Shown in pieces: positions 1 to 64,000 of a DNA stretch of 64,000 bases. The stretch covers positions 1-64,000 of the forward strand of contig SKMO01000027.1 in the NCBI GenBank assembly GCA_007121025.1. Reading direction: 5' to 3'. Numbering within the stretch: position 1 is the first letter of the stretch; each line of letters begins with the position of its first letter. Below the pieces are notes generated by a model that saw nothing but the letters and a program-made list of their open reading frames with translations, had not been told where the DNA came from and did no database searches. This stretch comes from Bacillota bacterium. GTDB taxonomy: Bacteria; Bacillota; TC1; UBA5767. A program made the position numbers and the translations under genes.

Positions 1-884
1 ACCGTCTGTGGCTGGATGAAACCATGAGTTATTCCTGTGCCTATTTTCGCAGCCCCGGGGATTCACTTGCCTGTGCCCAAAAAGAAAAAATCAGCCACAG
101 CCTGCGCAAACTGCAACTAAAGCCTGGGCAGACGCTGCTCGACATTGGCAGTGGCTGGGGGCATCTGATCATTGAGGCGGCCCGGGAGTACGGTATCCGG
201 GCAGTGGGGATCACCCTGAGCGAGGAACAGGTGGAAGCTTCCCGCAGCCGGATTGCCCGGGAGGGCCTGGAGGAACGGGTGGAGGTTCGGCTTCAGGATT
301 ACCGGGAGTTGACGGGTGGGCAGGAACAGTTCGATCGTGTTGTCAGCATCGGCATGTTTGAGCATGTGGGCAGAGATCACCTGGATGACTACATGACCAA
401 GGTGGAAGAGCTCCTCCGGCCGGGAGGGTTGTCTCTGCTGCATTCGATCATGAGCCAGGAGGAAAGGCCGGTGAATCCCTGGGTGTCCACCTGGATTTTC
501 CCGGGCGGTTACATTCCCTCTCTGAGGGAAACGGTGGCGCTGCTTCCGGACCATGATTTTCATCTGATGCATGCGGAAAGTCTGCGGCTTCATTACGCCC
601 GCACACTGGATCACTGGGCTGAGAATTTTGCGGCCTGCCGGGAACACGTGGAAGCGACCCGGGGCAGGCGGTTTGCCCGGATGTGGGATCTGTACCTGCG
701 CAGTTGCGCCGCCAACTTCCGGACCACCGGTCTCAATATATACCAGCTGCTGTTTTCGAAAGGGCTGAACAACGAAAGCATTCAGACGTGCGAGTTTACG
801 CATCAGGAAAGTGGGGACAGGAATGAAAGAGACCATGGAGAACAGACGATCCATACGGACATTTCAGAAGAGACTGTTGAATGA
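1..884 (+). CDS. cfa: Cyclopropane-fatty-acyl-phospholipid synthase, 5' truncated by window edge
   Basis: SAM-dependent enzyme that methylenates the double bond of unsaturated acyl chains in membrane phospholipids. The frame is open from base 3 (RLWLDETMSYSCAYF), and LWLD-TM-YSCAYF is a signature of the CFA synthase family, so the gene starts upstream of the window and the internal ATG at 24 is not its start. About 293 residues are visible. The SAM site is LDIGSGWG, followed by the family motif SIGMFEHVG and the conserved DHWAENF near the C terminus. The reading frame runs about 60 bases into the following nitroreductase gene, so the two are probably translationally coupled. Family assignment is secure; lipid substrate is inferred from the family. 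Confidence 0.93.
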   Translation, partial: RLWLDETMSYSCAYFRSPGDSLACAQKEKISHSLRKLQLKPGQTLLDIGSGWGHLIIEAAREYGIRAVGITLSEEQVEASRSRIAREGLEERVEVRLQDYRELTGGQEQFDRVVSIGMFEHVGRDHLDDYMTKVEELLRPGGLSLLHSIMSQEERPVNPWVSTWIFPGGYIPSLRETVALLPDHDFHLMHAESLRLHYARTLDHWAENFAACREHVEATRGRRFARMWDLYLRSCAANFRTTGLNIYQLLFSKGLNNESIQTCEFTHQESGDRNERDHGEQTIHTDISEETVE

Positions 885-1692
885 CCAGGCCATAGACATC
901 ATTGAACAGGAAACAGAGCGACTGGCCGCAGCAACAGGGCCCTTTGGACACCGTGTTCGGCCGGTACTTACCTTTCTGGAGAAAGGGCGGTCCGAAAAGG
1001 GCATGCGGATCGGAACGTACGGTGTCATTCACCATCCCCAGGCCTTTCTGGGTGCCGTGGTCGTCAATACCCCGGAAGGGGTGATGGATCTGGGTTATCT
1101 CTTTGAGCAAACGATGCTTGCTCTGACGTCCCACGGTCTGGGCACCTGCTGGCTCGGGGGCTTGTTTAACAGGAAACTGTTCAGCGAACTGGCTGATGCC
1201 GGGAAAGAGGAGATCATCCCGGCGGTCACGCCACTGGGTTACCCTGCCGATAAGCAGGACCTGCCAGACCGGCTTATGAGACGTCTGAGCAAGAGTGATC
1301 AGCGAAAGCCTTTTGATCAGCTGTTTTTTGTCGGCTCGTTTAGTCGACCGCTTTCTCCGGAGAAGGCCGGGATCTGGGCTGACCCTCTCCGGATGGTCCG
1401 GTTGGGGCCGTCTGCATCCAACCACCAGCCCTGGCGGATTCTGCTGGATGCAGACGGAAGCCGGGCTCACCTCTACCTGCGCCTGACGCCTGGCTACTCC
1501 GGAAACAAACTGGGATTTGAGCTGCAGAGAGTGGACGCCGGAATTGCCATGGCCCATCTGGAACTGGCTTTTCGGGAAGACGGAATTGAAGGATCCTGGG
1601 TGTTTTCCGATCCGGGAAAAGGTGTGTTGGACGAAAACACGGCTTACGTCGGGACGTTTGTGCTCCCGGATGAAAACGGCGCGAACCACTGA
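823..1692 (+). CDS. TM1586-type nitroreductase family protein
   Basis: Predicted flavin-dependent oxidoreductase of about 289 residues. The N terminus (RRSIRTF) is the classical nitroreductase FMN-binding opening, and a second half-domain contains LGPSASNHQPWRI, another FMN-contact motif. This tandem layout fits the TM1586-like nitroreductase family rather than the short dimeric NfsB type. The physiological substrate cannot be deduced. Starts at GTG 811, ATG 823 and ATG 835 are all in frame; 823 is chosen as a compromise because no start has a strong ribosome binding site. It overlaps the end of the cfa frame and is followed one base later by rlmH, so the three probably form one transcript. 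Confidence 0.8.
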   Translation: MKETMENRRSIRTFQKRLLNDQAIDIIEQETERLAAATGPFGHRVRPVLTFLEKGRSEKGMRIGTYGVIHHPQAFLGAVVVNTPEGVMDLGYLFEQTMLALTSHGLGTCWLGGLFNRKLFSELADAGKEEIIPAVTPLGYPADKQDLPDRLMRRLSKSDQRKPFDQLFFVGSFSRPLSPEKAGIWADPLRMVRLGPSASNHQPWRILLDADGSRAHLYLRLTPGYSGNKLGFELQRVDAGIAMAHLELAFREDGIEGSWVFSDPGKGVLDENTAYVGTFVLPDENGANH

Positions 1693-1693
1693 C

Positions 1694-2146
1694 ATGAACA
1701 TCACTGTGGTGGCGGTGGGAAAGGTTCGGGAGAGGGCCCTTGGGGATGCCCTGGAGCGCTATGGGACGGACATCCTCAGGCGTGGACACCGGCTGAGCGT
1801 TTTGGAGGTGCCTGATGAACCGGCGCCCGAGGGGCTTAATGCCCAAGGAGAAGAGGCGGTTCGGGAGGCGGAAGCGGTCCGGATGCTCAAACAGATTCCG
1901 TTGGAAGCCGTGGTGATTACGCTGGAAATAGGGGGCACTCTGTGTAATACAGACCAGTTCCGGTGCCGGTTCCAGGCGCTCAGCGAAAAGGGGCGTCGGC
2001 CGGTCTGTTTTCTGATCGGAGGGTCTTTGGGCCTGGGAAAGTCGGTTCGGGCCCGAAGTGACTGGGCGTTATCCTTTTCGCCAATGACCTTTCCCCATCA
2101 GCTGATGCGTGTCATTCTGCTGGAACAGTTGAACCGGATTGTCTGA
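1694..2146 (+). CDS. rlmH: RlmH-family 23S rRNA methyltransferase, C-terminally short
   Basis: SPOUT-family protein related to RlmH, which methylates N3 of pseudouridine 1915 in 23S rRNA. The 150-residue protein starts MNITVVAVGKV, has the SAM-site glycines in FLIGGSLGLG, and has the knot motif SPMTFPHQLMRVILLEQL. It then stops: the usual ending YRA..I....PYHK is missing, because TGA falls directly after EQLNRIV. The sheet region normally reading LD..G...SSE is also unusual (LEIGGTLCNTDQF). No alternative frame restores the tail. ATG 1694 follows the nitroreductase stop by one base. A second RlmH-like gene faces it across a shared terminator, so this copy may be diverging or may work with that partner. 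Confidence 0.82.
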   Translation: MNITVVAVGKVRERALGDALERYGTDILRRGHRLSVLEVPDEPAPEGLNAQGEEAVREAEAVRMLKQIPLEAVVITLEIGGTLCNTDQFRCRFQALSEKGRRPVCFLIGGSLGLGKSVRARSDWALSFSPMTFPHQLMRVILLEQLNRIV

Positions 2147-2157
2147 ATAAAACCAGA

Positions 2158-2185
2158 ATGAGGGCGGCCCGAAGGCCGCCCTCAT
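2158..2185. terminator. Bidirectional terminator between the two RlmH-like genes
   Basis: Perfect 12-bp inverted repeat (2158-2169 with 2174-2185) around a CGAA tetraloop. It overlaps the stop codon of the leftward gene and follows the rightward stop by 11 bases, so it can serve both convergent units. Confidence 0.8.
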
Positions 2186-2583
2186 TTGTGGTAAGGCTGG
2201 TTGTGTATGATCCGGTAAGCCCGGTAGATCTGTTCAGTCAGGATGGTCAGAAGCAGGCCTGGATCCATGTCCATGGGGCTGACCGACAGTGTGGCGTCAA
2301 CCGGGAAGTCGCATGGCCCGATCACAATGGTGACGGGGCCTGCACTGGTGTTTTGCCAATCGACGATTTGCCCGGCCCACTGCTCTGAAGAGAGAAGCGT
2401 TCCCTGGGGTATCAGGGCCAGGCGAATACCGGTCTGCGGCCAACGGGTGGCCAGTCCTGCTGGTTTGCGCACATGCTGTGTTCGGATTTTGGCGTAGCGG
2501 CCGATTCGTTTGATGTATTCTTCGGCTGCGTCCCTGTAGCAGGGGTGCAGCTTGGTTCCGGTGGTGTAAATGGTCCAGTGCAT
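2182..2583 (-). CDS. Second, divergent RlmH-like SPOUT methyltransferase
   Basis: A 133-residue protein with the RlmH C-terminal signature that the facing gene lacks: LTEQIYRAYRII followed by PYHK at the very end. The first half is shorter than typical RlmH (about 155-160 residues). The SAM-binding glycine loop is altered to VIGPCDFP instead of IGG-xGL, and the following motif reads LSVSPMDMDPG instead of LS-LTLPH. Start ATG 2583 is chosen because AAGGAGGA lies 7-8 bases upstream; a longer frame begins at 2625. It sits 22 bases downstream of ung on the same strand. It may be an RlmH paralogue with an altered cofactor site, a different RNA methyltransferase, or a partner of the truncated copy. 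Confidence 0.7.
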   Translation of the reverse strand: MHWTIYTTGTKLHPCYRDAAEEYIKRIGRYAKIRTQHVRKPAGLATRWPQTGIRLALIPQGTLLSSEQWAGQIVDWQNTSAGPVTIVIGPCDFPVDATLSVSPMDMDPGLLLTILTEQIYRAYRIIHNQPYHK

Positions 2584-2605
2584 GGGGTGGTCCTCCTTGA
2601 AGGGG

Positions 2606-3274
2606 TCAGGAAAGACACCAGTCAATGGGAGACTGGCCGGAGTTCATCAGAAACCGGTTGGCCCTGGAAAACGGGCGGCTTCCCAGAAAGCCCCGGTGGG
2701 CGGACAGGGGACTGGGGTGGGGTGCTTTGAGAATCAGATGACGGTCGCCGGGGATCAGTGGCACCTTGGACTGGGCATGTCTGCCCCAGAGCATAAACAC
2801 CAGGGGGCGGGGATGTTGTCCAAGCAAGGTGATGATCCGGTCGGTGAATGGTTCCCAGCCCTGATTGCGGTGAGAGCCAGCCTGCCCGGCCCGGACAGTG
2901 AGCACCGTGTTCAGAAGAAGGACGCCCCGGTCTGCCCAGGGCTTCAGGTGACCGTCTGGGGGGAGGGGACAGCCCAGATCATCCCGGAGTTCCCGGAAGA
3001 TGTTCTGGAGTGAGGGGGGGACAGACACGTCCGGCTGCACCGAAAAACTCAGTCCTTGGGCCTGTCCCGGGCCGTGGTAGGGATCCTGCCCCAGAATCAC
3101 CACACGAACAGAGCCGTAGGGGGTGTAGCGTAACGCATTGAAGATGTCATGCATTGCGGGATAAATGACTTGCTGATCGTATTCTTCGTTGAGAAAAGCC
3201 CACAGTTTAAGGAAACGATCCGTTTGGAAAGCGTCTTCCAACAGGTTGTCCCAGTCGTTGTTCAGTTGAATCAT
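2606..3274 (-). CDS. ung: Uracil-DNA glycosylase (family 1)
   Basis: Removes uracil from DNA as the first step of base excision repair. The 222-residue length is normal for the family. Visible motifs are GQDPYHG (water-activating Asp), LLLNTVLTV (uracil pocket), and HPSPLSAHRG (catalytic His and Leu-loop). Start ATG 3274 has AAGGAGA upstream, so the extension to 3304 is not used. It leads a two-gene leftward unit with the RlmH-like gene. Confidence 0.96.
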   Translation of the reverse strand: MIQLNNDWDNLLEDAFQTDRFLKLWAFLNEEYDQQVIYPAMHDIFNALRYTPYGSVRVVILGQDPYHGPGQAQGLSFSVQPDVSVPPSLQNIFRELRDDLGCPLPPDGHLKPWADRGVLLLNTVLTVRAGQAGSHRNQGWEPFTDRIITLLGQHPRPLVFMLWGRHAQSKVPLIPGDRHLILKAPHPSPLSAHRGFLGSRPFSRANRFLMNSGQSPIDWCLS

Positions 3275-3417
3275 GGCGTTCTCCTTGGATTTTAATGGTT
3301 TCATCTTATCAGAAGAAGAGACAGGAAAAAAGGCGAAGTGTGCAATGGGCCCTTAGTGTTTAGGAAAAAGGGCCGATAGAAAAACGTGAAGAACAGATTT
3401 AAGCGGAGGACAAACCA

Positions 3418-5007
3418 ATGACCGTAGCGCAGGGACTTCTGACACTTTATCTTCTGACCGCAGTCGTGCTGGCGGTCTACATGATCAGTTATGCACTCCA
3501 CCGGGGAAAATCACCTCTGGTGGTCTGCTTTGTGCTGCTTTGTCTGTCTGTGACCGTTTATCTGTTTGGTGCGCTGATGGAACTGAACAGTCACTTCCTG
3601 GAACAGATGATGTTCTGGCATCAGGCGCAGTACATGGCACTGCCTTTTTTGCCGACACTCTGGCTGACACTGTGGCTTTTTTTCGCAGGAGTGATCCGGC
3701 AACGGATCCCGGTCTGGACAGGTGGCTTGTTCATCTTTCCACTGGCCACATTTCTGGCTCGTCTGACCAATGCCAGGCATGGGTTGTTTTATCGGGGGGC
3801 TTTTGTTCAGGAAGTCAGTGGTCTGCGCATTCTCAGGTTAGTGCAAGGGCCCTGGTATGTGGTTCACTCTCTGTACTCAATTCTGTGCTTTCTGTTTGCG
3901 GTGGGCATTTATCTGCGCTGGATGAAGAACACTCCACCGCAGCAGCGTTTGGGTTACCGGTTGTTTTTGGTGTCAGCGACACTGCCGTTTGTCGGACTGA
4001 TCCTCATTCTTATGGACGCCGGCGGTCTGGGCATTGATTATGCGGCGCTGGTGCTTCCGGTGTCCATGGGTCTTTTGTTGATGGCTCTTTCCCGGTATGA
4101 TCTTCTGACGGTCCGCTCCCTGGGCCGGGACGCTGTGTTTGAACATCACCGGGATCTGACGCTTGTTTTCGACAATGCCCTCCGGTTGGTGGATTGCAAC
4201 GCGGTGGCCAGACAGTGGTTTCCGGAATTGGCACCGTGTCCCCATAGCAAGCCGGTGCAGGAGCTTCTTTCAGCGGATCATCCCCTGTTGGAAGTGCTCT
4301 CCTGGCAGGCGCCGCAGGACATCGAACTGACGTGGGAAGATCAAGTTGCCTGCTTCAGTGCACGGGTTACAGGAATCAGCGGGCCGGGGAGCCGGCAGGT
4401 TGGGCGTCTGGTGTCTCTGGTGGATGTGACAGACCGGAAACAGCAGGAAGCCGCTCTGCAGGAGAACGAACGAAAACTACGGATCCTTGCATCGACTGAC
4501 GAACTGACGGGTCTGTGCAACCGGAGCCGGTTCATGGAACTGGGCCGTCAGGCGGTGTCCCGGTCTCATAATACAGGTGAGCCCCTCAGCCTTTTGATGA
4601 TCGATGTGGATCACTTCAAGAATGTGAACGACACCTTTGGTCACGGAGGCGGAGACGCGGCGCTTCGCTCCCTGGGTGCGTGGATATCCGCCGGTTTTGG
4701 CCCTGATGCGGTCTGTGGCAGACTGGGTGGTGAAGAATTTGGGGTGCTGGTCCCCGGGTGGGAGCTTTCCGGGGTGCTGGAACAGGCAGAACGATTCCGG
4801 CAGCAGGTGGCCGGTCGGCGGATTGTTTACCATGAACGTGTGATTGGTCTGGAGGTGAGCATCGGTGTGGAAACGGGAAGCTCTGGGATCGAATCCCTGG
4901 AAGCAATGATGCGCCAGGCCGACCGGGCACTCTATAGAGCCAAGAATCAGGGGCGAAACCGGGTGATCCTTTCCGGTGAAACCGGGGCAAGCAAGCAAAT
5001 CGGGTAA
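3418..5007 (+). CDS. 7TM sensor diguanylate cyclase
   Basis: Membrane enzyme that makes c-di-GMP from two GTP. Residues 1-230 form seven hydrophobic segments of the histidine-kinase N-terminal 7TM type. A PAS-like stretch follows (about 240-345), then a GGDEF domain (about 350-520). The active loop is GGEEF at residues 437-441, and LMIDVDHFKNVND supplies the metal and substrate residues, so it should be active. There is no Arg-x-x-Asp inhibitory site in the expected position upstream of GGEEF, so classical product inhibition is probably absent. GGAGG precedes ATG 3418. The gene is flanked by terminators or divergent genes and appears monocistronic. The signal sensed is unknown. Confidence 0.9.
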   Translation: MTVAQGLLTLYLLTAVVLAVYMISYALHRGKSPLVVCFVLLCLSVTVYLFGALMELNSHFLEQMMFWHQAQYMALPFLPTLWLTLWLFFAGVIRQRIPVWTGGLFIFPLATFLARLTNARHGLFYRGAFVQEVSGLRILRLVQGPWYVVHSLYSILCFLFAVGIYLRWMKNTPPQQRLGYRLFLVSATLPFVGLILILMDAGGLGIDYAALVLPVSMGLLLMALSRYDLLTVRSLGRDAVFEHHRDLTLVFDNALRLVDCNAVARQWFPELAPCPHSKPVQELLSADHPLLEVLSWQAPQDIELTWEDQVACFSARVTGISGPGSRQVGRLVSLVDVTDRKQQEAALQENERKLRILASTDELTGLCNRSRFMELGRQAVSRSHNTGEPLSLLMIDVDHFKNVNDTFGHGGGDAALRSLGAWISAGFGPDAVCGRLGGEEFGVLVPGWELSGVLEQAERFRQQVAGRRIVYHERVIGLEVSIGVETGSSGIESLEAMMRQADRALYRAKNQGRNRVILSGETGASKQIG

Positions 5008-5012
5008 CCGGG

Positions 5013-5046
5013 AAAGATGACGGTGCAAACTGTCATCTTTTTTGTC
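5013..5046 (+). terminator. Rho-independent terminator after the diguanylate cyclase gene
   Basis: Stem 5013-5024 with 5029-5040, GCAA loop 5025-5028, followed by a T run. Confidence 0.85.
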
Positions 5047-5130
5047 GGTTTTATCGTGAAAAAAGGAGTTTAAGTCTGCTAAGGTGAAATATATAAGGAC
5101 TGCAAAGTGCATGAGAGTGGAGGTATAGGC

Positions 5131-6768
5131 ATGGTATCCGGACAACGAAAAATTTCAACGGACAAAAGTTCGTATGGCATGGTGTCTACAGCTTCGGGAA
5201 AAGCCACTGAAGCCGGTGTGGCTATTCTGGAGGCGGGTGGGAATGCAGTGGACGCAGCCGTGGCGGCAGCCCTTTGCCTGGGTGTGAGTGAGCCGCAGGC
5301 GTCCGGCATCGGAGGGCAGTCCATGGGGTTGGTTTACCTGCGGGAAGAAGACCGGGTGTTTGCGGTGGACGGGTCTTCCCGGGCGCCGTTTCACATTCAA
5401 CCTACCCGGTTGGGTTCAAGGCCGATGAAACTGGGGTTGAAATCGTCAACCGTTCCGTCGACACCATCCATGCTTGGGGTGCTTCATGAACGGTATGGAC
5501 GCCTTCCTCTGAAAGAGGTTATGTTGCCGGCCATACGGACGGCCCTGGATGGGTTTCGTCTGTCGAGTCTGCAAAGCCGCCTGCTCAAAGATCACGCTGA
5601 TGCGCTCCGGGGTGATTCCCTGATTGAAACGCGGTATTTCCGGGAGGGTCATCCGGCAGAAGCCGGTACAATCATCCGACAGCCGGAGCTGGCAGACACT
5701 TTGGAAACCATGGCCCATTCCGGATGGCAGGCGTTCTACACCGGAGACATTGGCCGGCAAATCACCAGAGACATGCAGTCCCGTGGAGGGCTGATTACGG
5801 AGATGGACCTGGCCCAGATCCCCATGCCCATTGAGCGCGATCCCCTGGGAGGATCCTACCGGGGGCTGCGGGTGTACACTTTCCCCCCGCCGGGTGCAGG
5901 GCGGGTGCTCATCCAGCTTCTGAACATTCTGGAAGAATTTCCACCGGAGCTTCTGAACCCTGAAGAGCCGGCCGGGGCGCTCATTTATGCGCTGGCCTTC
6001 CGGTTTGCACTGAACGACCGGAAAAAAATGCCTGTCCATCCGGATTATTATTCGGAAGCGGCCAACCAGATGATGACCGAAAAGGGGTACGGGCAGGAGC
6101 TGGCCAAACGGATCGAACGGATTGGCACATACGTGATGGGTGAAGGGTTTACGGCGCCGCCAACATCCGGTGAAACCACCCATCTGTCGGTTATGGACCG
6201 GCAAGGAAACGCTGTGGGCATCACCCAGTCCGTGGAGCTGGTGTTTGGAAGCAAAGCCATGGCTGATCAGCTTGGATTTTTCTACAATAACTACATGAGC
6301 GCATTCGAGTACGAGGACATGACACACCCCTATTTCTTGCTCCCTGGCGGAAAACCCTGGAGTTCCGTGGCGCCGACACTGTTGTTTCAGAACGGTGATC
6401 CGCTGCTTCTTCTGGGAAGTCCGGGAAGCGAGCGCATTTCCACATCTCTGGCCCAGGTGATTACCCGGGTGGTGGATCATCACCTGTCGCTGGAGGAAGC
6501 CATCGCAGCCCCGCGGTTTCACGCATCCGGAAACGGTACGTTGTTGATTGAGTTGAAGCGGTTTTCCAGTGATGTTATTGACGTGCTGGAACAGAGCCGC
6601 TTCGTGGTGAAAAAGCGGGGGGCCTACAGTTTTTACCTGGGTTGCGTCCAAGGGGTGCAGGCCCCTGCACCAGGTGAGACGCAGTACATTGGTGTTGCGG
6701 ATCCCCGGCGGGATGGCAGAGCAAAGGGACCGAAAACAATCATGAAAGAGGAGGGTGGAGAGCAGTGA
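5131..6768 (+). CDS. ggt: Gamma-glutamyltransferase / hydrolase
   Basis: N-terminal nucleophile hydrolase that cleaves or transfers gamma-glutamyl groups, for example from glutathione or gamma-glutamyl peptides. The 545-residue precursor has NAVDAAVAA and SGIGGQSMG early, and the autoprocessing site ETTHLSV with the predicted nucleophile Thr349. The GSPGSERI stretch of the small subunit is also present. No signal peptide is visible, unlike the usual secreted enzymes, so it is probably cytoplasmic and may have a biosynthetic or specialised role. ATG 5131 follows GGAGG by 8-9 bases; the 5107 ATG is too far from a ribosome site. Its stop overlaps the GTG start of the ATP-grasp gene (GTGA), so the two are coupled. 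Confidence 0.92.
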   Translation: MVSGQRKISTDKSSYGMVSTASGKATEAGVAILEAGGNAVDAAVAAALCLGVSEPQASGIGGQSMGLVYLREEDRVFAVDGSSRAPFHIQPTRLGSRPMKLGLKSSTVPSTPSMLGVLHERYGRLPLKEVMLPAIRTALDGFRLSSLQSRLLKDHADALRGDSLIETRYFREGHPAEAGTIIRQPELADTLETMAHSGWQAFYTGDIGRQITRDMQSRGGLITEMDLAQIPMPIERDPLGGSYRGLRVYTFPPPGAGRVLIQLLNILEEFPPELLNPEEPAGALIYALAFRFALNDRKKMPVHPDYYSEAANQMMTEKGYGQELAKRIERIGTYVMGEGFTAPPTSGETTHLSVMDRQGNAVGITQSVELVFGSKAMADQLGFFYNNYMSAFEYEDMTHPYFLLPGGKPWSSVAPTLLFQNGDPLLLLGSPGSERISTSLAQVITRVVDHHLSLEEAIAAPRFHASGNGTLLIELKRFSSDVIDVLEQSRFVVKKRGAYSFYLGCVQGVQAPAPGETQYIGVADPRRDGRAKGPKTIMKEEGGEQ

Positions 6769-8909
6769 AAATAGCCATTGTCTACAATCGGGAGAGTCAG
6801 GCTGTGATTAATCTGTTTGGAACACTGAACAGGGAGAAATACGGACTGGATACGATCAAAAGCATCAAGGACGCGTTGGAAGCCGGAGGCCACCAGGTGC
6901 GGACATTTGAAGGAGACAAGAACATCATTTCAAGGCTGGAAAAGTTCATGCCAACGGTGATTTCCGGGGAACGGCCCGGGCTGGTCTTTAATCTGAGTTA
7001 CGGAATTCAGGGAAAGGGACGCTACATGCACATCCCGGGAATCCTGGAGATGCTGGGGATTCCTTACGTTGGATCCAGTCCGGAAAGCCATGCCATTGCC
7101 CTGGACAAGGTCATCACCAAAATGATACTCATTCAGAAAGGGCTTCCCACACCGCTGTTTGCCGTGATGGACAAACCGGATTCGCCCATTGACCGGGAGC
7201 TGAAATACCCGCTGATCGTAAAGCCGAAAAACGAAGCCGTGTCCTTTGGGCTGCGTATTGTTTACAATGAGGAAGAACTGCGGGAAGGCGTGGCGGTGAT
7301 CTATGATTCCTTCCAGTCACCAACGCTGGTGGAAGAATACATTGAAGGCCGGGAGATCAATGTGGGTCTTCTGGGAAACGCAGACACGCTGGAAGCGCTT
7401 CCGCCGGTGGAGCTGGTGTTCGGGGACGGACCACAGATTTACACTTACGAGGACAAGACCAGTGCAAGCGGTCGAACCGTGGGAAAGGTTTGTCCGGCCG
7501 CGCTGACTGAAGAACAGACCAGGACGGTCAAGCAGCTGGCCAAGGACACGTTTAACGCCCTGGGCTGCTATGACAGTGCCCGGGTGGATTTCCGGCTGGA
7601 CAGTCAGGGGCGGTTTTATATTCTGGAAGTCAACTCGATGGCCAGCCTCGGGGCCAATGCATCGTTTGTGTACGCGGCCGAAAAAGCTGGACTTGATTTC
7701 ACCAAACTGATCAATCGGCTGATCGATGTGACGTGTGAACGATACTTTGGCCCCATGGTTTCGGAGAGTTTTCACGAGGGAGCCTCCCAGGAGGCCATCA
7801 ACATTTTTCATACGGTGACCCGGAAGCGGGACCAAATCGAAGAGGATCTTCGCGCCTGGACCAACATGCCCAGCTGGACTGAAGATGCGGTGGGAATATC
7901 CACGGTGGTCCGCAGCCTGGAAGACAGGATGAAAAAACTGGGGATGCAGGAAAACCAGCGATTGTCCAATGGGCGGTCAGCCTGGACGTACGAAACCAGG
8001 GCCGGTCTGGAGGGCGGGATTCTTCTGGCGGTTCCCATTGACATCCCGGGACATCGGGCTGGTTTTCCGATCCCCTTCCGGACGGAGGAAGAATGGTTGT
8101 TTGGTGAGGGGATCGGTTCGAGCCGGGGTGGACTGGTGACCCTGTTGTGGGCGCTGGGCGCCCTGAAGGAAAGCAAAGCCCTGGCGAAAAGGAAAATCGG
8201 CGTGTTCTTTTATGCAGACGAAGGACGGGGGATGCGCTACAGCTCCTCAACGTTTGTGAAGGCCAGCCGGGAAGCGTCTCAGGTTCTGGTTCTGATGCCC
8301 GGATTTGAAGGCGGCAAGGTGGTGGACCAGCGCCGGGGAACCAAAAAGTACAGCGTCGTGGTGGAAGGCGACCCGGTGCGGATCGGAAGCCACAAGCAAA
8401 AGGTGGATGTGCTCAGTTCATTCATCGACCGGGCGGAAAAACTCCGGGGGCTGAGTGTGGAAAAAGACCGGATCACGGTGGCGGTGCAGGATGTCAAATC
8501 GGAACGGTACAGTGTTCTGCTGCCCCATCGGGTGGCGTCCACTGTGTACATTTCATATCTGGACGAGCAAAAGGCCCAGCTCGCAGAGCAGGAGATGAAG
8601 AAGATCTTCCGGACCAATACCCGCGGGATGAAGTGCAGTGTGGAAAAACTGGAGGAACGTCCTGCACTGCGCAAGGTACGGCGTCATCCGATTGTCCGGA
8701 AGCTGGAAAGAATCTGTGGGGATTGGAATCTTCCGTTTGGAACAGAGTCCAGCCTGCTCGCTTCTGCCGCCGGAGAAGTCAGCCAGACACCGGCTCTTTG
8801 TGGATTGGGCCCGGCCTGCCAGGGGATGTACACCCCACATGAAGCCATCCACCGGGGTGAGCTGGTGGAGCGCACATTGCTCCTGGCGGTGTTTTTGTTG
8901 CAGGAATAG
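6765..8909 (+). CDS. ATP-grasp (D-Ala-D-Ala ligase-like) protein fused to a degenerate M20 peptidase-like domain
   Basis: 714 residues. Residues 1-330 resemble D-Ala-D-Ala ligase: PYVGSSPESHAIALDK, YPLIVKPKNE, VEEYIEGREINV and the metal-binding ending LEVNSMASLG. This points to ATP-dependent amide or peptide bond formation. Residues about 370-714 follow the M20 metallopeptidase layout, but most metal ligands look replaced: VPIDIPG where HxD is expected, GSSRGG for DxKGG, ADEGRG for DEExG, and MYTPHEA for AHxPxE. The C-terminal half is therefore probably non-catalytic, perhaps binding a peptide or amino acid. GTG 6765 overlaps the ggt stop by 4 bases. Substrates are unknown; co-translation with ggt suggests gamma-glutamyl chemistry. 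Confidence 0.8.
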   Translation: MKIAIVYNRESQAVINLFGTLNREKYGLDTIKSIKDALEAGGHQVRTFEGDKNIISRLEKFMPTVISGERPGLVFNLSYGIQGKGRYMHIPGILEMLGIPYVGSSPESHAIALDKVITKMILIQKGLPTPLFAVMDKPDSPIDRELKYPLIVKPKNEAVSFGLRIVYNEEELREGVAVIYDSFQSPTLVEEYIEGREINVGLLGNADTLEALPPVELVFGDGPQIYTYEDKTSASGRTVGKVCPAALTEEQTRTVKQLAKDTFNALGCYDSARVDFRLDSQGRFYILEVNSMASLGANASFVYAAEKAGLDFTKLINRLIDVTCERYFGPMVSESFHEGASQEAINIFHTVTRKRDQIEEDLRAWTNMPSWTEDAVGISTVVRSLEDRMKKLGMQENQRLSNGRSAWTYETRAGLEGGILLAVPIDIPGHRAGFPIPFRTEEEWLFGEGIGSSRGGLVTLLWALGALKESKALAKRKIGVFFYADEGRGMRYSSSTFVKASREASQVLVLMPGFEGGKVVDQRRGTKKYSVVVEGDPVRIGSHKQKVDVLSSFIDRAEKLRGLSVEKDRITVAVQDVKSERYSVLLPHRVASTVYISYLDEQKAQLAEQEMKKIFRTNTRGMKCSVEKLEERPALRKVRRHPIVRKLERICGDWNLPFGTESSLLASAAGEVSQTPALCGLGPACQGMYTPHEAIHRGELVERTLLLAVFLLQE

Positions 8910-8917
8910 GTGGAAAG

Positions 8918-8950
8918 AAGACCGGTTCAGCCCTGGACCGGTCTTTTCTT
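8918..8950 (+). terminator. Terminator after the ggt/ATP-grasp operon
   Basis: Nine-base stem 8918-8926 with 8937-8945 followed by a pyrimidine-rich T tract. It separates this operon from the NRPS gene. Confidence 0.75.
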
Positions 8951-9145
8951 CTGGGAAAGAACTGAAAATTGCTGTGAGGGAAGGATTTGCGGGATTTCCG
9001 GTGAATATATATGGTGAGCGTTTGTGAAGAATTGGACAGGTGGGGTGAATCACGGGGTGGTTTGCCTTTTTCTGTAGCGCAACGGGTTTACCGGTCCGGA
9101 TAATCGGTCCGTATTTCCCGGAAGAAGAGAACACAGGACAGGCAG

Positions 9146-12100
9146 GTGAAACGATTGAACGAAAAAATCCAGAAATATCCATTAACGTATCCCCAGAAAA
9201 GCATCTGGTATCTGGAAAAATTGTATCCCGGAACCGGGATCGGTAACATTGCGGGAACACTGAAGGTCAGCCAGCATCTGGACCCCGTACGGATGAATCA
9301 GGCGGTTAATCTTCTGCTGACAAGAAACGAAACCTTTGGGATCCGGTTCAGCGAGGTGGACGGAGAACCGGTGCAGCATTTCACGACCCCGCGGCCTTAC
9401 GTGATGGATGTCTTTGATTTTACCAGGACCGGGCGGGAAGAACTCTATGCCTGGGACCGGAAACAGACCACAGTGCCCTTTTCCCTGACAGGGGGGGAAC
9501 TGTATTATTTTGCGCTGGTTCACATCGATGAAAACACCAGCGGTTTTTTTGTTCGGATTCATCATTGCATTTCTGATGCGTGGTCCCTGGTGCAGATCGG
9601 CAGCGAGGTCATGGCTTACTACACCATGCTGGAGAGGGGACAACCGGTTCCTTTGCAGCCCAATCCATCCTACCGGGAGTACATCGAAAGCGAACAGGTT
9701 TATCTGCAATCCAGCCGCTTTGAGAAAGACCGGGGTTTCTGGGCGGAACAGTTTTCTGAAACACCCGAACTGACCACACTCAAGCCCCGGACCAGTAACC
9801 GGCTTGATCTGAAAGCCCGCAGAAAATCCTTTGTGCTTCCGGAAAAGCTGGTCGGAAAGATCAAGAGCCACTGCGCGGAAAACAGGACGTCGATCTTCTC
9901 GCTGTTTTTTGCCGCCATGTGCATCTATCTGAACAGGGTCCGGGACACCGAAGACATCACCGTTGGGACCCCGGTCTTGAACCGGACGAACGCCCGGGAA
10001 AAACGGACCATCGGTATGTTCATCTCCACGGTTCCCCTGCGGATCCGGATGGACAGTTCCCTGGATTTTGTGGCGTTTTCCCGGTTGGTGGACAAGACCT
10101 GGTTTTCGGTGCTGAAACACCAGAAGTATCCCTATGACTGTCTGGTCCGGGATGTGCGCAACCGGAGCAACGGGGTGGAAAAGCTGTTTGATATCGCCAT
10201 TTCCTACCAGAACGCCAAGATGGAACAGACGGGATCCGGGGTGGCCATGGAAACCCGGTGGCATTTCAATGAATATCAGGTGGAGTCCCTGTATCTGCAC
10301 ATCAATGACCGTGAAGATGAAGGCAAAATTCTGCTGAATTACGATTTTCTGGTCGATCTGTTCTACGACAAGGAGATTGAGTTTCTCCATGATCACATGA
10401 TCCGACTGCTTTGGCATGCGCTGGACAACCCCAAACGACAGCTCAGCCAAGTGCATATGCTGTCCGAAAAGGAGATGGACCGGGTCCTGCGGCAGTTCAA
10501 CAAGACCGGTGCATCCTATCCCAAAGAGGCCACGGTGACATCCCTGTTTGAGCGCCAGGCTGAGATTCATCCGGACCGCCCTGCACTGAAAATGAACGGG
10601 GAAATCATGACCTACCGGCAGCTCAATGCCCGGGCCAACAGGCTGGCCCGGCATCTGCGCGACCGGGGTGTCCGGCCAGAAACCATCGTAGGCCTTTTGA
10701 TGCCCCGCTGCATGGAGATGCTGGTGGCCATTCTGGCGGTGGTAAAAGCCGGTGGCGCGTATCTTCCGATTGATCCGCAGTATCCGGCAGACCGCATCGA
10801 TTATATGCTGAACGACAGTGGGTCAAGGCTTCTTCTGACCGCCGGAAACAAAGCTCCCGGAAGTGGGTACGACGGGGAGTTTCTGGCGGTAGACCAGGGA
10901 GATGTTCTGGCGGCAGACGAGGGGGATGAAAACAATCTTCCTGCGGTTAACGCACCGGAAGATCTCTTGTACGTGATTTACACTTCAGGGTCCACAGGAA
11001 GACCCAAAGGAGCCATGATTGAACACCGCAATGTGGTCCGTCTTCTGTTCAATGACCGCTTTGCGTTTCGCTTCGGGCCGGAGGATGTCTGGACACTGTT
11101 TCACTCGTATTGTTTTGATTTTTCCGTCTGGGAAATGTATGGGGCCTTTCTCAACGGTGGGCTGCTGGTTCTGGTCCCCCGTGAAACAGCACAGGACACA
11201 GGACGCTTTCACAGCCTGCTCAGTCAGGAGGGAGTGACCGTCCTCAACCAGACGCCGGCCGCATTTTACAACCTGGTGCATCTGGACGGGCAGAAAGAAA
11301 AACGGGAGTTGTCCCTTCGTTACGTGATTTTCGGCGGGGAGGCACTGAAACCGTCCCTGTTAAAGCCCTTTTACCGACGGTATCCCCAAACAGAGTTGAT
11401 CAACATGTACGGAATTACGGAAACCACGGTTCATGTGACATATTTGAAACTCAGAGAGCAGGATTTGAAAAATGGGATCAGTAATATTGGAAAGCCCATA
11501 CCGACAACCCGGACCTATGTGGTGGACCGCCATCTGAACCCACTGCCCATCGGGGTTCCAGGGGAGCTCTGTGTCAGCGGTGACGGGGTGGGCAGAGGCT
11601 ATCTGAACAATCCCCAGCTGACGGCTGAGCGATTCATTGATAGTCCGTTTGAGCCCGGGGAGCGGCTGTACCGATCGGGCGATCTGGTCCGGTTTTTCCC
11701 TCAGGGGGATATGGAATATCTTGGCAGAATCGACAATCAGGTGAAGATCCGGGGGCACAGGATTGAACTGGGCGAAATCGAATCCCACCTGCTGGCCTTC
11801 GAGGGGATCCGGGAGGCAGTGGTGGTCACCCGGGACGGCGCTCTGGAAACCAAACAGCTGGCTGCGTACTTCGTCGGGGAACGTCTCATTCCGGAAGATG
11901 CCGTTCGGAGGTTTTTGGAAGAAATGCTTCCGGAGTACATGATTCCGGTTGTGCTGATCCAGCTGGAAGAGATGCCCATTAACGCCAATGGGAAAGTGGA
12001 TCGAAAGCGGTTGCCGGCTGCCGAGGATCTGGCCGCTGCAGTTGAGGATATCCGGGTTCCCGAAACGGAGGCCCAGGAGTCCGTAGCCCGGGTCTGGCGG

Positions 12101-13042
12101 GAAGTTCTTGGCATTGAGACCATCGGCATCCATGACAATTTTTTCCGTCTGGGCGGAGATTCACTGGCGGTGGTGGCCGTGGCCACCCGGCTGGGTACTG
12201 ATGTTACGTTTGCCGATTTGTATGAACACCCAACCATCTGCTCGCTGGCCGGTGCCCTGGCCCAGAAACGGACCGGGCAGAGGGAGGACCGGTTGCTGAT
12301 GAGGCTGACGCCTCACGGAGAGCTCTCCCAGGCGATTATCTGTTTTCCTTATGGCGGGGGAAGCGGAACCATCTACCGGGATCTGGCCGATGCGGTATCC
12401 AGAAAATCTGCAGAGCACAGTGTCTTCAGTGTCAATCTTCCGGGACACGAGCCGGGAGACTGCCGGGAACTCATTTCCCTGGAAGAAGCGGCGGAGCGGC
12501 TGGTGGAGGAGATTCTCCAGCGGGTCCCCGGAAAACTGATTCTTTACGGTCACTGTGTGGGCAATGCGCTGACCCTTGAAACAGCCCGCAGGCTCCTTGA
12601 AGCGGGCCGGGAGGTGGAACAGCTGTTTCTGGGTGCCATCCTGCCCCCCGGGAATGCCCGGGTTCTGGGGCGCAACCACGATCCCTGGAAACTGGTTTCC
12701 GACCGCAACATTCTGCGGTTTTTAGGGCGGATCGGGCTTCCGCGAATCGATGCCGGCAAGGAGGTTCTGGAGGACATGATCCGGTCTTTCCGGCATGATG
12801 TACGCAATTATTATCGTTTTTTCTACGATTACGAAACAAGCAGGGCGGACAAGCTGGCGATCCCAGTGCATTTTGTGGTGGGAGAACATGACCTGATGAC
12901 CCGTCATTATGGCCGCAAGATCAACCGGTGGGAGCGTTATGCTGACAAGGTTCGCCTGCAGATCATTGACGGAGCGACTCATTATTTCATGAAGACCAAT
13001 TCAGAAGATCTGGCCCGCATTATCATCAGCCAGGAAGTCTAG
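9146..13042 (+). CDS. Single-module NRPS: C-A(Thr)-T-TE with cysteine-type thioesterase
   Basis: Nonribosomal peptide synthetase module of 1298 residues. The condensation domain (about 10-440) has HHCISDA at 139-145, keeping both His and the Asp. The adenylation domain (about 460-960) has YTSGSTGRPKG; reading the ten specificity positions gives D-F-W-N-I-G-M-V-H-K, the established threonine code. The carrier domain has LGGDSL with Ser1006 for phosphopantetheine. The thioesterase (about 1030-1298) has GHCVG, so its nucleophile is Cys1137 instead of Ser, with Asp1249 and His1279 completing the triad. No PPTase, MbtH or donor module lies nearby, so the donor must act in trans or be an acyl-CoA or acyl-ACP. 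GTG 9146 is used; TTG 9155 behind AGGTGA is also possible. Confidence 0.9.
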   Translation: MKRLNEKIQKYPLTYPQKSIWYLEKLYPGTGIGNIAGTLKVSQHLDPVRMNQAVNLLLTRNETFGIRFSEVDGEPVQHFTTPRPYVMDVFDFTRTGREELYAWDRKQTTVPFSLTGGELYYFALVHIDENTSGFFVRIHHCISDAWSLVQIGSEVMAYYTMLERGQPVPLQPNPSYREYIESEQVYLQSSRFEKDRGFWAEQFSETPELTTLKPRTSNRLDLKARRKSFVLPEKLVGKIKSHCAENRTSIFSLFFAAMCIYLNRVRDTEDITVGTPVLNRTNAREKRTIGMFISTVPLRIRMDSSLDFVAFSRLVDKTWFSVLKHQKYPYDCLVRDVRNRSNGVEKLFDIAISYQNAKMEQTGSGVAMETRWHFNEYQVESLYLHINDREDEGKILLNYDFLVDLFYDKEIEFLHDHMIRLLWHALDNPKRQLSQVHMLSEKEMDRVLRQFNKTGASYPKEATVTSLFERQAEIHPDRPALKMNGEIMTYRQLNARANRLARHLRDRGVRPETIVGLLMPRCMEMLVAILAVVKAGGAYLPIDPQYPADRIDYMLNDSGSRLLLTAGNKAPGSGYDGEFLAVDQGDVLAADEGDENNLPAVNAPEDLLYVIYTSGSTGRPKGAMIEHRNVVRLLFNDRFAFRFGPEDVWTLFHSYCFDFSVWEMYGAFLNGGLLVLVPRETAQDTGRFHSLLSQEGVTVLNQTPAAFYNLVHLDGQKEKRELSLRYVIFGGEALKPSLLKPFYRRYPQTELINMYGITETTVHVTYLKLREQDLKNGISNIGKPIPTTRTYVVDRHLNPLPIGVPGELCVSGDGVGRGYLNNPQLTAERFIDSPFEPGERLYRSGDLVRFFPQGDMEYLGRIDNQVKIRGHRIELGEIESHLLAFEGIREAVVVTRDGALETKQLAAYFVGERLIPEDAVRRFLEEMLPEYMIPVVLIQLEEMPINANGKVDRKRLPAAEDLAAAVEDIRVPETEAQESVARVWREVLGIETIGIHDNFFRLGGDSLAVVAVATRLGTDVTFADLYEHPTICSLAGALAQKRTGQREDRLLMRLTPHGELSQAIICFPYGGGSGTIYRDLADAVSRKSAEHSVFSVNLPGHEPGDCRELISLEEAAERLVEEILQRVPGKLILYGHCVGNALTLETARRLLEAGREVEQLFLGAILPPGNARVLGRNHDPWKLVSDRNILRFLGRIGLPRIDAGKEVLEDMIRSFRHDVRNYYRFFYDYETSRADKLAIPVHFVVGEHDLMTRHYGRKINRWERYADKVRLQIIDGATHYFMKTNSEDLARIIISQEV

Positions 13043-13076
13043 GAAGTCCAGGAAATCTGGGAAGTCCAGAAAGAAG
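13032..13076 (+). repeat. Period-9 tandem repeat across the NRPS stop codon
   Basis: Four near-identical 9-base units (consensus AGGAAGTCY) at 13032, 13041, 13050 and 13059, with a decayed fifth at 13068. The NRPS stop lies in the second unit and the last unit merges into the ribosome site of the kinase gene. Confidence 0.75.
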
Positions 13077-13089
13077 GGAGGTGCCCTCT

Positions 13090-14985
13090 GTGCTGGTTGT
13101 GTTTCGTGACCTTGGGTTTCTGGCGATCAATCTGTCGCTTCTGTTCATCGTGTATATTGCTGTGCTGGTGTTGCGGATGAGACGCAAGAGTCAGATTCAT
13201 TATGCCTTTTTGACCCTGATGGGAACCATTTCCATCTGGGCACTGGGGGCCGTGTTCCTGACCTTTGACTATTTGGCGGGAAGGCCAACCAATCCCCGGA
13301 TGGTTGAACTGGCGTACGTCGGCCTTATTCTGACGCCGGTGGCGGTCCTGTTTCTCGGTGTGGTCTTTGCCAAAACAAAAATTCGGTTGTCCTGGAAACA
13401 CGGCTTGTTTCTGGTGGTACCTCTGATCTCTCTGGTCATGTTGTTTACGAACGATCAGCACCAGTTGTTCTACCGGTACATGCGCTTTGAAGATTTGACC
13501 AGTGCGCAGGCCCTGGGCAGTTATTTTTTGCTGCATACGGTGTACTCATACTTTTGCATCGTCCTGGGGATGTGGCACCTGGCCTATTTCAGTGTGAAGA
13601 ATGCCGGGTTTTTTTCCCGGCAGTCTATTCTGATCCTTCTGGGGATTGTCATCTCAACAGGGTACAATGCCCTGCTGACCTTTCAGGTGATAGAAGGATA
13701 CTTTTATTCAAATGTGATTGCCTTCTTTTTTACGTTTCTGCTGTTCTATTTTGCAATCTTCAAGTACGATTTTCTTAATGTGGTTCCGGTGGCGCTGCAA
13801 AAAGTGGTGGACAACATTTCGGACGGATTTCTTGTGCTGGACAAGGAAGGCTATGTCATTGACTACAACCGGACGTTTGCCAGCATCTTTGAACCGGTCC
13901 TGAAGGTCCGGCGGCGGGAAAACCTGTCTGACATGGCAGAGAGCATCCGTGAACACGGAGAGATCGCCGCTCTGATGGACCTGTTTGCAGCCGGTGTGGA
14001 AAAGGGGGAAGCCAATTCCTTTGAACGGTCGGTGGTGATTGAGGGCAGACAGAAGCATTTTTCGGTCGAAGTGACCCCGATCTTCAACGACCAGGAGGTC
14101 TATCTGAGCACCATCGTATTGCTTAAGGACATCACCCAGGTCAAAGAAGCATTGGAAACCATTCAGCGCAACCATGAAATTCTCACAGAGCAGGAACGCC
14201 TTGCCTCCCTGGGCCAGCTGATCGGGGGGATTGCCCACAATCTGAAAACCCCGATCATGTCGATTTCCGGCGGAATTGAAGCGCTGACAGATCTCGTTGA
14301 TGAGTATGAACGGTCTGTTGGTGACGGGACGGTCACAGACGAAGACCACCGGGAGATAGCGGCAGAAATGCACGAGTGGGTTGGGAAAATCCGGCCGCAC
14401 TGTGCGTACATGTCCGATATCATTTCAACAGTCAAAGGTCAGGCGGCGCAGTTTAATGTGAACAGTCAGATGAGTTTCACCCTTGATGAGCTGATTCGGC
14501 GGGTGGATCTTCTGATGAAACATGAGCTCAAACGTTTTCACTGCGAACTGACCACCCATTTCGAAGCCGATCGATATCTGGAAATACATGGTGAAGTGAA
14601 CAGCCTGGTGCAGATTTTTGACAACCTGATCATCAACGGGATCCATTCGTATGATGGGAAACGGGGTGTCATTGACCTGACTGTTCGCAAAGAGAATGAT
14701 GGAAACGTTCTGTTTGTGTTCCGGGATTACGGGAAGGGCATTCCCGAGGCAATTCAGCCTAAACTGTTTCGTGAAATGGTCACCACAAAGGGCAAACAGG
14801 GAACAGGGCTGGGACTCTACATGTCTCATGCCACGGTCAAAGGGCGTTTCGGAGGTCAAATGTGGTTTGAATCAACAGAGGGAGAAGGGACGGCGTTTTA
14901 CATGACCATACCACTGAAGGGCAGCACAATCCGGTCGATGCCTGAGGGAAGCGGGCTTGCCCCGGAAGAGCCGAATATGCAATAA
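13090..14985 (+). CDS. 7TM-PAS sensor histidine kinase
   Basis: Membrane histidine kinase of 631 residues. Residues 1-225 carry seven hydrophobic segments; a PAS domain follows (about 235-355). The H-box IAHNLKTPIM gives phospho-acceptor His383, and HATPase motifs follow (NLIINGIHS, DYGKGIP, GTGLGLYM). Start GTG 13090 is preferred over GTG 13081 because GGGAGG at 13076-13081 gives good spacing only to 13090. The gene lies 47 bases after the NRPS stop and about 100 bases before a response regulator, which it probably phosphorylates. The signal is unknown. Confidence 0.9.
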   Translation: MLVVFRDLGFLAINLSLLFIVYIAVLVLRMRRKSQIHYAFLTLMGTISIWALGAVFLTFDYLAGRPTNPRMVELAYVGLILTPVAVLFLGVVFAKTKIRLSWKHGLFLVVPLISLVMLFTNDQHQLFYRYMRFEDLTSAQALGSYFLLHTVYSYFCIVLGMWHLAYFSVKNAGFFSRQSILILLGIVISTGYNALLTFQVIEGYFYSNVIAFFFTFLLFYFAIFKYDFLNVVPVALQKVVDNISDGFLVLDKEGYVIDYNRTFASIFEPVLKVRRRENLSDMAESIREHGEIAALMDLFAAGVEKGEANSFERSVVIEGRQKHFSVEVTPIFNDQEVYLSTIVLLKDITQVKEALETIQRNHEILTEQERLASLGQLIGGIAHNLKTPIMSISGGIEALTDLVDEYERSVGDGTVTDEDHREIAAEMHEWVGKIRPHCAYMSDIISTVKGQAAQFNVNSQMSFTLDELIRRVDLLMKHELKRFHCELTTHFEADRYLEIHGEVNSLVQIFDNLIINGIHSYDGKRGVIDLTVRKENDGNVLFVFRDYGKGIPEAIQPKLFREMVTTKGKQGTGLGLYMSHATVKGRFGGQMWFESTEGEGTAFYMTIPLKGSTIRSMPEGSGLAPEEPNMQ

Positions 14986-14996
14986 TTTAGATGTTA

Positions 14997-15027
14997 TTGC
15001 CATGGACGGTTGTTCAGGTGATATAAT
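14997..15027 (+). promoter_or_regulatory. Extended -10 promoter for the HD-GYP regulator
   Basis: TGATATAAT (extended -10, hexamer 15022-15027) with a weak TTGCCA 19 bases upstream at 14997-15002. It would start transcription about 60 bases before the next gene. Confidence 0.5.
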
Positions 15028-15091
15028 AGGTTTGTGTATCAAATGAACATGTTCGGAGAGGGACAGTGGAAACGCGTCCCGGGGGGAACAG

Positions 15092-16636
15092 ATGAGAAAA
15101 CGGCGTAAAACAGGGATGACGGGATACAAAATCATCGTGGTGGACGATGAAATCGGGATCATCGAATCGCTGGGTGTGGTCCTGCGGCGAAATGGTTACC
15201 AATTTGCCGGAGAGACCGACCCTTTGCGCGCGATCGAGCGGATCCGCGAAGAACATTTTGATCTGCTGGTGCTTGATTATCTGATGCATCCCCTGCATGG
15301 CGACGAAGTGGTGGAGGAAATCCGTAAATTCAACAAGGAACTGTACATCCTGCTGCTGACGGGGCACCGGGAACTGGCGCCACCCCTGGAAACCATCCGG
15401 GCGCTGGATATTCAGGGATACTGCGAGAAAAGCGATAAGTTTGATCAGCTGATTCTGTTGGTGGAGTCGGGAATCAAGTCAATCTCCATGCTTCAGACCA
15501 TCAAGAAATTTCAGGAAGGGCTGAACAAAATTCTGCAGGCGGTTCCCAAGATTTATCAGCTGCAGCCACTGGGCAGCATTCTTGAGGAAATCCTGACGGA
15601 AATCATGCCGCTGGTGAACAGTGAGCATGCGTTTATTCTGGTGGATGACATCATGGATCTTCGGGCAGAAAGCAACAAGAGTATTTTCAAGGGCATCGGC
15701 AAGTACAAGACGCCCATTGACGATTTCATGGAGATGCTGGACCCTGAGATGATTGAGCAGGTGGGGCATGCCCGAATGACCAAGACGGTGGTCCGTTCGC
15801 AAAACGGGGTGATTCTACCCCTGAACAATGACTATCTGGAGACCATTGGGGTGATCTACGTCGAAAGCGAAGAAAATGGGCCATCGGCGCTGGAAGAGGG
15901 CCTGCAGCTGTTGGAGATCTATGCAAGCCAATCGGCCTCTTCGCTGAGCAATGCGTTTTTGCATTCGCTGGTGAACATGAAAAATGATGAACTCAATAAA
16001 ACGTACGAACAGCTGAAAGTCCGCTATATGGACACCATTGAGGCGCTCCGCCTTGTGGTTGACGCCAAGGACATTTATACCCGGGGCCATTCGGACAGGG
16101 TGTCCTACTACGCAGTGGAAATTGGAAAGGCCATGGAACTTCCGGAAGAGGAACTGGAAACCCTGCGGATCAGTGGGATTTTCCACGATGTGGGAAAAAT
16201 CGGCACTGCAGACGATATTCTGTCCAAATCGGACACGCTGGACCGATACGAGTTTGAAGAAATCAAGAAGCATCCCCTGAAGGGCGCCCATATCCTGTCG
16301 GCTGTCTCCATGTTCAAGGGTGTGGTTCCGATAGTTCAGTGCCACCATGAGCGGATTGATGGAAAGGGATACCCACAGGGACTGTCCGGGGACCAGATCC
16401 CCCTGCTGTCAAAAATAATCTCGGTGGCCGACGCGTTTGATGCCATGACCTCAGACCGGCAGTATCGTAGCCGGCTGGACCTTGAAGGTGCAAAACGGCA
16501 ACTGGAGCTGGGCCGGGACACCCAGTTTGACGGGGAGATTGTTTCGCTGTTTCTCAATCGTTTGGAGGAATACCCCCGCATGCTGGATGAAATGATCCAG
16601 CGGGGGTTCGCGGTGGAGGCCCCCTTACTGGGCTGA
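15092..16636 (+). CDS. Response regulator with HD-GYP c-di-GMP phosphodiesterase domain
   Basis: 514 residues. The receiver domain (about 10-125) has VVDDE and the phospho-acceptor Asp in LVLDYLM. A GAF-like middle region (about 150-300) follows. The HD-GYP domain (about 325-500) has GHSDRV, HDVGKIG and HHERIDGKGYP, with all expected metal and GYP residues, so it should degrade c-di-GMP. The arrangement resembles REC-DUF3369-HD-GYP regulators. It is likely the partner of the preceding 7TM kinase. ATG 15092 follows GGGGGG; ATG 15116 is an alternative. Confidence 0.9.
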   Translation: MRKRRKTGMTGYKIIVVDDEIGIIESLGVVLRRNGYQFAGETDPLRAIERIREEHFDLLVLDYLMHPLHGDEVVEEIRKFNKELYILLLTGHRELAPPLETIRALDIQGYCEKSDKFDQLILLVESGIKSISMLQTIKKFQEGLNKILQAVPKIYQLQPLGSILEEILTEIMPLVNSEHAFILVDDIMDLRAESNKSIFKGIGKYKTPIDDFMEMLDPEMIEQVGHARMTKTVVRSQNGVILPLNNDYLETIGVIYVESEENGPSALEEGLQLLEIYASQSASSLSNAFLHSLVNMKNDELNKTYEQLKVRYMDTIEALRLVVDAKDIYTRGHSDRVSYYAVEIGKAMELPEEELETLRISGIFHDVGKIGTADDILSKSDTLDRYEFEEIKKHPLKGAHILSAVSMFKGVVPIVQCHHERIDGKGYPQGLSGDQIPLLSKIISVADAFDAMTSDRQYRSRLDLEGAKRQLELGRDTQFDGEIVSLFLNRLEEYPRMLDEMIQRGFAVEAPLLG

Positions 16637-16647
16637 AGGAAGCAAGA

Positions 16648-16687
16648 GGGCGTTCAGACATGGATCCATGCCTGAACGCCCCCTTGT
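16648..16687. terminator. Terminator between convergent genes
   Basis: Ten-base stem 16648-16657 with 16672-16681 enclosing a smaller palindrome (CATGGATCCATG), placed between the HD-GYP stop and the leftward gene's stop. Confidence 0.7.
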
Positions 16688-16706
16688 TTGTGTGCGGGCA
16701 GTGCGA

Positions 16707-17666
16707 TCACCGGTTGTGCAGGCCCTCGACGATTTCCAGACCGGCAGGAGTGCCCCGGCTTTCCAGAATCACACGGTTCTGCCGGTCGGTCAGCCGGAGG
16801 GACACGGTACTGTCCAGTGTTTCACGGATCTGGACAGTCATGGAGCCCTCTACGGGGGCGTCGAGAAGTCCCCCTTCCCTGCGGGACGCCTGGAGGCTTA
16901 GACGGTGAAACGGTGAGTGCAGCGTGACATCCAGTTGGTCGTCCCGGATGTTCAGCCGGTGAACCCGGGTTCCGTTGTAAGTGGCAAACCGGTACTGGTT
17001 GGGTCCGTGCTGCAAAAAGCCAAGGACCCCGGTGAATGCCCCCGGACCCACAGGAACCCGGGCAATGCTTAGCATCAGGCTGGTGTTCTGATGCGGGAAG
17101 TTGTTGCACTGAAGCCAAAGATAGCTCCGGGGAAAGGACGTTCCCCAGTCCTTTTCGAGATACCCGGCATCCTGGTCAAAGGGCAGGTCCTGACGGTCGA
17201 CCCGGACGGTTCCGCTGACCCGGGTGTCCAGATGAATCACCCCGTGGTTGCACTCCATCCGGGGAAACCAGGCAAACGGGCCCATGCTGTTTGGCCAGAA
17301 CAGATTGTTCCGGACCGGAATCTGATCGGTAAAGTCCAGGGCGCCTTCCACATGGCAATTGGTGTCGCGCAGATGGATCTGCAGACCATCCTTTGTGAAC
17401 CGGTTGTTTTCGATTGTCACAGAAAAAGGGCTGTCGCTCGCGCGGAACGCCTCCGGTGGAAACCGGAAAACGTGCGGCAGGCAGGATGCAGATCCGATCA
17501 CCTGAATGAAGCTGTGGGGATCGGTCCCCAGGCTGATGCCCGGAATGAAGGCCAGACTCCGGCCGTCTGCAGTGACGGCCTTGTAGTACCAGCCTTCGAA
17601 ATAACGTTCTTTGCGGCCCTGGCCCTGGTATACGATTGGTTGAAAGCGGTTGAATGGAAAACGCAT
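16707..17666 (-). CDS. Tocopherol cyclase-family protein
   Basis: 319-residue protein of the tocopherol cyclase family, recognised by KERYFEGWYYK at the start, GPFAWFPRMECNHG in the middle and YLEKDWGTSFP later. Plant members cyclise prenylated quinols; bacterial members of Gram-positive anaerobes have no proven reaction, so a lipid or quinone ligand is only inferred. No signal peptide or membrane segment. It is a single leftward gene divergent from the fatty acid kinase, with which it might share a lipid theme. Confidence 0.75.
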   Translation of the reverse strand: MRFPFNRFQPIVYQGQGRKERYFEGWYYKAVTADGRSLAFIPGISLGTDPHSFIQVIGSASCLPHVFRFPPEAFRASDSPFSVTIENNRFTKDGLQIHLRDTNCHVEGALDFTDQIPVRNNLFWPNSMGPFAWFPRMECNHGVIHLDTRVSGTVRVDRQDLPFDQDAGYLEKDWGTSFPRSYLWLQCNNFPHQNTSLMLSIARVPVGPGAFTGVLGFLQHGPNQYRFATYNGTRVHRLNIRDDQLDVTLHSPFHRLSLQASRREGGLLDAPVEGSMTVQIRETLDSTVSLRLTDRQNRVILESRGTPAGLEIVEGLHNR

Positions 17667-17827
17667 AAACCCTCCTTGTTTCTCTTACCATAGCATCCCG
17701 GAAAGATCTTGAAAAGAAAAAGATGGAAACGATACAAAAGTAATGCGATTGTTAAAGAAAAAAGGATTTTTTTTTTCAACCGCGAACATAATCATTGTGG
17801 AAGCCATTTCGGACACGGGAGGTCATT

Positions 17828-19642
17828 ATGGAAACACAGATTAATGGAACGGTTTTATACAATGCGTTTCTGTCAGGGGCGGCCGAGGTGAAGAAGGCCC
17901 GCCAGTATATGAACAGCATCAACATTTTTCCGGTCCCCGACGGGGACACCGGAACCAATCTGGACTCGATGATGCAGTACATCATCGATGAGGCGGCGGC
18001 CATGGCGTCACCGAAGGAAACCATGGAGTCCATTGCGGATGCGGCTCTTGTCGGTGCCCGGGGAAACTCGGGGATCATTTTTGCGGAATACATCAATGGC
18101 ATGAGTCTGGAGATGGATCCGGACCCTGTTTTGTCCGTGGACGGCTTTATCCGGACCATGGAAAAGGCGGTTCCCTACGCCACCAAGGCCATCAGCGATC
18201 CGGTGGAGGGGACCATGATCACGGTGATGCAGCAATGGGCGGAAAGCCTGAAAAAAACCATGCATCTTGAAGAGTTCGGTCTGATCCTTGATCAGGCGAT
18301 GGTGAGTGTCGAAAAAACCCTGGCGCAGACGGCCCGTCTCAACCCGTTCCTGCGGCGGGACAACGTGATTGATTCTGGAGCAAAAGGGTTTGTTTGTTTT
18401 CTGGAAGGTTTTGTTGAATACCTCCGAAGCGGTCGTGCTGCGGAGATTCCTGCGGAAGAAACCGGGACTCTGCACTTTGATTTTGTGGACAGCCACGATC
18501 ACGGCGAGGAGGCTCTGGCCCACCGGTTCTGCACGGAAGCACTCATCGACAGCGACGTCGGGCTCCGGGAGTCGTTCCGCCAGGAACTGGCCCCTTTTGG
18601 AGACTCGCTGATCGTTGCAGGGAACAGCCGGAAGACCCGGGTGCATATCCACACCAACGATCCAATGGGACTGATCCGGACCGTCAGTAAGTACGGAACG
18701 ATTACCCAGCAAAAAATCGACGATATGGTCAGAGAGCACCAGGTGATTCACGCAAGACGGCATTCCATTGCTCTGGTGGTGGATTCTGTGGCGGACATTC
18801 CCCCTGAAATGGTGGAGGAGCACCAGATTCATGTCATCCCCCTGCAGGTGATGATTGATGGAAGTGTGTATCTGGACGGTTTGTCCATGAACGCGGAGGG
18901 TTACTATGCGATTGCGGACAGCGTCAGGGAACCGCCGACGTCGTCACTGCCCAATGGGAAACACATTGAGTCCACCCTGATGCTGCTGCGGGAATTTTAC
19001 GATTCAATCATTGTCCTGTCGATTTCCAAAGCTCTGAGCGGGACGTACGGGGCGTTTGAAAAGGTGGTCTCAAAAATGGCAGCGGAGGGTTACCCCGTTG
19101 ATCTGATCGACACCAGGCTCAATTCCGGGGCCCAGGGGCTGGTCAGCGTCCATGCAGCCCGTCTGATCGCACAGGGCAGGTCACACGATGACATTGTGCA
19201 GTCTGTCCGGGACACCGTTGAACGAACCCAAATCTTTGTGAGTGTGTCTTCGCTCAAACCGATGATCCGGTCAGGCCGGATCAATCCCCGGGTCGGCCGG
19301 GTGCTGGACGCGCTGAATCTCAAGCCGGTGATTTCCCTGGATGACGAAGGAAAGGGGATCGTCGGGGACAAGGCATTCAGTCTGGCGGGGTCGGAACGAA
19401 AAGTGCTGGCAAAGCTGGAAGCGGCACAAAAGAACACCGGTGTGGAAGCATACAACGTGGTTCACGGAAGAGGGGATAGCCGGGTGGACGATGTGGTCCG
19501 CCGCTGTGTGGAGATCACCGGAAAGCAGCCGGAATACGTGACCGGGGTGTCAACAGTGATTGCAGTCAACGCCGGGGAAAATACAGTTGCTGTGTCGTAT
19601 ACTGCCGGAAAGGGAGGAAACGTTGATGGGACTGATCACTGA
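17828..19642 (+). CDS. DAK2-DegV fusion, fatty acid kinase-like (FakA-FakB)
   Basis: 604 residues combining both halves of fatty acid kinase. Residues 1-200 are the DAK2 ATP-binding domain with NIFPVPDGDTGTNL and GARGNSG. Residues 215-310 are the FakA middle region with RVHIHTNDP. From about 320 a DegV domain (VDSVADIPPE, TSSLPNG, SISKALSGTYG) should bind the fatty acid as FakB does. The fusion would phosphorylate an exogenous fatty acid for phospholipid synthesis. ATG 17828 lies 5 bases after GGGAGGT. The last 17 bases overlap the next gene. Confidence 0.87.
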   Translation: METQINGTVLYNAFLSGAAEVKKARQYMNSINIFPVPDGDTGTNLDSMMQYIIDEAAAMASPKETMESIADAALVGARGNSGIIFAEYINGMSLEMDPDPVLSVDGFIRTMEKAVPYATKAISDPVEGTMITVMQQWAESLKKTMHLEEFGLILDQAMVSVEKTLAQTARLNPFLRRDNVIDSGAKGFVCFLEGFVEYLRSGRAAEIPAEETGTLHFDFVDSHDHGEEALAHRFCTEALIDSDVGLRESFRQELAPFGDSLIVAGNSRKTRVHIHTNDPMGLIRTVSKYGTITQQKIDDMVREHQVIHARRHSIALVVDSVADIPPEMVEEHQIHVIPLQVMIDGSVYLDGLSMNAEGYYAIADSVREPPTSSLPNGKHIESTLMLLREFYDSIIVLSISKALSGTYGAFEKVVSKMAAEGYPVDLIDTRLNSGAQGLVSVHAARLIAQGRSHDDIVQSVRDTVERTQIFVSVSSLKPMIRSGRINPRVGRVLDALNLKPVISLDDEGKGIVGDKAFSLAGSERKVLAKLEAAQKNTGVEAYNVVHGRGDSRVDDVVRRCVEITGKQPEYVTGVSTVIAVNAGENTVAVSYTAGKGGNVDGTDH

Positions 19643-20405
19643 AGTGATTCTTCTGCTCCTGGTCTATTATGTCTTGCTGTTTTTGTTGGGGCAGAAACTT
19701 GAAAACAACTCCATTGTGGACATCGGCTGGGGTCTGGGGTTTGTCCTGGTGGCCTGGATCAGTGCCCTGCGTGGAACGAACAGTCCGCCGGCAACGATTA
19801 TTGTGATCCTGGTGACTCTGTGGGGCCTGCGGTTGTCCTGGCACATCGGGAAGCGAAACATTGGAAAAGGGGAGGACTACCGTTACGTCGAAATGCGTAA
19901 AAAGTGGGGCGATCGGTATCCCAGGATCAAGGCGTTTGGGGAAGTCTATCTGCTGCAGGGCGTGCTCCTGATGATCATTGCACTGCCGATCTACATGTCA
20001 CATGTCTATAGCGCAACCGCGCTGAATATCTGGGGAATGCTGGGGCTGGCGGTCTGGATCGCCGGATTTGTGTTCGAAGCGGTGGGAGATGCCCAGCTAC
20101 GGACATTTCTGCGCAATCCGGACAACAAAGGAAAAATTATGCGAAGCGGGTTGTGGCGATATACCCGTCACCCGAATTATTTTGGGGAAAGCACCATGTG
20201 GTGGGGGATCTATCTGATCAGCCTGAACCTGATGCCCTTTTATGTTGCCCTGGCCAGTCCGCTGGTGATCACCTACCTGCTGGTGTTTGTGTCGGGTGTG
20301 CCTCTGACGGAAAAAGCTTTTGAAGGCAACGAGGCGTTTCAGGAATACGCCAGGGTTACCAGCCGGTTTTTTCCCTGGTTTCCCAAAAAGGGAAGCCAAT
20401 CATGA
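19626..20405 (+). CDS. DUF1295 family membrane protein
   Basis: 259-residue integral membrane protein of the DUF1295 family, which is related to steroid 5-alpha reductase and isoprenylcysteine methyltransferase folds. Six or seven hydrophobic segments and the motif SGLWRYTRHPNYFGE, followed by WWGIYL, are diagnostic; the RHPNYFGE stretch is the probable cofactor site. Substrate unknown, presumably a membrane lipid. GGGAGG precedes ATG 19626, inside the end of the kinase gene; the stop overlaps the next ATG (ATGA), so three genes form one coupled unit. Confidence 0.85.
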   Translation: MGLITEVILLLLVYYVLLFLLGQKLENNSIVDIGWGLGFVLVAWISALRGTNSPPATIIVILVTLWGLRLSWHIGKRNIGKGEDYRYVEMRKKWGDRYPRIKAFGEVYLLQGVLLMIIALPIYMSHVYSATALNIWGMLGLAVWIAGFVFEAVGDAQLRTFLRNPDNKGKIMRSGLWRYTRHPNYFGESTMWWGIYLISLNLMPFYVALASPLVITYLLVFVSGVPLTEKAFEGNEAFQEYARVTSRFFPWFPKKGSQS

Positions 20406-20734
20406 GAAGGGGAGAAATTCTGTCTTTATCCGGTGCGCTGGTTCTGACAGGGGCCATTGTGTATTCCTTCCTGAAGGGTGACTTTTTGGCAGAAGGGGCT
20501 GTGATCACGGAGATGCTTTGGGGGCGGGTCACCCTGATCGACATCTACATCGGGTTTTTCATCATGATCGCCTGGATGCTGTTCCGGGAGCGTTCTGTGG
20601 TTGCCAAGGTGCTCTGGACTCTGAGCTTCTTGGTCACCGGAAACGTGGCCATCTGTTTGTATCTTTTTTTGGCATTCCGCCAGAGCCGGGGAGACTGGGC
20701 GCGTTTTTTCGGAGGGTCCCGCACCCTCTCATAA
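20402..20734 (+). CDS. Small three-helix membrane protein
   Basis: 110 residues with three hydrophobic helices (about 8-27, 44-62 and 68-92) and a basic C-terminal tail. It overlaps the DUF1295 gene by 4 bases, which supports it being real and functionally paired. It may belong to the DUF1475 group, but that is a tentative recollection of the pattern and no function is assigned. Confidence 0.65.
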   Translation: MRRGEILSLSGALVLTGAIVYSFLKGDFLAEGAVITEMLWGRVTLIDIYIGFFIMIAWMLFRERSVVAKVLWTLSFLVTGNVAICLYLFLAFRQSRGDWARFFGGSRTLS

Positions 20735-20768
20735 AGAGACATGAAGCGAGACAGGACGATACGTAACG

Positions 20769-20795
20769 ATGGCGGCGCAGGCCGCCATTTGTTTG
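20769..20795 (+). terminator. Terminator after the membrane-protein unit
   Basis: Stem 20769-20776 with 20781-20788, GCAG loop, followed by TTGTTTG. Confidence 0.75.
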
Positions 20796-20821
20796 TCCGG
20801 TTTCAAGAAGGTGTGAAGATG

Positions 20822-20830
20822 TGATAAAAT
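20822..20830 (+). promoter_or_regulatory. Possible extended -10 promoter for the lipoprotein unit
   Basis: TGATAAAAT at 20822-20830 has the TGn extension, about 60 bases before the lipoprotein start and just after a terminator. The -35 region is weak. Confidence 0.35.
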
Positions 20831-20890
20831 TGGGAAGAACGACACAGCAAGACACAATTCTACGAAAACGAAATGACAGGAAGGGCGCAT

Positions 20891-22138
20891 ATGAAAAACA
20901 AACGATGTTTGATGGTGGGAGTGGTTGCAGCCACGCTGTTGCTGGGAGGGTGTTCGCTCTTGTTTCCAGAGGATCCGGCGATTCTTCCGACACCGGATCG
21001 TTCGGACGATCCTCTGGAAGCCAGGTTGGAGGAAGTGTATCCGGAAGGTTACTCGTTCATTGGGCAGAATGGGCAGGATGTCTTGGAGCTTGATCTGAAT
21101 GGCGACGGGCAAAACCAGAAACTGGCTGCGTTTGTTTCCCGTGTCCAGGGGCACGTTGGTGTGGCGGTGGAAACGCAGACGGATGTGTACGAGCTGGTGG
21201 GTTTTTCCATGGACAGCGAAGACACCGGGCTGCGCATCGAGGTGCTTGATCTGCGAGGGGATGGTAGACAGCAGTTTTCCATGCTGTTGACCGAACCGGA
21301 GATTTCCGGAGGCAGATATTTGGTGTATGAGTATCGGGAAGGACGACTCAGAAGGGCGCTGTCCACAACAGTGACAGATGTTCAGGTGGTCAGTCTATCC
21401 GGAGAACCGGGCAGTGAACTGGTGTTGTTCAGCTCCGTTGGAGACACAAACGGTGAGGTGCGGATCTACCGGGACAGAGGTGAGGGACTGGGTCAGGTGG
21501 CGCATCTGACGATTCCTTGGGGACAGGCCATTGATGCCCGGGAGGCTATCCTGCTGGAAGGAAAAACGGGCCTTCTGGTGGAGGTTGCTGCGCCTGGGGA
21601 CCGGTTCTTTTCCGATGTGCTTGTGTATGATGACGGGTCGTACGATTGGGTCATGAAGACCATTCGGGAGACCTACGGACGTGCAGGAGGGTGGTTTCCT
21701 CTGAAACCGGGACGAACAGACAACCATGGACGCACTTTGTTCCCGGTGATCCTGGCAGAGACGGACGTGGGGGCAGCCCGGCCGCTTCTGCAGGTGCAGT
21801 GGTCCCGCTGGATGCTTTCTGGCGGCCTGTTGCCTGTGGAGGAAACTTTCGAGCTGGTGCTTAATGAGGAAACTGTCCGCTTCACAGTGCCCGAGCGGTG
21901 GCAGGGGCGTCTCCGGATCCAATTGAATGAAGAGCTGGCCGGACGAACGTTGGGCGCAGCGGACGTATATCTGACCGGGGAAGACGAGCCCGTCCATCTG
22001 TTTACCTTTGCTGTGGACAGGAGTCTTCCTGAAGGGCTGCAGGACGTTCTACAGGGGGATGAACTGACGATTGGTGTTCGGATTTTCCGGGCCAGAGCGG
22101 ATTCCGTTCGGGATGGATTCACGGTCGAGCGTCCCTGA
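20891..22138 (+). CDS. Predicted lipoprotein, function unknown
   Basis: 415 residues with a lipoprotein signal peptide: basic start, hydrophobic core and lipobox LLGGC, so Cys about residue 22 would be lipidated and the protein anchored outside the membrane. Repeated segments rich in ELDLNGDG- and LDLRGDG-like turns suggest a beta-propeller-like or calcium-loop fold, but no family is recognised. ATG 20891 has AGGAAGGG upstream; the ATG at 20873 lacks a site. The following gene begins 49 bases later with its own strong ribosome site; the two are likely co-transcribed. Confidence 0.75.
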   Translation: MKNKRCLMVGVVAATLLLGGCSLLFPEDPAILPTPDRSDDPLEARLEEVYPEGYSFIGQNGQDVLELDLNGDGQNQKLAAFVSRVQGHVGVAVETQTDVYELVGFSMDSEDTGLRIEVLDLRGDGRQQFSMLLTEPEISGGRYLVYEYREGRLRRALSTTVTDVQVVSLSGEPGSELVLFSSVGDTNGEVRIYRDRGEGLGQVAHLTIPWGQAIDAREAILLEGKTGLLVEVAAPGDRFFSDVLVYDDGSYDWVMKTIRETYGRAGGWFPLKPGRTDNHGRTLFPVILAETDVGAARPLLQVQWSRWMLSGGLLPVEETFELVLNEETVRFTVPERWQGRLRIQLNEELAGRTLGAADVYLTGEDEPVHLFTFAVDRSLPEGLQDVLQGDELTIGVRIFRARADSVRDGFTVERP

Positions 22139-22187
22139 GAGAGCTGATACGGCGGTCTTGCTTGGGGGATGTGTGCGGGGAGGTTTC

Positions 22188-23645
22188 ATGGACAGACAGG
22201 CGGGAAAAACAACATGGTTGCTGATCCTGTTTCTGCTCAGCGCCGCAACAGTGCTGTTGACCTGGCATGGTTCCGGTGAGGGGGAACCGGCGTCTCCGGA
22301 AGCGGTGTTTTCTGAACTGATTTATCCCCGGACCTGGGAGTCCGATGAAATGGCCTCGCGGATGGGGTTTTTCCATTCCGTCTGGGGTATTGTGGAGGGC
22401 GTCTATCCGCAGATCGACGGAACGTTGGATGAAGATGATCTGGCATGGAAACAGGTGAAAGCTGTCTATGAACCGGTGGTTTCGGATGAGACACTTCTGG
22501 AAACGGGCTTTCTGTTCCGGGTTGAAGAGATGCTTTCTCTATTGGACGATCCGTTGACGGGTCTGGATGCCGGTACGATCGAGGACGTATACATGACGTT
22601 GCCGGTGTCAGTCCGTTACGAGGAAGGCAGGCTTTTGTTGGACCGTTACAGTGGGGTTTTACGCAGTGCACCCGATTACGTGGAACTGCTTGAGCGGGGA
22701 GACCGGCTGGTGCGCATTGACGCTCTGCTGGCAGAGCCACTGTTCGTCAATCTGCGTGCAGACAGCGGTTATGGGGCGCTGACGGAACGACCGGAACGGT
22801 TTGTCCCCCATCTGTTTGCGGTCTACTACGACCGCCGCCTCCGAACCCGGCCGCCACAGCAGTCGTCACTGACATTTGAAAAGCGAAACGGTGTCCGCTA
22901 CACCATTTGGCTGGATTGGGTGGACGGGCAGGGTTTAAGAGGCTTTGCGGGGGTGCTGATCGAACCCGCCGGTGATGAGGCTTTTCGGGCACAATGGCTT
23001 GAGGAGCAAAACATCCTTTTTATCCGGCCCGGGAGGTTCAGTCAGGACCGGATTGCCCAGTGGCAGAGCGCGCTGGCCACACACCCGCAGGCCCGGGGAA
23101 TGATCCTGGATCTGCGGGGGCAGGATCCCGGACCGGGGTACGCGACGTTTTCTCAGGTGGTGATCGGGACGTTGATCACAGAGGATACGACAACGGGGCG
23201 GATCAATCAGCGAAACAGCCCCCTGAAACGGCGTCTTCAGGGGGACGACGAGGCAGGAACCGAGGACTTCTGGTCACTCAGACCGTGGGTGGTCAGACCG
23301 GCAGAACAGAGGTTTGATCGTCCGGTGATGGTCCTGACAGACGATGATGTTCTGGTCCCGCCGACAGAGCTGGTTTGGGGACTGTCCCGCCTGGACCAGG
23401 TGGTGGTGATTGGACGAAGCTGGTCCGGGGTCCACCGGTCCGGCCGGATTGCAGTAAGCACGCCCTTTTCAGATTGGGGTTTTGGTGTCACAACAGCACT
23501 CTGGGAATCGCTGGGTCCGGATGGTCAGGTGGAAACGGCATTCCTGCCGGATGTGTACGTGCCATTGACGGATGCGGAGCTCAGGGGACAGGGGGATCCC
23601 GTGATGGAAACGGCTTTGCGCTGGTGGGACGGACAGAGCCCCTGA
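22188..23645 (+). CDS. Membrane-anchored S41 peptidase-like protein lacking the catalytic serine
   Basis: 485 residues with one N-terminal membrane helix (about 10-25). The C-terminal half resembles tail-specific (S41) proteases: ILFIRPGRFSQD, GMILDLRGQDPG, and RPVMVLTDDDVLVPPTELV near residue 385. In active enzymes the last motif contains the nucleophile Ser before the helix; here the positions are V-L-V-P-P, and no Lys follows in the usual spacing, so it is probably a non-catalytic relative. ATG 22188 has GGGGAGG upstream. It follows the lipoprotein gene and may act with it at the cell surface. Confidence 0.6.
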   Translation: MDRQAGKTTWLLILFLLSAATVLLTWHGSGEGEPASPEAVFSELIYPRTWESDEMASRMGFFHSVWGIVEGVYPQIDGTLDEDDLAWKQVKAVYEPVVSDETLLETGFLFRVEEMLSLLDDPLTGLDAGTIEDVYMTLPVSVRYEEGRLLLDRYSGVLRSAPDYVELLERGDRLVRIDALLAEPLFVNLRADSGYGALTERPERFVPHLFAVYYDRRLRTRPPQQSSLTFEKRNGVRYTIWLDWVDGQGLRGFAGVLIEPAGDEAFRAQWLEEQNILFIRPGRFSQDRIAQWQSALATHPQARGMILDLRGQDPGPGYATFSQVVIGTLITEDTTTGRINQRNSPLKRRLQGDDEAGTEDFWSLRPWVVRPAEQRFDRPVMVLTDDDVLVPPTELVWGLSRLDQVVVIGRSWSGVHRSGRIAVSTPFSDWGFGVTTALWESLGPDGQVETAFLPDVYVPLTDAELRGQGDPVMETALRWWDGQSP

Positions 23646-23701
23646 AAGCACCCTGTCCAGGACCTTCAGGAGATCCAAAGGAGGAAAAGGAGGAAGAAGA
23701 C

Positions 23702-24520
23702 ATGAAAGACAAGTTGACGGTGGCGGTCCTGCAGATGATGACGGTGGCAGACAAAGAGGAGAACCTGAAGCGTGCCCGGGAGATGCTTTCTGAAGCAGCG
23801 ATTCTGGGAGCGGATTTGGCGGTTCTGCCCGAAATGTTCAACTGCCCTTATGACATCCGATTTTTTGCAGGTGCGGCCGAAGGGGAATCAGGTCCATCCT
23901 GTGAGATGCTGCGGGAAGAAGCCCGGTTTCACAATATGGTGATTGTCGGGGGAAGCATTCCGGAACGGGACGGAGATCTTCTGTACAACACCTCCTTTGT
24001 GTTTGACGCAGACGGGAATAGGATTGCCAAATACCGAAAGAAATACCTGTTTGATGTGGAGATCCCGGGCAGTCTGTCTTTCCAGGAATCCCAGGTGATT
24101 ACTCCGGGAACCGGGAATGTGACGTTTCAGGCCTGCGGCCAGACATTTGGCCTGGCCATTTGCTTTGACATCCGTTTTCCGGAGTATCTGGGCCAGTTGA
24201 TCCGGCAGGGAGCGAAAGCGCTGATCATTCCGGGCTCATTCAATCATGTGACCGGACCGGTACACTGGGAGCTGTTGGGGCGGACCCGGGCAGTGGACAA
24301 TGGAGCCTACGTGGTGATGGCTGCTCCGGCCCGCAACCGCCAATCGACCTACCAGGGGTACGGTCATTCCATGGTTTGCGACCCCTGGGGGACGGTGTGT
24401 GCAACGGCTGAAGAAGAGGAAGAGCTGGTGGTACACACCCTGGATTTCCGTCGTGTGGATCAGATCCGGGAGGAACTGCCTTTGCTGAAAGCCCGCCGCA
24501 TCCATGAACCGGTCCTTTGA
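23702..24520 (+). CDS. Carbon-nitrogen hydrolase (Nit2/omega-amidase-like)
   Basis: 272-residue nitrilase-superfamily amidohydrolase. The catalytic triad is visible: Glu44 in LPEMFNCPY, Lys113 in YRKKYLFD and Cys154 in AICFDIRFPE. The residues around them resemble Nit2/omega-amidase enzymes that hydrolyse alpha-ketoglutaramate and similar short amides. Two GGAGG elements precede ATG 23702. The gene overlaps the following glycosylase gene by 17 bases. Confidence 0.9.
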   Translation: MKDKLTVAVLQMMTVADKEENLKRAREMLSEAAILGADLAVLPEMFNCPYDIRFFAGAAEGESGPSCEMLREEARFHNMVIVGGSIPERDGDLLYNTSFVFDADGNRIAKYRKKYLFDVEIPGSLSFQESQVITPGTGNVTFQACGQTFGLAICFDIRFPEYLGQLIRQGAKALIIPGSFNHVTGPVHWELLGRTRAVDNGAYVVMAAPARNRQSTYQGYGHSMVCDPWGTVCATAEEEEELVVHTLDFRRVDQIREELPLLKARRIHEPVL

Positions 24521-24998
24521 TCCTGTTGCCGGCAAAGACGCCAGGATTCTGATCCTGGGATCTTTTCCGGGCGTCGCGTCTCTGGAAAAACAGCAGTATT
24601 ACGGTCATGGCAGGAACCAGTTCTGGCCTCTTTTGGCCCAGTTGCTGGATGTGCCTCTCCCGGACGACTATGACCGGCGGCTTGCCATGCTTCTGGCATA
24701 CAGGATTGCCCTTTGGGACGTTCTGTTCAGTTGCCAGAGGCAGGGCAGTCTGGACGCCCGGATCAGGGATCCAAAGCCCAATGATCTGGAGGGGTTTTTG
24801 CGGAAATACCAGGACATCGGGCATGTGTTCCTGAACGGGGCTTCTGCAGAAAAGCTGTTTGAACGGTTTTTCGGTCATCTGACCATTGCCCGGACCCGGC
24901 TGCCCTCCACCAGCCCGGCCCATGCGGTGAGCCTGTCGAAGAAAAGGGATGCCTGGCAGGCGGTGCTCCAGCCTCTCAGTCCCCGGAGCAGGGAATGA
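24504..24998 (+). CDS. Hypoxanthine/uracil DNA glycosylase (UDG family 6)
   Basis: 164-residue member of the HDG subfamily of uracil-DNA glycosylases, which excises deaminated bases, chiefly hypoxanthine. Signature segments are LILGSFPG, SLEKQQYYGHGRNQFWPLL and LPSTSPAHA. Length is normal. It overlaps the upstream amidase gene, suggesting co-translation rather than shared function. The window also carries family-1 ung, so two different base-deamination repair enzymes are present. Confidence 0.85.
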   Translation: MNRSFDPVAGKDARILILGSFPGVASLEKQQYYGHGRNQFWPLLAQLLDVPLPDDYDRRLAMLLAYRIALWDVLFSCQRQGSLDARIRDPKPNDLEGFLRKYQDIGHVFLNGASAEKLFERFFGHLTIARTRLPSTSPAHAVSLSKKRDAWQAVLQPLSPRSRE

Positions 24999-25038
24999 TG
25001 AGGGTTGAAGATATCCGACCAAAAAAGTTGGTCTTTAG

Positions 25039-25067
25039 TTGACAGACGTTGCTGAGGGTCATATAAT
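25039..25067 (+). promoter_or_regulatory. Sigma-A promoter of the cysK-cysE operon
   Basis: Consensus TTGACA at 25039-25044, 17-base spacer, consensus TATAAT at 25062-25067, directly upstream of the T-box leader. Confidence 0.9.
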
Positions 25068-25074
25068 GAAGAAA

Positions 25075-25328
25075 ATTAATGATGATGGCGATGACGAAGG
25101 AAAGTAAGCGGCAATTCGGGTCCAGAGAGAAGACGGGTGGTGTGAGTCTTTCCCGATGTCCGGCTGAAGTGCTCTTCCAAGCCGCGCACCGAACGGTTTC
25201 CAGTAGGCTGCGCCGGGTTCTCCCGTTACAGAGACGATGGCCTCGGGGCCATCGGTGAGTGCGCCTGGCGAACTGGAGTGGGACCGCGGAGTTTTCTTCG
25301 TCTCTGGATAGAGAGGAAGAATTTTTTG
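25075..25328 (+). ncRNA. T-box riboswitch, probably tRNA-Cys specific
   Basis: Leader RNA that binds uncharged tRNA to permit transcription of cysK-cysE. The 5' portion GATGACGAAGGAAAGTAAG is typical of T-box stem I, with CCAGAGAGAAG and GGTGGTGTGAG as distal-loop elements. The T-box sequence TGGGACCGCGG at 25279-25289 is near consensus TGGNACCGCG. A candidate specifier TGC (Cys) lies at 25170-25172. The variable G in TGGG can wobble-pair with the U discriminator of tRNA-Cys. The terminator stem 25294-25304 with 25311-25321 is followed by six Ts. It fills the 348-base gap, in which no gene is seen. Confidence 0.88.
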
Positions 25329-25345
25329 TGTCTGGAGGAATAGCG

Positions 25346-26269
25346 ATGGAACGTACCGTATGGGATCTGGTGGGCAACACCCCGGTGGTCAGATTGAAGC
25401 ATCTGACCGATGAGTCCATGGCTCAGGTCTATGTGAAACTGGAAAAATACAATCCCGGAGGGAGCGTCAAAGACCGGGCGGTCCTGGGAATGATTGAGCA
25501 TGCAGAACACAGCCGGCAACTGGCGGCGGGAGGAACGCTGATTGAGCCGACCAGTGGAAACACGGGGATTGCCCTTGCCCTGATGGGCCGGCTGAAAGGC
25601 TACCGGGTTTCCGTGATCATGCCGGACAACATGAGTGTGGAACGCCGGGCCATGATCACCAGTTTTGGGGCCAATCTGGTTCTGACCAAGGGATCTCTTG
25701 GGATCAAGGGAGCCATTGATAAGGCCAGACAGATCCTTCAGGAAAATCCCTGTGCCGTGATGCTGTCTCAGTTCGACAACCTGGGCAATACGGAAAGCCA
25801 TTACCGGACCACCGGCCCGGAAATCGCCCGGCAGCTTCCGGATCTGGACATGTTTGTAGCCGGTGTTGGGACCGGGGGCACCATCAGCGGGGTCGGACGA
25901 TACCTCAAGGAACAAAACGGACAGATCCGGGTTGTGGCGGTGGAACCGGCAGAATCCCCGGTTCTGTCAGGCGGAGAGCCGGGACCTCACAAAATTCAGG
26001 GAATCGGTGCCGGGTTTGTCCCGGACCTGCTGAACATGGCCGTGATCGACGAAGTGATGAGTGTGACCAGTGAAGAGGCCCTGAACACCACCCTGCTGCT
26101 GGCCCGCAAGGAAGGATTGTTTCTCGGGTTTTCCTGCGGGGCGGCCATTGCTGCAGCACTGAAAGCGGCCAAGAGACTGGGCAACCGCAGGAAGATCATG
26201 GTCCTGGCACCGGACGGCGGGGAAAAATACCTGTCGGACCCACTGTTTCGAGGTGAGATCAATGTTTAG
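25346..26269 (+). CDS. cysK: Cysteine synthase A
   Basis: PLP enzyme making cysteine from O-acetylserine and sulfide. 307 residues; the PLP lysine is Lys42 in GGSVKDR, TSGNTG binds substrate, GTGGT binds the PLP phosphate, and [10 protein letters not shown] is characteristic of CysK. GGAGG precedes ATG 25346. It is the first gene behind the cysteine T-box and overlaps cysE by 8 bases, so both are induced when cysteine is scarce. Confidence 0.96.
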
Positions 26270-26843
26270 GGGAATCAGAGCGTATTTGGACAACATCCGG
26301 GCAAAGGATCCGGCGGCCCGGCATGCACTGGAGATCATCCTGCTCTATCCGTCAGTCTGGGCGACGGTGTCCCACCGGATCGCACATGCACTCTATGGAC
26401 TCAGGCTGCTTTTTCTGGCCCGGTTGATCAGCCAGCTGACCCGTTTTCTGACAGGCATTGAGATTCATCCGGGAGCGACCATCGGGAAGAATTTTTTCAT
26501 TGACCATGGCATGGGTGTGGTCATTGGGGAAACCACGATCATTGGCGACAATGTGACCCTGTACCAGGGCGTGACCCTGGGCGGCACCGGCAAGGCCAAG
26601 ACGGCCCGACATCCCATCCTGGAGGACAACGTGGTGGTGGGCGCCGGGGCCAAAGTGCTGGGGAACATCCGGATTGCTTCGGGAAGCAAGATCGGGGCCG
26701 GGGCCATTGTGGTCAAGGACACCACGGAAAACTCAACCTCAGTGGGCCATCCAGCACGGATGATCGAACGAAGACCGGCATCCATCGTGCAGGTGGACGG
26801 TCAGCAGGGCATTCGCAGTATCTATAACGACATGGTGATCTGA
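26262..26843 (+). CDS. cysE: Serine O-acetyltransferase
   Basis: Acetylates serine to O-acetylserine, the substrate of the upstream cysK product. 193 residues: an N-terminal helical part, then left-handed beta-helix hexapeptide repeats from about residue 65 ([43 protein letters not shown]). The short N terminus is typical of Gram-positive CysE. AGGTGA precedes ATG 26262 inside the end of cysK. Confidence 0.95.
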
Positions 26844-26848
26844 CGCTG

Positions 26849-26879
26849 ACCGCGGTGCCTGAGGGTGCTGCGGTTTTGT
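26849..26879 (+). terminator. Terminator of the cysK-cysE operon
   Basis: Eleven-pair stem 26849-26859 with 26864-26874 (some G-T pairs), TGAG loop, followed by TTTGT. Confidence 0.65.
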
Positions 26880-26894
26880 CAGTGGGGGAGGTCT

Positions 26895-26923
26895 TTGCCC
26901 ACGGAGAGTCTGTGCGGTATAAT
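26895..26923 (+). promoter_or_regulatory. Sigma-A promoter for queH
   Basis: TTGCCC at 26895-26900, 17-base spacer, consensus TATAAT at 26918-26923, 45 bases before the queH start. Confidence 0.75.
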
Positions 26924-26968
26924 GAATGAATCAGCCATGGAAAGCAGGGCTGCCCGGAGGAGAAGACA

Positions 26969-27607
26969 ATGGAAGGGTTTAATGCCAACAACCTGATGGA
27001 AAACGAATTGAAGCGTGTGGGCCGGCTCGTCGATCAGCCAAGGCTGCTGCTGCACTGCTGTTGTGCGCCCTGTGCCTGTCATGTCCTTGTCCGGCTGGCT
27101 CCCTATTTCCGCATCACGGCCTTGTATGAAAACCCCAATATCGAACCTGAAGCGGAATACAACCAAAGGGCAGAGGAATTGGCCCGTTTTCTGAAAGAGT
27201 ATCCGTTTCCCCAACCGGTGGAATTGGTGGTCGCTCCCTATGACAACGGGACGTTCAGACGCCGGATCGCAGGGTTGGAAAAAGAACCTGAAGGGGGCAG
27301 TCGCTGCCGGGAGTGTTTCCTGCTTCGGCTGGGGCGCACAGCGGCTCTGGCCGAACAACAGGGCTACGATTGCTTTACCACCACGCTGAGCACCGGATCC
27401 CGAAAGGATGCCCGGGTGCTTCATGAAATTGGCTGTGATCTGGAAAGCGAGACGCTTCGTTATCTTCCTGCGGATTTCAAAAAAAAGGGAGGCGCTCTGG
27501 AGGCAGTCCGTCTGTCCCGGGCGTATGGGCTGTACAGGCAGGATTACTGCGGATGTGTGTTTTCAAAAAGAGAAAAGGAAGAAAGGAATAAACGATATGG
27601 CGTATAA
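26969..27607 (+). CDS. queH: Epoxyqueuosine reductase QueH
   Basis: Reduces epoxyqueuosine to queuosine in tRNA, the last step of the modification; QueH is the non-cobalamin alternative to QueG. 212 residues with the family cysteines: LLHCCCAPCACH at the N terminus, CRECFLLRL, and DYCGC near the end, which bind iron-sulfur/iron. First gene behind its promoter; it overlaps the HAD phosphatase start by 11 bases. Confidence 0.93.
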   Translation: MEGFNANNLMENELKRVGRLVDQPRLLLHCCCAPCACHVLVRLAPYFRITALYENPNIEPEAEYNQRAEELARFLKEYPFPQPVELVVAPYDNGTFRRRIAGLEKEPEGGSRCRECFLLRLGRTAALAEQQGYDCFTTTLSTGSRKDARVLHEIGCDLESETLRYLPADFKKKGGALEAVRLSRAYGLYRQDYCGCVFSKREKEERNKRYGV

Positions 27608-28259
27608 GCTGCTGCTGTTTGATCTTGACGGGACACTGACCGATTCCCGGGAGGGGATCACCCGTTCCATCCGGGACGCCTTGTCCCGGATGAACCATGA
27701 GGTGCCGGATGACCTGACACTGAACCGGTTTATCGGCCCCCCCCTTCAGCGGGCGTTCCAGGAGATTCTCGCCTTTGATGAACGGGAGAGTGCTCTGGCC
27801 GTGGACCGTTTCAGAGAGCGCTACTCACGAAAGGGGATCTATGAAAACAAGGTGTATCCGGGAGTCGCCGGTTTGCTGGACCGTTTAAAGGACCAGTACA
27901 TTCTGACGGTGGCCACAGCCAAACCGGAGAGCAGCGCCCGGGTGGTGTTGGAACACTTCGGCCTGAGCCATTATTTTTCGTTTGTCCGGGGGGCGGCTTT
28001 GGATGGAACGAGGATTCACAAAGATGAAATCATCGGAGATGTGCTCCGGCAGTATCCGGAGATTCCAAAAGAGCAGGCCCTGATGATCGGCGACCGGATC
28101 CACGACATCGAAGGAGCCCGGAGCAATGGCATTGATGTGGTCGGGGTGAACTATGGGTACGGCGGTGAGGATGAACTGCAACTGGCGGATTTTCGGATAG
28201 ACCGGCCGGAAGATCTGCTGACACTGCTTGAAGAACAGGATGGCCAACATGAAGAGTGA
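27597..28259 (+). CDS. HAD-superfamily phosphatase, phosphoglycolate-phosphatase-like
   Basis: 220-residue HAD hydrolase. Motif I is LFDLDGTLTDS, motif II lies in TVATAKP, Lys is in HKDEIIG and motif IV is MIGDRIHDIEGA. The cap and FIGPPLQ stretch resemble phosphoglycolate phosphatase/5'-nucleotidase-like proteins; the substrate is uncertain. It is embedded between queH and a DEAD helicase with overlapping ends. Confidence 0.88.
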   Translation: MAYKLLLFDLDGTLTDSREGITRSIRDALSRMNHEVPDDLTLNRFIGPPLQRAFQEILAFDERESALAVDRFRERYSRKGIYENKVYPGVAGLLDRLKDQYILTVATAKPESSARVVLEHFGLSHYFSFVRGAALDGTRIHKDEIIGDVLRQYPEIPKEQALMIGDRIHDIEGARSNGIDVVGVNYGYGGEDELQLADFRIDRPEDLLTLLEEQDGQHEE

Positions 28260-29385
28260 TTTTGAACGATACACACTGGCACCCCAGACCCTGGAAGCCC
28301 TGGAAAACGGGGGGATTACCCGGTTTCTTCCGGTGCAGCGGGACACCTGGGAACCAGCCATGGCAGGAGAGCATCTGCTGGTTCAGTCACCCACCGGAAC
28401 AGGCAAGACCCTGGCCTATCTGCTTCCTGCGCTGTCCCGGATCAATCCGGAGGAGCCGGGGCCGCAGGTGCTCATTGTGCTTCCCACCCGGGAACTGGCG
28501 GCCCAGGTCCATGGCGTTCTGGCAGACGTCAAAGGCCCGGGGGTCCGGCAGGGGCTGTTTATCGGCGGAGCCAACAAGGCCCGGCAGCAAGACAAACTTA
28601 AAGAGAAACCCCATGTTCTGATTGGTACTCCCGGACGGCTGACCGACGTGCTGGCACAGCCCCGGATCAAGACGGATCGCCTGCGGTTGGTTGTGGTCGA
28701 TGAGGCGGATAAACTGGCCGATGAGAGGTTCGCCCGGGAAGTGGAGTCTCTGTTGTCCGGACTGCCGGTGGGGCCGCAGTTCCTTCTGTTTTCGGCAACG
28801 GTAAGCCGGCAGGCCAGACAGCTGCTGGAAACCCTGAACATCGAAGCCCGGGAAATCGTGATGAGCCGCAAAAAAGTCAATGAACAGATCGAGCACTGGT
28901 TCATGATGGCCGAAGATGCCCGGAAGTTTCCCGCCCTTCGGGCACTGGAAAACACCGAGGGCGTTGACCGGGCGCTCATATTCATCACCCGAAACGCCGG
29001 TGTGGAGGGGCTTGTCCGCCGTATGCGTGATTATGGGTTTTCTGCAGCAGGCATTCACAGCGGTATGGCGGCACAGGAACGAAAGAAACTGATGCAGCAT
29101 TTCCGTTCGGGCAAAGTCAGTTATCTGGTGACCACGGACATACTGGCCCGGGGAATGGACGTTCCCGACGTCAAGTACATCATCAATTACGATTTGCCCA
29201 AGGATCCGTCGACGTACGTGCACCGGGCAGGACGAACAGCCCGGGCGGGACGCCGGGGCATTGCCGTGACGTTTGTTGAAGAACGAAAAAAATTCGTGAT
29301 CCGCAAGTTCGAACGAAAACTTGAGATCACGTTTCAGGAAAAAGGGCTCAGCAGCGATGGTACGCTGATCGATGTGGCCTATTAG
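28249..29385 (+). CDS. DEAD-box RNA helicase
   Basis: ATP-dependent RNA helicase of 378 residues with no C-terminal extension. Motifs in order: Q-motif near FLPVQ, Walker A SPTGTGKT, PTRELA, TPGR, VDEAD, SAT, then in the second RecA domain IHSGM, TTDILARGMDVP and HRAGRTARAG. Suggested roles are ribosome assembly or RNA decay. ATG 28249 follows AGGA by 8 bases; ATG 28240 is also possible. Both overlap the HAD gene. The stop overlaps the convergent pseudouridine synthase stop. Confidence 0.93.
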   Translation: MKSDFERYTLAPQTLEALENGGITRFLPVQRDTWEPAMAGEHLLVQSPTGTGKTLAYLLPALSRINPEEPGPQVLIVLPTRELAAQVHGVLADVKGPGVRQGLFIGGANKARQQDKLKEKPHVLIGTPGRLTDVLAQPRIKTDRLRLVVVDEADKLADERFAREVESLLSGLPVGPQFLLFSATVSRQARQLLETLNIEAREIVMSRKKVNEQIEHWFMMAEDARKFPALRALENTEGVDRALIFITRNAGVEGLVRRMRDYGFSAAGIHSGMAAQERKKLMQHFRSGKVSYLVTTDILARGMDVPDVKYIINYDLPKDPSTYVHRAGRTARAGRRGIAVTFVEERKKFVIRKFERKLEITFQEKGLSSDGTLIDVAY

Positions 29386-30272
29386 CGCTCGGACAGGGCC
29401 CGGACCATATCCTCAGGCAGGCTGCAGTCGATTCGGATCTGCCCTCCCGTTCGGGGGTCGGGAAAGATCACCTGATGGGCGTGCAGTGCGTGACGATGGA
29501 TCGCTTCGCGGTGTCCCCCGTAAAGGGTGTCGCCGAGCAGAGGGTGGCCCAGATGGGCCATATGCACGCGGATCTGGTGTGTTCGGCCGGTATCCATCAC
29601 AAGACGGACGAGACTGTGGTTGCCCTGGTCGCTCAGCACCTGATACCGGGTGACTGCCGGCTTTCCGTCCGGGGCGATCTGTCTCTGGATGCTGCGGGGT
29701 TCCACGGGACCAATGGGCGCCCGGATGGTCCCCGCAGGGTGAGCAGGACAGCCGTGAACCAGGGCCAGATAGGTTTTGGTCAGGACCCCGGTGTCAAGCA
29801 TCCGGCGGTAGGCGCCGGCAGCGTAACGGTTTTTACAGACCAGTACGATTCCTGACGTATTCCGGTCCAGCCGCCCGGCCGGACGGAAGGGGACGCTGAT
29901 CCCCTGGCCGGCCAAGTGGGCATTGACGGCGTTGGCCAGTGTGCCACTCTGGTGGGCGCGAACCGGGTGAACGGTCATTCCCGCCGGTTTGTCCACGGCC
30001 AGATAGTCAACGTTTTCAAAGAGAATGGACAAGGGCAGGGATTCCGGACGTACAGTGGCGGCCTTGTCCACAGGCAGCACAATACGGACCTGGTCACCTG
30101 GCAGCGGAAACCGGTTCAGGTAGCCGGTTCTTCCGTTGAGGAAAATCAGGTTCATCGCTTTTAACGTATTCATCAGACGGCGTGACAGGCCCAGCTCCCT
30201 GCGCAAAATGGTGCCCAGTGTGGCTCCGCAGTCTTCCTGCCTGATGGTGTAGTCCAGTGTGTTTGGTTCCAT
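29382..30272 (-). CDS. RluA/RluD-family pseudouridine synthase
   Basis: Isomerises uridine to pseudouridine in rRNA or tRNA. 296 residues: an N-terminal S4-like segment (about 1-75), then the catalytic domain with GRLDRNTSGIVLV containing the catalytic Asp, and TGRTHQIRVHMAHLGHP. The exact uridine target cannot be set from sequence. Convergent with the helicase gene, with stop codons overlapping by 3-4 bases and no terminator between. Confidence 0.92.
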   Translation of the reverse strand: MEPNTLDYTIRQEDCGATLGTILRRELGLSRRLMNTLKAMNLIFLNGRTGYLNRFPLPGDQVRIVLPVDKAATVRPESLPLSILFENVDYLAVDKPAGMTVHPVRAHQSGTLANAVNAHLAGQGISVPFRPAGRLDRNTSGIVLVCKNRYAAGAYRRMLDTGVLTKTYLALVHGCPAHPAGTIRAPIGPVEPRSIQRQIAPDGKPAVTRYQVLSDQGNHSLVRLVMDTGRTHQIRVHMAHLGHPLLGDTLYGGHREAIHRHALHAHQVIFPDPRTGGQIRIDCSLPEDMVRALSER

Positions 30273-30331
30273 AAGATCACCCCAAGTGAGTATAACCGAT
30301 TCGGAACTGTCTGAAAAGAGGAGGCAAACGG

Positions 30332-31999
30332 ATGAGCAAAATCACATTGAAAATCAACGGCAAAGACTACCAATTCCCCAAAGGCGTCCGCCTGGCGGAA
30401 CTGGCACGGATGGTTCAGGACCAGTATGAACACCCGATCGTGGTGGCCAAAGTCAACCACCAGTTGCGCAATTGCTGTGATCATCTGCAGGAGGACGGCG
30501 AGGTGGAATTTCTGGAAGTGACCAGTCCCATCGGAAACCGCGTTTATCAGCGTTCGCTGACCTTTGTGTTGTCCAAGGCCATTCGGGATGTGTATCCACA
30601 GGCCCGTCTCAGCGCAGAGCACTCGATCAGTCACGGGCTGTACTGTCAGCTGAAGAATTTCCGGCACCTGAAGATGGACGATGTGGAACGGATTGAACAG
30701 CGGATGCGGGAGCTGGTGGAGGCGGACCTGCCCTTTGTCCGGACCACCATCCCGACGGAAGAAGCAGTTCGAATCTTTGAAGAGCACCAGCATGAAGACC
30801 GGGTGATCCTTTTTGAGAGAGAGCGGCAGAAAAGCGAAACATCGATCTACACCCTGGACGGCTATTCGGATTACTATTTCGGGTACATGGTGGCCAGCAC
30901 CGGCATGCTGCAAACGTTCCAGCTGCGGTACTACATGCCGGGGTTCATCCTCTTGTTTCCGGATGAACAAAACCCGAACATCATGCCGGCATTTGAAGAA
31001 CAGCCCAAACTGTTTAACATCCTCCGGGAAAGCGACGCGTTTGCCAAGTTCCAGAACGTCCACAACGTGGGCATGCTCAACCGGCACATCCGGGAGGGAC
31101 GGATCGGAGAAGTGGTCCGGGTGTCGGAGGGACTTCACGAAAAGAAGATCATTGACATTGCCGAACAGATCACCAGAGAGCGGGAGCGTATCCGTTTGAT
31201 CATGATTGCGGGTCCGTCGTCCTCAGGAAAGACCACATTTGCCAAACGCCTTTCCGTTCAGCTCAAGGTCAACGGAATGGATCCAGTGGCCATTTCACTG
31301 GACGATTATTTTGTCAACCGGGAAGAGACGCCGCTGGACGAAGACGGAAAACCGGATTACGAGTCCCTGGAGGCCATCAATGTGGAGCAGTTCAACCGTG
31401 ATCTGACGTCCCTTCTCCAAGGGGAGGAGGTCGAGTTGCCGGCGTTTGATTTCAAGACAGGGATCAACGCGCCATCCGGTAAGATCACCCGGGTCCGGCA
31501 TGATCAGCCCATAGTGATTGAGGGCATTCACGGCCTGAACAACCGGCTGACCGAGACCATTCCCCGGTCCCGGAAGTTCTACATATATATCAGCGCTCTG
31601 ACCCAGTTGAATCTGGACAGCAGCAACCGGATCAAGACCACGGACGCCCGACTGCTTCGGCGGCTGGTCCGGGATGCGAAATTCCGGGGGTATCCGGCGG
31701 ATGCCACCCTGGGGATGTGGCAGTCTGTGCGCCGGGGAGAAAACAATTACATTTTCCCGTTTCAGGAAAATGCTGATGTAATGTTTAATTCTCACCTGGT
31801 TTATGAGCTGTCGGTGCTCAAGCAGTTTGCACAGCCGTTTCTCGAGGCGATTGATGAAGAAGCGCCCCACCATGCGGAAGCCAAGAATCTCCTGAACATT
31901 CTGGATTTTTTTGAGCCCATGGATGCACTGGAAGAAATCCCCAACAACTCGCTCATCCGCGAGTTCATTGGCCAGAGCTGTTTTTATCATTTTGAATAG
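30332..31999 (+). CDS. TGS-domain nucleoside (uridine) kinase
   Basis: 555 residues. The N terminus is a TGS domain (about 1-65) and a ThrRS second-additional-domain-like region (SAEHSISHGLY, about 95-220). The C-terminal kinase has Walker A AGPSSSGKTT near residue 295 and resembles uridine kinase/phosphoribulokinase (DDYF, IEGIHGLN). Such fusions occur in Firmicutes and are annotated as nucleoside kinases; the TGS/SAD part suggests RNA or ligand sensing, which is inference. AGGAGG precedes ATG 30332. Confidence 0.85.
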   Translation: MSKITLKINGKDYQFPKGVRLAELARMVQDQYEHPIVVAKVNHQLRNCCDHLQEDGEVEFLEVTSPIGNRVYQRSLTFVLSKAIRDVYPQARLSAEHSISHGLYCQLKNFRHLKMDDVERIEQRMRELVEADLPFVRTTIPTEEAVRIFEEHQHEDRVILFERERQKSETSIYTLDGYSDYYFGYMVASTGMLQTFQLRYYMPGFILLFPDEQNPNIMPAFEEQPKLFNILRESDAFAKFQNVHNVGMLNRHIREGRIGEVVRVSEGLHEKKIIDIAEQITRERERIRLIMIAGPSSSGKTTFAKRLSVQLKVNGMDPVAISLDDYFVNREETPLDEDGKPDYESLEAINVEQFNRDLTSLLQGEEVELPAFDFKTGINAPSGKITRVRHDQPIVIEGIHGLNNRLTETIPRSRKFYIYISALTQLNLDSSNRIKTTDARLLRRLVRDAKFRGYPADATLGMWQSVRRGENNYIFPFQENADVMFNSHLVYELSVLKQFAQPFLEAIDEEAPHHAEAKNLLNILDFFEPMDALEEIPNNSLIREFIGQSCFYHFE

Positions 32000-32014
32000 C
32001 ACAAAGGAGACGAC

Positions 32015-32848
32015 ATGGTATTAGGAAGTCATTTGTCCGTAGCAAAAGGATATCCCCAGGCGGCTCAAACAGCGGTTTCCATCGGGGCCAACACGTTTCA
32101 ATTTTTCACCCGAAATCCCCGGGGCGGCCGGGCCCGGGCTCTGCGGGAGGGAGAAGTGGACCAGCTGAGAAACCTGATGGAAGCGCATGATTTTGGTCCG
32201 ATTCTGGCCCACGCCCCGTACACCCTGAATCTGGCGGCCACAGTGGAAAAAACCGCTCTTTTTGCCCGCAACACCCTGCGGGAAGATTTGGAACGGGTGG
32301 AGTCCCTGCCCTGCAGCCTGTACAACCTGCACCCCGGAAGTCACGTGGGTGAAGGAACGGACGCAGGAATTTCCCGGATCACGGAGATTTTCAATGAGAT
32401 TGTGACCGGCCGGGAAACCACCACCATATTACTGGAAACCATGTCCGGAAAAGGGTCGGAAGTCGGTGCAACCTTTGGGGAACTGCGCCGGATCATCGAC
32501 GGCGTGGCGCATCCGGAACGGTTTGGGGTCTGCCTGGATACCTGCCATGTGTACGACAGCGGGTATGACATTAAAAACGATCTGGACGGGGTCCTCGATG
32601 AATTGGACCGGGAAGTGGGGCTTAAACGGCTGAAGGCCATTCACCTCAATGACAGTGTATATGGGCTGGGAAGCCGAAAGGACCGGCACGCAGGCATTGG
32701 GGAAGGAACGCTGGGGCTGGAGGCCATGGTGAATATCATGAGACATCCGGCACTGAAGGATCTGCCCTTTTTTCTGGAGACGCCTTATGACGATCTGGGA
32801 CACGGTCGGGAGATCTCTCTGATCCGGGAGGCTCTGGGACATGGATAG
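32015..32848 (+). CDS. nfo: Endonuclease IV (AP endonuclease)
   Basis: Cleaves DNA at abasic sites. 277 residues with the TIM-barrel zinc-ligand pattern of Nfo: GSHLSVAKG, FTRNPR, HAPYTLNLA, NLHPGSH, LLETMSGKG, CLDTCHVYDSGYD, HLNDS and DRHAGIGEG. AAAGGAGA precedes ATG 32015. It overlaps nth, giving a base-excision repair pair. Confidence 0.96.
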   Translation: MVLGSHLSVAKGYPQAAQTAVSIGANTFQFFTRNPRGGRARALREGEVDQLRNLMEAHDFGPILAHAPYTLNLAATVEKTALFARNTLREDLERVESLPCSLYNLHPGSHVGEGTDAGISRITEIFNEIVTGRETTTILLETMSGKGSEVGATFGELRRIIDGVAHPERFGVCLDTCHVYDSGYDIKNDLDGVLDELDREVGLKRLKAIHLNDSVYGLGSRKDRHAGIGEGTLGLEAMVNIMRHPALKDLPFFLETPYDDLGHGREISLIREALGHG

Positions 32849-33467
32849 GGTCAGGGAAATCATGGCCATTCTGGAGCAGACCTATCCGGATGCACGTACA
32901 GAACTTGAGTTTGAGACGCCGTTTCAGCTGTTGGTGGCTACCATGATGGCCGCCCAGTCCACCGATAAACAGGTAAACAAGGTCACCCGTGTTCTGTTTC
33001 ATGAGTACGGCACCCCGGAGCGGATCGCCGCGCTGTCGGAAGAGGCGTTTGCCAAGATGATCAGCAGTGTGGGCTTGTACCGAAACAAAGGCCGGGCCAT
33101 TGTGCAGACGTCCCGGATTCTTCTTCAAAAACACGCTGGAGAGGTTCCCGGGACCCGCGAAGAGCTGGAGGCCCTTCCGGGGGTTGGCCGAAAAACAGCC
33201 AACGTCGTCCTGTCCAACGCCTTTGGAATCCCGGCTTTTGCTGTGGATACCCACGTGTTCCGGGTGTCCCGCCGGCTGCGACTGGCTGACGGAAGCACAC
33301 CAATGGCGGTAGAACGGCAGCTGATGGACAGCATCCCCGAAGAGCATTGGGGCTTGATGCACCACCACCTGATTCTGCATGGAAGACGGATCTGTCTGGC
33401 CCGCAACCCGAAATGCGTGGATTGTCCGCTGCTGATGTTGTGCGACAGTCCGGCCCGGACAGTCTGA
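32841..33467 (+). CDS. nth: Endonuclease III (DNA glycosylase/AP lyase)
   Basis: Removes oxidised pyrimidines and nicks abasic sites. 208 residues: helix-hairpin-helix LPGVGRKTANVV with catalytic Lys, catalytic Asp in AVDTHVFRV, and a C-terminal 4Fe-4S loop with four Cys (C-x6-C-x2-C-x5-C). Its start lies in the end of nfo. Confidence 0.96.
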   Translation: MDRVREIMAILEQTYPDARTELEFETPFQLLVATMMAAQSTDKQVNKVTRVLFHEYGTPERIAALSEEAFAKMISSVGLYRNKGRAIVQTSRILLQKHAGEVPGTREELEALPGVGRKTANVVLSNAFGIPAFAVDTHVFRVSRRLRLADGSTPMAVERQLMDSIPEEHWGLMHHHLILHGRRICLARNPKCVDCPLLMLCDSPARTV

Positions 33468-33509
33468 GGCATGATACAGGCAGCAGGCACAACAAGAACA
33501 GGTGCAGCA

Positions 33510-33545
33510 AAAAAACCATGCTCACAAAGGAGCATGGTTTTTTGC
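33510..33545. terminator. Bidirectional terminator between nth and the Fur-family gene
   Basis: Stem 33510-33523 with 33530-33543, with A run on one side and T run on the other, usable from both directions. Confidence 0.9.
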
Positions 33546-33558
33546 GGTCATTGTGTTG

Positions 33559-33960
33559 TTACTTGCACTGGGGGCAGACCCCGTTGTAATAGACCTGCTT
33601 TTGTTCGACCTGGAACCCATCCAGTGATGCATCGTCAAGGTTTAGATCCTGGAAGAAAATGTCATGGATGACCCCGCACTCCCGGCACATAAAGTGACCG
33701 TGAACCGTGGTGTCCCCGTCATAACGGACTTCGTTTTCGTTGATCAGGATCGGTTGAACAAGACCCCGCTCCAAAAACAGATGCAGTGTATTGTAAACCG
33801 TTGTCCGTGACAAGGTGGGGATTTCTTCCACCAGTTCCTGATAGACGGAGTCTACAGATGGATGATTCTTGTGTTCCATCAGGTATTCATAGATCTTCAT
33901 CCGGGGAAACGTCGGCTTGATATTGTGTTCGGTCAGACTCTTTGTAACAAATGTATTCAT
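33559..33960 (-). CDS. Fur/PerR-family metalloregulator
   Basis: 133-residue dimeric repressor with an N-terminal winged helix (KPTFPRMKIYEYL, TLSRTTVYNTL) and a metal-binding C-terminal part (HGHFMCREC, then CPQC for structural zinc). Whether it senses iron, peroxide or another metal is not clear; the His-poor regulatory site leans toward PerR. ATG 33960 follows AGGATGG. It has its own consensus-like promoter and is convergent with nth. Confidence 0.88.
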   Translation of the reverse strand: MNTFVTKSLTEHNIKPTFPRMKIYEYLMEHKNHPSVDSVYQELVEEIPTLSRTTVYNTLHLFLERGLVQPILINENEVRYDGDTTVHGHFMCRECGVIHDIFFQDLNLDDASLDGFQVEQKQVYYNGVCPQCK

Positions 33961-33994
33961 CGCGCCCATCCTTTTTTGTAATGGTTTCATGCTA

Positions 33995-34023
33995 ATCCTA
34001 TTCCCAAAGGCTGTTTTTGTCAA
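33995..34023 (-). promoter_or_regulatory. Sigma-A promoter of the Fur-family gene
   Basis: On the minus strand TTGACA (34018-34023), 17-base spacer, TAGGAT (33995-34000), 35 bases before the start codon. Confidence 0.75.
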
Positions 34024-34171
34024 GAGCTATTCCGAAACGGTCCCCATGCTGGGACGACTCCTGCTTTGCGTCTGTTCCTGTCTGGGGCTCAGGGATGTTC
34101 CCACCGGGGATTCCCAGGGCAATGAACGGTGAGGATGCCATGGATATGGCGTCCTCAGGGGTTTCTTCAGA

Positions 34172-36097
34172 CTAAGCGTGCTGTTTCGTGTAATTAAGCA
34201 ATCCGCCGGCCAGCAGGATGTCAATGAACCGGGGGCTCAGTCCGTGCTTCACCGGGATTTCGCGGTTTTTGGTGACGTTGACCACCAGGATCTTGTTGCC
34301 CTCTTTCAGGTCTGTGTGCAGGTTTCGGATGATCAGCAGATCGCCCTGACTGAACTGATCATAATCCCGCTCATCAGCAAACTCCAGGGGAACAATGCCA
34401 AAGTTCACCAGATTGGCCCGGTGGATCCGGGCAAAGCTTTTGGCGATGACCGCTTTGACGCCCAGATACATGGGAGCCAGTGCGGCGTGTTCCCGGCTGG
34501 AGCCCTGGCCGTAATTGTGCCCCCCGACGATGAAACCGCCGTCTTTCTTGAGGGCCCGCTGGGCGAAATTTTCATTGATGGCCGAAAACACGTACTGTGA
34601 AATGGCCGGAATGTTGGACCGAAGCGGGAGTACCTTGGCACCGGCCGGCATGATGTGGTCGGTGGTGATGTTGTCGTCCACTTTGATCAGGACTTCCCCT
34701 TCCAGAGATTTGCGCAAAGGTTCTTTGACCGGTAGAGGTTTGATGTTTGGCCCCCGGCGCACAACCACGTCCTCCGGATGGTCGGACGGGGGAATGATCA
34801 GTCGGTCATCAATGAGGAATTGTTCCGGCTGTGGAACCTTGATGGGATCTCCCAGGGTCCGGGGATCGGCCAGTGTTCCGGTCAGAGCCGTCGCGGCTGC
34901 TGTTTCCGGGCTGGACAGATAGATGTCCGCATCCTTGGTGCCGCTTCGTCCCTTGAAGTTGCGGTTAAAGGTCCGGACGGAAACACCGCCGGAAACCGGA
35001 GACTGCCCCATGCCGATACAGGGACCACAGGCAGACTCGAGGATCCGTGCACCGGAAGCGATCAGATCACCAAGGGCGCCGTTGTCGGCCAGCATCTTGT
35101 AGACCTGACGGGAACCGGGCGAAATGACCAGGGAAACATCCGGGTGGACCACCTTTCCCTTCAAAACAGTGGCCACCTGCATCAGGTCCGTGTAAGATGA
35201 GTTGGTGCAGCTGCCGATGGCCACCTGGTTGACTTTCAGGTCGCTGAAGCTGGCCACCGGGCGGACGGTATCCGGACTGTGTGGACAGGCCACCAGGGGT
35301 TCAAGTTTGGACAGGTTGATCTCAATGACGTCATCGTAATGGGCGTCCGTGTCAGCACTGATTTCTGTCCAGTCGCTTTCCCGGCCCTGGGCCTTGAGAA
35401 ATGTCCGGGTCACCTCGTCGCTGGGGAAAACCGATGTGGTCGCTCCCAGTTCGGCGCCCATATTGGTGATGGTGGCCCGTTCCGGGACGGACAGGGAAGA
35501 AGCTCCCGGACCCCCGTATTCAATGATCTTGCCGACGCCTCCTTTGACAGACATGATGTCAAGGACTTTCAAGATGACATCCTTGGCGCTTACCCAGGGA
35601 GGCAGCGCCCCGGTCAGGTGCACCTTGACCACCTGAGGGGTGGTCAGGTAGAAGGGGCCGCCGGCCATGGCCACAGCAACATCAAGGCCGCCTGCGCCAA
35701 TAGCAATCATCCCCAGACCACCACCGGTGGGGGTGTGACTGTCAGAGCCCAGCAGCGTTTTGCCCGGAACGCCAAAACGCTCCAGATGCACCTGGTGACA
35801 GATCCCGTTTCCGGGTCTGGAAAAATATATTCCGTGTTTTGCGGCGACGGTCTGCAGGTACAGGTGATCATCCGCGTTTTCAAACCCGGTCTGCAGGGTG
35901 TTGTGGTCCACGTAACTGACGGACAGTTCGGTTTTGACCCGGGGCACCTCCATGGCCTCAAACTGCAGATAGGCCATCGTCCCTGTGGCATCCTGGGTCA
36001 GGGTCTGGTCGATGCGGATGGCGATTTCGCCTCCCGGCGCCAGCGCGCCTTCCACCAAATGGTTTTCCAGGATCTTATGCACTATATTTTTTCCCAT
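34172..36097 (-). CDS. acnA: Aconitate hydratase
   Basis: 4Fe-4S enzyme interconverting citrate and isocitrate. 641 residues, the shorter form found in anaerobic Firmicutes. Iron-sulfur ligands are in GSCTNSSY and CGPCIGMG; SDSHTPTGGGLGM and NYGQGSSREHAA are active-site motifs. ATG 36097 follows AAGGAGGA; the 5' extension to 36130 is not used. It may support glutamate synthesis together with the glutamate dehydrogenase gene at 56 kb, but they are not adjacent. Confidence 0.95.
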   Translation of the reverse strand: MGKNIVHKILENHLVEGALAPGGEIAIRIDQTLTQDATGTMAYLQFEAMEVPRVKTELSVSYVDHNTLQTGFENADDHLYLQTVAAKHGIYFSRPGNGICHQVHLERFGVPGKTLLGSDSHTPTGGGLGMIAIGAGGLDVAVAMAGGPFYLTTPQVVKVHLTGALPPWVSAKDVILKVLDIMSVKGGVGKIIEYGGPGASSLSVPERATITNMGAELGATTSVFPSDEVTRTFLKAQGRESDWTEISADTDAHYDDVIEINLSKLEPLVACPHSPDTVRPVASFSDLKVNQVAIGSCTNSSYTDLMQVATVLKGKVVHPDVSLVISPGSRQVYKMLADNGALGDLIASGARILESACGPCIGMGQSPVSGGVSVRTFNRNFKGRSGTKDADIYLSSPETAAATALTGTLADPRTLGDPIKVPQPEQFLIDDRLIIPPSDHPEDVVVRRGPNIKPLPVKEPLRKSLEGEVLIKVDDNITTDHIMPAGAKVLPLRSNIPAISQYVFSAINENFAQRALKKDGGFIVGGHNYGQGSSREHAALAPMYLGVKAVIAKSFARIHRANLVNFGIVPLEFADERDYDQFSQGDLLIIRNLHTDLKEGNKILVVNVTKNREIPVKHGLSPRFIDILLAGGLLNYTKQHA

Positions 36098-36132
36098 GTT
36101 GTGTCCTCCTTGTTCATTCGATCTATCCATAA

Positions 36133-36161
36133 ATCATAGCAGATCGTTTATGTTCCGTAAA
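36133..36161 (-). promoter_or_regulatory. Probable promoter of the aconitase gene
   Basis: Minus strand TTTACG (36156-36161), 17-base spacer, TATGAT (36133-36138), 36 bases before the start. Confidence 0.5.
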
Positions 36162-36291
36162 GAAGCCCTGATGGCCTCCGAACAGGGGGGCGAGGAGTTA
36201 AAGGATGTGTTTTTCACCGGCAGTTTTGGGCGGCAATAAGAAATCTGGGTTAAAATAAGTTATAATTGATTATTGAACTGGAGGAAATTCG

Positions 36292-36756
36292 ATGAACATC
36301 GTATTGGTGGAACCTGAGATTCCGGGAAACACAGGGACGATTGCCCGAACCTGCGCGGCCACAAACTGCCGGCTGCATCTGGTCCGCCCCCTGGGGTTTT
36401 CCGTCGATGACAAATATCTGAAAAGAGCAGGGCTGGATTACTGGCCCCTGGTGGACATTGCTTATTATGACGGGATTGAGGAAGTGCTGGAAACGCATCG
36501 GAGCGGAAGGTTTCACTTTCTGACAACAAAGGCCCGCAAAGCCTATCACCAGGTGGCCTTCGGCCCCGATGATTTTCTGGTGTTCGGGAAGGAAACGAAA
36601 GGTCTTCCGGAATCACTTCTGAACGCCCATCAGGAAGAGTGCCTGCGGATTCCCATGGTGGATCTTCCGCAGGCCCGGTCTCTGAATCTGTCCAATTCGG
36701 TCTGCATTGTGCTTTATGAAGCGCTCAGGCAGAATGGCTTTAAGGGACTGAGCTGA
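36292..36756 (+). CDS. trmL: tRNA (cytidine/uridine-34 2'-O)-methyltransferase TrmL
   Basis: SPOUT methyltransferase for the wobble base of tRNA-Leu. 154 residues: EPEIPGNTGTIARTC at the N terminus, FGKETKGLP, and the knot RIPMVDLPQARSLNLSNSVCIVLYE. GGAGG precedes ATG 36292. A TATAAT at 36261-36266 may be its -10 but the -35 is poor. First of a run of rightward genes reaching pyk. Confidence 0.95.
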   Translation: MNIVLVEPEIPGNTGTIARTCAATNCRLHLVRPLGFSVDDKYLKRAGLDYWPLVDIAYYDGIEEVLETHRSGRFHFLTTKARKAYHQVAFGPDDFLVFGKETKGLPESLLNAHQEECLRIPMVDLPQARSLNLSNSVCIVLYEALRQNGFKGLS

Positions 36757-36769
36757 AAGGGGGAGTTGG

Positions 36770-37267
36770 ATGCTGCGAATGGGTGTATTGTCCGACACGC
36801 ATATCCCGGTGAGAGCACAGGCCCTGCCAGGGGAAATCTTTTCGCTTTTTGAGGGTCTGGATCTGATCGTACACTGCGGGGACATCAACACCATGGACCT
36901 GATCACTGAACTGGAGGCACTGGGTCCGGTTCGGGCGGTCTATGGGAATACGGATCCTTACGACGTGGCCATCAGGCTTCCGCCCAAGCAGATTTTCACG
37001 TTCGGCGGGGTTCGTGTGGGGATTTGCCATGGCCATGGGATGGGAACCCCCAGGCAAAATGCCAAACGGCATTTGTCCCGGGCAGCCTGTGGCCTTGTCA
37101 TTTACGGACACAGCCACTGTCCCGAACATCTGGAAGAAAACGGAACGGTGTATTTCAATCCTGGGTCGGTCTCACATCCGCGCTGTACGGACAACGGGAC
37201 TGTGGGAATCATTGAGGTGGACGGGGGGATCATCCGCGGACGGGTCATTGAGCTGGAAGGACTATGA
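36770..37267 (+). CDS. YfcE/MJ0936-type metallophosphodiesterase
   Basis: 165-residue calcineurin-like phosphodiesterase: SDTHIPV, HCGDIN, GNTD, CHGH and YGHSHCPE, then FNPGSVSHPR, supply the dinuclear metal site. Such enzymes cleave cyclic nucleotides or phosphodiesters in vitro; the native substrate is unknown. GGGGGAG precedes ATG 36770. Confidence 0.9.
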   Translation: MLRMGVLSDTHIPVRAQALPGEIFSLFEGLDLIVHCGDINTMDLITELEALGPVRAVYGNTDPYDVAIRLPPKQIFTFGGVRVGICHGHGMGTPRQNAKRHLSRAACGLVIYGHSHCPEHLEENGTVYFNPGSVSHPRCTDNGTVGIIEVDGGIIRGRVIELEGL

Positions 37268-37279
37268 AAGGAGATAACC

Positions 37280-37774
37280 ATGAACAAACCATTGATTGCA
37301 ACAGGAATGACACTGATTGTGGTGGGTGTGTTTTCCCTGCTGGGAGCGTCCGGGGTGCTGGGTGTGACCATGGAAATGCTTTGGCCTTTGTCCATCCTGG
37401 TGCCGGGTCTGTATTTCGAAGGTGTGTATTTCGCTAAGAAAGGAAAATTCGATGGTGAAATCCTGATTCCGGCAGCCATGCTGATCACATATTCCGTCTT
37501 GTTTCTGGCGGCGGCCTGGAGTGGTTCCAGCCTGATCTTTATCGCCTGGCCGGTGTTTCCCTTGGGAGCAGCACTGGGCTTTTTGCAGGCGCATTATTTT
37601 GGACGGAAAAACAGTGTGTATCTGGTGATTGGACAGGCCCTGGGGATTTTCGCCCTGGTGGGGCTGATCTTTGTGGCCACAGGGGTATCCACGGAAGGTG
37701 TGGTGTTTCCAATCATTGTGACCATTCTGGGAATGCTGGCCATTTTTCAGGCTGTCTACCGGACCGGAGAATAG
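37280..37774 (+). CDS. Small multi-spanning membrane protein
   Basis: 164 residues, nearly all hydrophobic, with about five helices and a short basic loop around FAKKGKFDGE. The pattern resembles LiaI/LiaF-type membrane domains (DUF5668-like), but no conserved motif allows a function. A ribosome site AAAGGAGA precedes ATG 37280; it lies between the phosphodiesterase and dnaE genes with short gaps. Confidence 0.75.
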   Translation: MNKPLIATGMTLIVVGVFSLLGASGVLGVTMEMLWPLSILVPGLYFEGVYFAKKGKFDGEILIPAAMLITYSVLFLAAAWSGSSLIFIAWPVFPLGAALGFLQAHYFGRKNSVYLVIGQALGIFALVGLIFVATGVSTEGVVFPIIVTILGMLAIFQAVYRTGE

Positions 37775-37786
37775 GGGAACAATGTG

Positions 37787-40700
37787 ATGGAGCCATCAGG
37801 ATTTGTACATCTGCATAATCATACCGGCTACAGCCTGCTGGACGGGGCTGCCCGGATTCGCGACCTGGTGGGGGAAGCTGCCCGTCTGAACATGCAGGCC
37901 CTGGCCATCACGGATCACGGGACACTTTTTGGCATCGTGGAGTTCTATCAGGAATGTCGCCGGCAGAACGTTCAGCCGATCATCGGCTGTGAAATGTACG
38001 TAGCCCGGGATTCGCGGTTCGACAAGCGGGCGAAGATCGATGAACAGCGCCATCATCTGATTTTGCTGTGCAAGAATGAAACCGGTTACCGCAATCTGCT
38101 CAAGCTGGTGTCCGCCGGGTGTACCGAGGGATTCTATTATAAACCCCGGGTGGACCTTGAACTGCTGCGGGCCCACAGTGAAGGGCTGGTCTGCACCAGT
38201 GCCTGCATTGCCGGGGAGATCCCCCAGTGCCTGCTGGGCGGAGAAGTGGAGCGAGCCCGCCAGTTGGTGGAGACGTACAGGAACATCTTTGGTGAAGATT
38301 TCTATCTGGAGCTTCAGGATCACGGCCTCCGGGAAGAAAAAGAGGTGAACCGTCACCTGATCCGGATTGCCCGTGACCTGGACGTGGGCCTGGTGTGTGC
38401 CAATGATGTCCATTACGTCCGGCAAAAGGACGCTGCCCACCACGACGCTCTTCTGTGCATCCAGACCGGCCGGGTGCTCGCGGATGAGGAACGGATGCGT
38501 TTTCCGAATGACCAGTTCTATCTGAAGTCAGCCGGGGAGATGGAAGCGCTGTTTGGGCATGTTTCCGATGCACTGGACAACACGCTGAAGATTGCAGAAA
38601 AATGCCGGTTTGACATGGATTTTGGGGGCTCGTATCTGCCGGACTATGAAGTGCCGGCGGGCGATGATCTGAACAGTTATCTGCGCAAGCTTTGCGAACA
38701 GGGACTCCGGGAGCGTTTTGCCCAAGTGACAGACGAGGCTGTTCGCAGACTGGATTATGAACTTGATGTGATCCGGTCCATGGGGTATCCGGGTTATTTT
38801 CTGATCGTCTGGGACATGATTCGATTTGCCCGGCACAGGGGCATTTATGTCGGCCCGGGCCGGGGTTCGGCTGCCGGATCCCTGGTGGCCTACGTTTTGC
38901 GCATCACAGACATTGATCCGTTGAAACACGATCTTTTGTTTGAACGGTTTCTGAATCCGGAACGGGTGACCATGCCGGATATCGATACGGATTTCTGTTA
39001 TGAACGCCGGGGCGAAGTGATCCATTACCTGACGGAAAAATACGGGCAGGATCATGTGGCCCAGATTGTGACCTTTGGAACCCTGTCCGCCAGGGCGTCC
39101 ATCCGGGATGTGGGCCGGGTTATGGACGTGCCGCTTCCCCAGGTGGACAAGATTGCCAAAATGGTTCCCGGTGAACTGAACATCACACTGGACCGGGCCC
39201 TGGAAGCCAATCCGGAACTGCGCGGGGCCTATGAATCCGATGACACGATTCGGGAGCTGATTGACACCGCCCGGGCTCTGGAAGGCCTTCCCCGGCATAC
39301 GTCCACGCACGCGGCCGGCGTGGTGATTGCCCCGGGAGACATTCAGAGGTACGTCCCGGTGTTTTTGGGACAAGACGAGGCCATCACCACCCAGTTCACC
39401 ATGAATGCTGTGGAGGAAATCGGTCTGTTAAAAATGGATCTTCTGGGTCTGCGCACGCTGACGGTGATCGGAAAAACCCTGGAGAACATCGCGCAGACCA
39501 GCGGACAGCGGGTGGATCTGGATGCGGCCGACCCATCCGATCCGGCCACCTACGCACTTCTTGGCCGGGGGGAGACATCCGGGATCTTCCAGCTGGAAAG
39601 CGCCGGGATGCAGAGCATTTTGAAGAATCTGAAGCCGGCCTCCCTGGAAGATGTGATTGCGATGGTTGCACTGTACCGTCCCGGACCACTGGGAAGCGGT
39701 ATGGTGGAGGATTTTGTTGACGGGAAACACGGCCGCAAGAAGGCCCGCTATCTGCATCCGACTCTGGAGCCGATTCTCAGGGATACGTATGGCGTGATTC
39801 TCTATCAGGAGCAGGTGATGCGTATTGCCAGTGACCTGGCCGGGTTTACCCTCGGGCAGGCCGATCTCCTGCGCCGGGCCATGGGGAAGAAGAAGAAGGA
39901 GATCATTGAAGAGCAGAAAGAAGCGTTTGTCCGGGGGGCTTCCGGCCGGGGGATCGAGCGGCCGGTGGCAGAGGAGATCTACACCCTGATGGCCCATTTC
40001 GCCGGCTATGGGTTCAACAAGTCTCATTCGGCAGCCTACGGCCTGATCGCCTTTCGGACAGCTTGGCTTAAAGCACACCACCCGGTGGAGTTCATGGCGG
40101 CCATGCTGACATCTGTGATGAGCCAGTCGGAAAAAGTGACCGGCTATATCGCAGAGTGCCGGCGGCTTGGCATTGCGGTTCTGCCCCCGGACGTCAACCA
40201 GTCTTTCGGGGATTTCACACCGGTGCCTGAGGGCATCCGGTTTGGGCTGGCCGCTGTCCGCAATGTGGGTCATGGGGCCATCGGGGCCATCATCCGGGCC
40301 CGGGAGGAAGGGGGCGTCTTTCGGGATCTGGATGATTTTTGCGAACGGGTTGATCTGCATCAGGTCAACAGGCGGGTAATGGAAAGCCTGGTTCATGGAG
40401 GCGCTCTGGATTCTCTGGGGATGCGGCGGTCTCAGATTTTGGCTGTTCTGGACCTGGCGATGGAGAAAGGCATTCGCCGCCAGGAAGAACAGGCCTGCGG
40501 ACAGGTGTCCCTGTTTGATACGGGAGGACTGGCTGAGGTTCACAAAACGACTGCCCCTGACCTGCCGGAATTTTCCCGGGAAGAAATTCTGACCATGGAA
40601 AAAACCTATCTGGGGTTTTATGTGAGCGGCCATCCACTGGACGATTACCGGACGCTTTTGGAACGCCCGGGCATCACGCCGGTCAGCCGTCTGGAAGAAA

Positions 40701-41329
40701 AGCGGGACGGAGAAATGCTGGCACTTGGAGGCATTGTGACCGGGTTGAAACGTTCGATCACCCGGCGCAATGAAAACATGGCATACCTGACACTGGAAGA
40801 TCTGACCGGAGATGTGGATGTGCTGGTTTTCCCCAAAACTTATCGCGCGGTAGGGACGCGGCTTGAAAAGGACGCGGTGATCCTGCTGAAGGGCCGGCTG
40901 AACAAAGGGGAAGACCGGATGAAGGTCTTTGCCGAGAAAATCCAGTTCGATCTGGAGGGCAGTGCAGACAAGGCGGAGAAAAAAACAGGTGGAAAACAGG
41001 ATTTGGTCCCCCGGGCGAAGAAGAAGGAAACCGACGTGCAATCACCGGTGAGGCCGGAAGCTCCTCGACAAGCCCCTCGAGAAGACCGTTTAGCACTGGA
41101 ACAGGATCTGACCGTGACACTCAATGGCCAGGAAGAAATAACGGCGTATCTGCAGGAAACCCGCCGGATTCTGGACGGTTGTAAAGGGGGAAGCGGACGC
41201 CTGGTGCTTCTGCTCCCGGACGGACGAAGTGTCCGGGTGGCCGAGGGGATTTGTTGCTCGGGGACGCTGAAGCAGGAACTTGAACAGATTTGGGGCGAAG
41301 AGAGAATTGCGTTGATAAAGAGGTGTTGA
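37787..41329 (+). CDS. dnaE: DNA polymerase III alpha subunit DnaE
   Basis: Replicative DNA polymerase catalytic subunit (1180 residues). Domain order: PHP domain (VHLHNHTGYSLLDG, TDHGTLFG), polymerase palm with PDIDTDF, fingers, tandem HhH (QVNRRVMESLVHGGALD), OB domain near 970-1060, and a variable C-terminal tail. In Firmicutes DnaE usually works beside PolC, extending primers. Start is set at ATG 37787, with GTG 37784 immediately before. A charged, low-complexity linker around 1065-1110 may be flexible. Confidence 0.96.
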   Translation: MEPSGFVHLHNHTGYSLLDGAARIRDLVGEAARLNMQALAITDHGTLFGIVEFYQECRRQNVQPIIGCEMYVARDSRFDKRAKIDEQRHHLILLCKNETGYRNLLKLVSAGCTEGFYYKPRVDLELLRAHSEGLVCTSACIAGEIPQCLLGGEVERARQLVETYRNIFGEDFYLELQDHGLREEKEVNRHLIRIARDLDVGLVCANDVHYVRQKDAAHHDALLCIQTGRVLADEERMRFPNDQFYLKSAGEMEALFGHVSDALDNTLKIAEKCRFDMDFGGSYLPDYEVPAGDDLNSYLRKLCEQGLRERFAQVTDEAVRRLDYELDVIRSMGYPGYFLIVWDMIRFARHRGIYVGPGRGSAAGSLVAYVLRITDIDPLKHDLLFERFLNPERVTMPDIDTDFCYERRGEVIHYLTEKYGQDHVAQIVTFGTLSARASIRDVGRVMDVPLPQVDKIAKMVPGELNITLDRALEANPELRGAYESDDTIRELIDTARALEGLPRHTSTHAAGVVIAPGDIQRYVPVFLGQDEAITTQFTMNAVEEIGLLKMDLLGLRTLTVIGKTLENIAQTSGQRVDLDAADPSDPATYALLGRGETSGIFQLESAGMQSILKNLKPASLEDVIAMVALYRPGPLGSGMVEDFVDGKHGRKKARYLHPTLEPILRDTYGVILYQEQVMRIASDLAGFTLGQADLLRRAMGKKKKEIIEEQKEAFVRGASGRGIERPVAEEIYTLMAHFAGYGFNKSHSAAYGLIAFRTAWLKAHHPVEFMAAMLTSVMSQSEKVTGYIAECRRLGIAVLPPDVNQSFGDFTPVPEGIRFGLAAVRNVGHGAIGAIIRAREEGGVFRDLDDFCERVDLHQVNRRVMESLVHGGALDSLGMRRSQILAVLDLAMEKGIRRQEEQACGQVSLFDTGGLAEVHKTTAPDLPEFSREEILTMEKTYLGFYVSGHPLDDYRTLLERPGITPVSRLEEKRDGEMLALGGIVTGLKRSITRRNENMAYLTLEDLTGDVDVLVFPKTYRAVGTRLEKDAVILLKGRLNKGEDRMKVFAEKIQFDLEGSADKAEKKTGGKQDLVPRAKKKETDVQSPVRPEAPRQAPREDRLALEQDLTVTLNGQEEITAYLQETRRILDGCKGGSGRLVLLLPDGRSVRVAEGICCSGTLKQELEQIWGEERIALIKRC

Positions 41330-41331
41330 GT

Positions 41332-41820
41332 TTGAAAACAGCAGTCTATCCGGGAAGTTTCGATCCCATAACCAACGGGCATCTGGATATTTTGGAGCGT
41401 TCACTGGCCATTTTTGACCGGGTCATTCTGGCTGTGGCCGTTGAGACGCAGAAAAAGAACCTTTTCGATCTGGAGGAGCGGATCGAACTGGTCCGGGAAG
41501 CGGTCCGGAACTATGAGCGCGTAGACGTGGAGGGATTTGATGGGCTTTTGATGCACTATGTGGTCCGGCGGGAAGCCGGGGCCATCATTCGGGGACTGCG
41601 GGCGGTCTCGGATTTCGAGTATGAGTTTCAGCTGTCGCTGATGAATCGAAACCTGAACAGCGACGTGGAAACGGTGTTTCTGATGACTTCCGCGGAAAAC
41701 ACATTTATCAGTTCATCGATGATCCGGCAGGTATCGTCTCTGGGAGGCGAAATCACCGGCCTGGTTCCAGAGCATGTAGAAAGGGCGTTGAAGCGAAAAT
41801 ATGGAATACAGGGAGAATAG
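41332..41820 (+). CDS. coaD: Phosphopantetheine adenylyltransferase
   Basis: Fourth step of coenzyme A synthesis. 162 residues: AVYPGSFDPITNGHLDI (nucleotide-binding HxGH), IIRGLRAVSDFEYE and the C-terminal ISSSMIR. TTG 41332 follows AGAGGTG by 6 bases; TTG 41326 is also in frame and would overlap the dnaE stop. CoA is also the source of phosphopantetheine for the NRPS. Confidence 0.95.
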   Translation: MKTAVYPGSFDPITNGHLDILERSLAIFDRVILAVAVETQKKNLFDLEERIELVREAVRNYERVDVEGFDGLLMHYVVRREAGAIIRGLRAVSDFEYEFQLSLMNRNLNSDVETVFLMTSAENTFISSSMIRQVSSLGGEITGLVPEHVERALKRKYGIQGE

Positions 41821-41824
41821 GGAC

Positions 41825-42046
41825 ATGGAGACCAGGGGTGCGTTCGATTACATTGTGGTTAAAGCGCTGGAAAACGGGGTGACCATCATGGGTCTGACCC
41901 GGGGGCGGGACACCAAAAGCCATCATTCCGAAAAGATTGACAAAGGAGAAGTGCTTGTGGCCCAGTTCACGGAATTCACCTCGGCCATTAAAGTGCGGGG
42001 CAAGGCCACAGTGTACAGCAGGCATGGGGTCATTGACGCCGAATAG
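41825..42046 (+). CDS. mtrB: trp RNA-binding attenuation protein (TRAP)
   Basis: 73-residue subunit of the ring-shaped tryptophan-activated RNA-binding protein that terminates trp operon transcription and blocks translation by wrapping GAG/UAG repeats. The family core is almost fully kept: LTRGRDTKSHHSEKIDKGEV and AQFTEFTSAIKVRGKA. The RNA-contact Lys (after HSE), Lys and Arg (AIKVRG) and Trp-pocket threonines are present. ATG 41825 lies 4 bases after coaD. No array of NAG triplets was seen in the window, so its targets lie elsewhere. The neighbour is coaD/pyk, unlike folE in Bacillus. Confidence 0.93.
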   Translation: METRGAFDYIVVKALENGVTIMGLTRGRDTKSHHSEKIDKGEVLVAQFTEFTSAIKVRGKATVYSRHGVIDAE

Positions 42047-42063
42047 GCATTGGGGGGAACAGG

Positions 42064-42249
42064 ATGTGGCAGGTCGTGTATATCGTTAAAACGGACGAAG
42101 AGGCACAACGAATTCAACAAGCGCTGGAGAAAGAGTACATTACGCCGAACATCATTCGCTCGGGCAGGACCTTCCAGATCATGGTCACAGAGTCGGAATT
42201 GGATGACGCCAGTGAGGTCATCCGGGAATTCATTGCCCAGAACGGTTAG
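42064..42249 (+). CDS. Small DUF2007-like protein
   Basis: 61 residues. The pattern MW-VVYI, amphipathic helix EEAQRIQQAL, and the final ESELDDASEVI resemble the small DUF2007-like proteins (putative signal-transducing) found before glycolytic genes in clostridia. GGGGGAACAGG precedes ATG 42064, and it fits snugly between mtrB and pyk. Function unknown. Confidence 0.75.
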   Translation: MWQVVYIVKTDEEAQRIQQALEKEYITPNIIRSGRTFQIMVTESELDDASEVIREFIAQNG

Positions 42250-42268
42250 TCTGACAGGAGGACAGAAA

Positions 42269-43687
42269 GTGGAAAGAAAAACAAAAATAACATGTACCAT
42301 TGGACCGGCCAGCGAATCAGAGGAGATTCTCTCCCGCCTGATCGCTGGTGGCATGGATGTGGCCAGGCTGAATTTTTCACATGGCAATCACGAGGAACAT
42401 CTGAACCGGGTCAGGATGATCCGGAGACTGGCAAAACAGGCCGGGCGCAACGTGGCTATCATGCTGGACACAAAAGGACCGGAAATGCGTACGGGACTTC
42501 TCAAGGACAAGACTGTAACTCTTCGGGAGGGTAACCAACTGGTGCTGACAACCCGTCAGGTGCAAGGTGATGAGTCGACACTGTCAGTCAGTTACGAAGG
42601 ACTCCCGACCGAAGTGTCTGCCGGAGACACCATATTGCTGGATGACGGGCTGATTGCCCTGAATGTATTGGAAACCACCCGGGAGGAGATTCGCTGTGAG
42701 GTGTTAAACGGTGGAGAAATTGCCGCCCGGCGGGGGATCAATGTGCCCGGACGGCGGATGAACCTGCCGTTTATTTCGGATAAAGACCGGGAAGACATTG
42801 ACTTCGCCATGGAACACGAGCTGGATTATGTGGCTTTGTCATTCGTTTATGGACCACAGGATGTTCGCAGTGTCCGCCGGATTATTGATGAGCGTAACAA
42901 TCCGTTGAAGATTATCGCAAAAATTGAAAATGTCTTTGCGGTGGAAACCATTGAGGACATCGTGGATGTGAGTGACGGCATCATGGTTGCCCGGGGGGAT
43001 CTGGGCGTTGAAATACCCTTCGAGGAGATTCCGATGATCCAGAAGCGGATTATCCGGATCAGCTATGAACGGGCCAAGCCGGTGATCACAGCTACCCAGA
43101 TGCTGGACTCCATGATCCGCAACCCCCGTCCGACCCGTGCGGAAGTGACCGATGTGGCCAATGCCATTCTCGATGGAACGGACTCTGTGATGTTGTCCGG
43201 AGAATCGGCAGCCGGACTCTATCCGGTCCAGTCCCTGCAGACCATGGTTCGGATTGCCAATGAGACCGAAAAAATTGTCAACTGGCGCAAGGACCGTTAC
43301 CGAAAAGGAAAGTACCCCACAGACAATCCAATCACCGACAGCATCAGCAAAAGTGCGGTTCGCATGAGCGATAAACTGAACGCCAAAGCGATCGTCGTGC
43401 CCAGTTACTCTGGATTCACAGTGCGGATGGTGGCCAAATACCGCCCCCATACGCAGGTCATTGCCGCCATCTGGGACCCGGTAGTCAGGCGGCAGATGGC
43501 CCTTCTGCGGGGAGTGACCGTGGTGGATGTGGAATACACAGATGACACGGACCGGACCATCATGATGGCCATTGATGCGGCCCGGAAGGCCGGCCATCTG
43601 GCGGAAGGGGACGTGGCCATTGTGACTGCAGGGATCCCCAGCGGACTCAGTGGTAAAACGAACTTGATCAAAGTACACGTTGTATGA
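42269..43687 (+). CDS. pyk: Pyruvate kinase
   Basis: Last ATP-forming step of glycolysis. 472 residues: KITCTIGPAS, MDVARLNFSHG, LDTKGPEMRTG, KIENVFAVETIEDI, MVARGDLGVEIP and TATQMLDSMIRNPRPTRAEVTDVANAILDGTD. The C-terminal allosteric domain is present, but the extra PEP-utiliser-like tail of some Bacilli is absent. GTG 42269 follows AGGAGG by 6 bases; the frame is open further upstream, but that stretch encodes the DUF2007-like gene in another frame. Confidence 0.96.
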   Translation: MERKTKITCTIGPASESEEILSRLIAGGMDVARLNFSHGNHEEHLNRVRMIRRLAKQAGRNVAIMLDTKGPEMRTGLLKDKTVTLREGNQLVLTTRQVQGDESTLSVSYEGLPTEVSAGDTILLDDGLIALNVLETTREEIRCEVLNGGEIAARRGINVPGRRMNLPFISDKDREDIDFAMEHELDYVALSFVYGPQDVRSVRRIIDERNNPLKIIAKIENVFAVETIEDIVDVSDGIMVARGDLGVEIPFEEIPMIQKRIIRISYERAKPVITATQMLDSMIRNPRPTRAEVTDVANAILDGTDSVMLSGESAAGLYPVQSLQTMVRIANETEKIVNWRKDRYRKGKYPTDNPITDSISKSAVRMSDKLNAKAIVVPSYSGFTVRMVAKYRPHTQVIAAIWDPVVRRQMALLRGVTVVDVEYTDDTDRTIMMAIDAARKAGHLAEGDVAIVTAGIPSGLSGKTNLIKVHVV

Positions 43688-43764
43688 TAAATTGATCGTA
43701 AAAAAAGAATAAAATCGAAGGAACTATTTTACGTAATAGCCAAATAGAAAGCGAGGAACAGACA

Positions 43765-44367
43765 ATGTCCAAATGGCGATGTGTCGTCTGCAATTATGTG
43801 TTTGAGGGAGAGGCGCCCCCGGATGGCTGCCCGGTGTGCGATCAGCCGAAGGAAAAATTTGTCAAAGAGGAAGCCAAAGACCGGGCCAAGGATGTGGCCG
43901 CCATGAAAAAAGCAACGCGAAAAGTAGAGTATGGTCTGCATGTGATTGCTTCAAAAGATGGGGACAAGCTCAATGGGCAGGTGGCCAATGCTGTGATGCA
44001 GGTGACCACCAACCCAACGACGTTTGCCTTGGCGGTACTGAAAGAAAACTACACCGCAGACTGCATTTTGGATTGCGGGCGGTTCACTGTGAATCTTCTC
44101 GGACAGGACAACCATAAGCTGGTCCGCCGGTTCGGTTACCGAAGTGGCAGGGAATTTGAGAAATTCAAGGGCATCGAACACGGCATCACGGACACCGGGA
44201 TGCCCTATCTGACCGGCGGTGTGGGCTGGTTCGAATGTGAGGTTAAGGACGGCTACACCATTGACTGTGACAGCCATTGGCTGTTCGTGGCGGATGTCGT
44301 GGACGGAGATGGATTGCGTGATGATGTGAAACCCATGACGTACGCCTATTTCAGGGCAACAAAATAA
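43765..44367 (+). CDS. Rubredoxin-flavin reductase fusion (Hrb-like)
   Basis: 200 residues. Residues 1-40 form a rubredoxin-type iron centre (CVVCNYVFEG ... CPVC); residues 50-200 are an FMN-binding flavin reductase domain with VTTNPTTFALAVL and GYRSGREFEKFKG. It should pass electrons, like high-molecular-weight rubredoxin, to flavodiiron proteins or other acceptors for oxygen or NO reduction. Here the rubredoxin is N-terminal, whereas the characterised Moorella Hrb has it C-terminal. GCGAGGAAC precedes ATG 43765. Confidence 0.87.
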   Translation: MSKWRCVVCNYVFEGEAPPDGCPVCDQPKEKFVKEEAKDRAKDVAAMKKATRKVEYGLHVIASKDGDKLNGQVANAVMQVTTNPTTFALAVLKENYTADCILDCGRFTVNLLGQDNHKLVRRFGYRSGREFEKFKGIEHGITDTGMPYLTGGVGWFECEVKDGYTIDCDSHWLFVADVVDGDGLRDDVKPMTYAYFRATK

Positions 44368-44406
44368 CCTGTTGAAACCATTAATCTAAGCACCCGGAGG
44401 AAGCAG

Positions 44407-47400
44407 ATGATCAAAGCAGAACAACAACCATTCATGCTGCCCAACAGAATCGCAGAATTCAGACAGGCGCTGGAAACCAAGCGGCTGGTGCTGGTCCATT
44501 CAGCCGGGTTTTTGCTCGATGACCGGATGTTTGATCAGCTTCTGTCCGATCCGGGCATCCGCGTCGCCCAACTGTCCCTGGACGGGACCGAAACGTACGA
44601 GACGTTCCAGGATGCATTTATCCGGTTGACTGCGGAGCTGTTTGAGCTCAATAAGATGCCAGAATCCATCACAGGGTTGCTTGATCAGCTGGAGGGGTTG
44701 CATAAGTCGAGTATACGGGGTCTGGTGGCCATTCACTGTCGTGAACCACTTGGGTATTTGGGCCCGTTTTCCGGTTTTATCAACGACTGTGTGAATCGTT
44801 CCGGTCTTCCGCTGACGCTGTACATTGATGGACCGGTGACCGCAGAACTGTATTTGGGGAATCTGTTGTTGAAAGGCAGCATCGCGGAGTTTTCCTGTGA
44901 GAGCTTCTACATGAGCAAGGAAGACGCTGGAAATCTTTTGGAGTACGCCGGGATGAGCCACCGAGAAATCAGCGACGTCTATGATTTTTGCGGCGGAGAT
45001 CTGGGGGCGATTCTGACGTTTGCCAGCGAAAAGCAGGAAAACCCCTACTACGATCCGGGTCAGACGAAAGAAAAGATTCTGAAGACTGCCCGCAACTTTC
45101 TGTTTGAGAAACTGGAGGATGGACAGGGGGAAACGCTGGCTCATTTGAGCGTGTTTGCCCGCTTCAACCTTCAGATGCTGGACGACTATTACGACGGACA
45201 GTTTGACGCTCTTCCGGTTTTCCGGTTTTTACGGGCACATGGCGTTGTGGTGTCCGATCAGCAGGGGTATTATTTTCTGCTCCCGTTTGTCCGGGACCTT
45301 CTTCAGGAAGAACGGATTGTCCGGAGCAACCGTCAGGACCGGCAGCAGTACGAGAAGCGGGCCATTCAGGCGCTTAAACATGAAGGGAAACTACTGGAAG
45401 CAGTGGACCTGGCTGTTTGGGTCAAGGACTCCGGGACCGCACTTCTACTGGCTGAACGGATCGCCTACAAAGCATTCTGTAAAATGGATGTTGTTCAGTT
45501 GCGACGGGTGTTTGAGGCGCTTCCGGACTCTTTGTTCGAAGATGAGCCGCTGTATGCCTGCTTGGAGCTGGTCCTTTGCCGGATGGAAGGCGATCTGAAC
45601 CGGTCTGCAGCCATTGCGGGGTCCTGGGATGATCTGGCGGGTGTCTTACGGCGCAAAGGTTCCCGGTGGAGTGTGTTCGCCCTGTTTTTTTCGGTGATCA
45701 GCCTGCTGGACAGTTACCGTTTCCGGGAAGCATCAGAGCAGGTAGACCGGTTTTTACAGGCGGGAGAACTGAACGATCCGCTGCAAAAAGCGTTGGTCGA
45801 GGTCATTCGCGCCCAGATTCTTCTGTTGCAAGGAGATGGGGCCGGTGCGGAACGCTTCTATCATCGCAATGCCCGGATTCTGGAAGCAGGGTATGACGGC
45901 GACTTCTGGAACATGCTCCTCCTGTCGCTTCTGGGGCAGGTTCCCCTGCATTACATGCGTGACAGCCGGCAATCCGTCCGGAGTCTGGAAGACTCTGCGC
46001 GGAAGGCCATGAAGCGTGGGGACCAGACGGGGTATATCTGGTACAAAAGCACGGCACTGATGATTCGGTTGTCGATGGGCGAAAAACGAATAAGCTGCCG
46101 GGATACAGAGGATTTTCTGGTTTGGCTGGAAGCAATGGGTGAACAAAGTGGTCCTGGAGCAGGGGGCTTGTTTTTGGGCGCGCTTTACCGCAGCTGGGCG
46201 GGAGAGCGACCGGAGGCTCTTCGTTATCTGCATGAGACCATCTACCAGAGCAATCGCTCAGGAAACACGGTGCTGGCCCACCGGGCGCTTCTGCAGATGG
46301 CCCGTGTTCTGCGGGAAGAAGGAGACATGGCGGGCGCAGCAAAGATCCTGGATGATCTGGAGAACATCACCGATTATGGGCAGTCGCCGGTCAACCGTTC
46401 CGGGATCCTTCTGGAACGGGCAAGGCAGGCGGAGCTGGAAGGCGAACCGCTGAAATCATATGACCTCTACTCGGAGGCCGTTGCCCTTAATAAGCAGATT
46501 GGTTATTATGCGGGGCGGGTGAACGCCATGCTGGAAAAGTGTCGTTCCATGCACGCAGGGCGCTATCCGGCAGAGGAGATCACGGGGCTGTTCCAGGATG
46601 TCCTCAAGGTCGCCAAAACCTACGACTGTGTCTATCTGATTGAGAGAGAGCGGCAGACCTATGCGCAATTGTACCGCTACGTAACTGAACAGGGCGTGGA
46701 TGATCCTATGCTCGGTGTGATTCAGGACCCGGATGCAGTTGCGGACACGCCGGTCCAGATCCGGCTGTTCGGGGAGTTTCAGGTCTCCGGTCCGGGGGGG
46801 ACTCTTCTCGAGGAAGACTGGCCAACCCGGAAAGTCCGGGGGTTGCTTCACTATCTGTTGATTCATCAGGAGGAGCGGGTGGCCCGAGAGCGACTGGCCG
46901 AGCTGTTCTGGCCGGATGTGGATGATCAGGCCCAGGCATCGTCGAATCTGCGGGTTGCACTGAGTCTGCTGGGCAAGACATTGAAAAAAGTCGGTCTGGG
47001 GGAGATGCTTCACCGGAACCGGCAGAAGGCGTGGATTGAACTGCCGGAGGGAACACGGGTCGACGTTTATGAAGCGCAGGGCCATCTGGAACAGGGAAGA
47101 AAACACTTGCGGTCCAAGGAATTTGCGCTCGGAGAAGAGGCGTTTCGGCAGGCCCTGGATATACTGGAACAGCCTTATCTTGAAACCCAGACCAAAGAAC
47201 GCTGGGCGCAGGAAGAACGGTCGCGGATGCACAAAAAGAGAGACCGGACCATCTATCTGTTGCTGAAGATTTCCCTGATGGAGAACAAAATGGCCAAGGC
47301 GGAGAAATACTGCCATATGCTTCTGGGATACGACCGATATCGGGAAGATGTGCACGTGACCCTGGTGGGGATTCTCAAAAAACAGGGCCGGACGGGAGAA

Positions 47401-47511
47401 GCGTTGCAAACCTACAAGAACTATCGTCGAATTCTCAAAGAGGAACTGAAAGTCAAACCGTCGGCCCGGATCGTTAAGCTGGCTGCGGAAATGGCAGAGC
47501 TGGGTATTTAG
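44407..47511 (+). CDS. Large MalT/STAND-like regulator with C-terminal BTAD domain
   Basis: 1034 residues. The N-terminal 300 residues look like a MalT/LuxR-type STAND NTPase, but the P-loop position reads VHSAGFLLDDRM (about 32-45) and lacks GKT. The middle (about 330-740) is TPR-like helical repeats. From about 783 there is an OmpR-type winged helix (VQIRLFGEF, RKVRGLLHYLLIHQEERVARERLAELFWPD) and a bacterial transcriptional activator domain (about 885-1030). The whole resembles transcription factors that integrate a ligand or partner signal. Target genes are unknown; it stands alone before the SleB gene. GGAGGAAG precedes ATG 44407. Confidence 0.8.
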   Translation: MIKAEQQPFMLPNRIAEFRQALETKRLVLVHSAGFLLDDRMFDQLLSDPGIRVAQLSLDGTETYETFQDAFIRLTAELFELNKMPESITGLLDQLEGLHKSSIRGLVAIHCREPLGYLGPFSGFINDCVNRSGLPLTLYIDGPVTAELYLGNLLLKGSIAEFSCESFYMSKEDAGNLLEYAGMSHREISDVYDFCGGDLGAILTFASEKQENPYYDPGQTKEKILKTARNFLFEKLEDGQGETLAHLSVFARFNLQMLDDYYDGQFDALPVFRFLRAHGVVVSDQQGYYFLLPFVRDLLQEERIVRSNRQDRQQYEKRAIQALKHEGKLLEAVDLAVWVKDSGTALLLAERIAYKAFCKMDVVQLRRVFEALPDSLFEDEPLYACLELVLCRMEGDLNRSAAIAGSWDDLAGVLRRKGSRWSVFALFFSVISLLDSYRFREASEQVDRFLQAGELNDPLQKALVEVIRAQILLLQGDGAGAERFYHRNARILEAGYDGDFWNMLLLSLLGQVPLHYMRDSRQSVRSLEDSARKAMKRGDQTGYIWYKSTALMIRLSMGEKRISCRDTEDFLVWLEAMGEQSGPGAGGLFLGALYRSWAGERPEALRYLHETIYQSNRSGNTVLAHRALLQMARVLREEGDMAGAAKILDDLENITDYGQSPVNRSGILLERARQAELEGEPLKSYDLYSEAVALNKQIGYYAGRVNAMLEKCRSMHAGRYPAEEITGLFQDVLKVAKTYDCVYLIERERQTYAQLYRYVTEQGVDDPMLGVIQDPDAVADTPVQIRLFGEFQVSGPGGTLLEEDWPTRKVRGLLHYLLIHQEERVARERLAELFWPDVDDQAQASSNLRVALSLLGKTLKKVGLGEMLHRNRQKAWIELPEGTRVDVYEAQGHLEQGRKHLRSKEFALGEEAFRQALDILEQPYLETQTKERWAQEERSRMHKKRDRTIYLLLKISLMENKMAKAEKYCHMLLGYDRYREDVHVTLVGILKKQGRTGEALQTYKNYRRILKEELKVKPSARIVKLAAEMAELGI

Positions 47512-47543
47512 TCCCTGCTCTGCCTGCTTATTATATACGTCAA

Positions 47544-47573
47544 TTGTTCTTTTTGGCGGTTTTCGGGTAAACT
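47544..47573 (+). promoter_or_regulatory. Possible promoter for the SleB-like gene
   Basis: TTGTTC at 47544-47549, 18-base spacer, TAAACT at 47568-47573, 63 bases before the start. Confidence 0.35.
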
Positions 47574-47636
47574 ATGTGAAGTGGTGCGGCAAGCTGGTGC
47601 CACAATAAAACTAACAACAAAGGTGTGATGTAAAGA

Positions 47637-48461
47637 ATGAGAAAATTTAAATGGGCCGTTTTGTGGGCCGTTTTGCTGGTCCTGCTTACGGCGACAACAG
47701 CCTGGGCGGTTGAAATGCCGGTAACACTGAGGGTCAATGACACCAACATTTCCACGGATGTGCACAGTTTCATCGAGGAAGGCCGGACCTACGTGCCGAT
47801 CCGGTTTACCTCAATGGCATTGAACGCACTGCAAGTGCATTGGGATTTTGATACGGAGATTGCACTGATCCGCTTTTGCGAGGAAACGGAACTCCGGATT
47901 GATGTGCCTGCGGGCCGCATGTATAAAAATGGGTTTCCCTATTCGGCTGAAGGGTCGGTGCTTTTCAGGGACAATCGGTTGTTTGTTCCCTTGAGAGACA
48001 TGGCAACACTGGCCGGCGCATCGCTGGGCTGGGATAACCGGCATTACATTGTAGATTTGTACAAAGAGGGGATTGAGGTCCCTGAAGAGATGATCGCAGA
48101 CCCGATCGATCAGAAACAGTGGCTCTGGTTGAGCCGGATCGTGGAAGTGGAGACTGGCGGGACCGATCTGAACGCCAAACTGGCCGTCGCCAACGTGGTC
48201 CTTAACCGGGTCAACAGCAGCCGGTTTCCCAATACCGTTCACGATGTGATTTTTGAAGTCAACACCCACGTGCAGTTTCCGCCGGCCCACCGGGACAGTT
48301 TTCGAAACCTGGACCCAAGCCGGTCCAGCTGGCAGGCCGCCAAAGCAGCGATGCACGGCCAGAACAACATCGGTGACGCATTGTTCTTCAACAACCGGCC
48401 CTGGAGCCATATCAGCCACCGGTTCATTGAACGCATTGGCGGCAATTACTTTTACAGATAA
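47637..48461 (+). CDS. Secreted cell-wall hydrolase: copper-amine-oxidase N domain plus SleB domain
   Basis: 274 residues. A signal peptide (about 1-25) ends near TTAWA. A stalk domain of the copper amine oxidase N-terminal type (RVNDTNI, TYVPIRFTSMALN, NRLFVPLRDMATLAGA) is followed by a SleB-type hydrolase domain from about 160 (WLSRIVEVETGG, LAVANVVLNRVNSSRFPNTVHDVI, DALFFNN). The catalytic Glu is likely in VEVETGG. It cuts peptidoglycan, either in vegetative wall turnover or spores. It is monocistronic, with promoter-like and terminator elements. Confidence 0.88.
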   Translation: MRKFKWAVLWAVLLVLLTATTAWAVEMPVTLRVNDTNISTDVHSFIEEGRTYVPIRFTSMALNALQVHWDFDTEIALIRFCEETELRIDVPAGRMYKNGFPYSAEGSVLFRDNRLFVPLRDMATLAGASLGWDNRHYIVDLYKEGIEVPEEMIADPIDQKQWLWLSRIVEVETGGTDLNAKLAVANVVLNRVNSSRFPNTVHDVIFEVNTHVQFPPAHRDSFRNLDPSRSSWQAAKAAMHGQNNIGDALFFNNRPWSHISHRFIERIGGNYFYR

Positions 48462-48470
48462 GCAAGGAAG

Positions 48471-48502
48471 CCCCTCTCTTCAGGAAAGAGAGGGGATTTT
48501 TT
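48471..48502 (+). terminator. Terminator after the SleB-like gene
   Basis: Ten-pair stem 48471-48480 with 48486-48495 followed by ATTTTTT. Confidence 0.9.
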
Positions 48503-48550
48503 ATGGGGTTGTTGCAATAAAAATAGTGGTTGAAATTTAGTATTATTATA

Positions 48551-48580
48551 TTGACAGTAGTGTGTATTACACAGTATAAT
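48551..48580 (+). promoter_or_regulatory. Promoter of the padR-HAAS unit with embedded operator
   Basis: Consensus TTGACA (48551-48556), 18-base spacer, consensus TATAAT (48575-48580). The perfect inverted repeat TGTGTA-T-TACACA (48561-48573) lies inside the spacer, a position where a bound repressor would block polymerase, so it is a likely PadR autorepression site. Confidence 0.78.
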
Positions 48581-48626
48581 TGAATTGGAACAGGAGACCA
48601 AAGAAACAAGGAAAGCAGGTGTGCCG

Positions 48627-48986
48627 ATGGGAAACAAGGAAAAGATTCTGGAGAGTTTTTCCGGTGAACTCAGGCGGGGAACGCTTGTCCTCAGCGTGCT
48701 CAGTCAGCTGAAGCAACCGGCATACGGATATACGCTGGTTCAGCAAATGAAACAGAAGGGGCTTGAAATCGAACAGAACACCCTTTATCCGTTGTTGCGG
48801 CGTTTGGAAAAGCAGGACATTCTGGACAGTTTCTGGAAACTTGAAGACGGCCGTCAGAGACGGTATTACAAGCTCAGTGCATTTGGCGGGGAGGTCCTGG
48901 AGGAGCTGGCGAAAGAATGGACCCGGACGGTCCAGACGGTGGGAGAACTGCTTGAAAAGGAGGGATTGGATCATGGAACTGATTGA
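48627..48986 (+). CDS. PadR-family transcriptional regulator
   Basis: 119-residue winged-helix protein: LRRGTLVLSVLSQLKQPAYGYTL, NTLYPLLRRLEKQDIL and RRYYKLSAFG are hallmarks of short (PadR_s2-type) members. It overlaps the following membrane-protein gene by 14 bases, a common PadR-HAAS pairing. ATG 48627 is chosen over the longer frame from 48585 because the latter overlaps the promoter region. Confidence 0.9.
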   Translation: MGNKEKILESFSGELRRGTLVLSVLSQLKQPAYGYTLVQQMKQKGLEIEQNTLYPLLRRLEKQDILDSFWKLEDGRQRRYYKLSAFGGEVLEELAKEWTRTVQTVGELLEKEGLDHGTD

Positions 48987-49974
48987 TCGGTATGTGGCTG
49001 CAGTCGGTCGGAAAATCTGGAGCCGGGACCGGGCGGATATTGAGCGGGAATTGCGGTCGGTGCTGCAGGATCAGGTGGACGAGAGGGGCGGTCCGAAGAA
49101 CCTTGCAGCAGATGACGTGGAGCGCCTGTTGAAGGAATACGGGAGTCCGGCGGAAGTGGCCGCACGCTATTATCCGGAGGATCAGCGGCTGATCGGGCCG
49201 GTGCTGTTTCCCGTGTATCTGATGGTATTGAAAATTGTGCTGCTGGCGGTGGGGATCGGGATTGCCGTAGCCCGTACCCTGATGCTCTGGGATGGTGGAT
49301 TTGTGCCACTGGGTCTCTGGTTTACAGGCGTGATCGGTGGAGTGCTGTCAGCCTGGCTGACCTCGTTTGGTTCGGTCACCCTGGTGTTCGCTCTGATTGA
49401 GCGGTTTGCGGATCCGCAGGACCTGGAAACCGACCAGAAGGACTGGGATCCGGCGGATCTTCCACCCCTGGTGCAGGAAAACGCCCGTGTGAGCAGACCG
49501 GCGGCCGCTGCAAGCCTGCTTTTTCTGGCACTAGCCCTGATAGTCCTGAATCTGTACGGGGAGCATCTGGGACTGTATTACCGGCAACAGGGAGGGGGCT
49601 TTGCCTCGGTGTCGTTGTTTGTGTATTCGGCGCTGGCCAGAAATCTCTGGCTTCTGAATGTGATCCTGATCGCGTCGGCAGCCCGGACATTGGTCCTTCT
49701 GCGTACCGGAATCCAGACGATGATCCTGCGCGGTGTGGGGATGGCCATCACAGTATGTGCCATGTTTCTGGTGGTCAGGTTGTGGTCTGACCGGCCGTTT
49801 TTCCAGATCCCGGTGGAACTGCCTCCTGACATCACGCCGGTTCTGGCTCTGTTGGAGTCAATGGCTCCTTTTGTTCTGGGGATTGTTTTCCTGGGACTGG
49901 CCGCAGATTTGCTGTCGGACGCCCGTCAGATTTGGATGGGACGACAGCAGGCGAATGAAACTGAGGTTCGATGA
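48973..49974 (+). CDS. HAAS-domain membrane protein
   Basis: 333 residues. The N-terminal 65 residues are a HAAS-type helical domain (MELIDRYVAAVGRKI, LKEYGSPAEVAARYY), and the rest has about six hydrophobic segments. These proteins commonly pair with PadR regulators and are thought to sense membrane signals. ATG 48973 lies within the end of padR, so the two are co-translated. Function unknown. Confidence 0.8.
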   Translation: MELIDRYVAAVGRKIWSRDRADIERELRSVLQDQVDERGGPKNLAADDVERLLKEYGSPAEVAARYYPEDQRLIGPVLFPVYLMVLKIVLLAVGIGIAVARTLMLWDGGFVPLGLWFTGVIGGVLSAWLTSFGSVTLVFALIERFADPQDLETDQKDWDPADLPPLVQENARVSRPAAAASLLFLALALIVLNLYGEHLGLYYRQQGGGFASVSLFVYSALARNLWLLNVILIASAARTLVLLRTGIQTMILRGVGMAITVCAMFLVVRLWSDRPFFQIPVELPPDITPVLALLESMAPFVLGIVFLGLAADLLSDARQIWMGRQQANETEVR

Positions 49975-50298
49975 AGCGGTGTTTCGGCACACAACAGGCA
50001 GACAGGCGATGATGGATGTCACCTGTCTGCTTGTTGTCGAAGGTGCTGAACCATCCTTGGTTTGTCGTGACCGGGCGAATTGACGGACACGAAGGAGTCA
50101 TGCTCGGATTGATCGGAATGGATTCAGTCATTCGAGGGGGGAGGGCTCAGACAGCAGGTCACAACGAAAGCGTCGTCAGACCGGGAGTCATCTCCGGGCT
50201 GGAAATCTGCCCCGACCCGAGGCAAAGATGCATTGGCCCTTATTAAAAAACAGTGAGATAAAAAAAGGCCAAAAAAGCGACATCCTTTGAATTATTTC
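49975..50298. other. Intergenic region upstream of pyrB, no convincing gene
   Basis: About 320 bases with no supported gene. A 15-pair hairpin (49992-50006 with 50022-50036) probably ends the padR-HAAS transcript. A 76-codon frame at 50016-50246 has no ribosome site and crosses this hairpin, so it is not called. The rest shows nothing recognisable. Confidence 0.6.
49992..50036 (+). terminator. Hairpin after the HAAS gene
   Basis: Fifteen-pair stem with a 15-base loop, 18 bases after the HAAS stop; the downstream T tract is weak. Confidence 0.55.
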
Positions 50299-50327
50299 TT
50301 GAAAGATGACCGGTCCTGGACTATAAT
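50299..50327 (+). promoter_or_regulatory. Sigma-A promoter of pyrB-pyrI
   Basis: TTGAAA (50299-50304), 17-base spacer, consensus TATAAT (50322-50327). Confidence 0.85.
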
Positions 50328-50333
50328 TATTTG

Positions 50334-50431
50334 GAAGGTAGCTCAATCTAGGTCGAAAGGCCAGAAAGGTAAAGCCTGAGAATATTGCTGAAGTACGATG
50401 CCTTTCTCGTTTAGCGGGAGGGCTTTTTTTT
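50334..50431 (+). promoter_or_regulatory. Transcription attenuator leader of pyrB, PyrR-like
   Basis: Untranslated leader ending in a terminator (stem 50400-50409 with 50415-50423, then eight Ts) immediately before the pyrB ribosome site, so readthrough must be regulated. GGCCAGAAAGGT at 50359-50370 resembles the PyrR-binding loop consensus (CCAGNGAGG core) but with one core mismatch. A PyrR-type attenuator responding to UMP fits the downstream genes; another ligand cannot be excluded. Confidence 0.5.
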
Positions 50432-50443
50432 GGGAGGTTTGCG

Positions 50444-51355
50444 ATGTTGAAAGGGAGACACTTAATCGAGCCCTATGATTTTTCGGTGCAGGAGCTGGAT
50501 GAAATATTTGATCTTGCGGATCAGATGATCGATCGACCCCGAGATTATCTGGATGTGTGTAAGGGCATGGTGATGGCAACGCTGTTTTATGAACCATCCA
50601 CCCGGACCCGGTTTTCCTTTGAGACGGCCATGCTCCGGCTGGGGGGACAGATCATCGGATTTGATGACCCCAACACCTCATCGGCAGCCAAGGGTGAAAC
50701 CCTGGCCGACACCATTCGGACGATTGCCGGTTACGCAGACGTTGCGGTGATTCGTCACCCCCGGGAAGGAACCGCCAAGTTGGCGGCCAAATACACAGGG
50801 ATGCCGGTAATCAATGCCGGAGACGGAGGACATCAGCATCCGACACAGACGCTGACTGATCTTCTGACGATCCGCCATTTCCTGGCAGGTTTTGAAAACA
50901 AGACGGTCGGGGTCTGTGGGGACTTGAAATTTGGCCGGACCATCCACTCGCTGGTCCGGGCAATGGCCCGTTACCAGAACACCCGGTTCATCATGATTTC
51001 TCCGGACGAGCTGAAGATGCCTTCCTATGTGCTTGATGATCTCATAGACGGGAGCTATCAGGAGACCAGCAATCTGGAAGAAGCCATTGGTGAAGTGGAT
51101 GTGCTCTACATGTCCCGGGTGCAAAAAGAGAGATTTGTCTCCGAGGAAGAGTACCTGCGCCTGAAGGATTTCTTTATTCTTGACCGGGAAAAAATGAAAC
51201 TGGCCCGTCGTGACATGATTGTCATGCACCCGCTGCCCCGGGTGAATGAGATTGCCGAAGAAGTGGACAGCGATCCGCGGGCCGTCTACTTTGAGCAGGC
51301 CCGGCTGGGCATGTTTGTCCGAATGGCTCTGATCACAAAGCTGTTGGGTGTGTGA
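50444..51355 (+). CDS. pyrB: Aspartate carbamoyltransferase catalytic subunit
   Basis: First committed step of pyrimidine synthesis (carbamoyl phosphate plus aspartate). 303 residues: [33 protein letters not shown] and [10 protein letters not shown] are active-site segments. GGGAGG lies just after the attenuator. It is followed immediately by pyrI, so the enzyme is the allosteric catalytic-regulatory type. Confidence 0.96.
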
Positions 51356-51369
51356 TGGAGGACATGAAC

Positions 51370-51792
51370 ATGATCAATGTATCGAAACTCAAAAGAGGCA
51401 TCGTCATCGACCATATTGAAGCAAACAAAGGGTATAAAATCTTCAACCAGCTCAAACTGGACCAGTGTGATGACGTGGTGGTACTGATGCGGAACGTTCC
51501 CAGTGCCAAAATGGGTCGTAAGGATTTGATCAAGGTGGAGAACGAAATCGACATCGACCTGACGGTTCTGGGGCTGATTGACCCTAATGTAACCATTAAT
51601 ATCATCGAAAACGGGGAGCGGGCAGACAAAATCAAGTTGTCTCTGCCGGAGACGGTCCGGGGAATTCTGACGTGCAAAAATCCCCGCTGCATTACCAATC
51701 ATGAGAAAGTGGGTGAAGTGGAGTTCACTCTGGTGGATCCGGACAAAAAACAGTACAGATGTGAGTATTGCGACGCCAGAACGTCCCTTTAA
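51370..51792 (+). CDS. pyrI: Aspartate carbamoyltransferase regulatory subunit
   Basis: 140-residue nucleotide-binding regulatory chain that gives ATP/CTP control to PyrB. The N-terminal part LKRGIVIDHIEANKG binds nucleotides; the C-terminal zinc site has Cys in CKNPRCITNHE and CEYC. ATG 51370 is chosen because GGAGG at 51357-51361 gives an 8-base spacing; upstream GTG/ATG at 51352-51364 sit on or too near this site. Confidence 0.95.
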   Translation: MINVSKLKRGIVIDHIEANKGYKIFNQLKLDQCDDVVVLMRNVPSAKMGRKDLIKVENEIDIDLTVLGLIDPNVTINIIENGERADKIKLSLPETVRGILTCKNPRCITNHEKVGEVEFTLVDPDKKQYRCEYCDARTSL

Positions 51793-51842
51793 ACACAAAG
51801 GACAGTTTGTTTGACGGCCGGTGGACCAGGCTGAAACCCGTT

Positions 51843-51868
51843 ACAGGGCCGGCAGACGCCGGCCCTGT
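51843..51868 (+). terminator. Strong hairpin after pyrI
   Basis: Perfect 11-base inverted repeat (51843-51853 with 51858-51868) and AGAC loop. There is no T run, so it may be a weak terminator or an RNA 3' end. Confidence 0.5.
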
Positions 51869-51876
51869 GTTATAAT
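51868..51876 (+). promoter_or_regulatory. Extended -10 promoter before the GNAT gene
   Basis: TGTTATAAT (hexamer 51871-51876) with the TGn extension, about 28 bases before the TTG start. No -35 because the region is the hairpin stem. Confidence 0.45.
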
Positions 51877-51904
51877 GGTTGAAAAGCGGTTTCAGGAGGA
51901 AGTT

Positions 51905-52432
51905 TTGAAGGCATCTGACAGACTTGTGTTTCGGGAACTGACCCCGGAAGACCTTCCCCGGCTCAGAATGGTGTTCGGTGATCCGGAGATCATGATGTAT
52001 TCAGTCGACGGGGTTAAATCGGACATCAAAATATTGGATTTTGTCGAGGAAAGCCGGATCCGCTACCCGGAAGGCGAGGGGCAGTGGGGCCTTTTTCTGA
52101 AAGAAACCGGGGATTTTGTGGGTGTGGCCGGGTTCTTCGATTTTTATTATGAAGAGGAGATGGCGCTGGAGATCAGTTACCGGATCCGCAAACCGTACTG
52201 GGGAAGAGGGCTGGCCACGGAGGCGGCGACGCATCTGGTGCGTCACGCACTGGAACGGCTGGGCAGACCCCGGGTGTATGGCATTGTGGATCAGCGAAAC
52301 GAAGCCTCCCGCCGGGTACTGCAAAAAGCCGGTATGTCTTTGATCGACAGATACGACTATCACGGACGGCAAACCGATCTCTACAGGATTGAGGCTGTGC
52401 AGGCTGAACGAGACAAGGAGGAAGAGAAGTGA
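51905..52432 (+). CDS. GNAT-family N-acetyltransferase (RimJ/RimL type)
   Basis: 175-residue acetyltransferase. RLVFRELTPEDLPRL, the beta-bulge EISYRIRKPYWGRGLATEA (acetyl-CoA site) and NEASRRVLQKAGM are typical of RimJ/RimL-like enzymes that acetylate protein N termini or small amines. TTG 51905 follows AGGAGGA by 5 bases; the longer frame contains the hairpin and promoter. Its stop overlaps the next GTG start. Confidence 0.82.
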   Translation: MKASDRLVFRELTPEDLPRLRMVFGDPEIMMYSVDGVKSDIKILDFVEESRIRYPEGEGQWGLFLKETGDFVGVAGFFDFYYEEEMALEISYRIRKPYWGRGLATEAATHLVRHALERLGRPRVYGIVDQRNEASRRVLQKAGMSLIDRYDYHGRQTDLYRIEAVQAERDKEEEK

Positions 52433-53400
52433 CGGCGACGAAAGAACCGGTGAATATATATTTTATCACAGGATTTTTGGGGTCCGGGAAGACCACCTTT
52501 CTGAACCATATCCTGACCATGCTTCCGGCAGAGAAGATCGGACTGATCATCAATGAGTTCGGCCAGTTGGGGGTGGACGGCGAGGCGGTGGACACCGGGG
52601 GGCGAATTCCCATCCGGGAAATCAACAACGGGCAGGTGTTCTGCGGTTGTGTGTCGGGCAGTTTTGTGGAGACAATCTGCGAGTACCTGCGGCTTCCGAT
52701 TCGTCACCTGATTGTCGAGACATCCGGAATGGCCAATCCACACAACATCGCGACCATTCTGGAGGCGGTGGCACGAAAAGCCGAAGAGCCTTATGAATAC
52801 AGAGGCATGATCTGTGTGGCTGATGCCACCCGGACACTTGAACTGGCGGAAGCGGTCAATGCGGTCCGCGAACAGTTGGCGAAAAGCGAATACGTGATCG
52901 TGAACAAGGTCGATCTTGTGGACAGTTTGCGATTGGATCAGGTGATGGAAGGCCTGCGCCAGCTCAATCCGGATGCAGCATTCTGGGCAACGGAATTTGG
53001 CCGGATCACAGAAGATCAGCTGTTGTCTTTTCTCAATGGAAAGGCCCGGGCATTCACCCGGGAGGTGGAGCGTCTGGAAACGGAGTTCGTCCGGCCGCTG
53101 AATTACCTGCTGGAAACCCGGGAACCTGTGAAACTGGACGCTCTTCTGGGTTTTGTCCACAGCGCCCTAGACGTGTGCTACCGGATCAAGGGTTATGCGT
53201 CCACTGGCGAGGGGACGGTTTTGGTCAATGGGGTGGGTGATCAGGTGCAGACTCGGCCGGTTGGCCGGGAGAGTGCCGGGGTGGAACTGATTCTCATCTC
53301 TTCCGAAGGGGATATTGGGGAGCGGTTAAACGGCCTTTGGGAAGAACGGTTGGATGTGGCGGTACAGATTCAAGAAAAGGGAAGAGAGTACTGGGACTGA
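52429..53400 (+). CDS. CobW/G3E-family GTPase metallochaperone
   Basis: 323 residues: Walker A GFLGSGKTTFLN, the switch/metal region VFCGCVSGSF (CxCC in most members, here C-G-C-V), ETSGMANP, and NKVDLVD as the NKxD base specificity motif. G3E GTPases insert metals such as zinc, cobalt or nickel into partner proteins; the target is unknown. GTG 52429 overlaps the GNAT stop (GTGA) and AGGAGG lies upstream. Confidence 0.87.
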   Translation: MTATKEPVNIYFITGFLGSGKTTFLNHILTMLPAEKIGLIINEFGQLGVDGEAVDTGGRIPIREINNGQVFCGCVSGSFVETICEYLRLPIRHLIVETSGMANPHNIATILEAVARKAEEPYEYRGMICVADATRTLELAEAVNAVREQLAKSEYVIVNKVDLVDSLRLDQVMEGLRQLNPDAAFWATEFGRITEDQLLSFLNGKARAFTREVERLETEFVRPLNYLLETREPVKLDALLGFVHSALDVCYRIKGYASTGEGTVLVNGVGDQVQTRPVGRESAGVELILISSEGDIGERLNGLWEERLDVAVQIQEKGREYWD

Positions 53401-53429
53401 GCGAAGCGCGCTTCAGTTCTGCTTAAGTT

Positions 53430-53471
53430 AAGCCGGCGACTACTGGTGAGCCACCAGAAGTCGCCGGCTTT
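53430..53471. terminator. Bidirectional terminator between CobW and P-ATPase genes
   Basis: Long stem 53430-53441 with 53459-53470 enclosing a second stem (CTGGTG/CCACCAG); a T-rich tail on the plus side. Confidence 0.8.
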
Positions 53472-53484
53472 GTTGGAGTGTCTT

Positions 53485-55533
53485 TCAGTGTTGTTGTTCC
53501 ATCCGGTGCAGCAACTGGGCATTGATGGCCACCACCACGGTGCTCAGGGTCATGAAGATGGCTCCCACAGCCGGGGAGAGGAGAATTCCCAGGGGATAAA
53601 AGACACCGGCCGCAATCGGGATGGCCACCAGATTGTAGCCCGTGGCCCAAATCAGGTTCTGGATCATTTTCCGGTAGGTGGACCGGCCAAACCGGATCAT
53701 CTTCACCACGTCAGCCGGGTTGCTGTCGACCAGCAGAATGTCCGCGGTTTCTGCCGCCACATCTGTGCCAGAGCCGATGGCAATGCCGATGTCCGCAGCG
53801 GCCAAGGCAGGAGCGTCATTGACGCCGTCCCCGGTCATGGCCACCACCTGTCCGTCTGCCTGAAGTTCGCGGATTTTCTCCTGTTTTTCATGAGGCAGGA
53901 CACCGGAAAAATAGCCGTCCAGTCCGAGAGTGTCGGACACGTCCCTGGCCACCTGATCATTGTCTCCGGTGAGCATCCAGCACTGAATCCCCATGTCCTG
54001 CAGTGTGCTGACGGCTTCCGCAGAAGTGTCCCGGACCCGGTCGGACAGGCTCAGTGCTCCCAGGACCTCGTCCTCTTCCAGAACAAAAACGGTTGTCCCG
54101 GACAGCGTTTCACTCTCCAGCGGGTTGTCCAGACCCTCGTCTGCCAGGGCTTTCGGGCTGAGAATCCGGACGGTTTTTCCGTCCACAGAACCCCGGACGC
54201 CCTTGCCCTTGATGGCCTCAAATCCGGATGCTTCCGGCAGGCTCAACTCCCGCTCTTCCACAGTCCGCAGAATGCCCTGGGCGATCGGGTGTTCCGACCG
54301 GGACTCCAGGGCGCCGGCCAGAAGCAGCAGTTGCTCTTCAGACGTTTCTCCGACCGGGTGGATCTCGGTGACCTGAAACCGGCCCTCTGTGAGGGTCCCG
54401 GTTTTGTCAAAGACCACGGTGGTGATCCGCCGGGCGCTTTCAAACGCTGTCCTGTTTTTAATGAGCAGTCCGTTGCGGGCGGATACGGTGGTCGAGACGG
54501 CGGCCACCAGAGGGATGGCCAGTCCCAGAGCGTGGGGACAGGTAATGACCATGACGGTGGCCATCCGTTCAATGGAAAAGGCCAGGGAAAAACCGGCCAG
54601 AAGCCAGCCGATCAGAGTCGCCGTTCCCACGGAGATGGCCGTCAGGGTGAGCCAGTAGGCCGCCCGGTCGGCAAGGCGCTGGGTTTTGGATTTGGCGCTT
54701 TGGGCTTCCCGGACCAGGGTGACCACCTTGGACAGGTAGGAACCGTCCCCGCTGGCATCGATGCTGATCTGCAGAGAGCCGGACCCGTTGACCGAACCGG
54801 CAACCACCTGATCGCCAGTCGATTTCTCAACGGGAACTGACTCGCCGGTGAGCATGGATTCGTCGATTGTGCTGGTTCCTTCCGTGATGGTTCCGTCTGC
54901 GGGAATTTTCTCACCGGGTTTCACCAGAACCAGATCGTCTTTGTTCAGTTCGCTGACTGCCACATCCCGGGCCTTGCCGTCCTCGAGAAGATGAGCGTTG
55001 TCCGGGATCAGGGCGGACAACGCCTGCAGGGATTTTGACGTCCCGATCACGGCTCGCATTTCTATCCAGTGGCCCAGAAGCATGATGTCCACCAGGGTGG
55101 CCAGCTCCCAGAAAAACAGCTCCCCTTCCAGGCCAAAAACGACAGCAGAGCTGTACAGCCAGGCCACAGAGATGGCCAGCGCGATCAGGGTCATCATGCC
55201 GGGAGAACGCTCTTTCAGTTCATCGACCAGACCCTTGAGAAAAGGCCAGCCTCCATAGAGATACACGATGGTCGACAGACCGAAAAGCACCCACATGTCT
55301 CCGGAAAAAGCCAAGCGAAACCCCAGCCAGTCGCCGATCATGGGCGACAGCGCCAGGATGGGCACGGTCAGCACCAGGCTGACCCAGAACCGTTTTTTGA
55401 AGTCCTTCATCATATGGCGATGGTGAGCCGTATGGTCGTGGGAGGAGTGCCTGCCGCTGTGGTTCTGGTGTTCGCTGTGTCCGTGCTCCGAGTGGTCTTC
55501 GTGGTGTTTTGTCGGTCGATCGTGTTCGGACAT
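53485..55533 (-). CDS. copB: CopB-type heavy-metal P-type ATPase
   Basis: Membrane pump of 682 residues. The N terminus is His-rich (about 14 His in the first 40 residues) and lacks CxxC metal domains. Transmembrane metal-site motif [11 protein letters not shown] (CPH), phosphorylation motif [18 protein letters not shown] and [18 protein letters not shown] follow. CPH and a His-rich tail point to CopB-like enzymes, associated with Cu(II)/Cu or silver export, not CopA. ATG 55533 follows AAGGAGA; the frame extends to 55593 without a ribosome site. No CsoR or CopZ is adjacent. Confidence 0.92.
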
Positions 55534-55600
55534 GGTCGTTCTCCTTTCTCTCTGCTTTATTGCGTTTATTGTAACATGAAGGAGCCGTCTCACGGAAAAT

Positions 55601-55630
55601 CGGGGCCTTTCCGGGAACGGAAAGGCCCCG
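55601..55630 (-). terminator. Terminator of gdhA
   Basis: Thirteen-pair stem 55601-55613 with 55618-55630; on the minus strand it is followed by ATTTT just after the gdhA stop. Confidence 0.85.
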
Positions 55631-55645
55631 AAGATTGGTGGCCAG

Positions 55646-57303
<1,658 letters not shown>

Positions 57304-58782
57304 ATGATAGACTTGAGCAAAAAAGAAGCGGCTCTGGCAATGAACATTGAAAGAGCCAAAAAGAACAAGATCCTGCTGCCCACGTATGCCCAGATGAAGG
57401 ACCCTTCCAAGGTTCCGGCCAAGATTCAGGAAAAACTGAAGAGCATTGGTCTGTGGGACATGGATTCTCTGAATCTGTTCCGGGTCACCTGGAAAAACGA
57501 GCCCAACCTTGAGGGAGGCGGTTTTCAGGATGTACCCAACTACGTGGAAATTCCCAGCGTGATCAGCGGTGTGGACGCCAGAATTCTGGCGATGTCCGGA
57601 AGATACTTCCCAACCGGCGCGCACAAAGTGGGTCCCAGCCTGTCCTGTCTGCTGCCCCGTCTGGTTACCGGACAGTTTGACGCCACCTACAACTCCGCAG
57701 TGTGGCCTTCCACAGGCAACTACTGCCGTGGCGGCGCATTCAACTCGTCTCTGCTGGCCTGCGATGCTGTCGCCGTTCTTCCGGAGGAAATGAGTGCTGA
57801 GCGTTACGAGTGGCTCCAGGAGGTTGCCGGAGAAGTCATCAAGACTCCAGGCGGTGAGAGTGACGTTAAAGCAATCTACGACAAGACATGGGAACTGATC
57901 GACACCAGAGAAAATGTGATTGTGTTCAACCAGTTTGGTGAAATGGCCAACCCCACATGGCACTACAATGTGACCGGAAGCGCTCTTGTTGATATGCTCA
58001 AAGACGCCATGAAGCCTGGTCAGAGAGTGGCCGGGACCTGTGTGACGTCCGGATCCGGCGGAACGATTTCCGCGGCCGACTATGTGAAGTCTCAGTTCCA
58101 GGGAGCCAAAGTGGCTGTCGGTGAAGCGACTCAGTGCCCGACGCTGTTCAACAACGGATTTGGTTACCACAGAATCGAAGGCATCGGCGACAAGCACATC
58201 CCCTGGGTACACAACGTCAAGAACACCGACATGGTGATTGCCATTGACGACAACGATGCACTGGAAATGATTCGCTTCTTCAACAACGAAGCTGGACAGG
58301 AATACATGAGACAAAACGGTGTGGACGAAGAGACCATTGAAAAGTTGAAGTGGGTCGGCATTTCCGGCGCCGCCAACATTCTGATGGCCATCAAGTTCGC
58401 GAAGTACTATGAGCTGACCGGTGACGATCTGGTGGCCACCGTACTGACCGACTCCATTGACATGTACCAGTCCAGACTGGAACAGCAAAGAACTGAACTG
58501 GGTCGTGCATACAATGCAACGGACGCTGCAGTGGATCACGCCAAGGTCCTGCTGGCACAGAAGACGGACTACCTGCTGGAACTGTCTTACAATGACAGAA
58601 AGCGGATTCACAACCTGAAGTACTACACCTGGATCGAGCAGCAAGGAAAAGAGCTGGACGATCTGAACGCTCAGTGGTATGACGCCGAGAATTACTGGGG
58701 CGAAGTGTATGGCCTGGCCGACAGACTGGACCCAATGATCGAAGAGTTCAACGCGGCAACCGGCGTACTGGACGAAATCTAA
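57304..58782 (+). CDS. Fold-type II PLP-dependent enzyme of unknown substrate
   Basis: 492 residues. PLP lysine Lys108 in GAHKVGPS, an Asn loop STGNYCRGGAFN, and a glycine-rich phosphate loop TSGSGGTISAAD place it in the cysteine synthase/threonine dehydratase superfamily. It is longer than cysK and does not match OrtB, TrpB or threonine synthase patterns. AGA arginine codons are much more common than in neighbours, which favour CGG/CGC, suggesting high expression or transfer. It has a strong promoter, AGGAGG site and strong terminator, consistent with a major catabolic enzyme, perhaps of amino acid fermentation beside gdhA. That role is inference. Confidence 0.72.
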   Translation: MIDLSKKEAALAMNIERAKKNKILLPTYAQMKDPSKVPAKIQEKLKSIGLWDMDSLNLFRVTWKNEPNLEGGGFQDVPNYVEIPSVISGVDARILAMSGRYFPTGAHKVGPSLSCLLPRLVTGQFDATYNSAVWPSTGNYCRGGAFNSSLLACDAVAVLPEEMSAERYEWLQEVAGEVIKTPGGESDVKAIYDKTWELIDTRENVIVFNQFGEMANPTWHYNVTGSALVDMLKDAMKPGQRVAGTCVTSGSGGTISAADYVKSQFQGAKVAVGEATQCPTLFNNGFGYHRIEGIGDKHIPWVHNVKNTDMVIAIDDNDALEMIRFFNNEAGQEYMRQNGVDEETIEKLKWVGISGAANILMAIKFAKYYELTGDDLVATVLTDSIDMYQSRLEQQRTELGRAYNATDAAVDHAKVLLAQKTDYLLELSYNDRKRIHNLKYYTWIEQQGKELDDLNAQWYDAENYWGEVYGLADRLDPMIEEFNAATGVLDEI

Positions 58783-58794
58783 ACCTATAAAAGC

Positions 58795-58825
58795 AAGAGA
58801 GTTCCGTCAGGGACTCTCTTTTTTT
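58795..58825 (+). terminator. Terminator of the PLP-enzyme gene
   Basis: Eleven-pair stem 58795-58805 with 58810-58820, GTCA loop, then a T run. Confidence 0.92.
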
Positions 58826-58830
58826 AAATG

Positions 58831-58874
58831 AAGACCCTGTGCTTATCCGCTTGCAAGCGGATGCACAGGGTCTT
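58831..58874 (-). terminator. Terminator of the leftward HDOD gene
   Basis: Twelve-pair stem 58831-58842 with 58863-58874 enclosing a second hairpin; it follows the stop of the minus-strand gene. Confidence 0.8.
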
Positions 58875-58882
58875 CTGCAGGT

Positions 58883-60091
58883 TCAGGTGATCTGGTTTTG
58901 CCACCGGATGGCGTCGAGATAGAGTGTTGGCAGATCATAACGGGCCAGAAACCGGTTGTAGTTCGGGTCATCCGACTGCAACACACCCTGTTCGTAGGCC
59001 AGGACATGGTCCAGCAGTTGCCGCAGGGGAACAGAGTGTCCCAGAAGGGCCTCCTGGAGATCCGTTGTCAGAGGCAGCTCCTGAAGAGCATCTTTCATGG
59101 GGCGGTCCAGGATGATGTCCAGGGAGGAGAACATCCCCAGCATAAATGACTCCGAAGGCTGTGATGGAGAACCGGGTTTTGAGGCGATCAGTTCAAGGAC
59201 CCGGGCCCGGACGATGCTGGTCCGGATCAGCTCATTGAGTTCAGGTGTTTTGAGGTCCTGAAGAAGCATCAGGTGGACCCATTTGGTCATTTCACTGATG
59301 CCCAGCCAGGCCAGAGCCTGTTGAACCGACCGGATTTTACTGGCTGGAGAAAAGTATGTCGAATTGGCCAGCTTCAGCAGTTTGTACGTCAGGGCGAAGT
59401 CCTGGCCGATTATGTCGGCGATCCTTGGGTAGCGGGGATCGGAAGACTGCAGTTCCTGCAGTACACTCAAAAGGCTGGTGTTCAGTTCCCGGATGGTTTT
59501 TTGGCTGTGCAAAATGGGCCTGCTGAAAAAATACCCCTGAAAATAGTGGTAGCCCAGGTCCCGGGCGGTTTCATATTCTTCCCGGGTTTCAATTTTTTCC
59601 GCCAAAAACTGAAGCCGGGGGTAGTGGCGCCTGAAGTTGGTCAGCAGCAGTTTGTGCTGGTTGGGGGTGTACGCCTGGTATTCAATCTTGATCAGATCGG
59701 CCAGGGCGATCAGCGGCTCAAAACGGGGGTGAAACACGAAATCATCCAACGCCAGAAGATAGCCTTCCTGCCGCAGTTTCCGGCATACCGCCACCATTTC
59801 TTCGGTGGGTTCGACCGTTTCCAACACTTCCACAACAATCTTGTCCCGGGGAAGAAGAAGCGGGACCCCGCGGAGCAGCAGTTCACTGTTGAAATTGATA
59901 AACGCCCTTGTTCCTCCGGTCAGATCTTCGAAATTCATGGAGAGAAAGGCGTTGTTGATCACTTCGGCGGTTGCCTGGCTGCCATCGGTCCCCTCGTAGA
60001 CGTTGTTCTGGCTGCGCCGGTAAAGAAGTTCATAGGCAAAGGTATTCATCTTTTGATCGAAAATGGGCTGTCTGGCCACGTAGATGTCCAT
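58883..60091 (-). CDS. EAL-like/HDOD signalling protein (YuxH type)
   Basis: 402 residues. The N-terminal half has an EAL-fold with YELLYR where active enzymes have EAL, and lacks the full set of metal acidic residues, so it probably does not hydrolyse c-di-GMP. The C-terminal half is an HDOD domain (about 205-390). Such proteins bind nucleotides or partners and tune motility or biofilm; here it is near the che operon but divergently placed. ATG 60091 is within AAGGTGATCC context. Confidence 0.85.
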   Translation of the reverse strand: MDIYVARQPIFDQKMNTFAYELLYRRSQNNVYEGTDGSQATAEVINNAFLSMNFEDLTGGTRAFINFNSELLLRGVPLLLPRDKIVVEVLETVEPTEEMVAVCRKLRQEGYLLALDDFVFHPRFEPLIALADLIKIEYQAYTPNQHKLLLTNFRRHYPRLQFLAEKIETREEYETARDLGYHYFQGYFFSRPILHSQKTIRELNTSLLSVLQELQSSDPRYPRIADIIGQDFALTYKLLKLANSTYFSPASKIRSVQQALAWLGISEMTKWVHLMLLQDLKTPELNELIRTSIVRARVLELIASKPGSPSQPSESFMLGMFSSLDIILDRPMKDALQELPLTTDLQEALLGHSVPLRQLLDHVLAYEQGVLQSDDPNYNRFLARYDLPTLYLDAIRWQNQIT

Positions 60092-60212
60092 GGATCACCT
60101 TTTTTATGTGTCGTGCGTTCATTATAGCGAACTTTCGTGGAGTCGGGAAGACCATCAACACACCGGTGCATGGCGAATGAAGGGGAAAATGCAGGAATGC
60201 CCCACCGGGACT

Positions 60213-60239
60213 TAAGTTCTACCGTCCCTGAACCGATAC
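60213..60239 (+). promoter_or_regulatory. Sigma-D (sigma-28)-like promoter of the che operon
   Basis: TAAG (60213-60216), exactly 15 bases, then ACCGATAC (60232-60239). It is close to the flagellar consensus TAAA-15-GCCGATAA and lies about 85 bases before cheW. Confidence 0.55.
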
Positions 60240-60321
60240 ATTTCTTGAAGGAAGAAAGAGCGGAGCCGGTCTGTCCCCTGCGGGGGATAGGATGTCGGTC
60301 CGCGAGAAACGGAGGGTAACC

Positions 60322-60783
60322 ATGAGCGATAGCATACTGGCGGTGTTTTTCAAGAGCAGAGAAGAGCACTATGCCGTGGAAATCTCAAGTGTGGAGAAGA
60401 TCATAGAGTACGAAGTGCCAAAGCCCATTCCGGAGTCTTCGGAATACCTGACCGGGGTGATCCGTTACCAGGACAACGTGTTGCCGGTCATTGACATCAA
60501 CATGCGGTTTTACCAGAAGAAAGAACAGGGCCGGCCCACCTCGAAAATTTTGATTGTGAACACTGCAGACCTGAAAGTGGGACTTCTGGTGGATGAGGTT
60601 CTGGGGATTTCCGGTGTCCAGCCGGATGAACTGGAAGCATCACAAGCGGAGATTTACGGTGTCGCCAAAGCCTACATGAAGGGTTTTATTAAAAAGGAAA
60701 AAGAGATCACCATTCTCCTGGATCCGGACAGCATTTTTTCGGAGGTTCAGATTCGGGAACTGGGGAGTCTTGCTGTCAGCTGA
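60322..60783 (+). CDS. cheW: Chemotaxis coupling protein CheW
   Basis: Scaffold linking chemoreceptors to CheA. 153 residues: AVFFKSREEHYAVEISSVEKIIEYE, PEYLTGVIRYQDNVLPVID-like core, and VGLLVDEVLGI. Start ATG 60322 follows GGAGGG. First gene of the operon. Confidence 0.93.
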   Translation: MSDSILAVFFKSREEHYAVEISSVEKIIEYEVPKPIPESSEYLTGVIRYQDNVLPVIDINMRFYQKKEQGRPTSKILIVNTADLKVGLLVDEVLGISGVQPDELEASQAEIYGVAKAYMKGFIKKEKEITILLDPDSIFSEVQIRELGSLAVS

Positions 60784-60820
60784 GCCACAGAACGAAAATG
60801 ACTGAGTAGAGAGTGAGCCT

Positions 60821-61312
60821 ATGGAAACGATCAATCGAATCAAAGTGGGGATTTCAGATCTTCGGACCGGAAACCGGCCGGATCTGCTGACCACCATCGG
60901 ATTGGGGTCCTGTGTGGGGATTGCCCTGTTCGACCCGGATTCCGGGCTTGGTGGGTTGAGCCACATCATGCTGCCGGACAGCAGTGCGTTCAGTCGTGAA
61001 ATCAAAGCGCCGAAGTTTGCCGATTTGGCCGTTCCGATGTTGGTGGACGAACTGGTGAAATCCGGTGTTCGCCGGGGACGACTCAGAGCGAAAATTGCCG
61101 GTGGGGCCAGCATGTTTAATTACAAGGATAAAACGTTGAACATGAACATTGGTGAACGAAATGTGGAAGCGGTCCGACGGGTGCTGGAGCGTTTGGACGT
61201 TCCCCTGTTGGCAGCACATGTGGGGGGAACCACCGGCCGGACCATGACCCTTTATCTGGACAACATGACCGTGGGTGTGAAGTTGGCCGGTCAACCGGAG
61301 ATTTTCATTTAG
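60821..61312 (+). CDS. cheD: Chemoreceptor glutamine deamidase CheD
   Basis: Deamidates glutamines on chemoreceptors and stimulates CheC where present. 163 residues with the catalytic pair: GLGSCVGIALFD (Cys) and GLSHIMLPDS (His), then KIAGGASMF. It is 37 bases after cheW. CheC is not in the visible part of the operon. Confidence 0.95.
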   Translation: METINRIKVGISDLRTGNRPDLLTTIGLGSCVGIALFDPDSGLGGLSHIMLPDSSAFSREIKAPKFADLAVPMLVDELVKSGVRRGRLRAKIAGGASMFNYKDKTLNMNIGERNVEAVRRVLERLDVPLLAAHVGGTTGRTMTLYLDNMTVGVKLAGQPEIFI

Positions 61313-61324
61313 GGAGGCGACATC

Positions 61325-62356
61325 TTGAAAGCACAGGCATTGGTCGTGGACGATTCGGCCTTCATGCGCAAACTGATCAGCGAAATGATCGAAGAAAGCA
61401 GGGTGGCCACGGTGGCGGGAACCGCCCGCAACGGCCGGGACGCCCTGGAGAAGATCGCACTTCTGCAGCCGGACATCGTGACCATGGATATAGAGATGCC
61501 CGAGCTGGATGGCTTGGAGGCCCTGAAAATTATTGGGGAGCGTTTTGACGTTCCGGTGATCATTTTGAGCAGTCACTCAGCCAAGGGAAGCCAGATCACC
61601 ATAGATGCACTGCAGATGGGCGCTGTGGACTTTGTTCAGAAAAGCGCCTTTGGTGACCAGAACGGTCTGGCCCGGGTCCGGGAGGAACTGCGTGAAAAGC
61701 TCCAAGCCATCCTGGGAACGACAGAAACATCTCAACCGGCGCCGCCAACCGTCCGCCCGCCGGACCAGAGGTTCCGGAAGGGGCCGCAGGCACCTGTCGG
61801 CCCCTTGGATGCGGTGGTGATCGGGACGTCCACCGGCGGACCGAAAACCCTGATGCAACTCATCGGTGGGATACGCAGGAAACCGTCGGTTCCCCTGTTC
61901 GTGGTCCAGCATATGCCCCGGGAATTTACCCGGTCGCTGGCCCAGCGTCTGGACAATCACGCCATATGCCGGGTGGTCGAGGCGAGTGAGGGGCAGAACG
62001 TGGTGCCGGGGACGATCTATCTGGCGCCGGGGGATTACCATATGGAGGTGGTCTCCGGAACCATCCGGTTAAACCAGGAGCCCAAACTCCACGGCGTCCG
62101 GCCGGCGGCAGACGTGCTGTTTCGTTCAGCGGCGGCCGCCTATGGAAGCCGGGTGCTGGCCCTGATCCTCACAGGCATGGGCAGCGACGGAACCCCGGGC
62201 CTTCGGGAGATCAAGTCACGGGGTGGTCGGGTGATTGCCCAGGACCGGGCCACCAGCGTGATTTACGGGATGCCCGGTTCGGCGGTGGCTGCCGGCGTTG
62301 TGGACGAAGAGATGAGCCTCGATGGAATCATCGAAGAGCTCAACCGTATCTTATAG
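61325..62356 (+). CDS. cheB: Chemotaxis methylesterase/response regulator CheB
   Basis: Removes methyl groups from receptors after phosphorylation by CheA. 343 residues: receiver domain (VVDDSAFMRK, phospho-Asp in IVTMDIEMP), linker near 130-155, and methylesterase domain with GTSTGGP (catalytic Ser), QHMP (His) and TGMGSDG (Asp). TTG 61325 follows GGGAGG. Confidence 0.95.
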   Translation: MKAQALVVDDSAFMRKLISEMIEESRVATVAGTARNGRDALEKIALLQPDIVTMDIEMPELDGLEALKIIGERFDVPVIILSSHSAKGSQITIDALQMGAVDFVQKSAFGDQNGLARVREELREKLQAILGTTETSQPAPPTVRPPDQRFRKGPQAPVGPLDAVVIGTSTGGPKTLMQLIGGIRRKPSVPLFVVQHMPREFTRSLAQRLDNHAICRVVEASEGQNVVPGTIYLAPGDYHMEVVSGTIRLNQEPKLHGVRPAADVLFRSAAAAYGSRVLALILTGMGSDGTPGLREIKSRGGRVIAQDRATSVIYGMPGSAVAAGVVDEEMSLDGIIEELNRIL

Positions 62357-62366
62357 GAGTGCAGAA

Positions 62367-63140
62367 ATGGAAGACTTTTGTTATTTTGAGGGGTGGGTAC
62401 GGGACAACCTGAAGATTGACCTGGCCTCCTATAAATCCAAACAGATGCAGCGGCGGATCCTGTCGAAAATGAACAGTGCCGGCGCGTCTTGTCTGAAGGA
62501 GTACGCTCAGCTGATCGGTTCAGATGAGCGGATCCGCCATGAGTTTATCAATCACATTACGATCAATGTGACCGAGTTTTTCCGCAACCGGAACATGTTC
62601 GATTCGTTTGCAGGGGAATTCAAAAAGATGAAAGCCCGGCACCGCAAGGGCGCTGCGCTTCGAATCTGGAGCGCTGCCTGTTCCAACGGGTCTGAACCTT
62701 ATTCTGTGGCCATCATGCTCAGAGACAGCGGGTTCACCAACTATGAAATCACCGCCACGGACATCGATGAGCAGATGCTCCAGAAGGCCCGGGAAGGCAG
62801 TTACCGGGAGATGGAGCTTAAAGGGCTGACAGAAGCGCAAATCCAGTCGCATTTCACAAGGGAGGGCTCGGGATACCGCATCCGGTCGGAGTACCAGAAC
62901 GGGCTGAAGTTCAAAAAGCACGATCTGATCCTGGATCCCTTTCCAAACGGATTTGACATCATCCTGTGCCGCAATGTACTGATATATTTCAACGAAGACG
63001 TGAAGAACCGGATTTTTCAGCAGTTTTACCAGTCCTTGAATCCGGAAGGCATTCTGTTTATCGGGGCGACGGAAACCATTTACAACTTCAGTTCCTTGGG
63101 GTTTGGGAAACTGTCGACCTGCATCTACACCAAGAATTAG
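62367..63140 (+). CDS. cheR: Chemoreceptor methyltransferase CheR
   Basis: Adds methyl groups to receptor glutamates. 257 residues: helical N terminus, NVTEFFRN, SAM motif WSAACSNGSEPYS (SAM motif usually CSTGEEPYS), ATDIDEQML and CRNVLIYF. ATG 62367 follows TAGGAG by 6 bases. The frame from 62322 overlaps cheB and is not used. Confidence 0.94.
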   Translation: MEDFCYFEGWVRDNLKIDLASYKSKQMQRRILSKMNSAGASCLKEYAQLIGSDERIRHEFINHITINVTEFFRNRNMFDSFAGEFKKMKARHRKGAALRIWSAACSNGSEPYSVAIMLRDSGFTNYEITATDIDEQMLQKAREGSYREMELKGLTEAQIQSHFTREGSGYRIRSEYQNGLKFKKHDLILDPFPNGFDIILCRNVLIYFNEDVKNRIFQQFYQSLNPEGILFIGATETIYNFSSLGFGKLSTCIYTKN

Positions 63141-63149
63141 GAGGAAACC

Positions 63150-64000
63150 ATGGGCATTGACATTTCCAATTATATTGAGATTTTTCTGGAAGAGTCCAAT
63201 GAGAATCTCGAGCAGATGAATGAAAGTCTGCTGAAGCTGGAAAAGGAACCGGGAAACAAGAACCTGATCGACGGGCTGTTCCGGGTGGCGCACACACTCA
63301 AAGGCATGGCCGCCACCATGGGGTATACCCAGATGGCGGAGCTGACCCACACCATGGAGAACGTGCTGGAATTGTTCAGAAGCGGAACGCTGGAGGCGGA
63401 TTCCACCCTGATCACCAAGTTGTTTTCCTGCCTGGACATGCTTTCGGGCATGGTGTCAGATGTGGTGGAAGAGGGACAGATGAAATCGTATGACATTTCA
63501 TCCATGCAGCGGGAACTGGAACAAATCGGATCGCTTGAAGGGGTCGGCGATTGCCAGGGAGCCCCTGCCGTTGGGGCCGACGAAGTAGTTTCGCAAAGCG
63601 TTCCCACAGCAGGTGATGCTGCGGGACTGGCGGCTCAGGCGCCTGTTGACGAGCAGGCGGTCTGCGAAGAACTAGAGCTCAACGAGTACGAGCTGACGGT
63701 TCTGCGGCAGGCAAAAACCCGGGGATACGACGGGTACCATCTGACGGTGAATCTGGATCCGCGCTGTCTGTTGAAATCGGCGCGGGCCTATCTGGTGGTT
63801 AATCAGCTGGAGGCCAAAGGGGAAATCATCAAGACGCTTCCCACAGTGGAAAAGATTGAGGAAGAGCAGTTCGAACATTCGTTCCAGGTGATTTATGTCA
63901 CCAAAGGATCCGGCGTCGATGTGGAGGCGACCGTGATGAAAGTCTCTGAAATCGACGGGGTGGACGTGACCCCTCTGAATGCGGACAGCGTCAAAGCGGT
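63150..64000 (+). CDS. cheA: Chemotaxis histidine kinase CheA, 3' truncated by window edge
   Basis: Starts MGIDISNYIEIF at ATG 63150 behind GGAGG and remains open to the window end (283 codons). The HPt domain has VAHTLKGMAATMG with the phosphorylated His; a Pro/Ala-rich linker follows, then the P2 CheY/CheB-binding domain (YHLTVNLDP ... HSFQVIYVTKG) from about residue 190. The catalytic domains lie beyond the window. Confidence 0.94.
   Translation, partial: MGIDISNYIEIFLEESNENLEQMNESLLKLEKEPGNKNLIDGLFRVAHTLKGMAATMGYTQMAELTHTMENVLELFRSGTLEADSTLITKLFSCLDMLSGMVSDVVEEGQMKSYDISSMQRELEQIGSLEGVGDCQGAPAVGADEVVSQSVPTAGDAAGLAAQAPVDEQAVCEELELNEYELTVLRQAKTRGYDGYHLTVNLDPRCLLKSARAYLVVNQLEAKGEIIKTLPTVEKIEEEQFEHSFQVIYVTKGSGVDVEATVMKVSEIDGVDVTPLNADSVKA

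Follow-up and report, generated by a model that had tools for sequence, protein, structure and literature searches.

We analyzed a 64,000-nucleotide stretch of contig SKMO01000027.1 from a Bacillota bacterium (hereafter, the window), in which an NRPS gene opens a unit of three genes on the forward strand: the NRPS, a histidine kinase with a 7TM sensor, and an HD-GYP response regulator (Table 1). The NRPS reading frame begins with GTG and is open throughout. All of its Pfam domains score above their cut-offs: Condensation (amino acids 9-445), AMP-binding (468-820), the C-terminal subdomain of AMP-binding (877-950), PP-binding (980-1038), and Thioesterase (1064-1294). The core motifs HHCISDA, YTSGSTGRPKG, and GGDSL are all intact. 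The original prediction for this locus described a stand-alone module; this holds for the protein, which has just one module, but not for the locus, where the NRPS is the first of three genes.

By alignment, the specificity residues of the adenylation domain are D658, F659, W662, N701, I728, G730, M754, V762, and H763, and the A10 motif (NGKVDRK) is present downstream. As originally predicted, this is the threonine code (DFWNIGMVH, with K in the tenth position), so the domain very probably loads threonine. The thioesterase (TE) nucleophile also proved to be exactly as described, with a cysteine (Cys1137, codon TGT at 12554-12556) within GHCVG; the other two triad residues lie in GEHD (Asp; 12881-12892) and ATHYF (His; 12974-12988). 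The condensation domain was said to be intact and to lack a donor module. Indeed, its HHCISDA motif is unchanged, and the assembly (2.23 Mb, 87% complete) contains no other condensation domain.

The kinase begins 38 bp past the end of the NRPS and has the phospho-acceptor box (AHNLK) and the ATP-binding boxes (DYGKG and GTGLGL); the structural model of its 7TM sensor has a pLDDT of 87.8. In the response regulator, both the phosphorylation site (Asp62) and the catalytic residues of the HD-GYP domain are conserved (HD within FHD at 364-366, HHE, and GYP at 426-428). A terminator-like hairpin lies between the unit and the GGT and ATP-grasp-M20 genes that precede it; a consensus terminator scan did not list this hairpin because its loop is 10 nt long. 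Another hairpin, 3' of the regulator, is possibly the end of the three-gene unit. A promoter scan gave no excess above shuffled sequences.

Table 1. Features of the NRPS locus and of the genes upstream (positions in the window).
Feature	Position	Strand	Basis or remark
HisKA_7TM-GGDEF protein	3418-5007		upstream of the NRPS unit
GGT	5107-6768	+	Pfam
ATP-grasp-M20 fusion	6765-8909	+	Pfam
Terminator-like hairpin, AAGACCGGT / ACCGGTCTT, then TTCTTC	8918-8951	+	direct reading
NRPS, C-A(Thr)-PCP-TE(Cys), 1298 aa	9146-13042	+	Pfam domains and motif reading
Condensation (C) domain, N-terminal; HHCISDA at 9560-9580	9170-10480	+	Pfam
Adenylation (A) domain, code DFWNIGMVH(K), predicted threonine	10547-12013	+	Pfam and alignment
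Peptidyl carrier domain (PCP); GGDSL at 12152-12166	12083-12259	+	Pfam and motif
Thioesterase (TE), assigned to the ObiF/SulM type	12335-13027	+	sequence, fold, and tree comparison
HisKA_7TM - PAS - histidine kinase, 634 aa	13081-14985	+	Pfam and motifs
Response regulator, REC - DUF3369 - HD-GYP, 514 aa	15092-16636	+	Pfam and motifs
Hairpin, GGGCGTTCAG / CTGAACGCCC	16648-16681	+	direct reading; 3' of the response regulator

The thioesterase is almost certainly of the cysteine type that is known from ObiF and SulM. Among all sequences in the PDB, its best match is ObiF1 (E = 2.4e-31; the next is at 3.4e-16), and SulM is within the first five. A profile of nine clostridial TEs ranked ObiF1 first (3e-45), followed by SulM (3e-24) and then type II TEs. 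The AlphaFold2 model of the TE (pLDDT 92.5) gave the same order by fold: Foldseek returned ObiF1 first (E = 1.7e-21, TM 0.88), then SulM chains (4e-19), and then RifR (7e-15) and other type II TEs, which were several orders weaker. We also built the tree that had been suggested for this domain. By maximum likelihood, the Cys-TEs, ObiF1, and SulM form one group that is apart from the type II TEs with serine and from the EntF-like or type I TEs, although support for the node that joins ObiF/SulM to the clostridial TEs is only 80/88 and SulM is a long branch.

In ObiF1, the triad is C1146, D1254 (on a late strand), and H1284, with H1145 beside the cysteine and G1173 in place of the usual aspartate (PMC6668435). 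The TEs of the window and of eight other loci (described below) reproduce this arrangement residue by residue, including the histidine before the cysteine, and the Cys, Asp, and His are invariant across all nine. In the columns of the tree alignment, position I is Ala or Gly in the Cys-TEs (Asp in ordinary TEs) and position II is Asp. SulM shares the cysteine and the position-II aspartate and is the second-best match by fold, but it has a Gln-Cys-Asn motif and closes a β-lactam on an N-sulfonated amine (PMC11298585); that motif is absent from the window's TE, which reads His-Cys-Val. Because the ObiF1 triad is reproduced and Gln-Cys-Asn is absent, the TE is ObiF-like and not SulM-like in detail. 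It is a new clostridial branch of the known ObiF/SulM kind.

The resemblance to ObiF1 extends to the position of the TE, which is fused behind a PCP that carries a β-hydroxy amino acid (predicted to be threonine in the window). The rest of the obafluorin system is different. Its β-hydroxy amino acid is a nitrophenyl compound that is made by a transaldolase, instead of plain threonine, and its DHB starter comes with MbtH-like and aryl-A domains, which the window's NRPS lacks. On the other hand, the window's NRPS has a sensor operon.

To collect relatives, we used an alignment of the C domain, because a search of genome contigs with the TE alone gave no matches. This yielded 80 loci with 65 complete NRPSs, of which 9 have a Cys-TE (the window, L024, L030, L033, L036, L046, L048, L055, and L105). 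The final module has a Thr (DFWN) or Ser (DVWHFSL) code in all 9 of these, versus 7 of the 56 with other release ends (reductase, AAR-like, or EntF-like; Fisher's exact P = 3.6e-7, treating loci as independent and without correction for shared ancestry). The layout of the NRPS is not due to chance, as independent clostridial genomes show the same domain order again, along with the Cys motif and the Thr/Ser module. Furthermore, because β-lactone formation requires such terminal residues, their association with the Cys-TE strengthens the β-lactone idea; in the window, the residue before the Cys-TE is threonine by its code, which has the β-nucleophile. Larger searches of the class and order for more Cys-TEs added just one genome (G414). 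However, genome G311 encodes two related Cys-TEs that lie behind a Glu-like module (DAKDIGIVD) and are fused to MFS transporters, so this type of TE is not limited to β-hydroxy residues, and the cysteine alone is not proof of β-lactone chemistry.

The assembly line quite likely starts from an N-acyl donor. The C domain is N-terminal, with no donor carrier before it, and it is N-terminal in the cassettes of the complete relatives as well. Its matches in the PDB are mixed (Txo2 and TycC rank above the 7C1H/7C1K group), and their ranking does not point to one subtype. The putative role in acyl starting is supported by the lack of an upstream donor module and by analogy to a Clostridium NRPS cluster (BGC0001686), whose expression gave N-octanoyl-Met-Phe-H (PMC8518294).

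A search for conserved neighbours, which had been proposed along with the original prediction, turned up both the kinase and the dedicated HD-GYP regulator, neither of which that prediction had mentioned. The order NRPS, kinase, regulator is repeated in loci across clostridial relatives, and in 55 of the 65 complete relatives the NRPS is immediately followed by the kinase (54 were counted automatically, and L033, with an overlapping frame, was added by hand). Because this sample had been chosen by the C domain, we made two tests that were not conditioned on it. Across 399 genomes of the phylum, full-length matches to the kinase (above 600 bits) were found in G000, G001, G002, G031, G112, G153, G293, G367, and G377, and all 9 adjoin a match to the C domain, with abutting coordinates. 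For the regulator, we considered the window's own genome and 40 relatives: five NRPS-bearing genomes have the full protein (680-1124 bits), and these are not independent events, as four of them share one family (G031 is from another). In the other 36 genomes, which lack the NRPS, matches were at most 188 bits and covered only the HD-GYP part.

Divergence of the sensor follows the class of product (release type, terminal residue, and number of modules), beyond what is accounted for by distances between C domains, kinase cores, or HD-GYP domains (permutation p = 0.0005, treating loci as exchangeable). For example, the window's sensor shares 51% identity with the sensor of L033 (Thr and Cys-TE) but 39% with the one of L023 (AAR-like end), while the window's C domain shares 53% and 56% identity with theirs, respectively. 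These patterns suggest that the product of the NRPS is probably sensed by the adjacent kinase. Alternatively, the kinase could respond to a different cue and only control behaviour that is linked to the NRPS. The class of compounds that is sensed need not be lactones, as the same lineage contains NRPSs with reductase ends and the kinase alongside (four with Ser and one with Thr; L039, L042-L044, and L054). In two culturable relatives (L055, Clostridium lacusfryxellense DSM 14205, and L056, Acetivibrio alkalicellulosi), the NRPS has a PilZ (c-di-GMP) domain at its N-terminus, which may tie synthesis to c-di-GMP and would be a second link to this messenger.

We lean slightly towards the view that the whole unit is an autoinducer circuit, with the NRPS as the signal synthase. 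The C domain would acylate the threonine on the PCP, using acyl-CoA or acyl-ACP as a free donor, and the N-acyl-threonine would be transferred to Cys1137 of the TE. The threonine hydroxyl would then attack (a 4-exo closure), which would release a four-membered ring, the N-acyl-threonine β-lactone. The adjacent 7TM kinase would sense this product and phosphorylate the HD-GYP regulator, altering the breakdown of c-di-GMP.

Judging from its sequence, the NRPS has a somewhat better than even chance of releasing the β-lactone rather than an acid or another ester. It is less probable that the Cys-TE frees N-acyl-threonine as an acid, as an ester, or as a macrolactone of larger size, so that an N-acyl amino acid is the signal. 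The chemistry of a TE cannot be read with certainty from its sequence, as the Cys-TEs of G311 illustrate, and the released end varies within the cassette family (reductase, AAR-like, or TE). Against simple release, the Cys-TE is linked to Thr/Ser modules, its triad geometry and its Gly or Ala at position I are as in ObiF1 and SulM, which are the NRPS-fused TEs reported with that triad, and mutating the cysteine of ObiF to serine shifts it towards hydrolysis (PMC6668435). As the TEs of ObiF and SulM are themselves closest in sequence to type II TEs (PMC11298585), we also considered that the window's TE might be inactive or a proofreading, type II-like domain. This is highly improbable: it is fused to the module, it has a cysteine nucleophile in a triad that is invariant in nine loci, and the tree places it outside the type II clade.

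The product might instead be an antibiotic or a protease inhibitor that the kinase and HD-GYP pair senses for self-regulation or immunity. In favour of this, both β-lactones and peptide aldehydes are reactive compounds, the N-acyl dipeptide aldehydes of Clostridia are protease inhibitors (PMC8518294), and obafluorin is antibacterial (PMC10619133). Nevertheless, we think this unlikely, as Pfam scans found no transporter or resistance gene among the immediate neighbours and the conserved unit has none either; the constant partner is, by its sequence, a c-di-GMP phosphodiesterase and not a resistance effector; and the PilZ fusions would couple synthesis to c-di-GMP. The GGT and ATP-grasp-M20 genes are the next ones upstream, have the same orientation, and might supply or process the donor, in which case the locus would be a small biosynthetic cluster. 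This is quite improbable, and we rejected these genes as parts of the system: the terminator-like hairpin intervenes, no match to the fusion gene was found in other carriers of the NRPS unit (G001-G003 and G031), and no homolog was detected at the other cassette loci. The HisKA_7TM-GGDEF protein, further upstream, was considered as another possible sensor of the unit's signal. This was not supported, as its 7TM domain is just 30% identical over 73 amino acids and scores poorly against the cassette sensors.

The proposed autoinducer circuit resembles the Rpf (DSF) system, in which the synthase RpfF (an enoyl-CoA hydratase) makes a signal, RpfC is a membrane kinase, and RpfG is a REC-HD-GYP c-di-GMP phosphodiesterase. 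In both, a signal synthase (putative in the window) is accompanied by a histidine kinase in the membrane and by a REC-HD-GYP regulator with its catalytic HD and GYP residues. But in the window, an NRPS replaces RpfF, the kinase is a HisKA_7TM-PAS protein and not RpfC, and the regulator carries DUF3369. Thus, by analogy, the unit may work like the Rpf system, but it is not a member of it.

More tentatively, with the odds a little against us, Clostridia may contain a widespread and undescribed family of autoinducer circuits. Their signal would be an electrophile, an N-acyl amino acid or dipeptide, that is built by a small NRPS and acts via a dedicated 7TM kinase on HD-GYP and c-di-GMP. Members with a Cys-TE would make β-lactones (N-acyl-threonine β-lactone in the case of the window), members with a reductase would make aldehydes, and some would have feedback via PilZ. 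The clostridial NRPSs for N-acyl dipeptide aldehydes (such as those of BGC0001686 and ruminopeptin) resemble the window's NRPS in that they begin with an acyl group and release an electrophile (both predicted in the window), but they end in a reductase, which yields the aldehyde, instead of a Cys-TE. Many of the reductase-type relatives in our set of loci are laid out similarly to these. In the open-access literature that we searched, we found no description of the unit of NRPS, 7TM kinase, and HD-GYP regulator, and nothing relevant on the mining of Cys-TEs in Clostridia or on a solved AAR-like domain.

To our knowledge, very few pathways are known for N-acyl β-lactones that are made by NRPSs, and a lineage of Clostridia with plain Thr or Ser modules would offer a simple and testable source of them. 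The conserved operon suggests a previously undescribed circuit of chemical signalling in anaerobic Clostridia. A dedicated sensor kinase and a c-di-GMP phosphodiesterase lie beside many clostridial NRPSs, among them some from the gut that end in a reductase. If the proposed family is real, then compounds that have been discussed as protease inhibitors become candidate signals, and c-di-GMP in Clostridia would gain a defined small-molecule input.

Three NRPSs of related clostridial loci (L022, L023 and L047) end in a release domain for which we found no match in Pfam. The L032 copy of this domain (L032 and L023 lie on one contig) matched the solved chains 9e4s/9e4x (E = 4e-80), which are annotated as "amino acid adenylation domain protein", and weakly matched PigE from NCBIfam. 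The domain is likely an aldehyde-forming reductase.

Two large NRPSs of genome G311 carry an ObiF-type Cys-TE with the motif GHCLG; both have a Glu-like terminal A-domain code (DAKDIGIVD) and an in-frame MFS transporter at the C-terminus. Within the lineage of the window's NRPS, the EntF-like type I TEs of L037, L056 and L057 read GWCIG or GGCIG, so Cys nucleophiles are present in a second, unrelated TE clade as well.

NRPSs and neighboring genes
Feature	Location	Strand	Remark
NRPS, release domain outside Pfam	L022:5805-10139	-	
NRPS, release domain outside Pfam	L023:8637-12977		
NRPS, release domain outside Pfam	L047:9959-14287		
Large NRPS, ObiF-type Cys-TE	L120:3227-14080		G311
Large NRPS, ObiF-type Cys-TE	L121:2-16672		G311
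PilZ-NRPS fusion	L055:8300-13861		PilZ N-terminal, ahead of C domain
PilZ-NRPS fusion	L056:8315-13972		PilZ N-terminal, ahead of C domain
ATP-grasp (D-Ala-D-Ala-ligase-like)-M20 peptidase fusion	window 6765-8909		
Tocopherol-cyclase-family protein	window 16707-17666	-	PF14249

In the window, the last 4 bp of a gamma-glutamyltranspeptidase gene fall inside the ATP-grasp-M20 gene. The genome, apparently that of an anaerobic clostridial bacterium, also encodes a tocopherol-cyclase-family protein.

GPCR structures made up most of the top 50 Foldseek matches for the predicted 7TM sensor of the kinase (window 13081-13806). None of these GPCR matches reached E ≤ 0.001 (best, E = 5.8e-3, TM about 0.5), and the likeness of the modeled fold may be a mere effect of having seven helices.

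Finally, the N-terminal PilZ fusions suggest that c-di-GMP directly controls a peptide synthetase.
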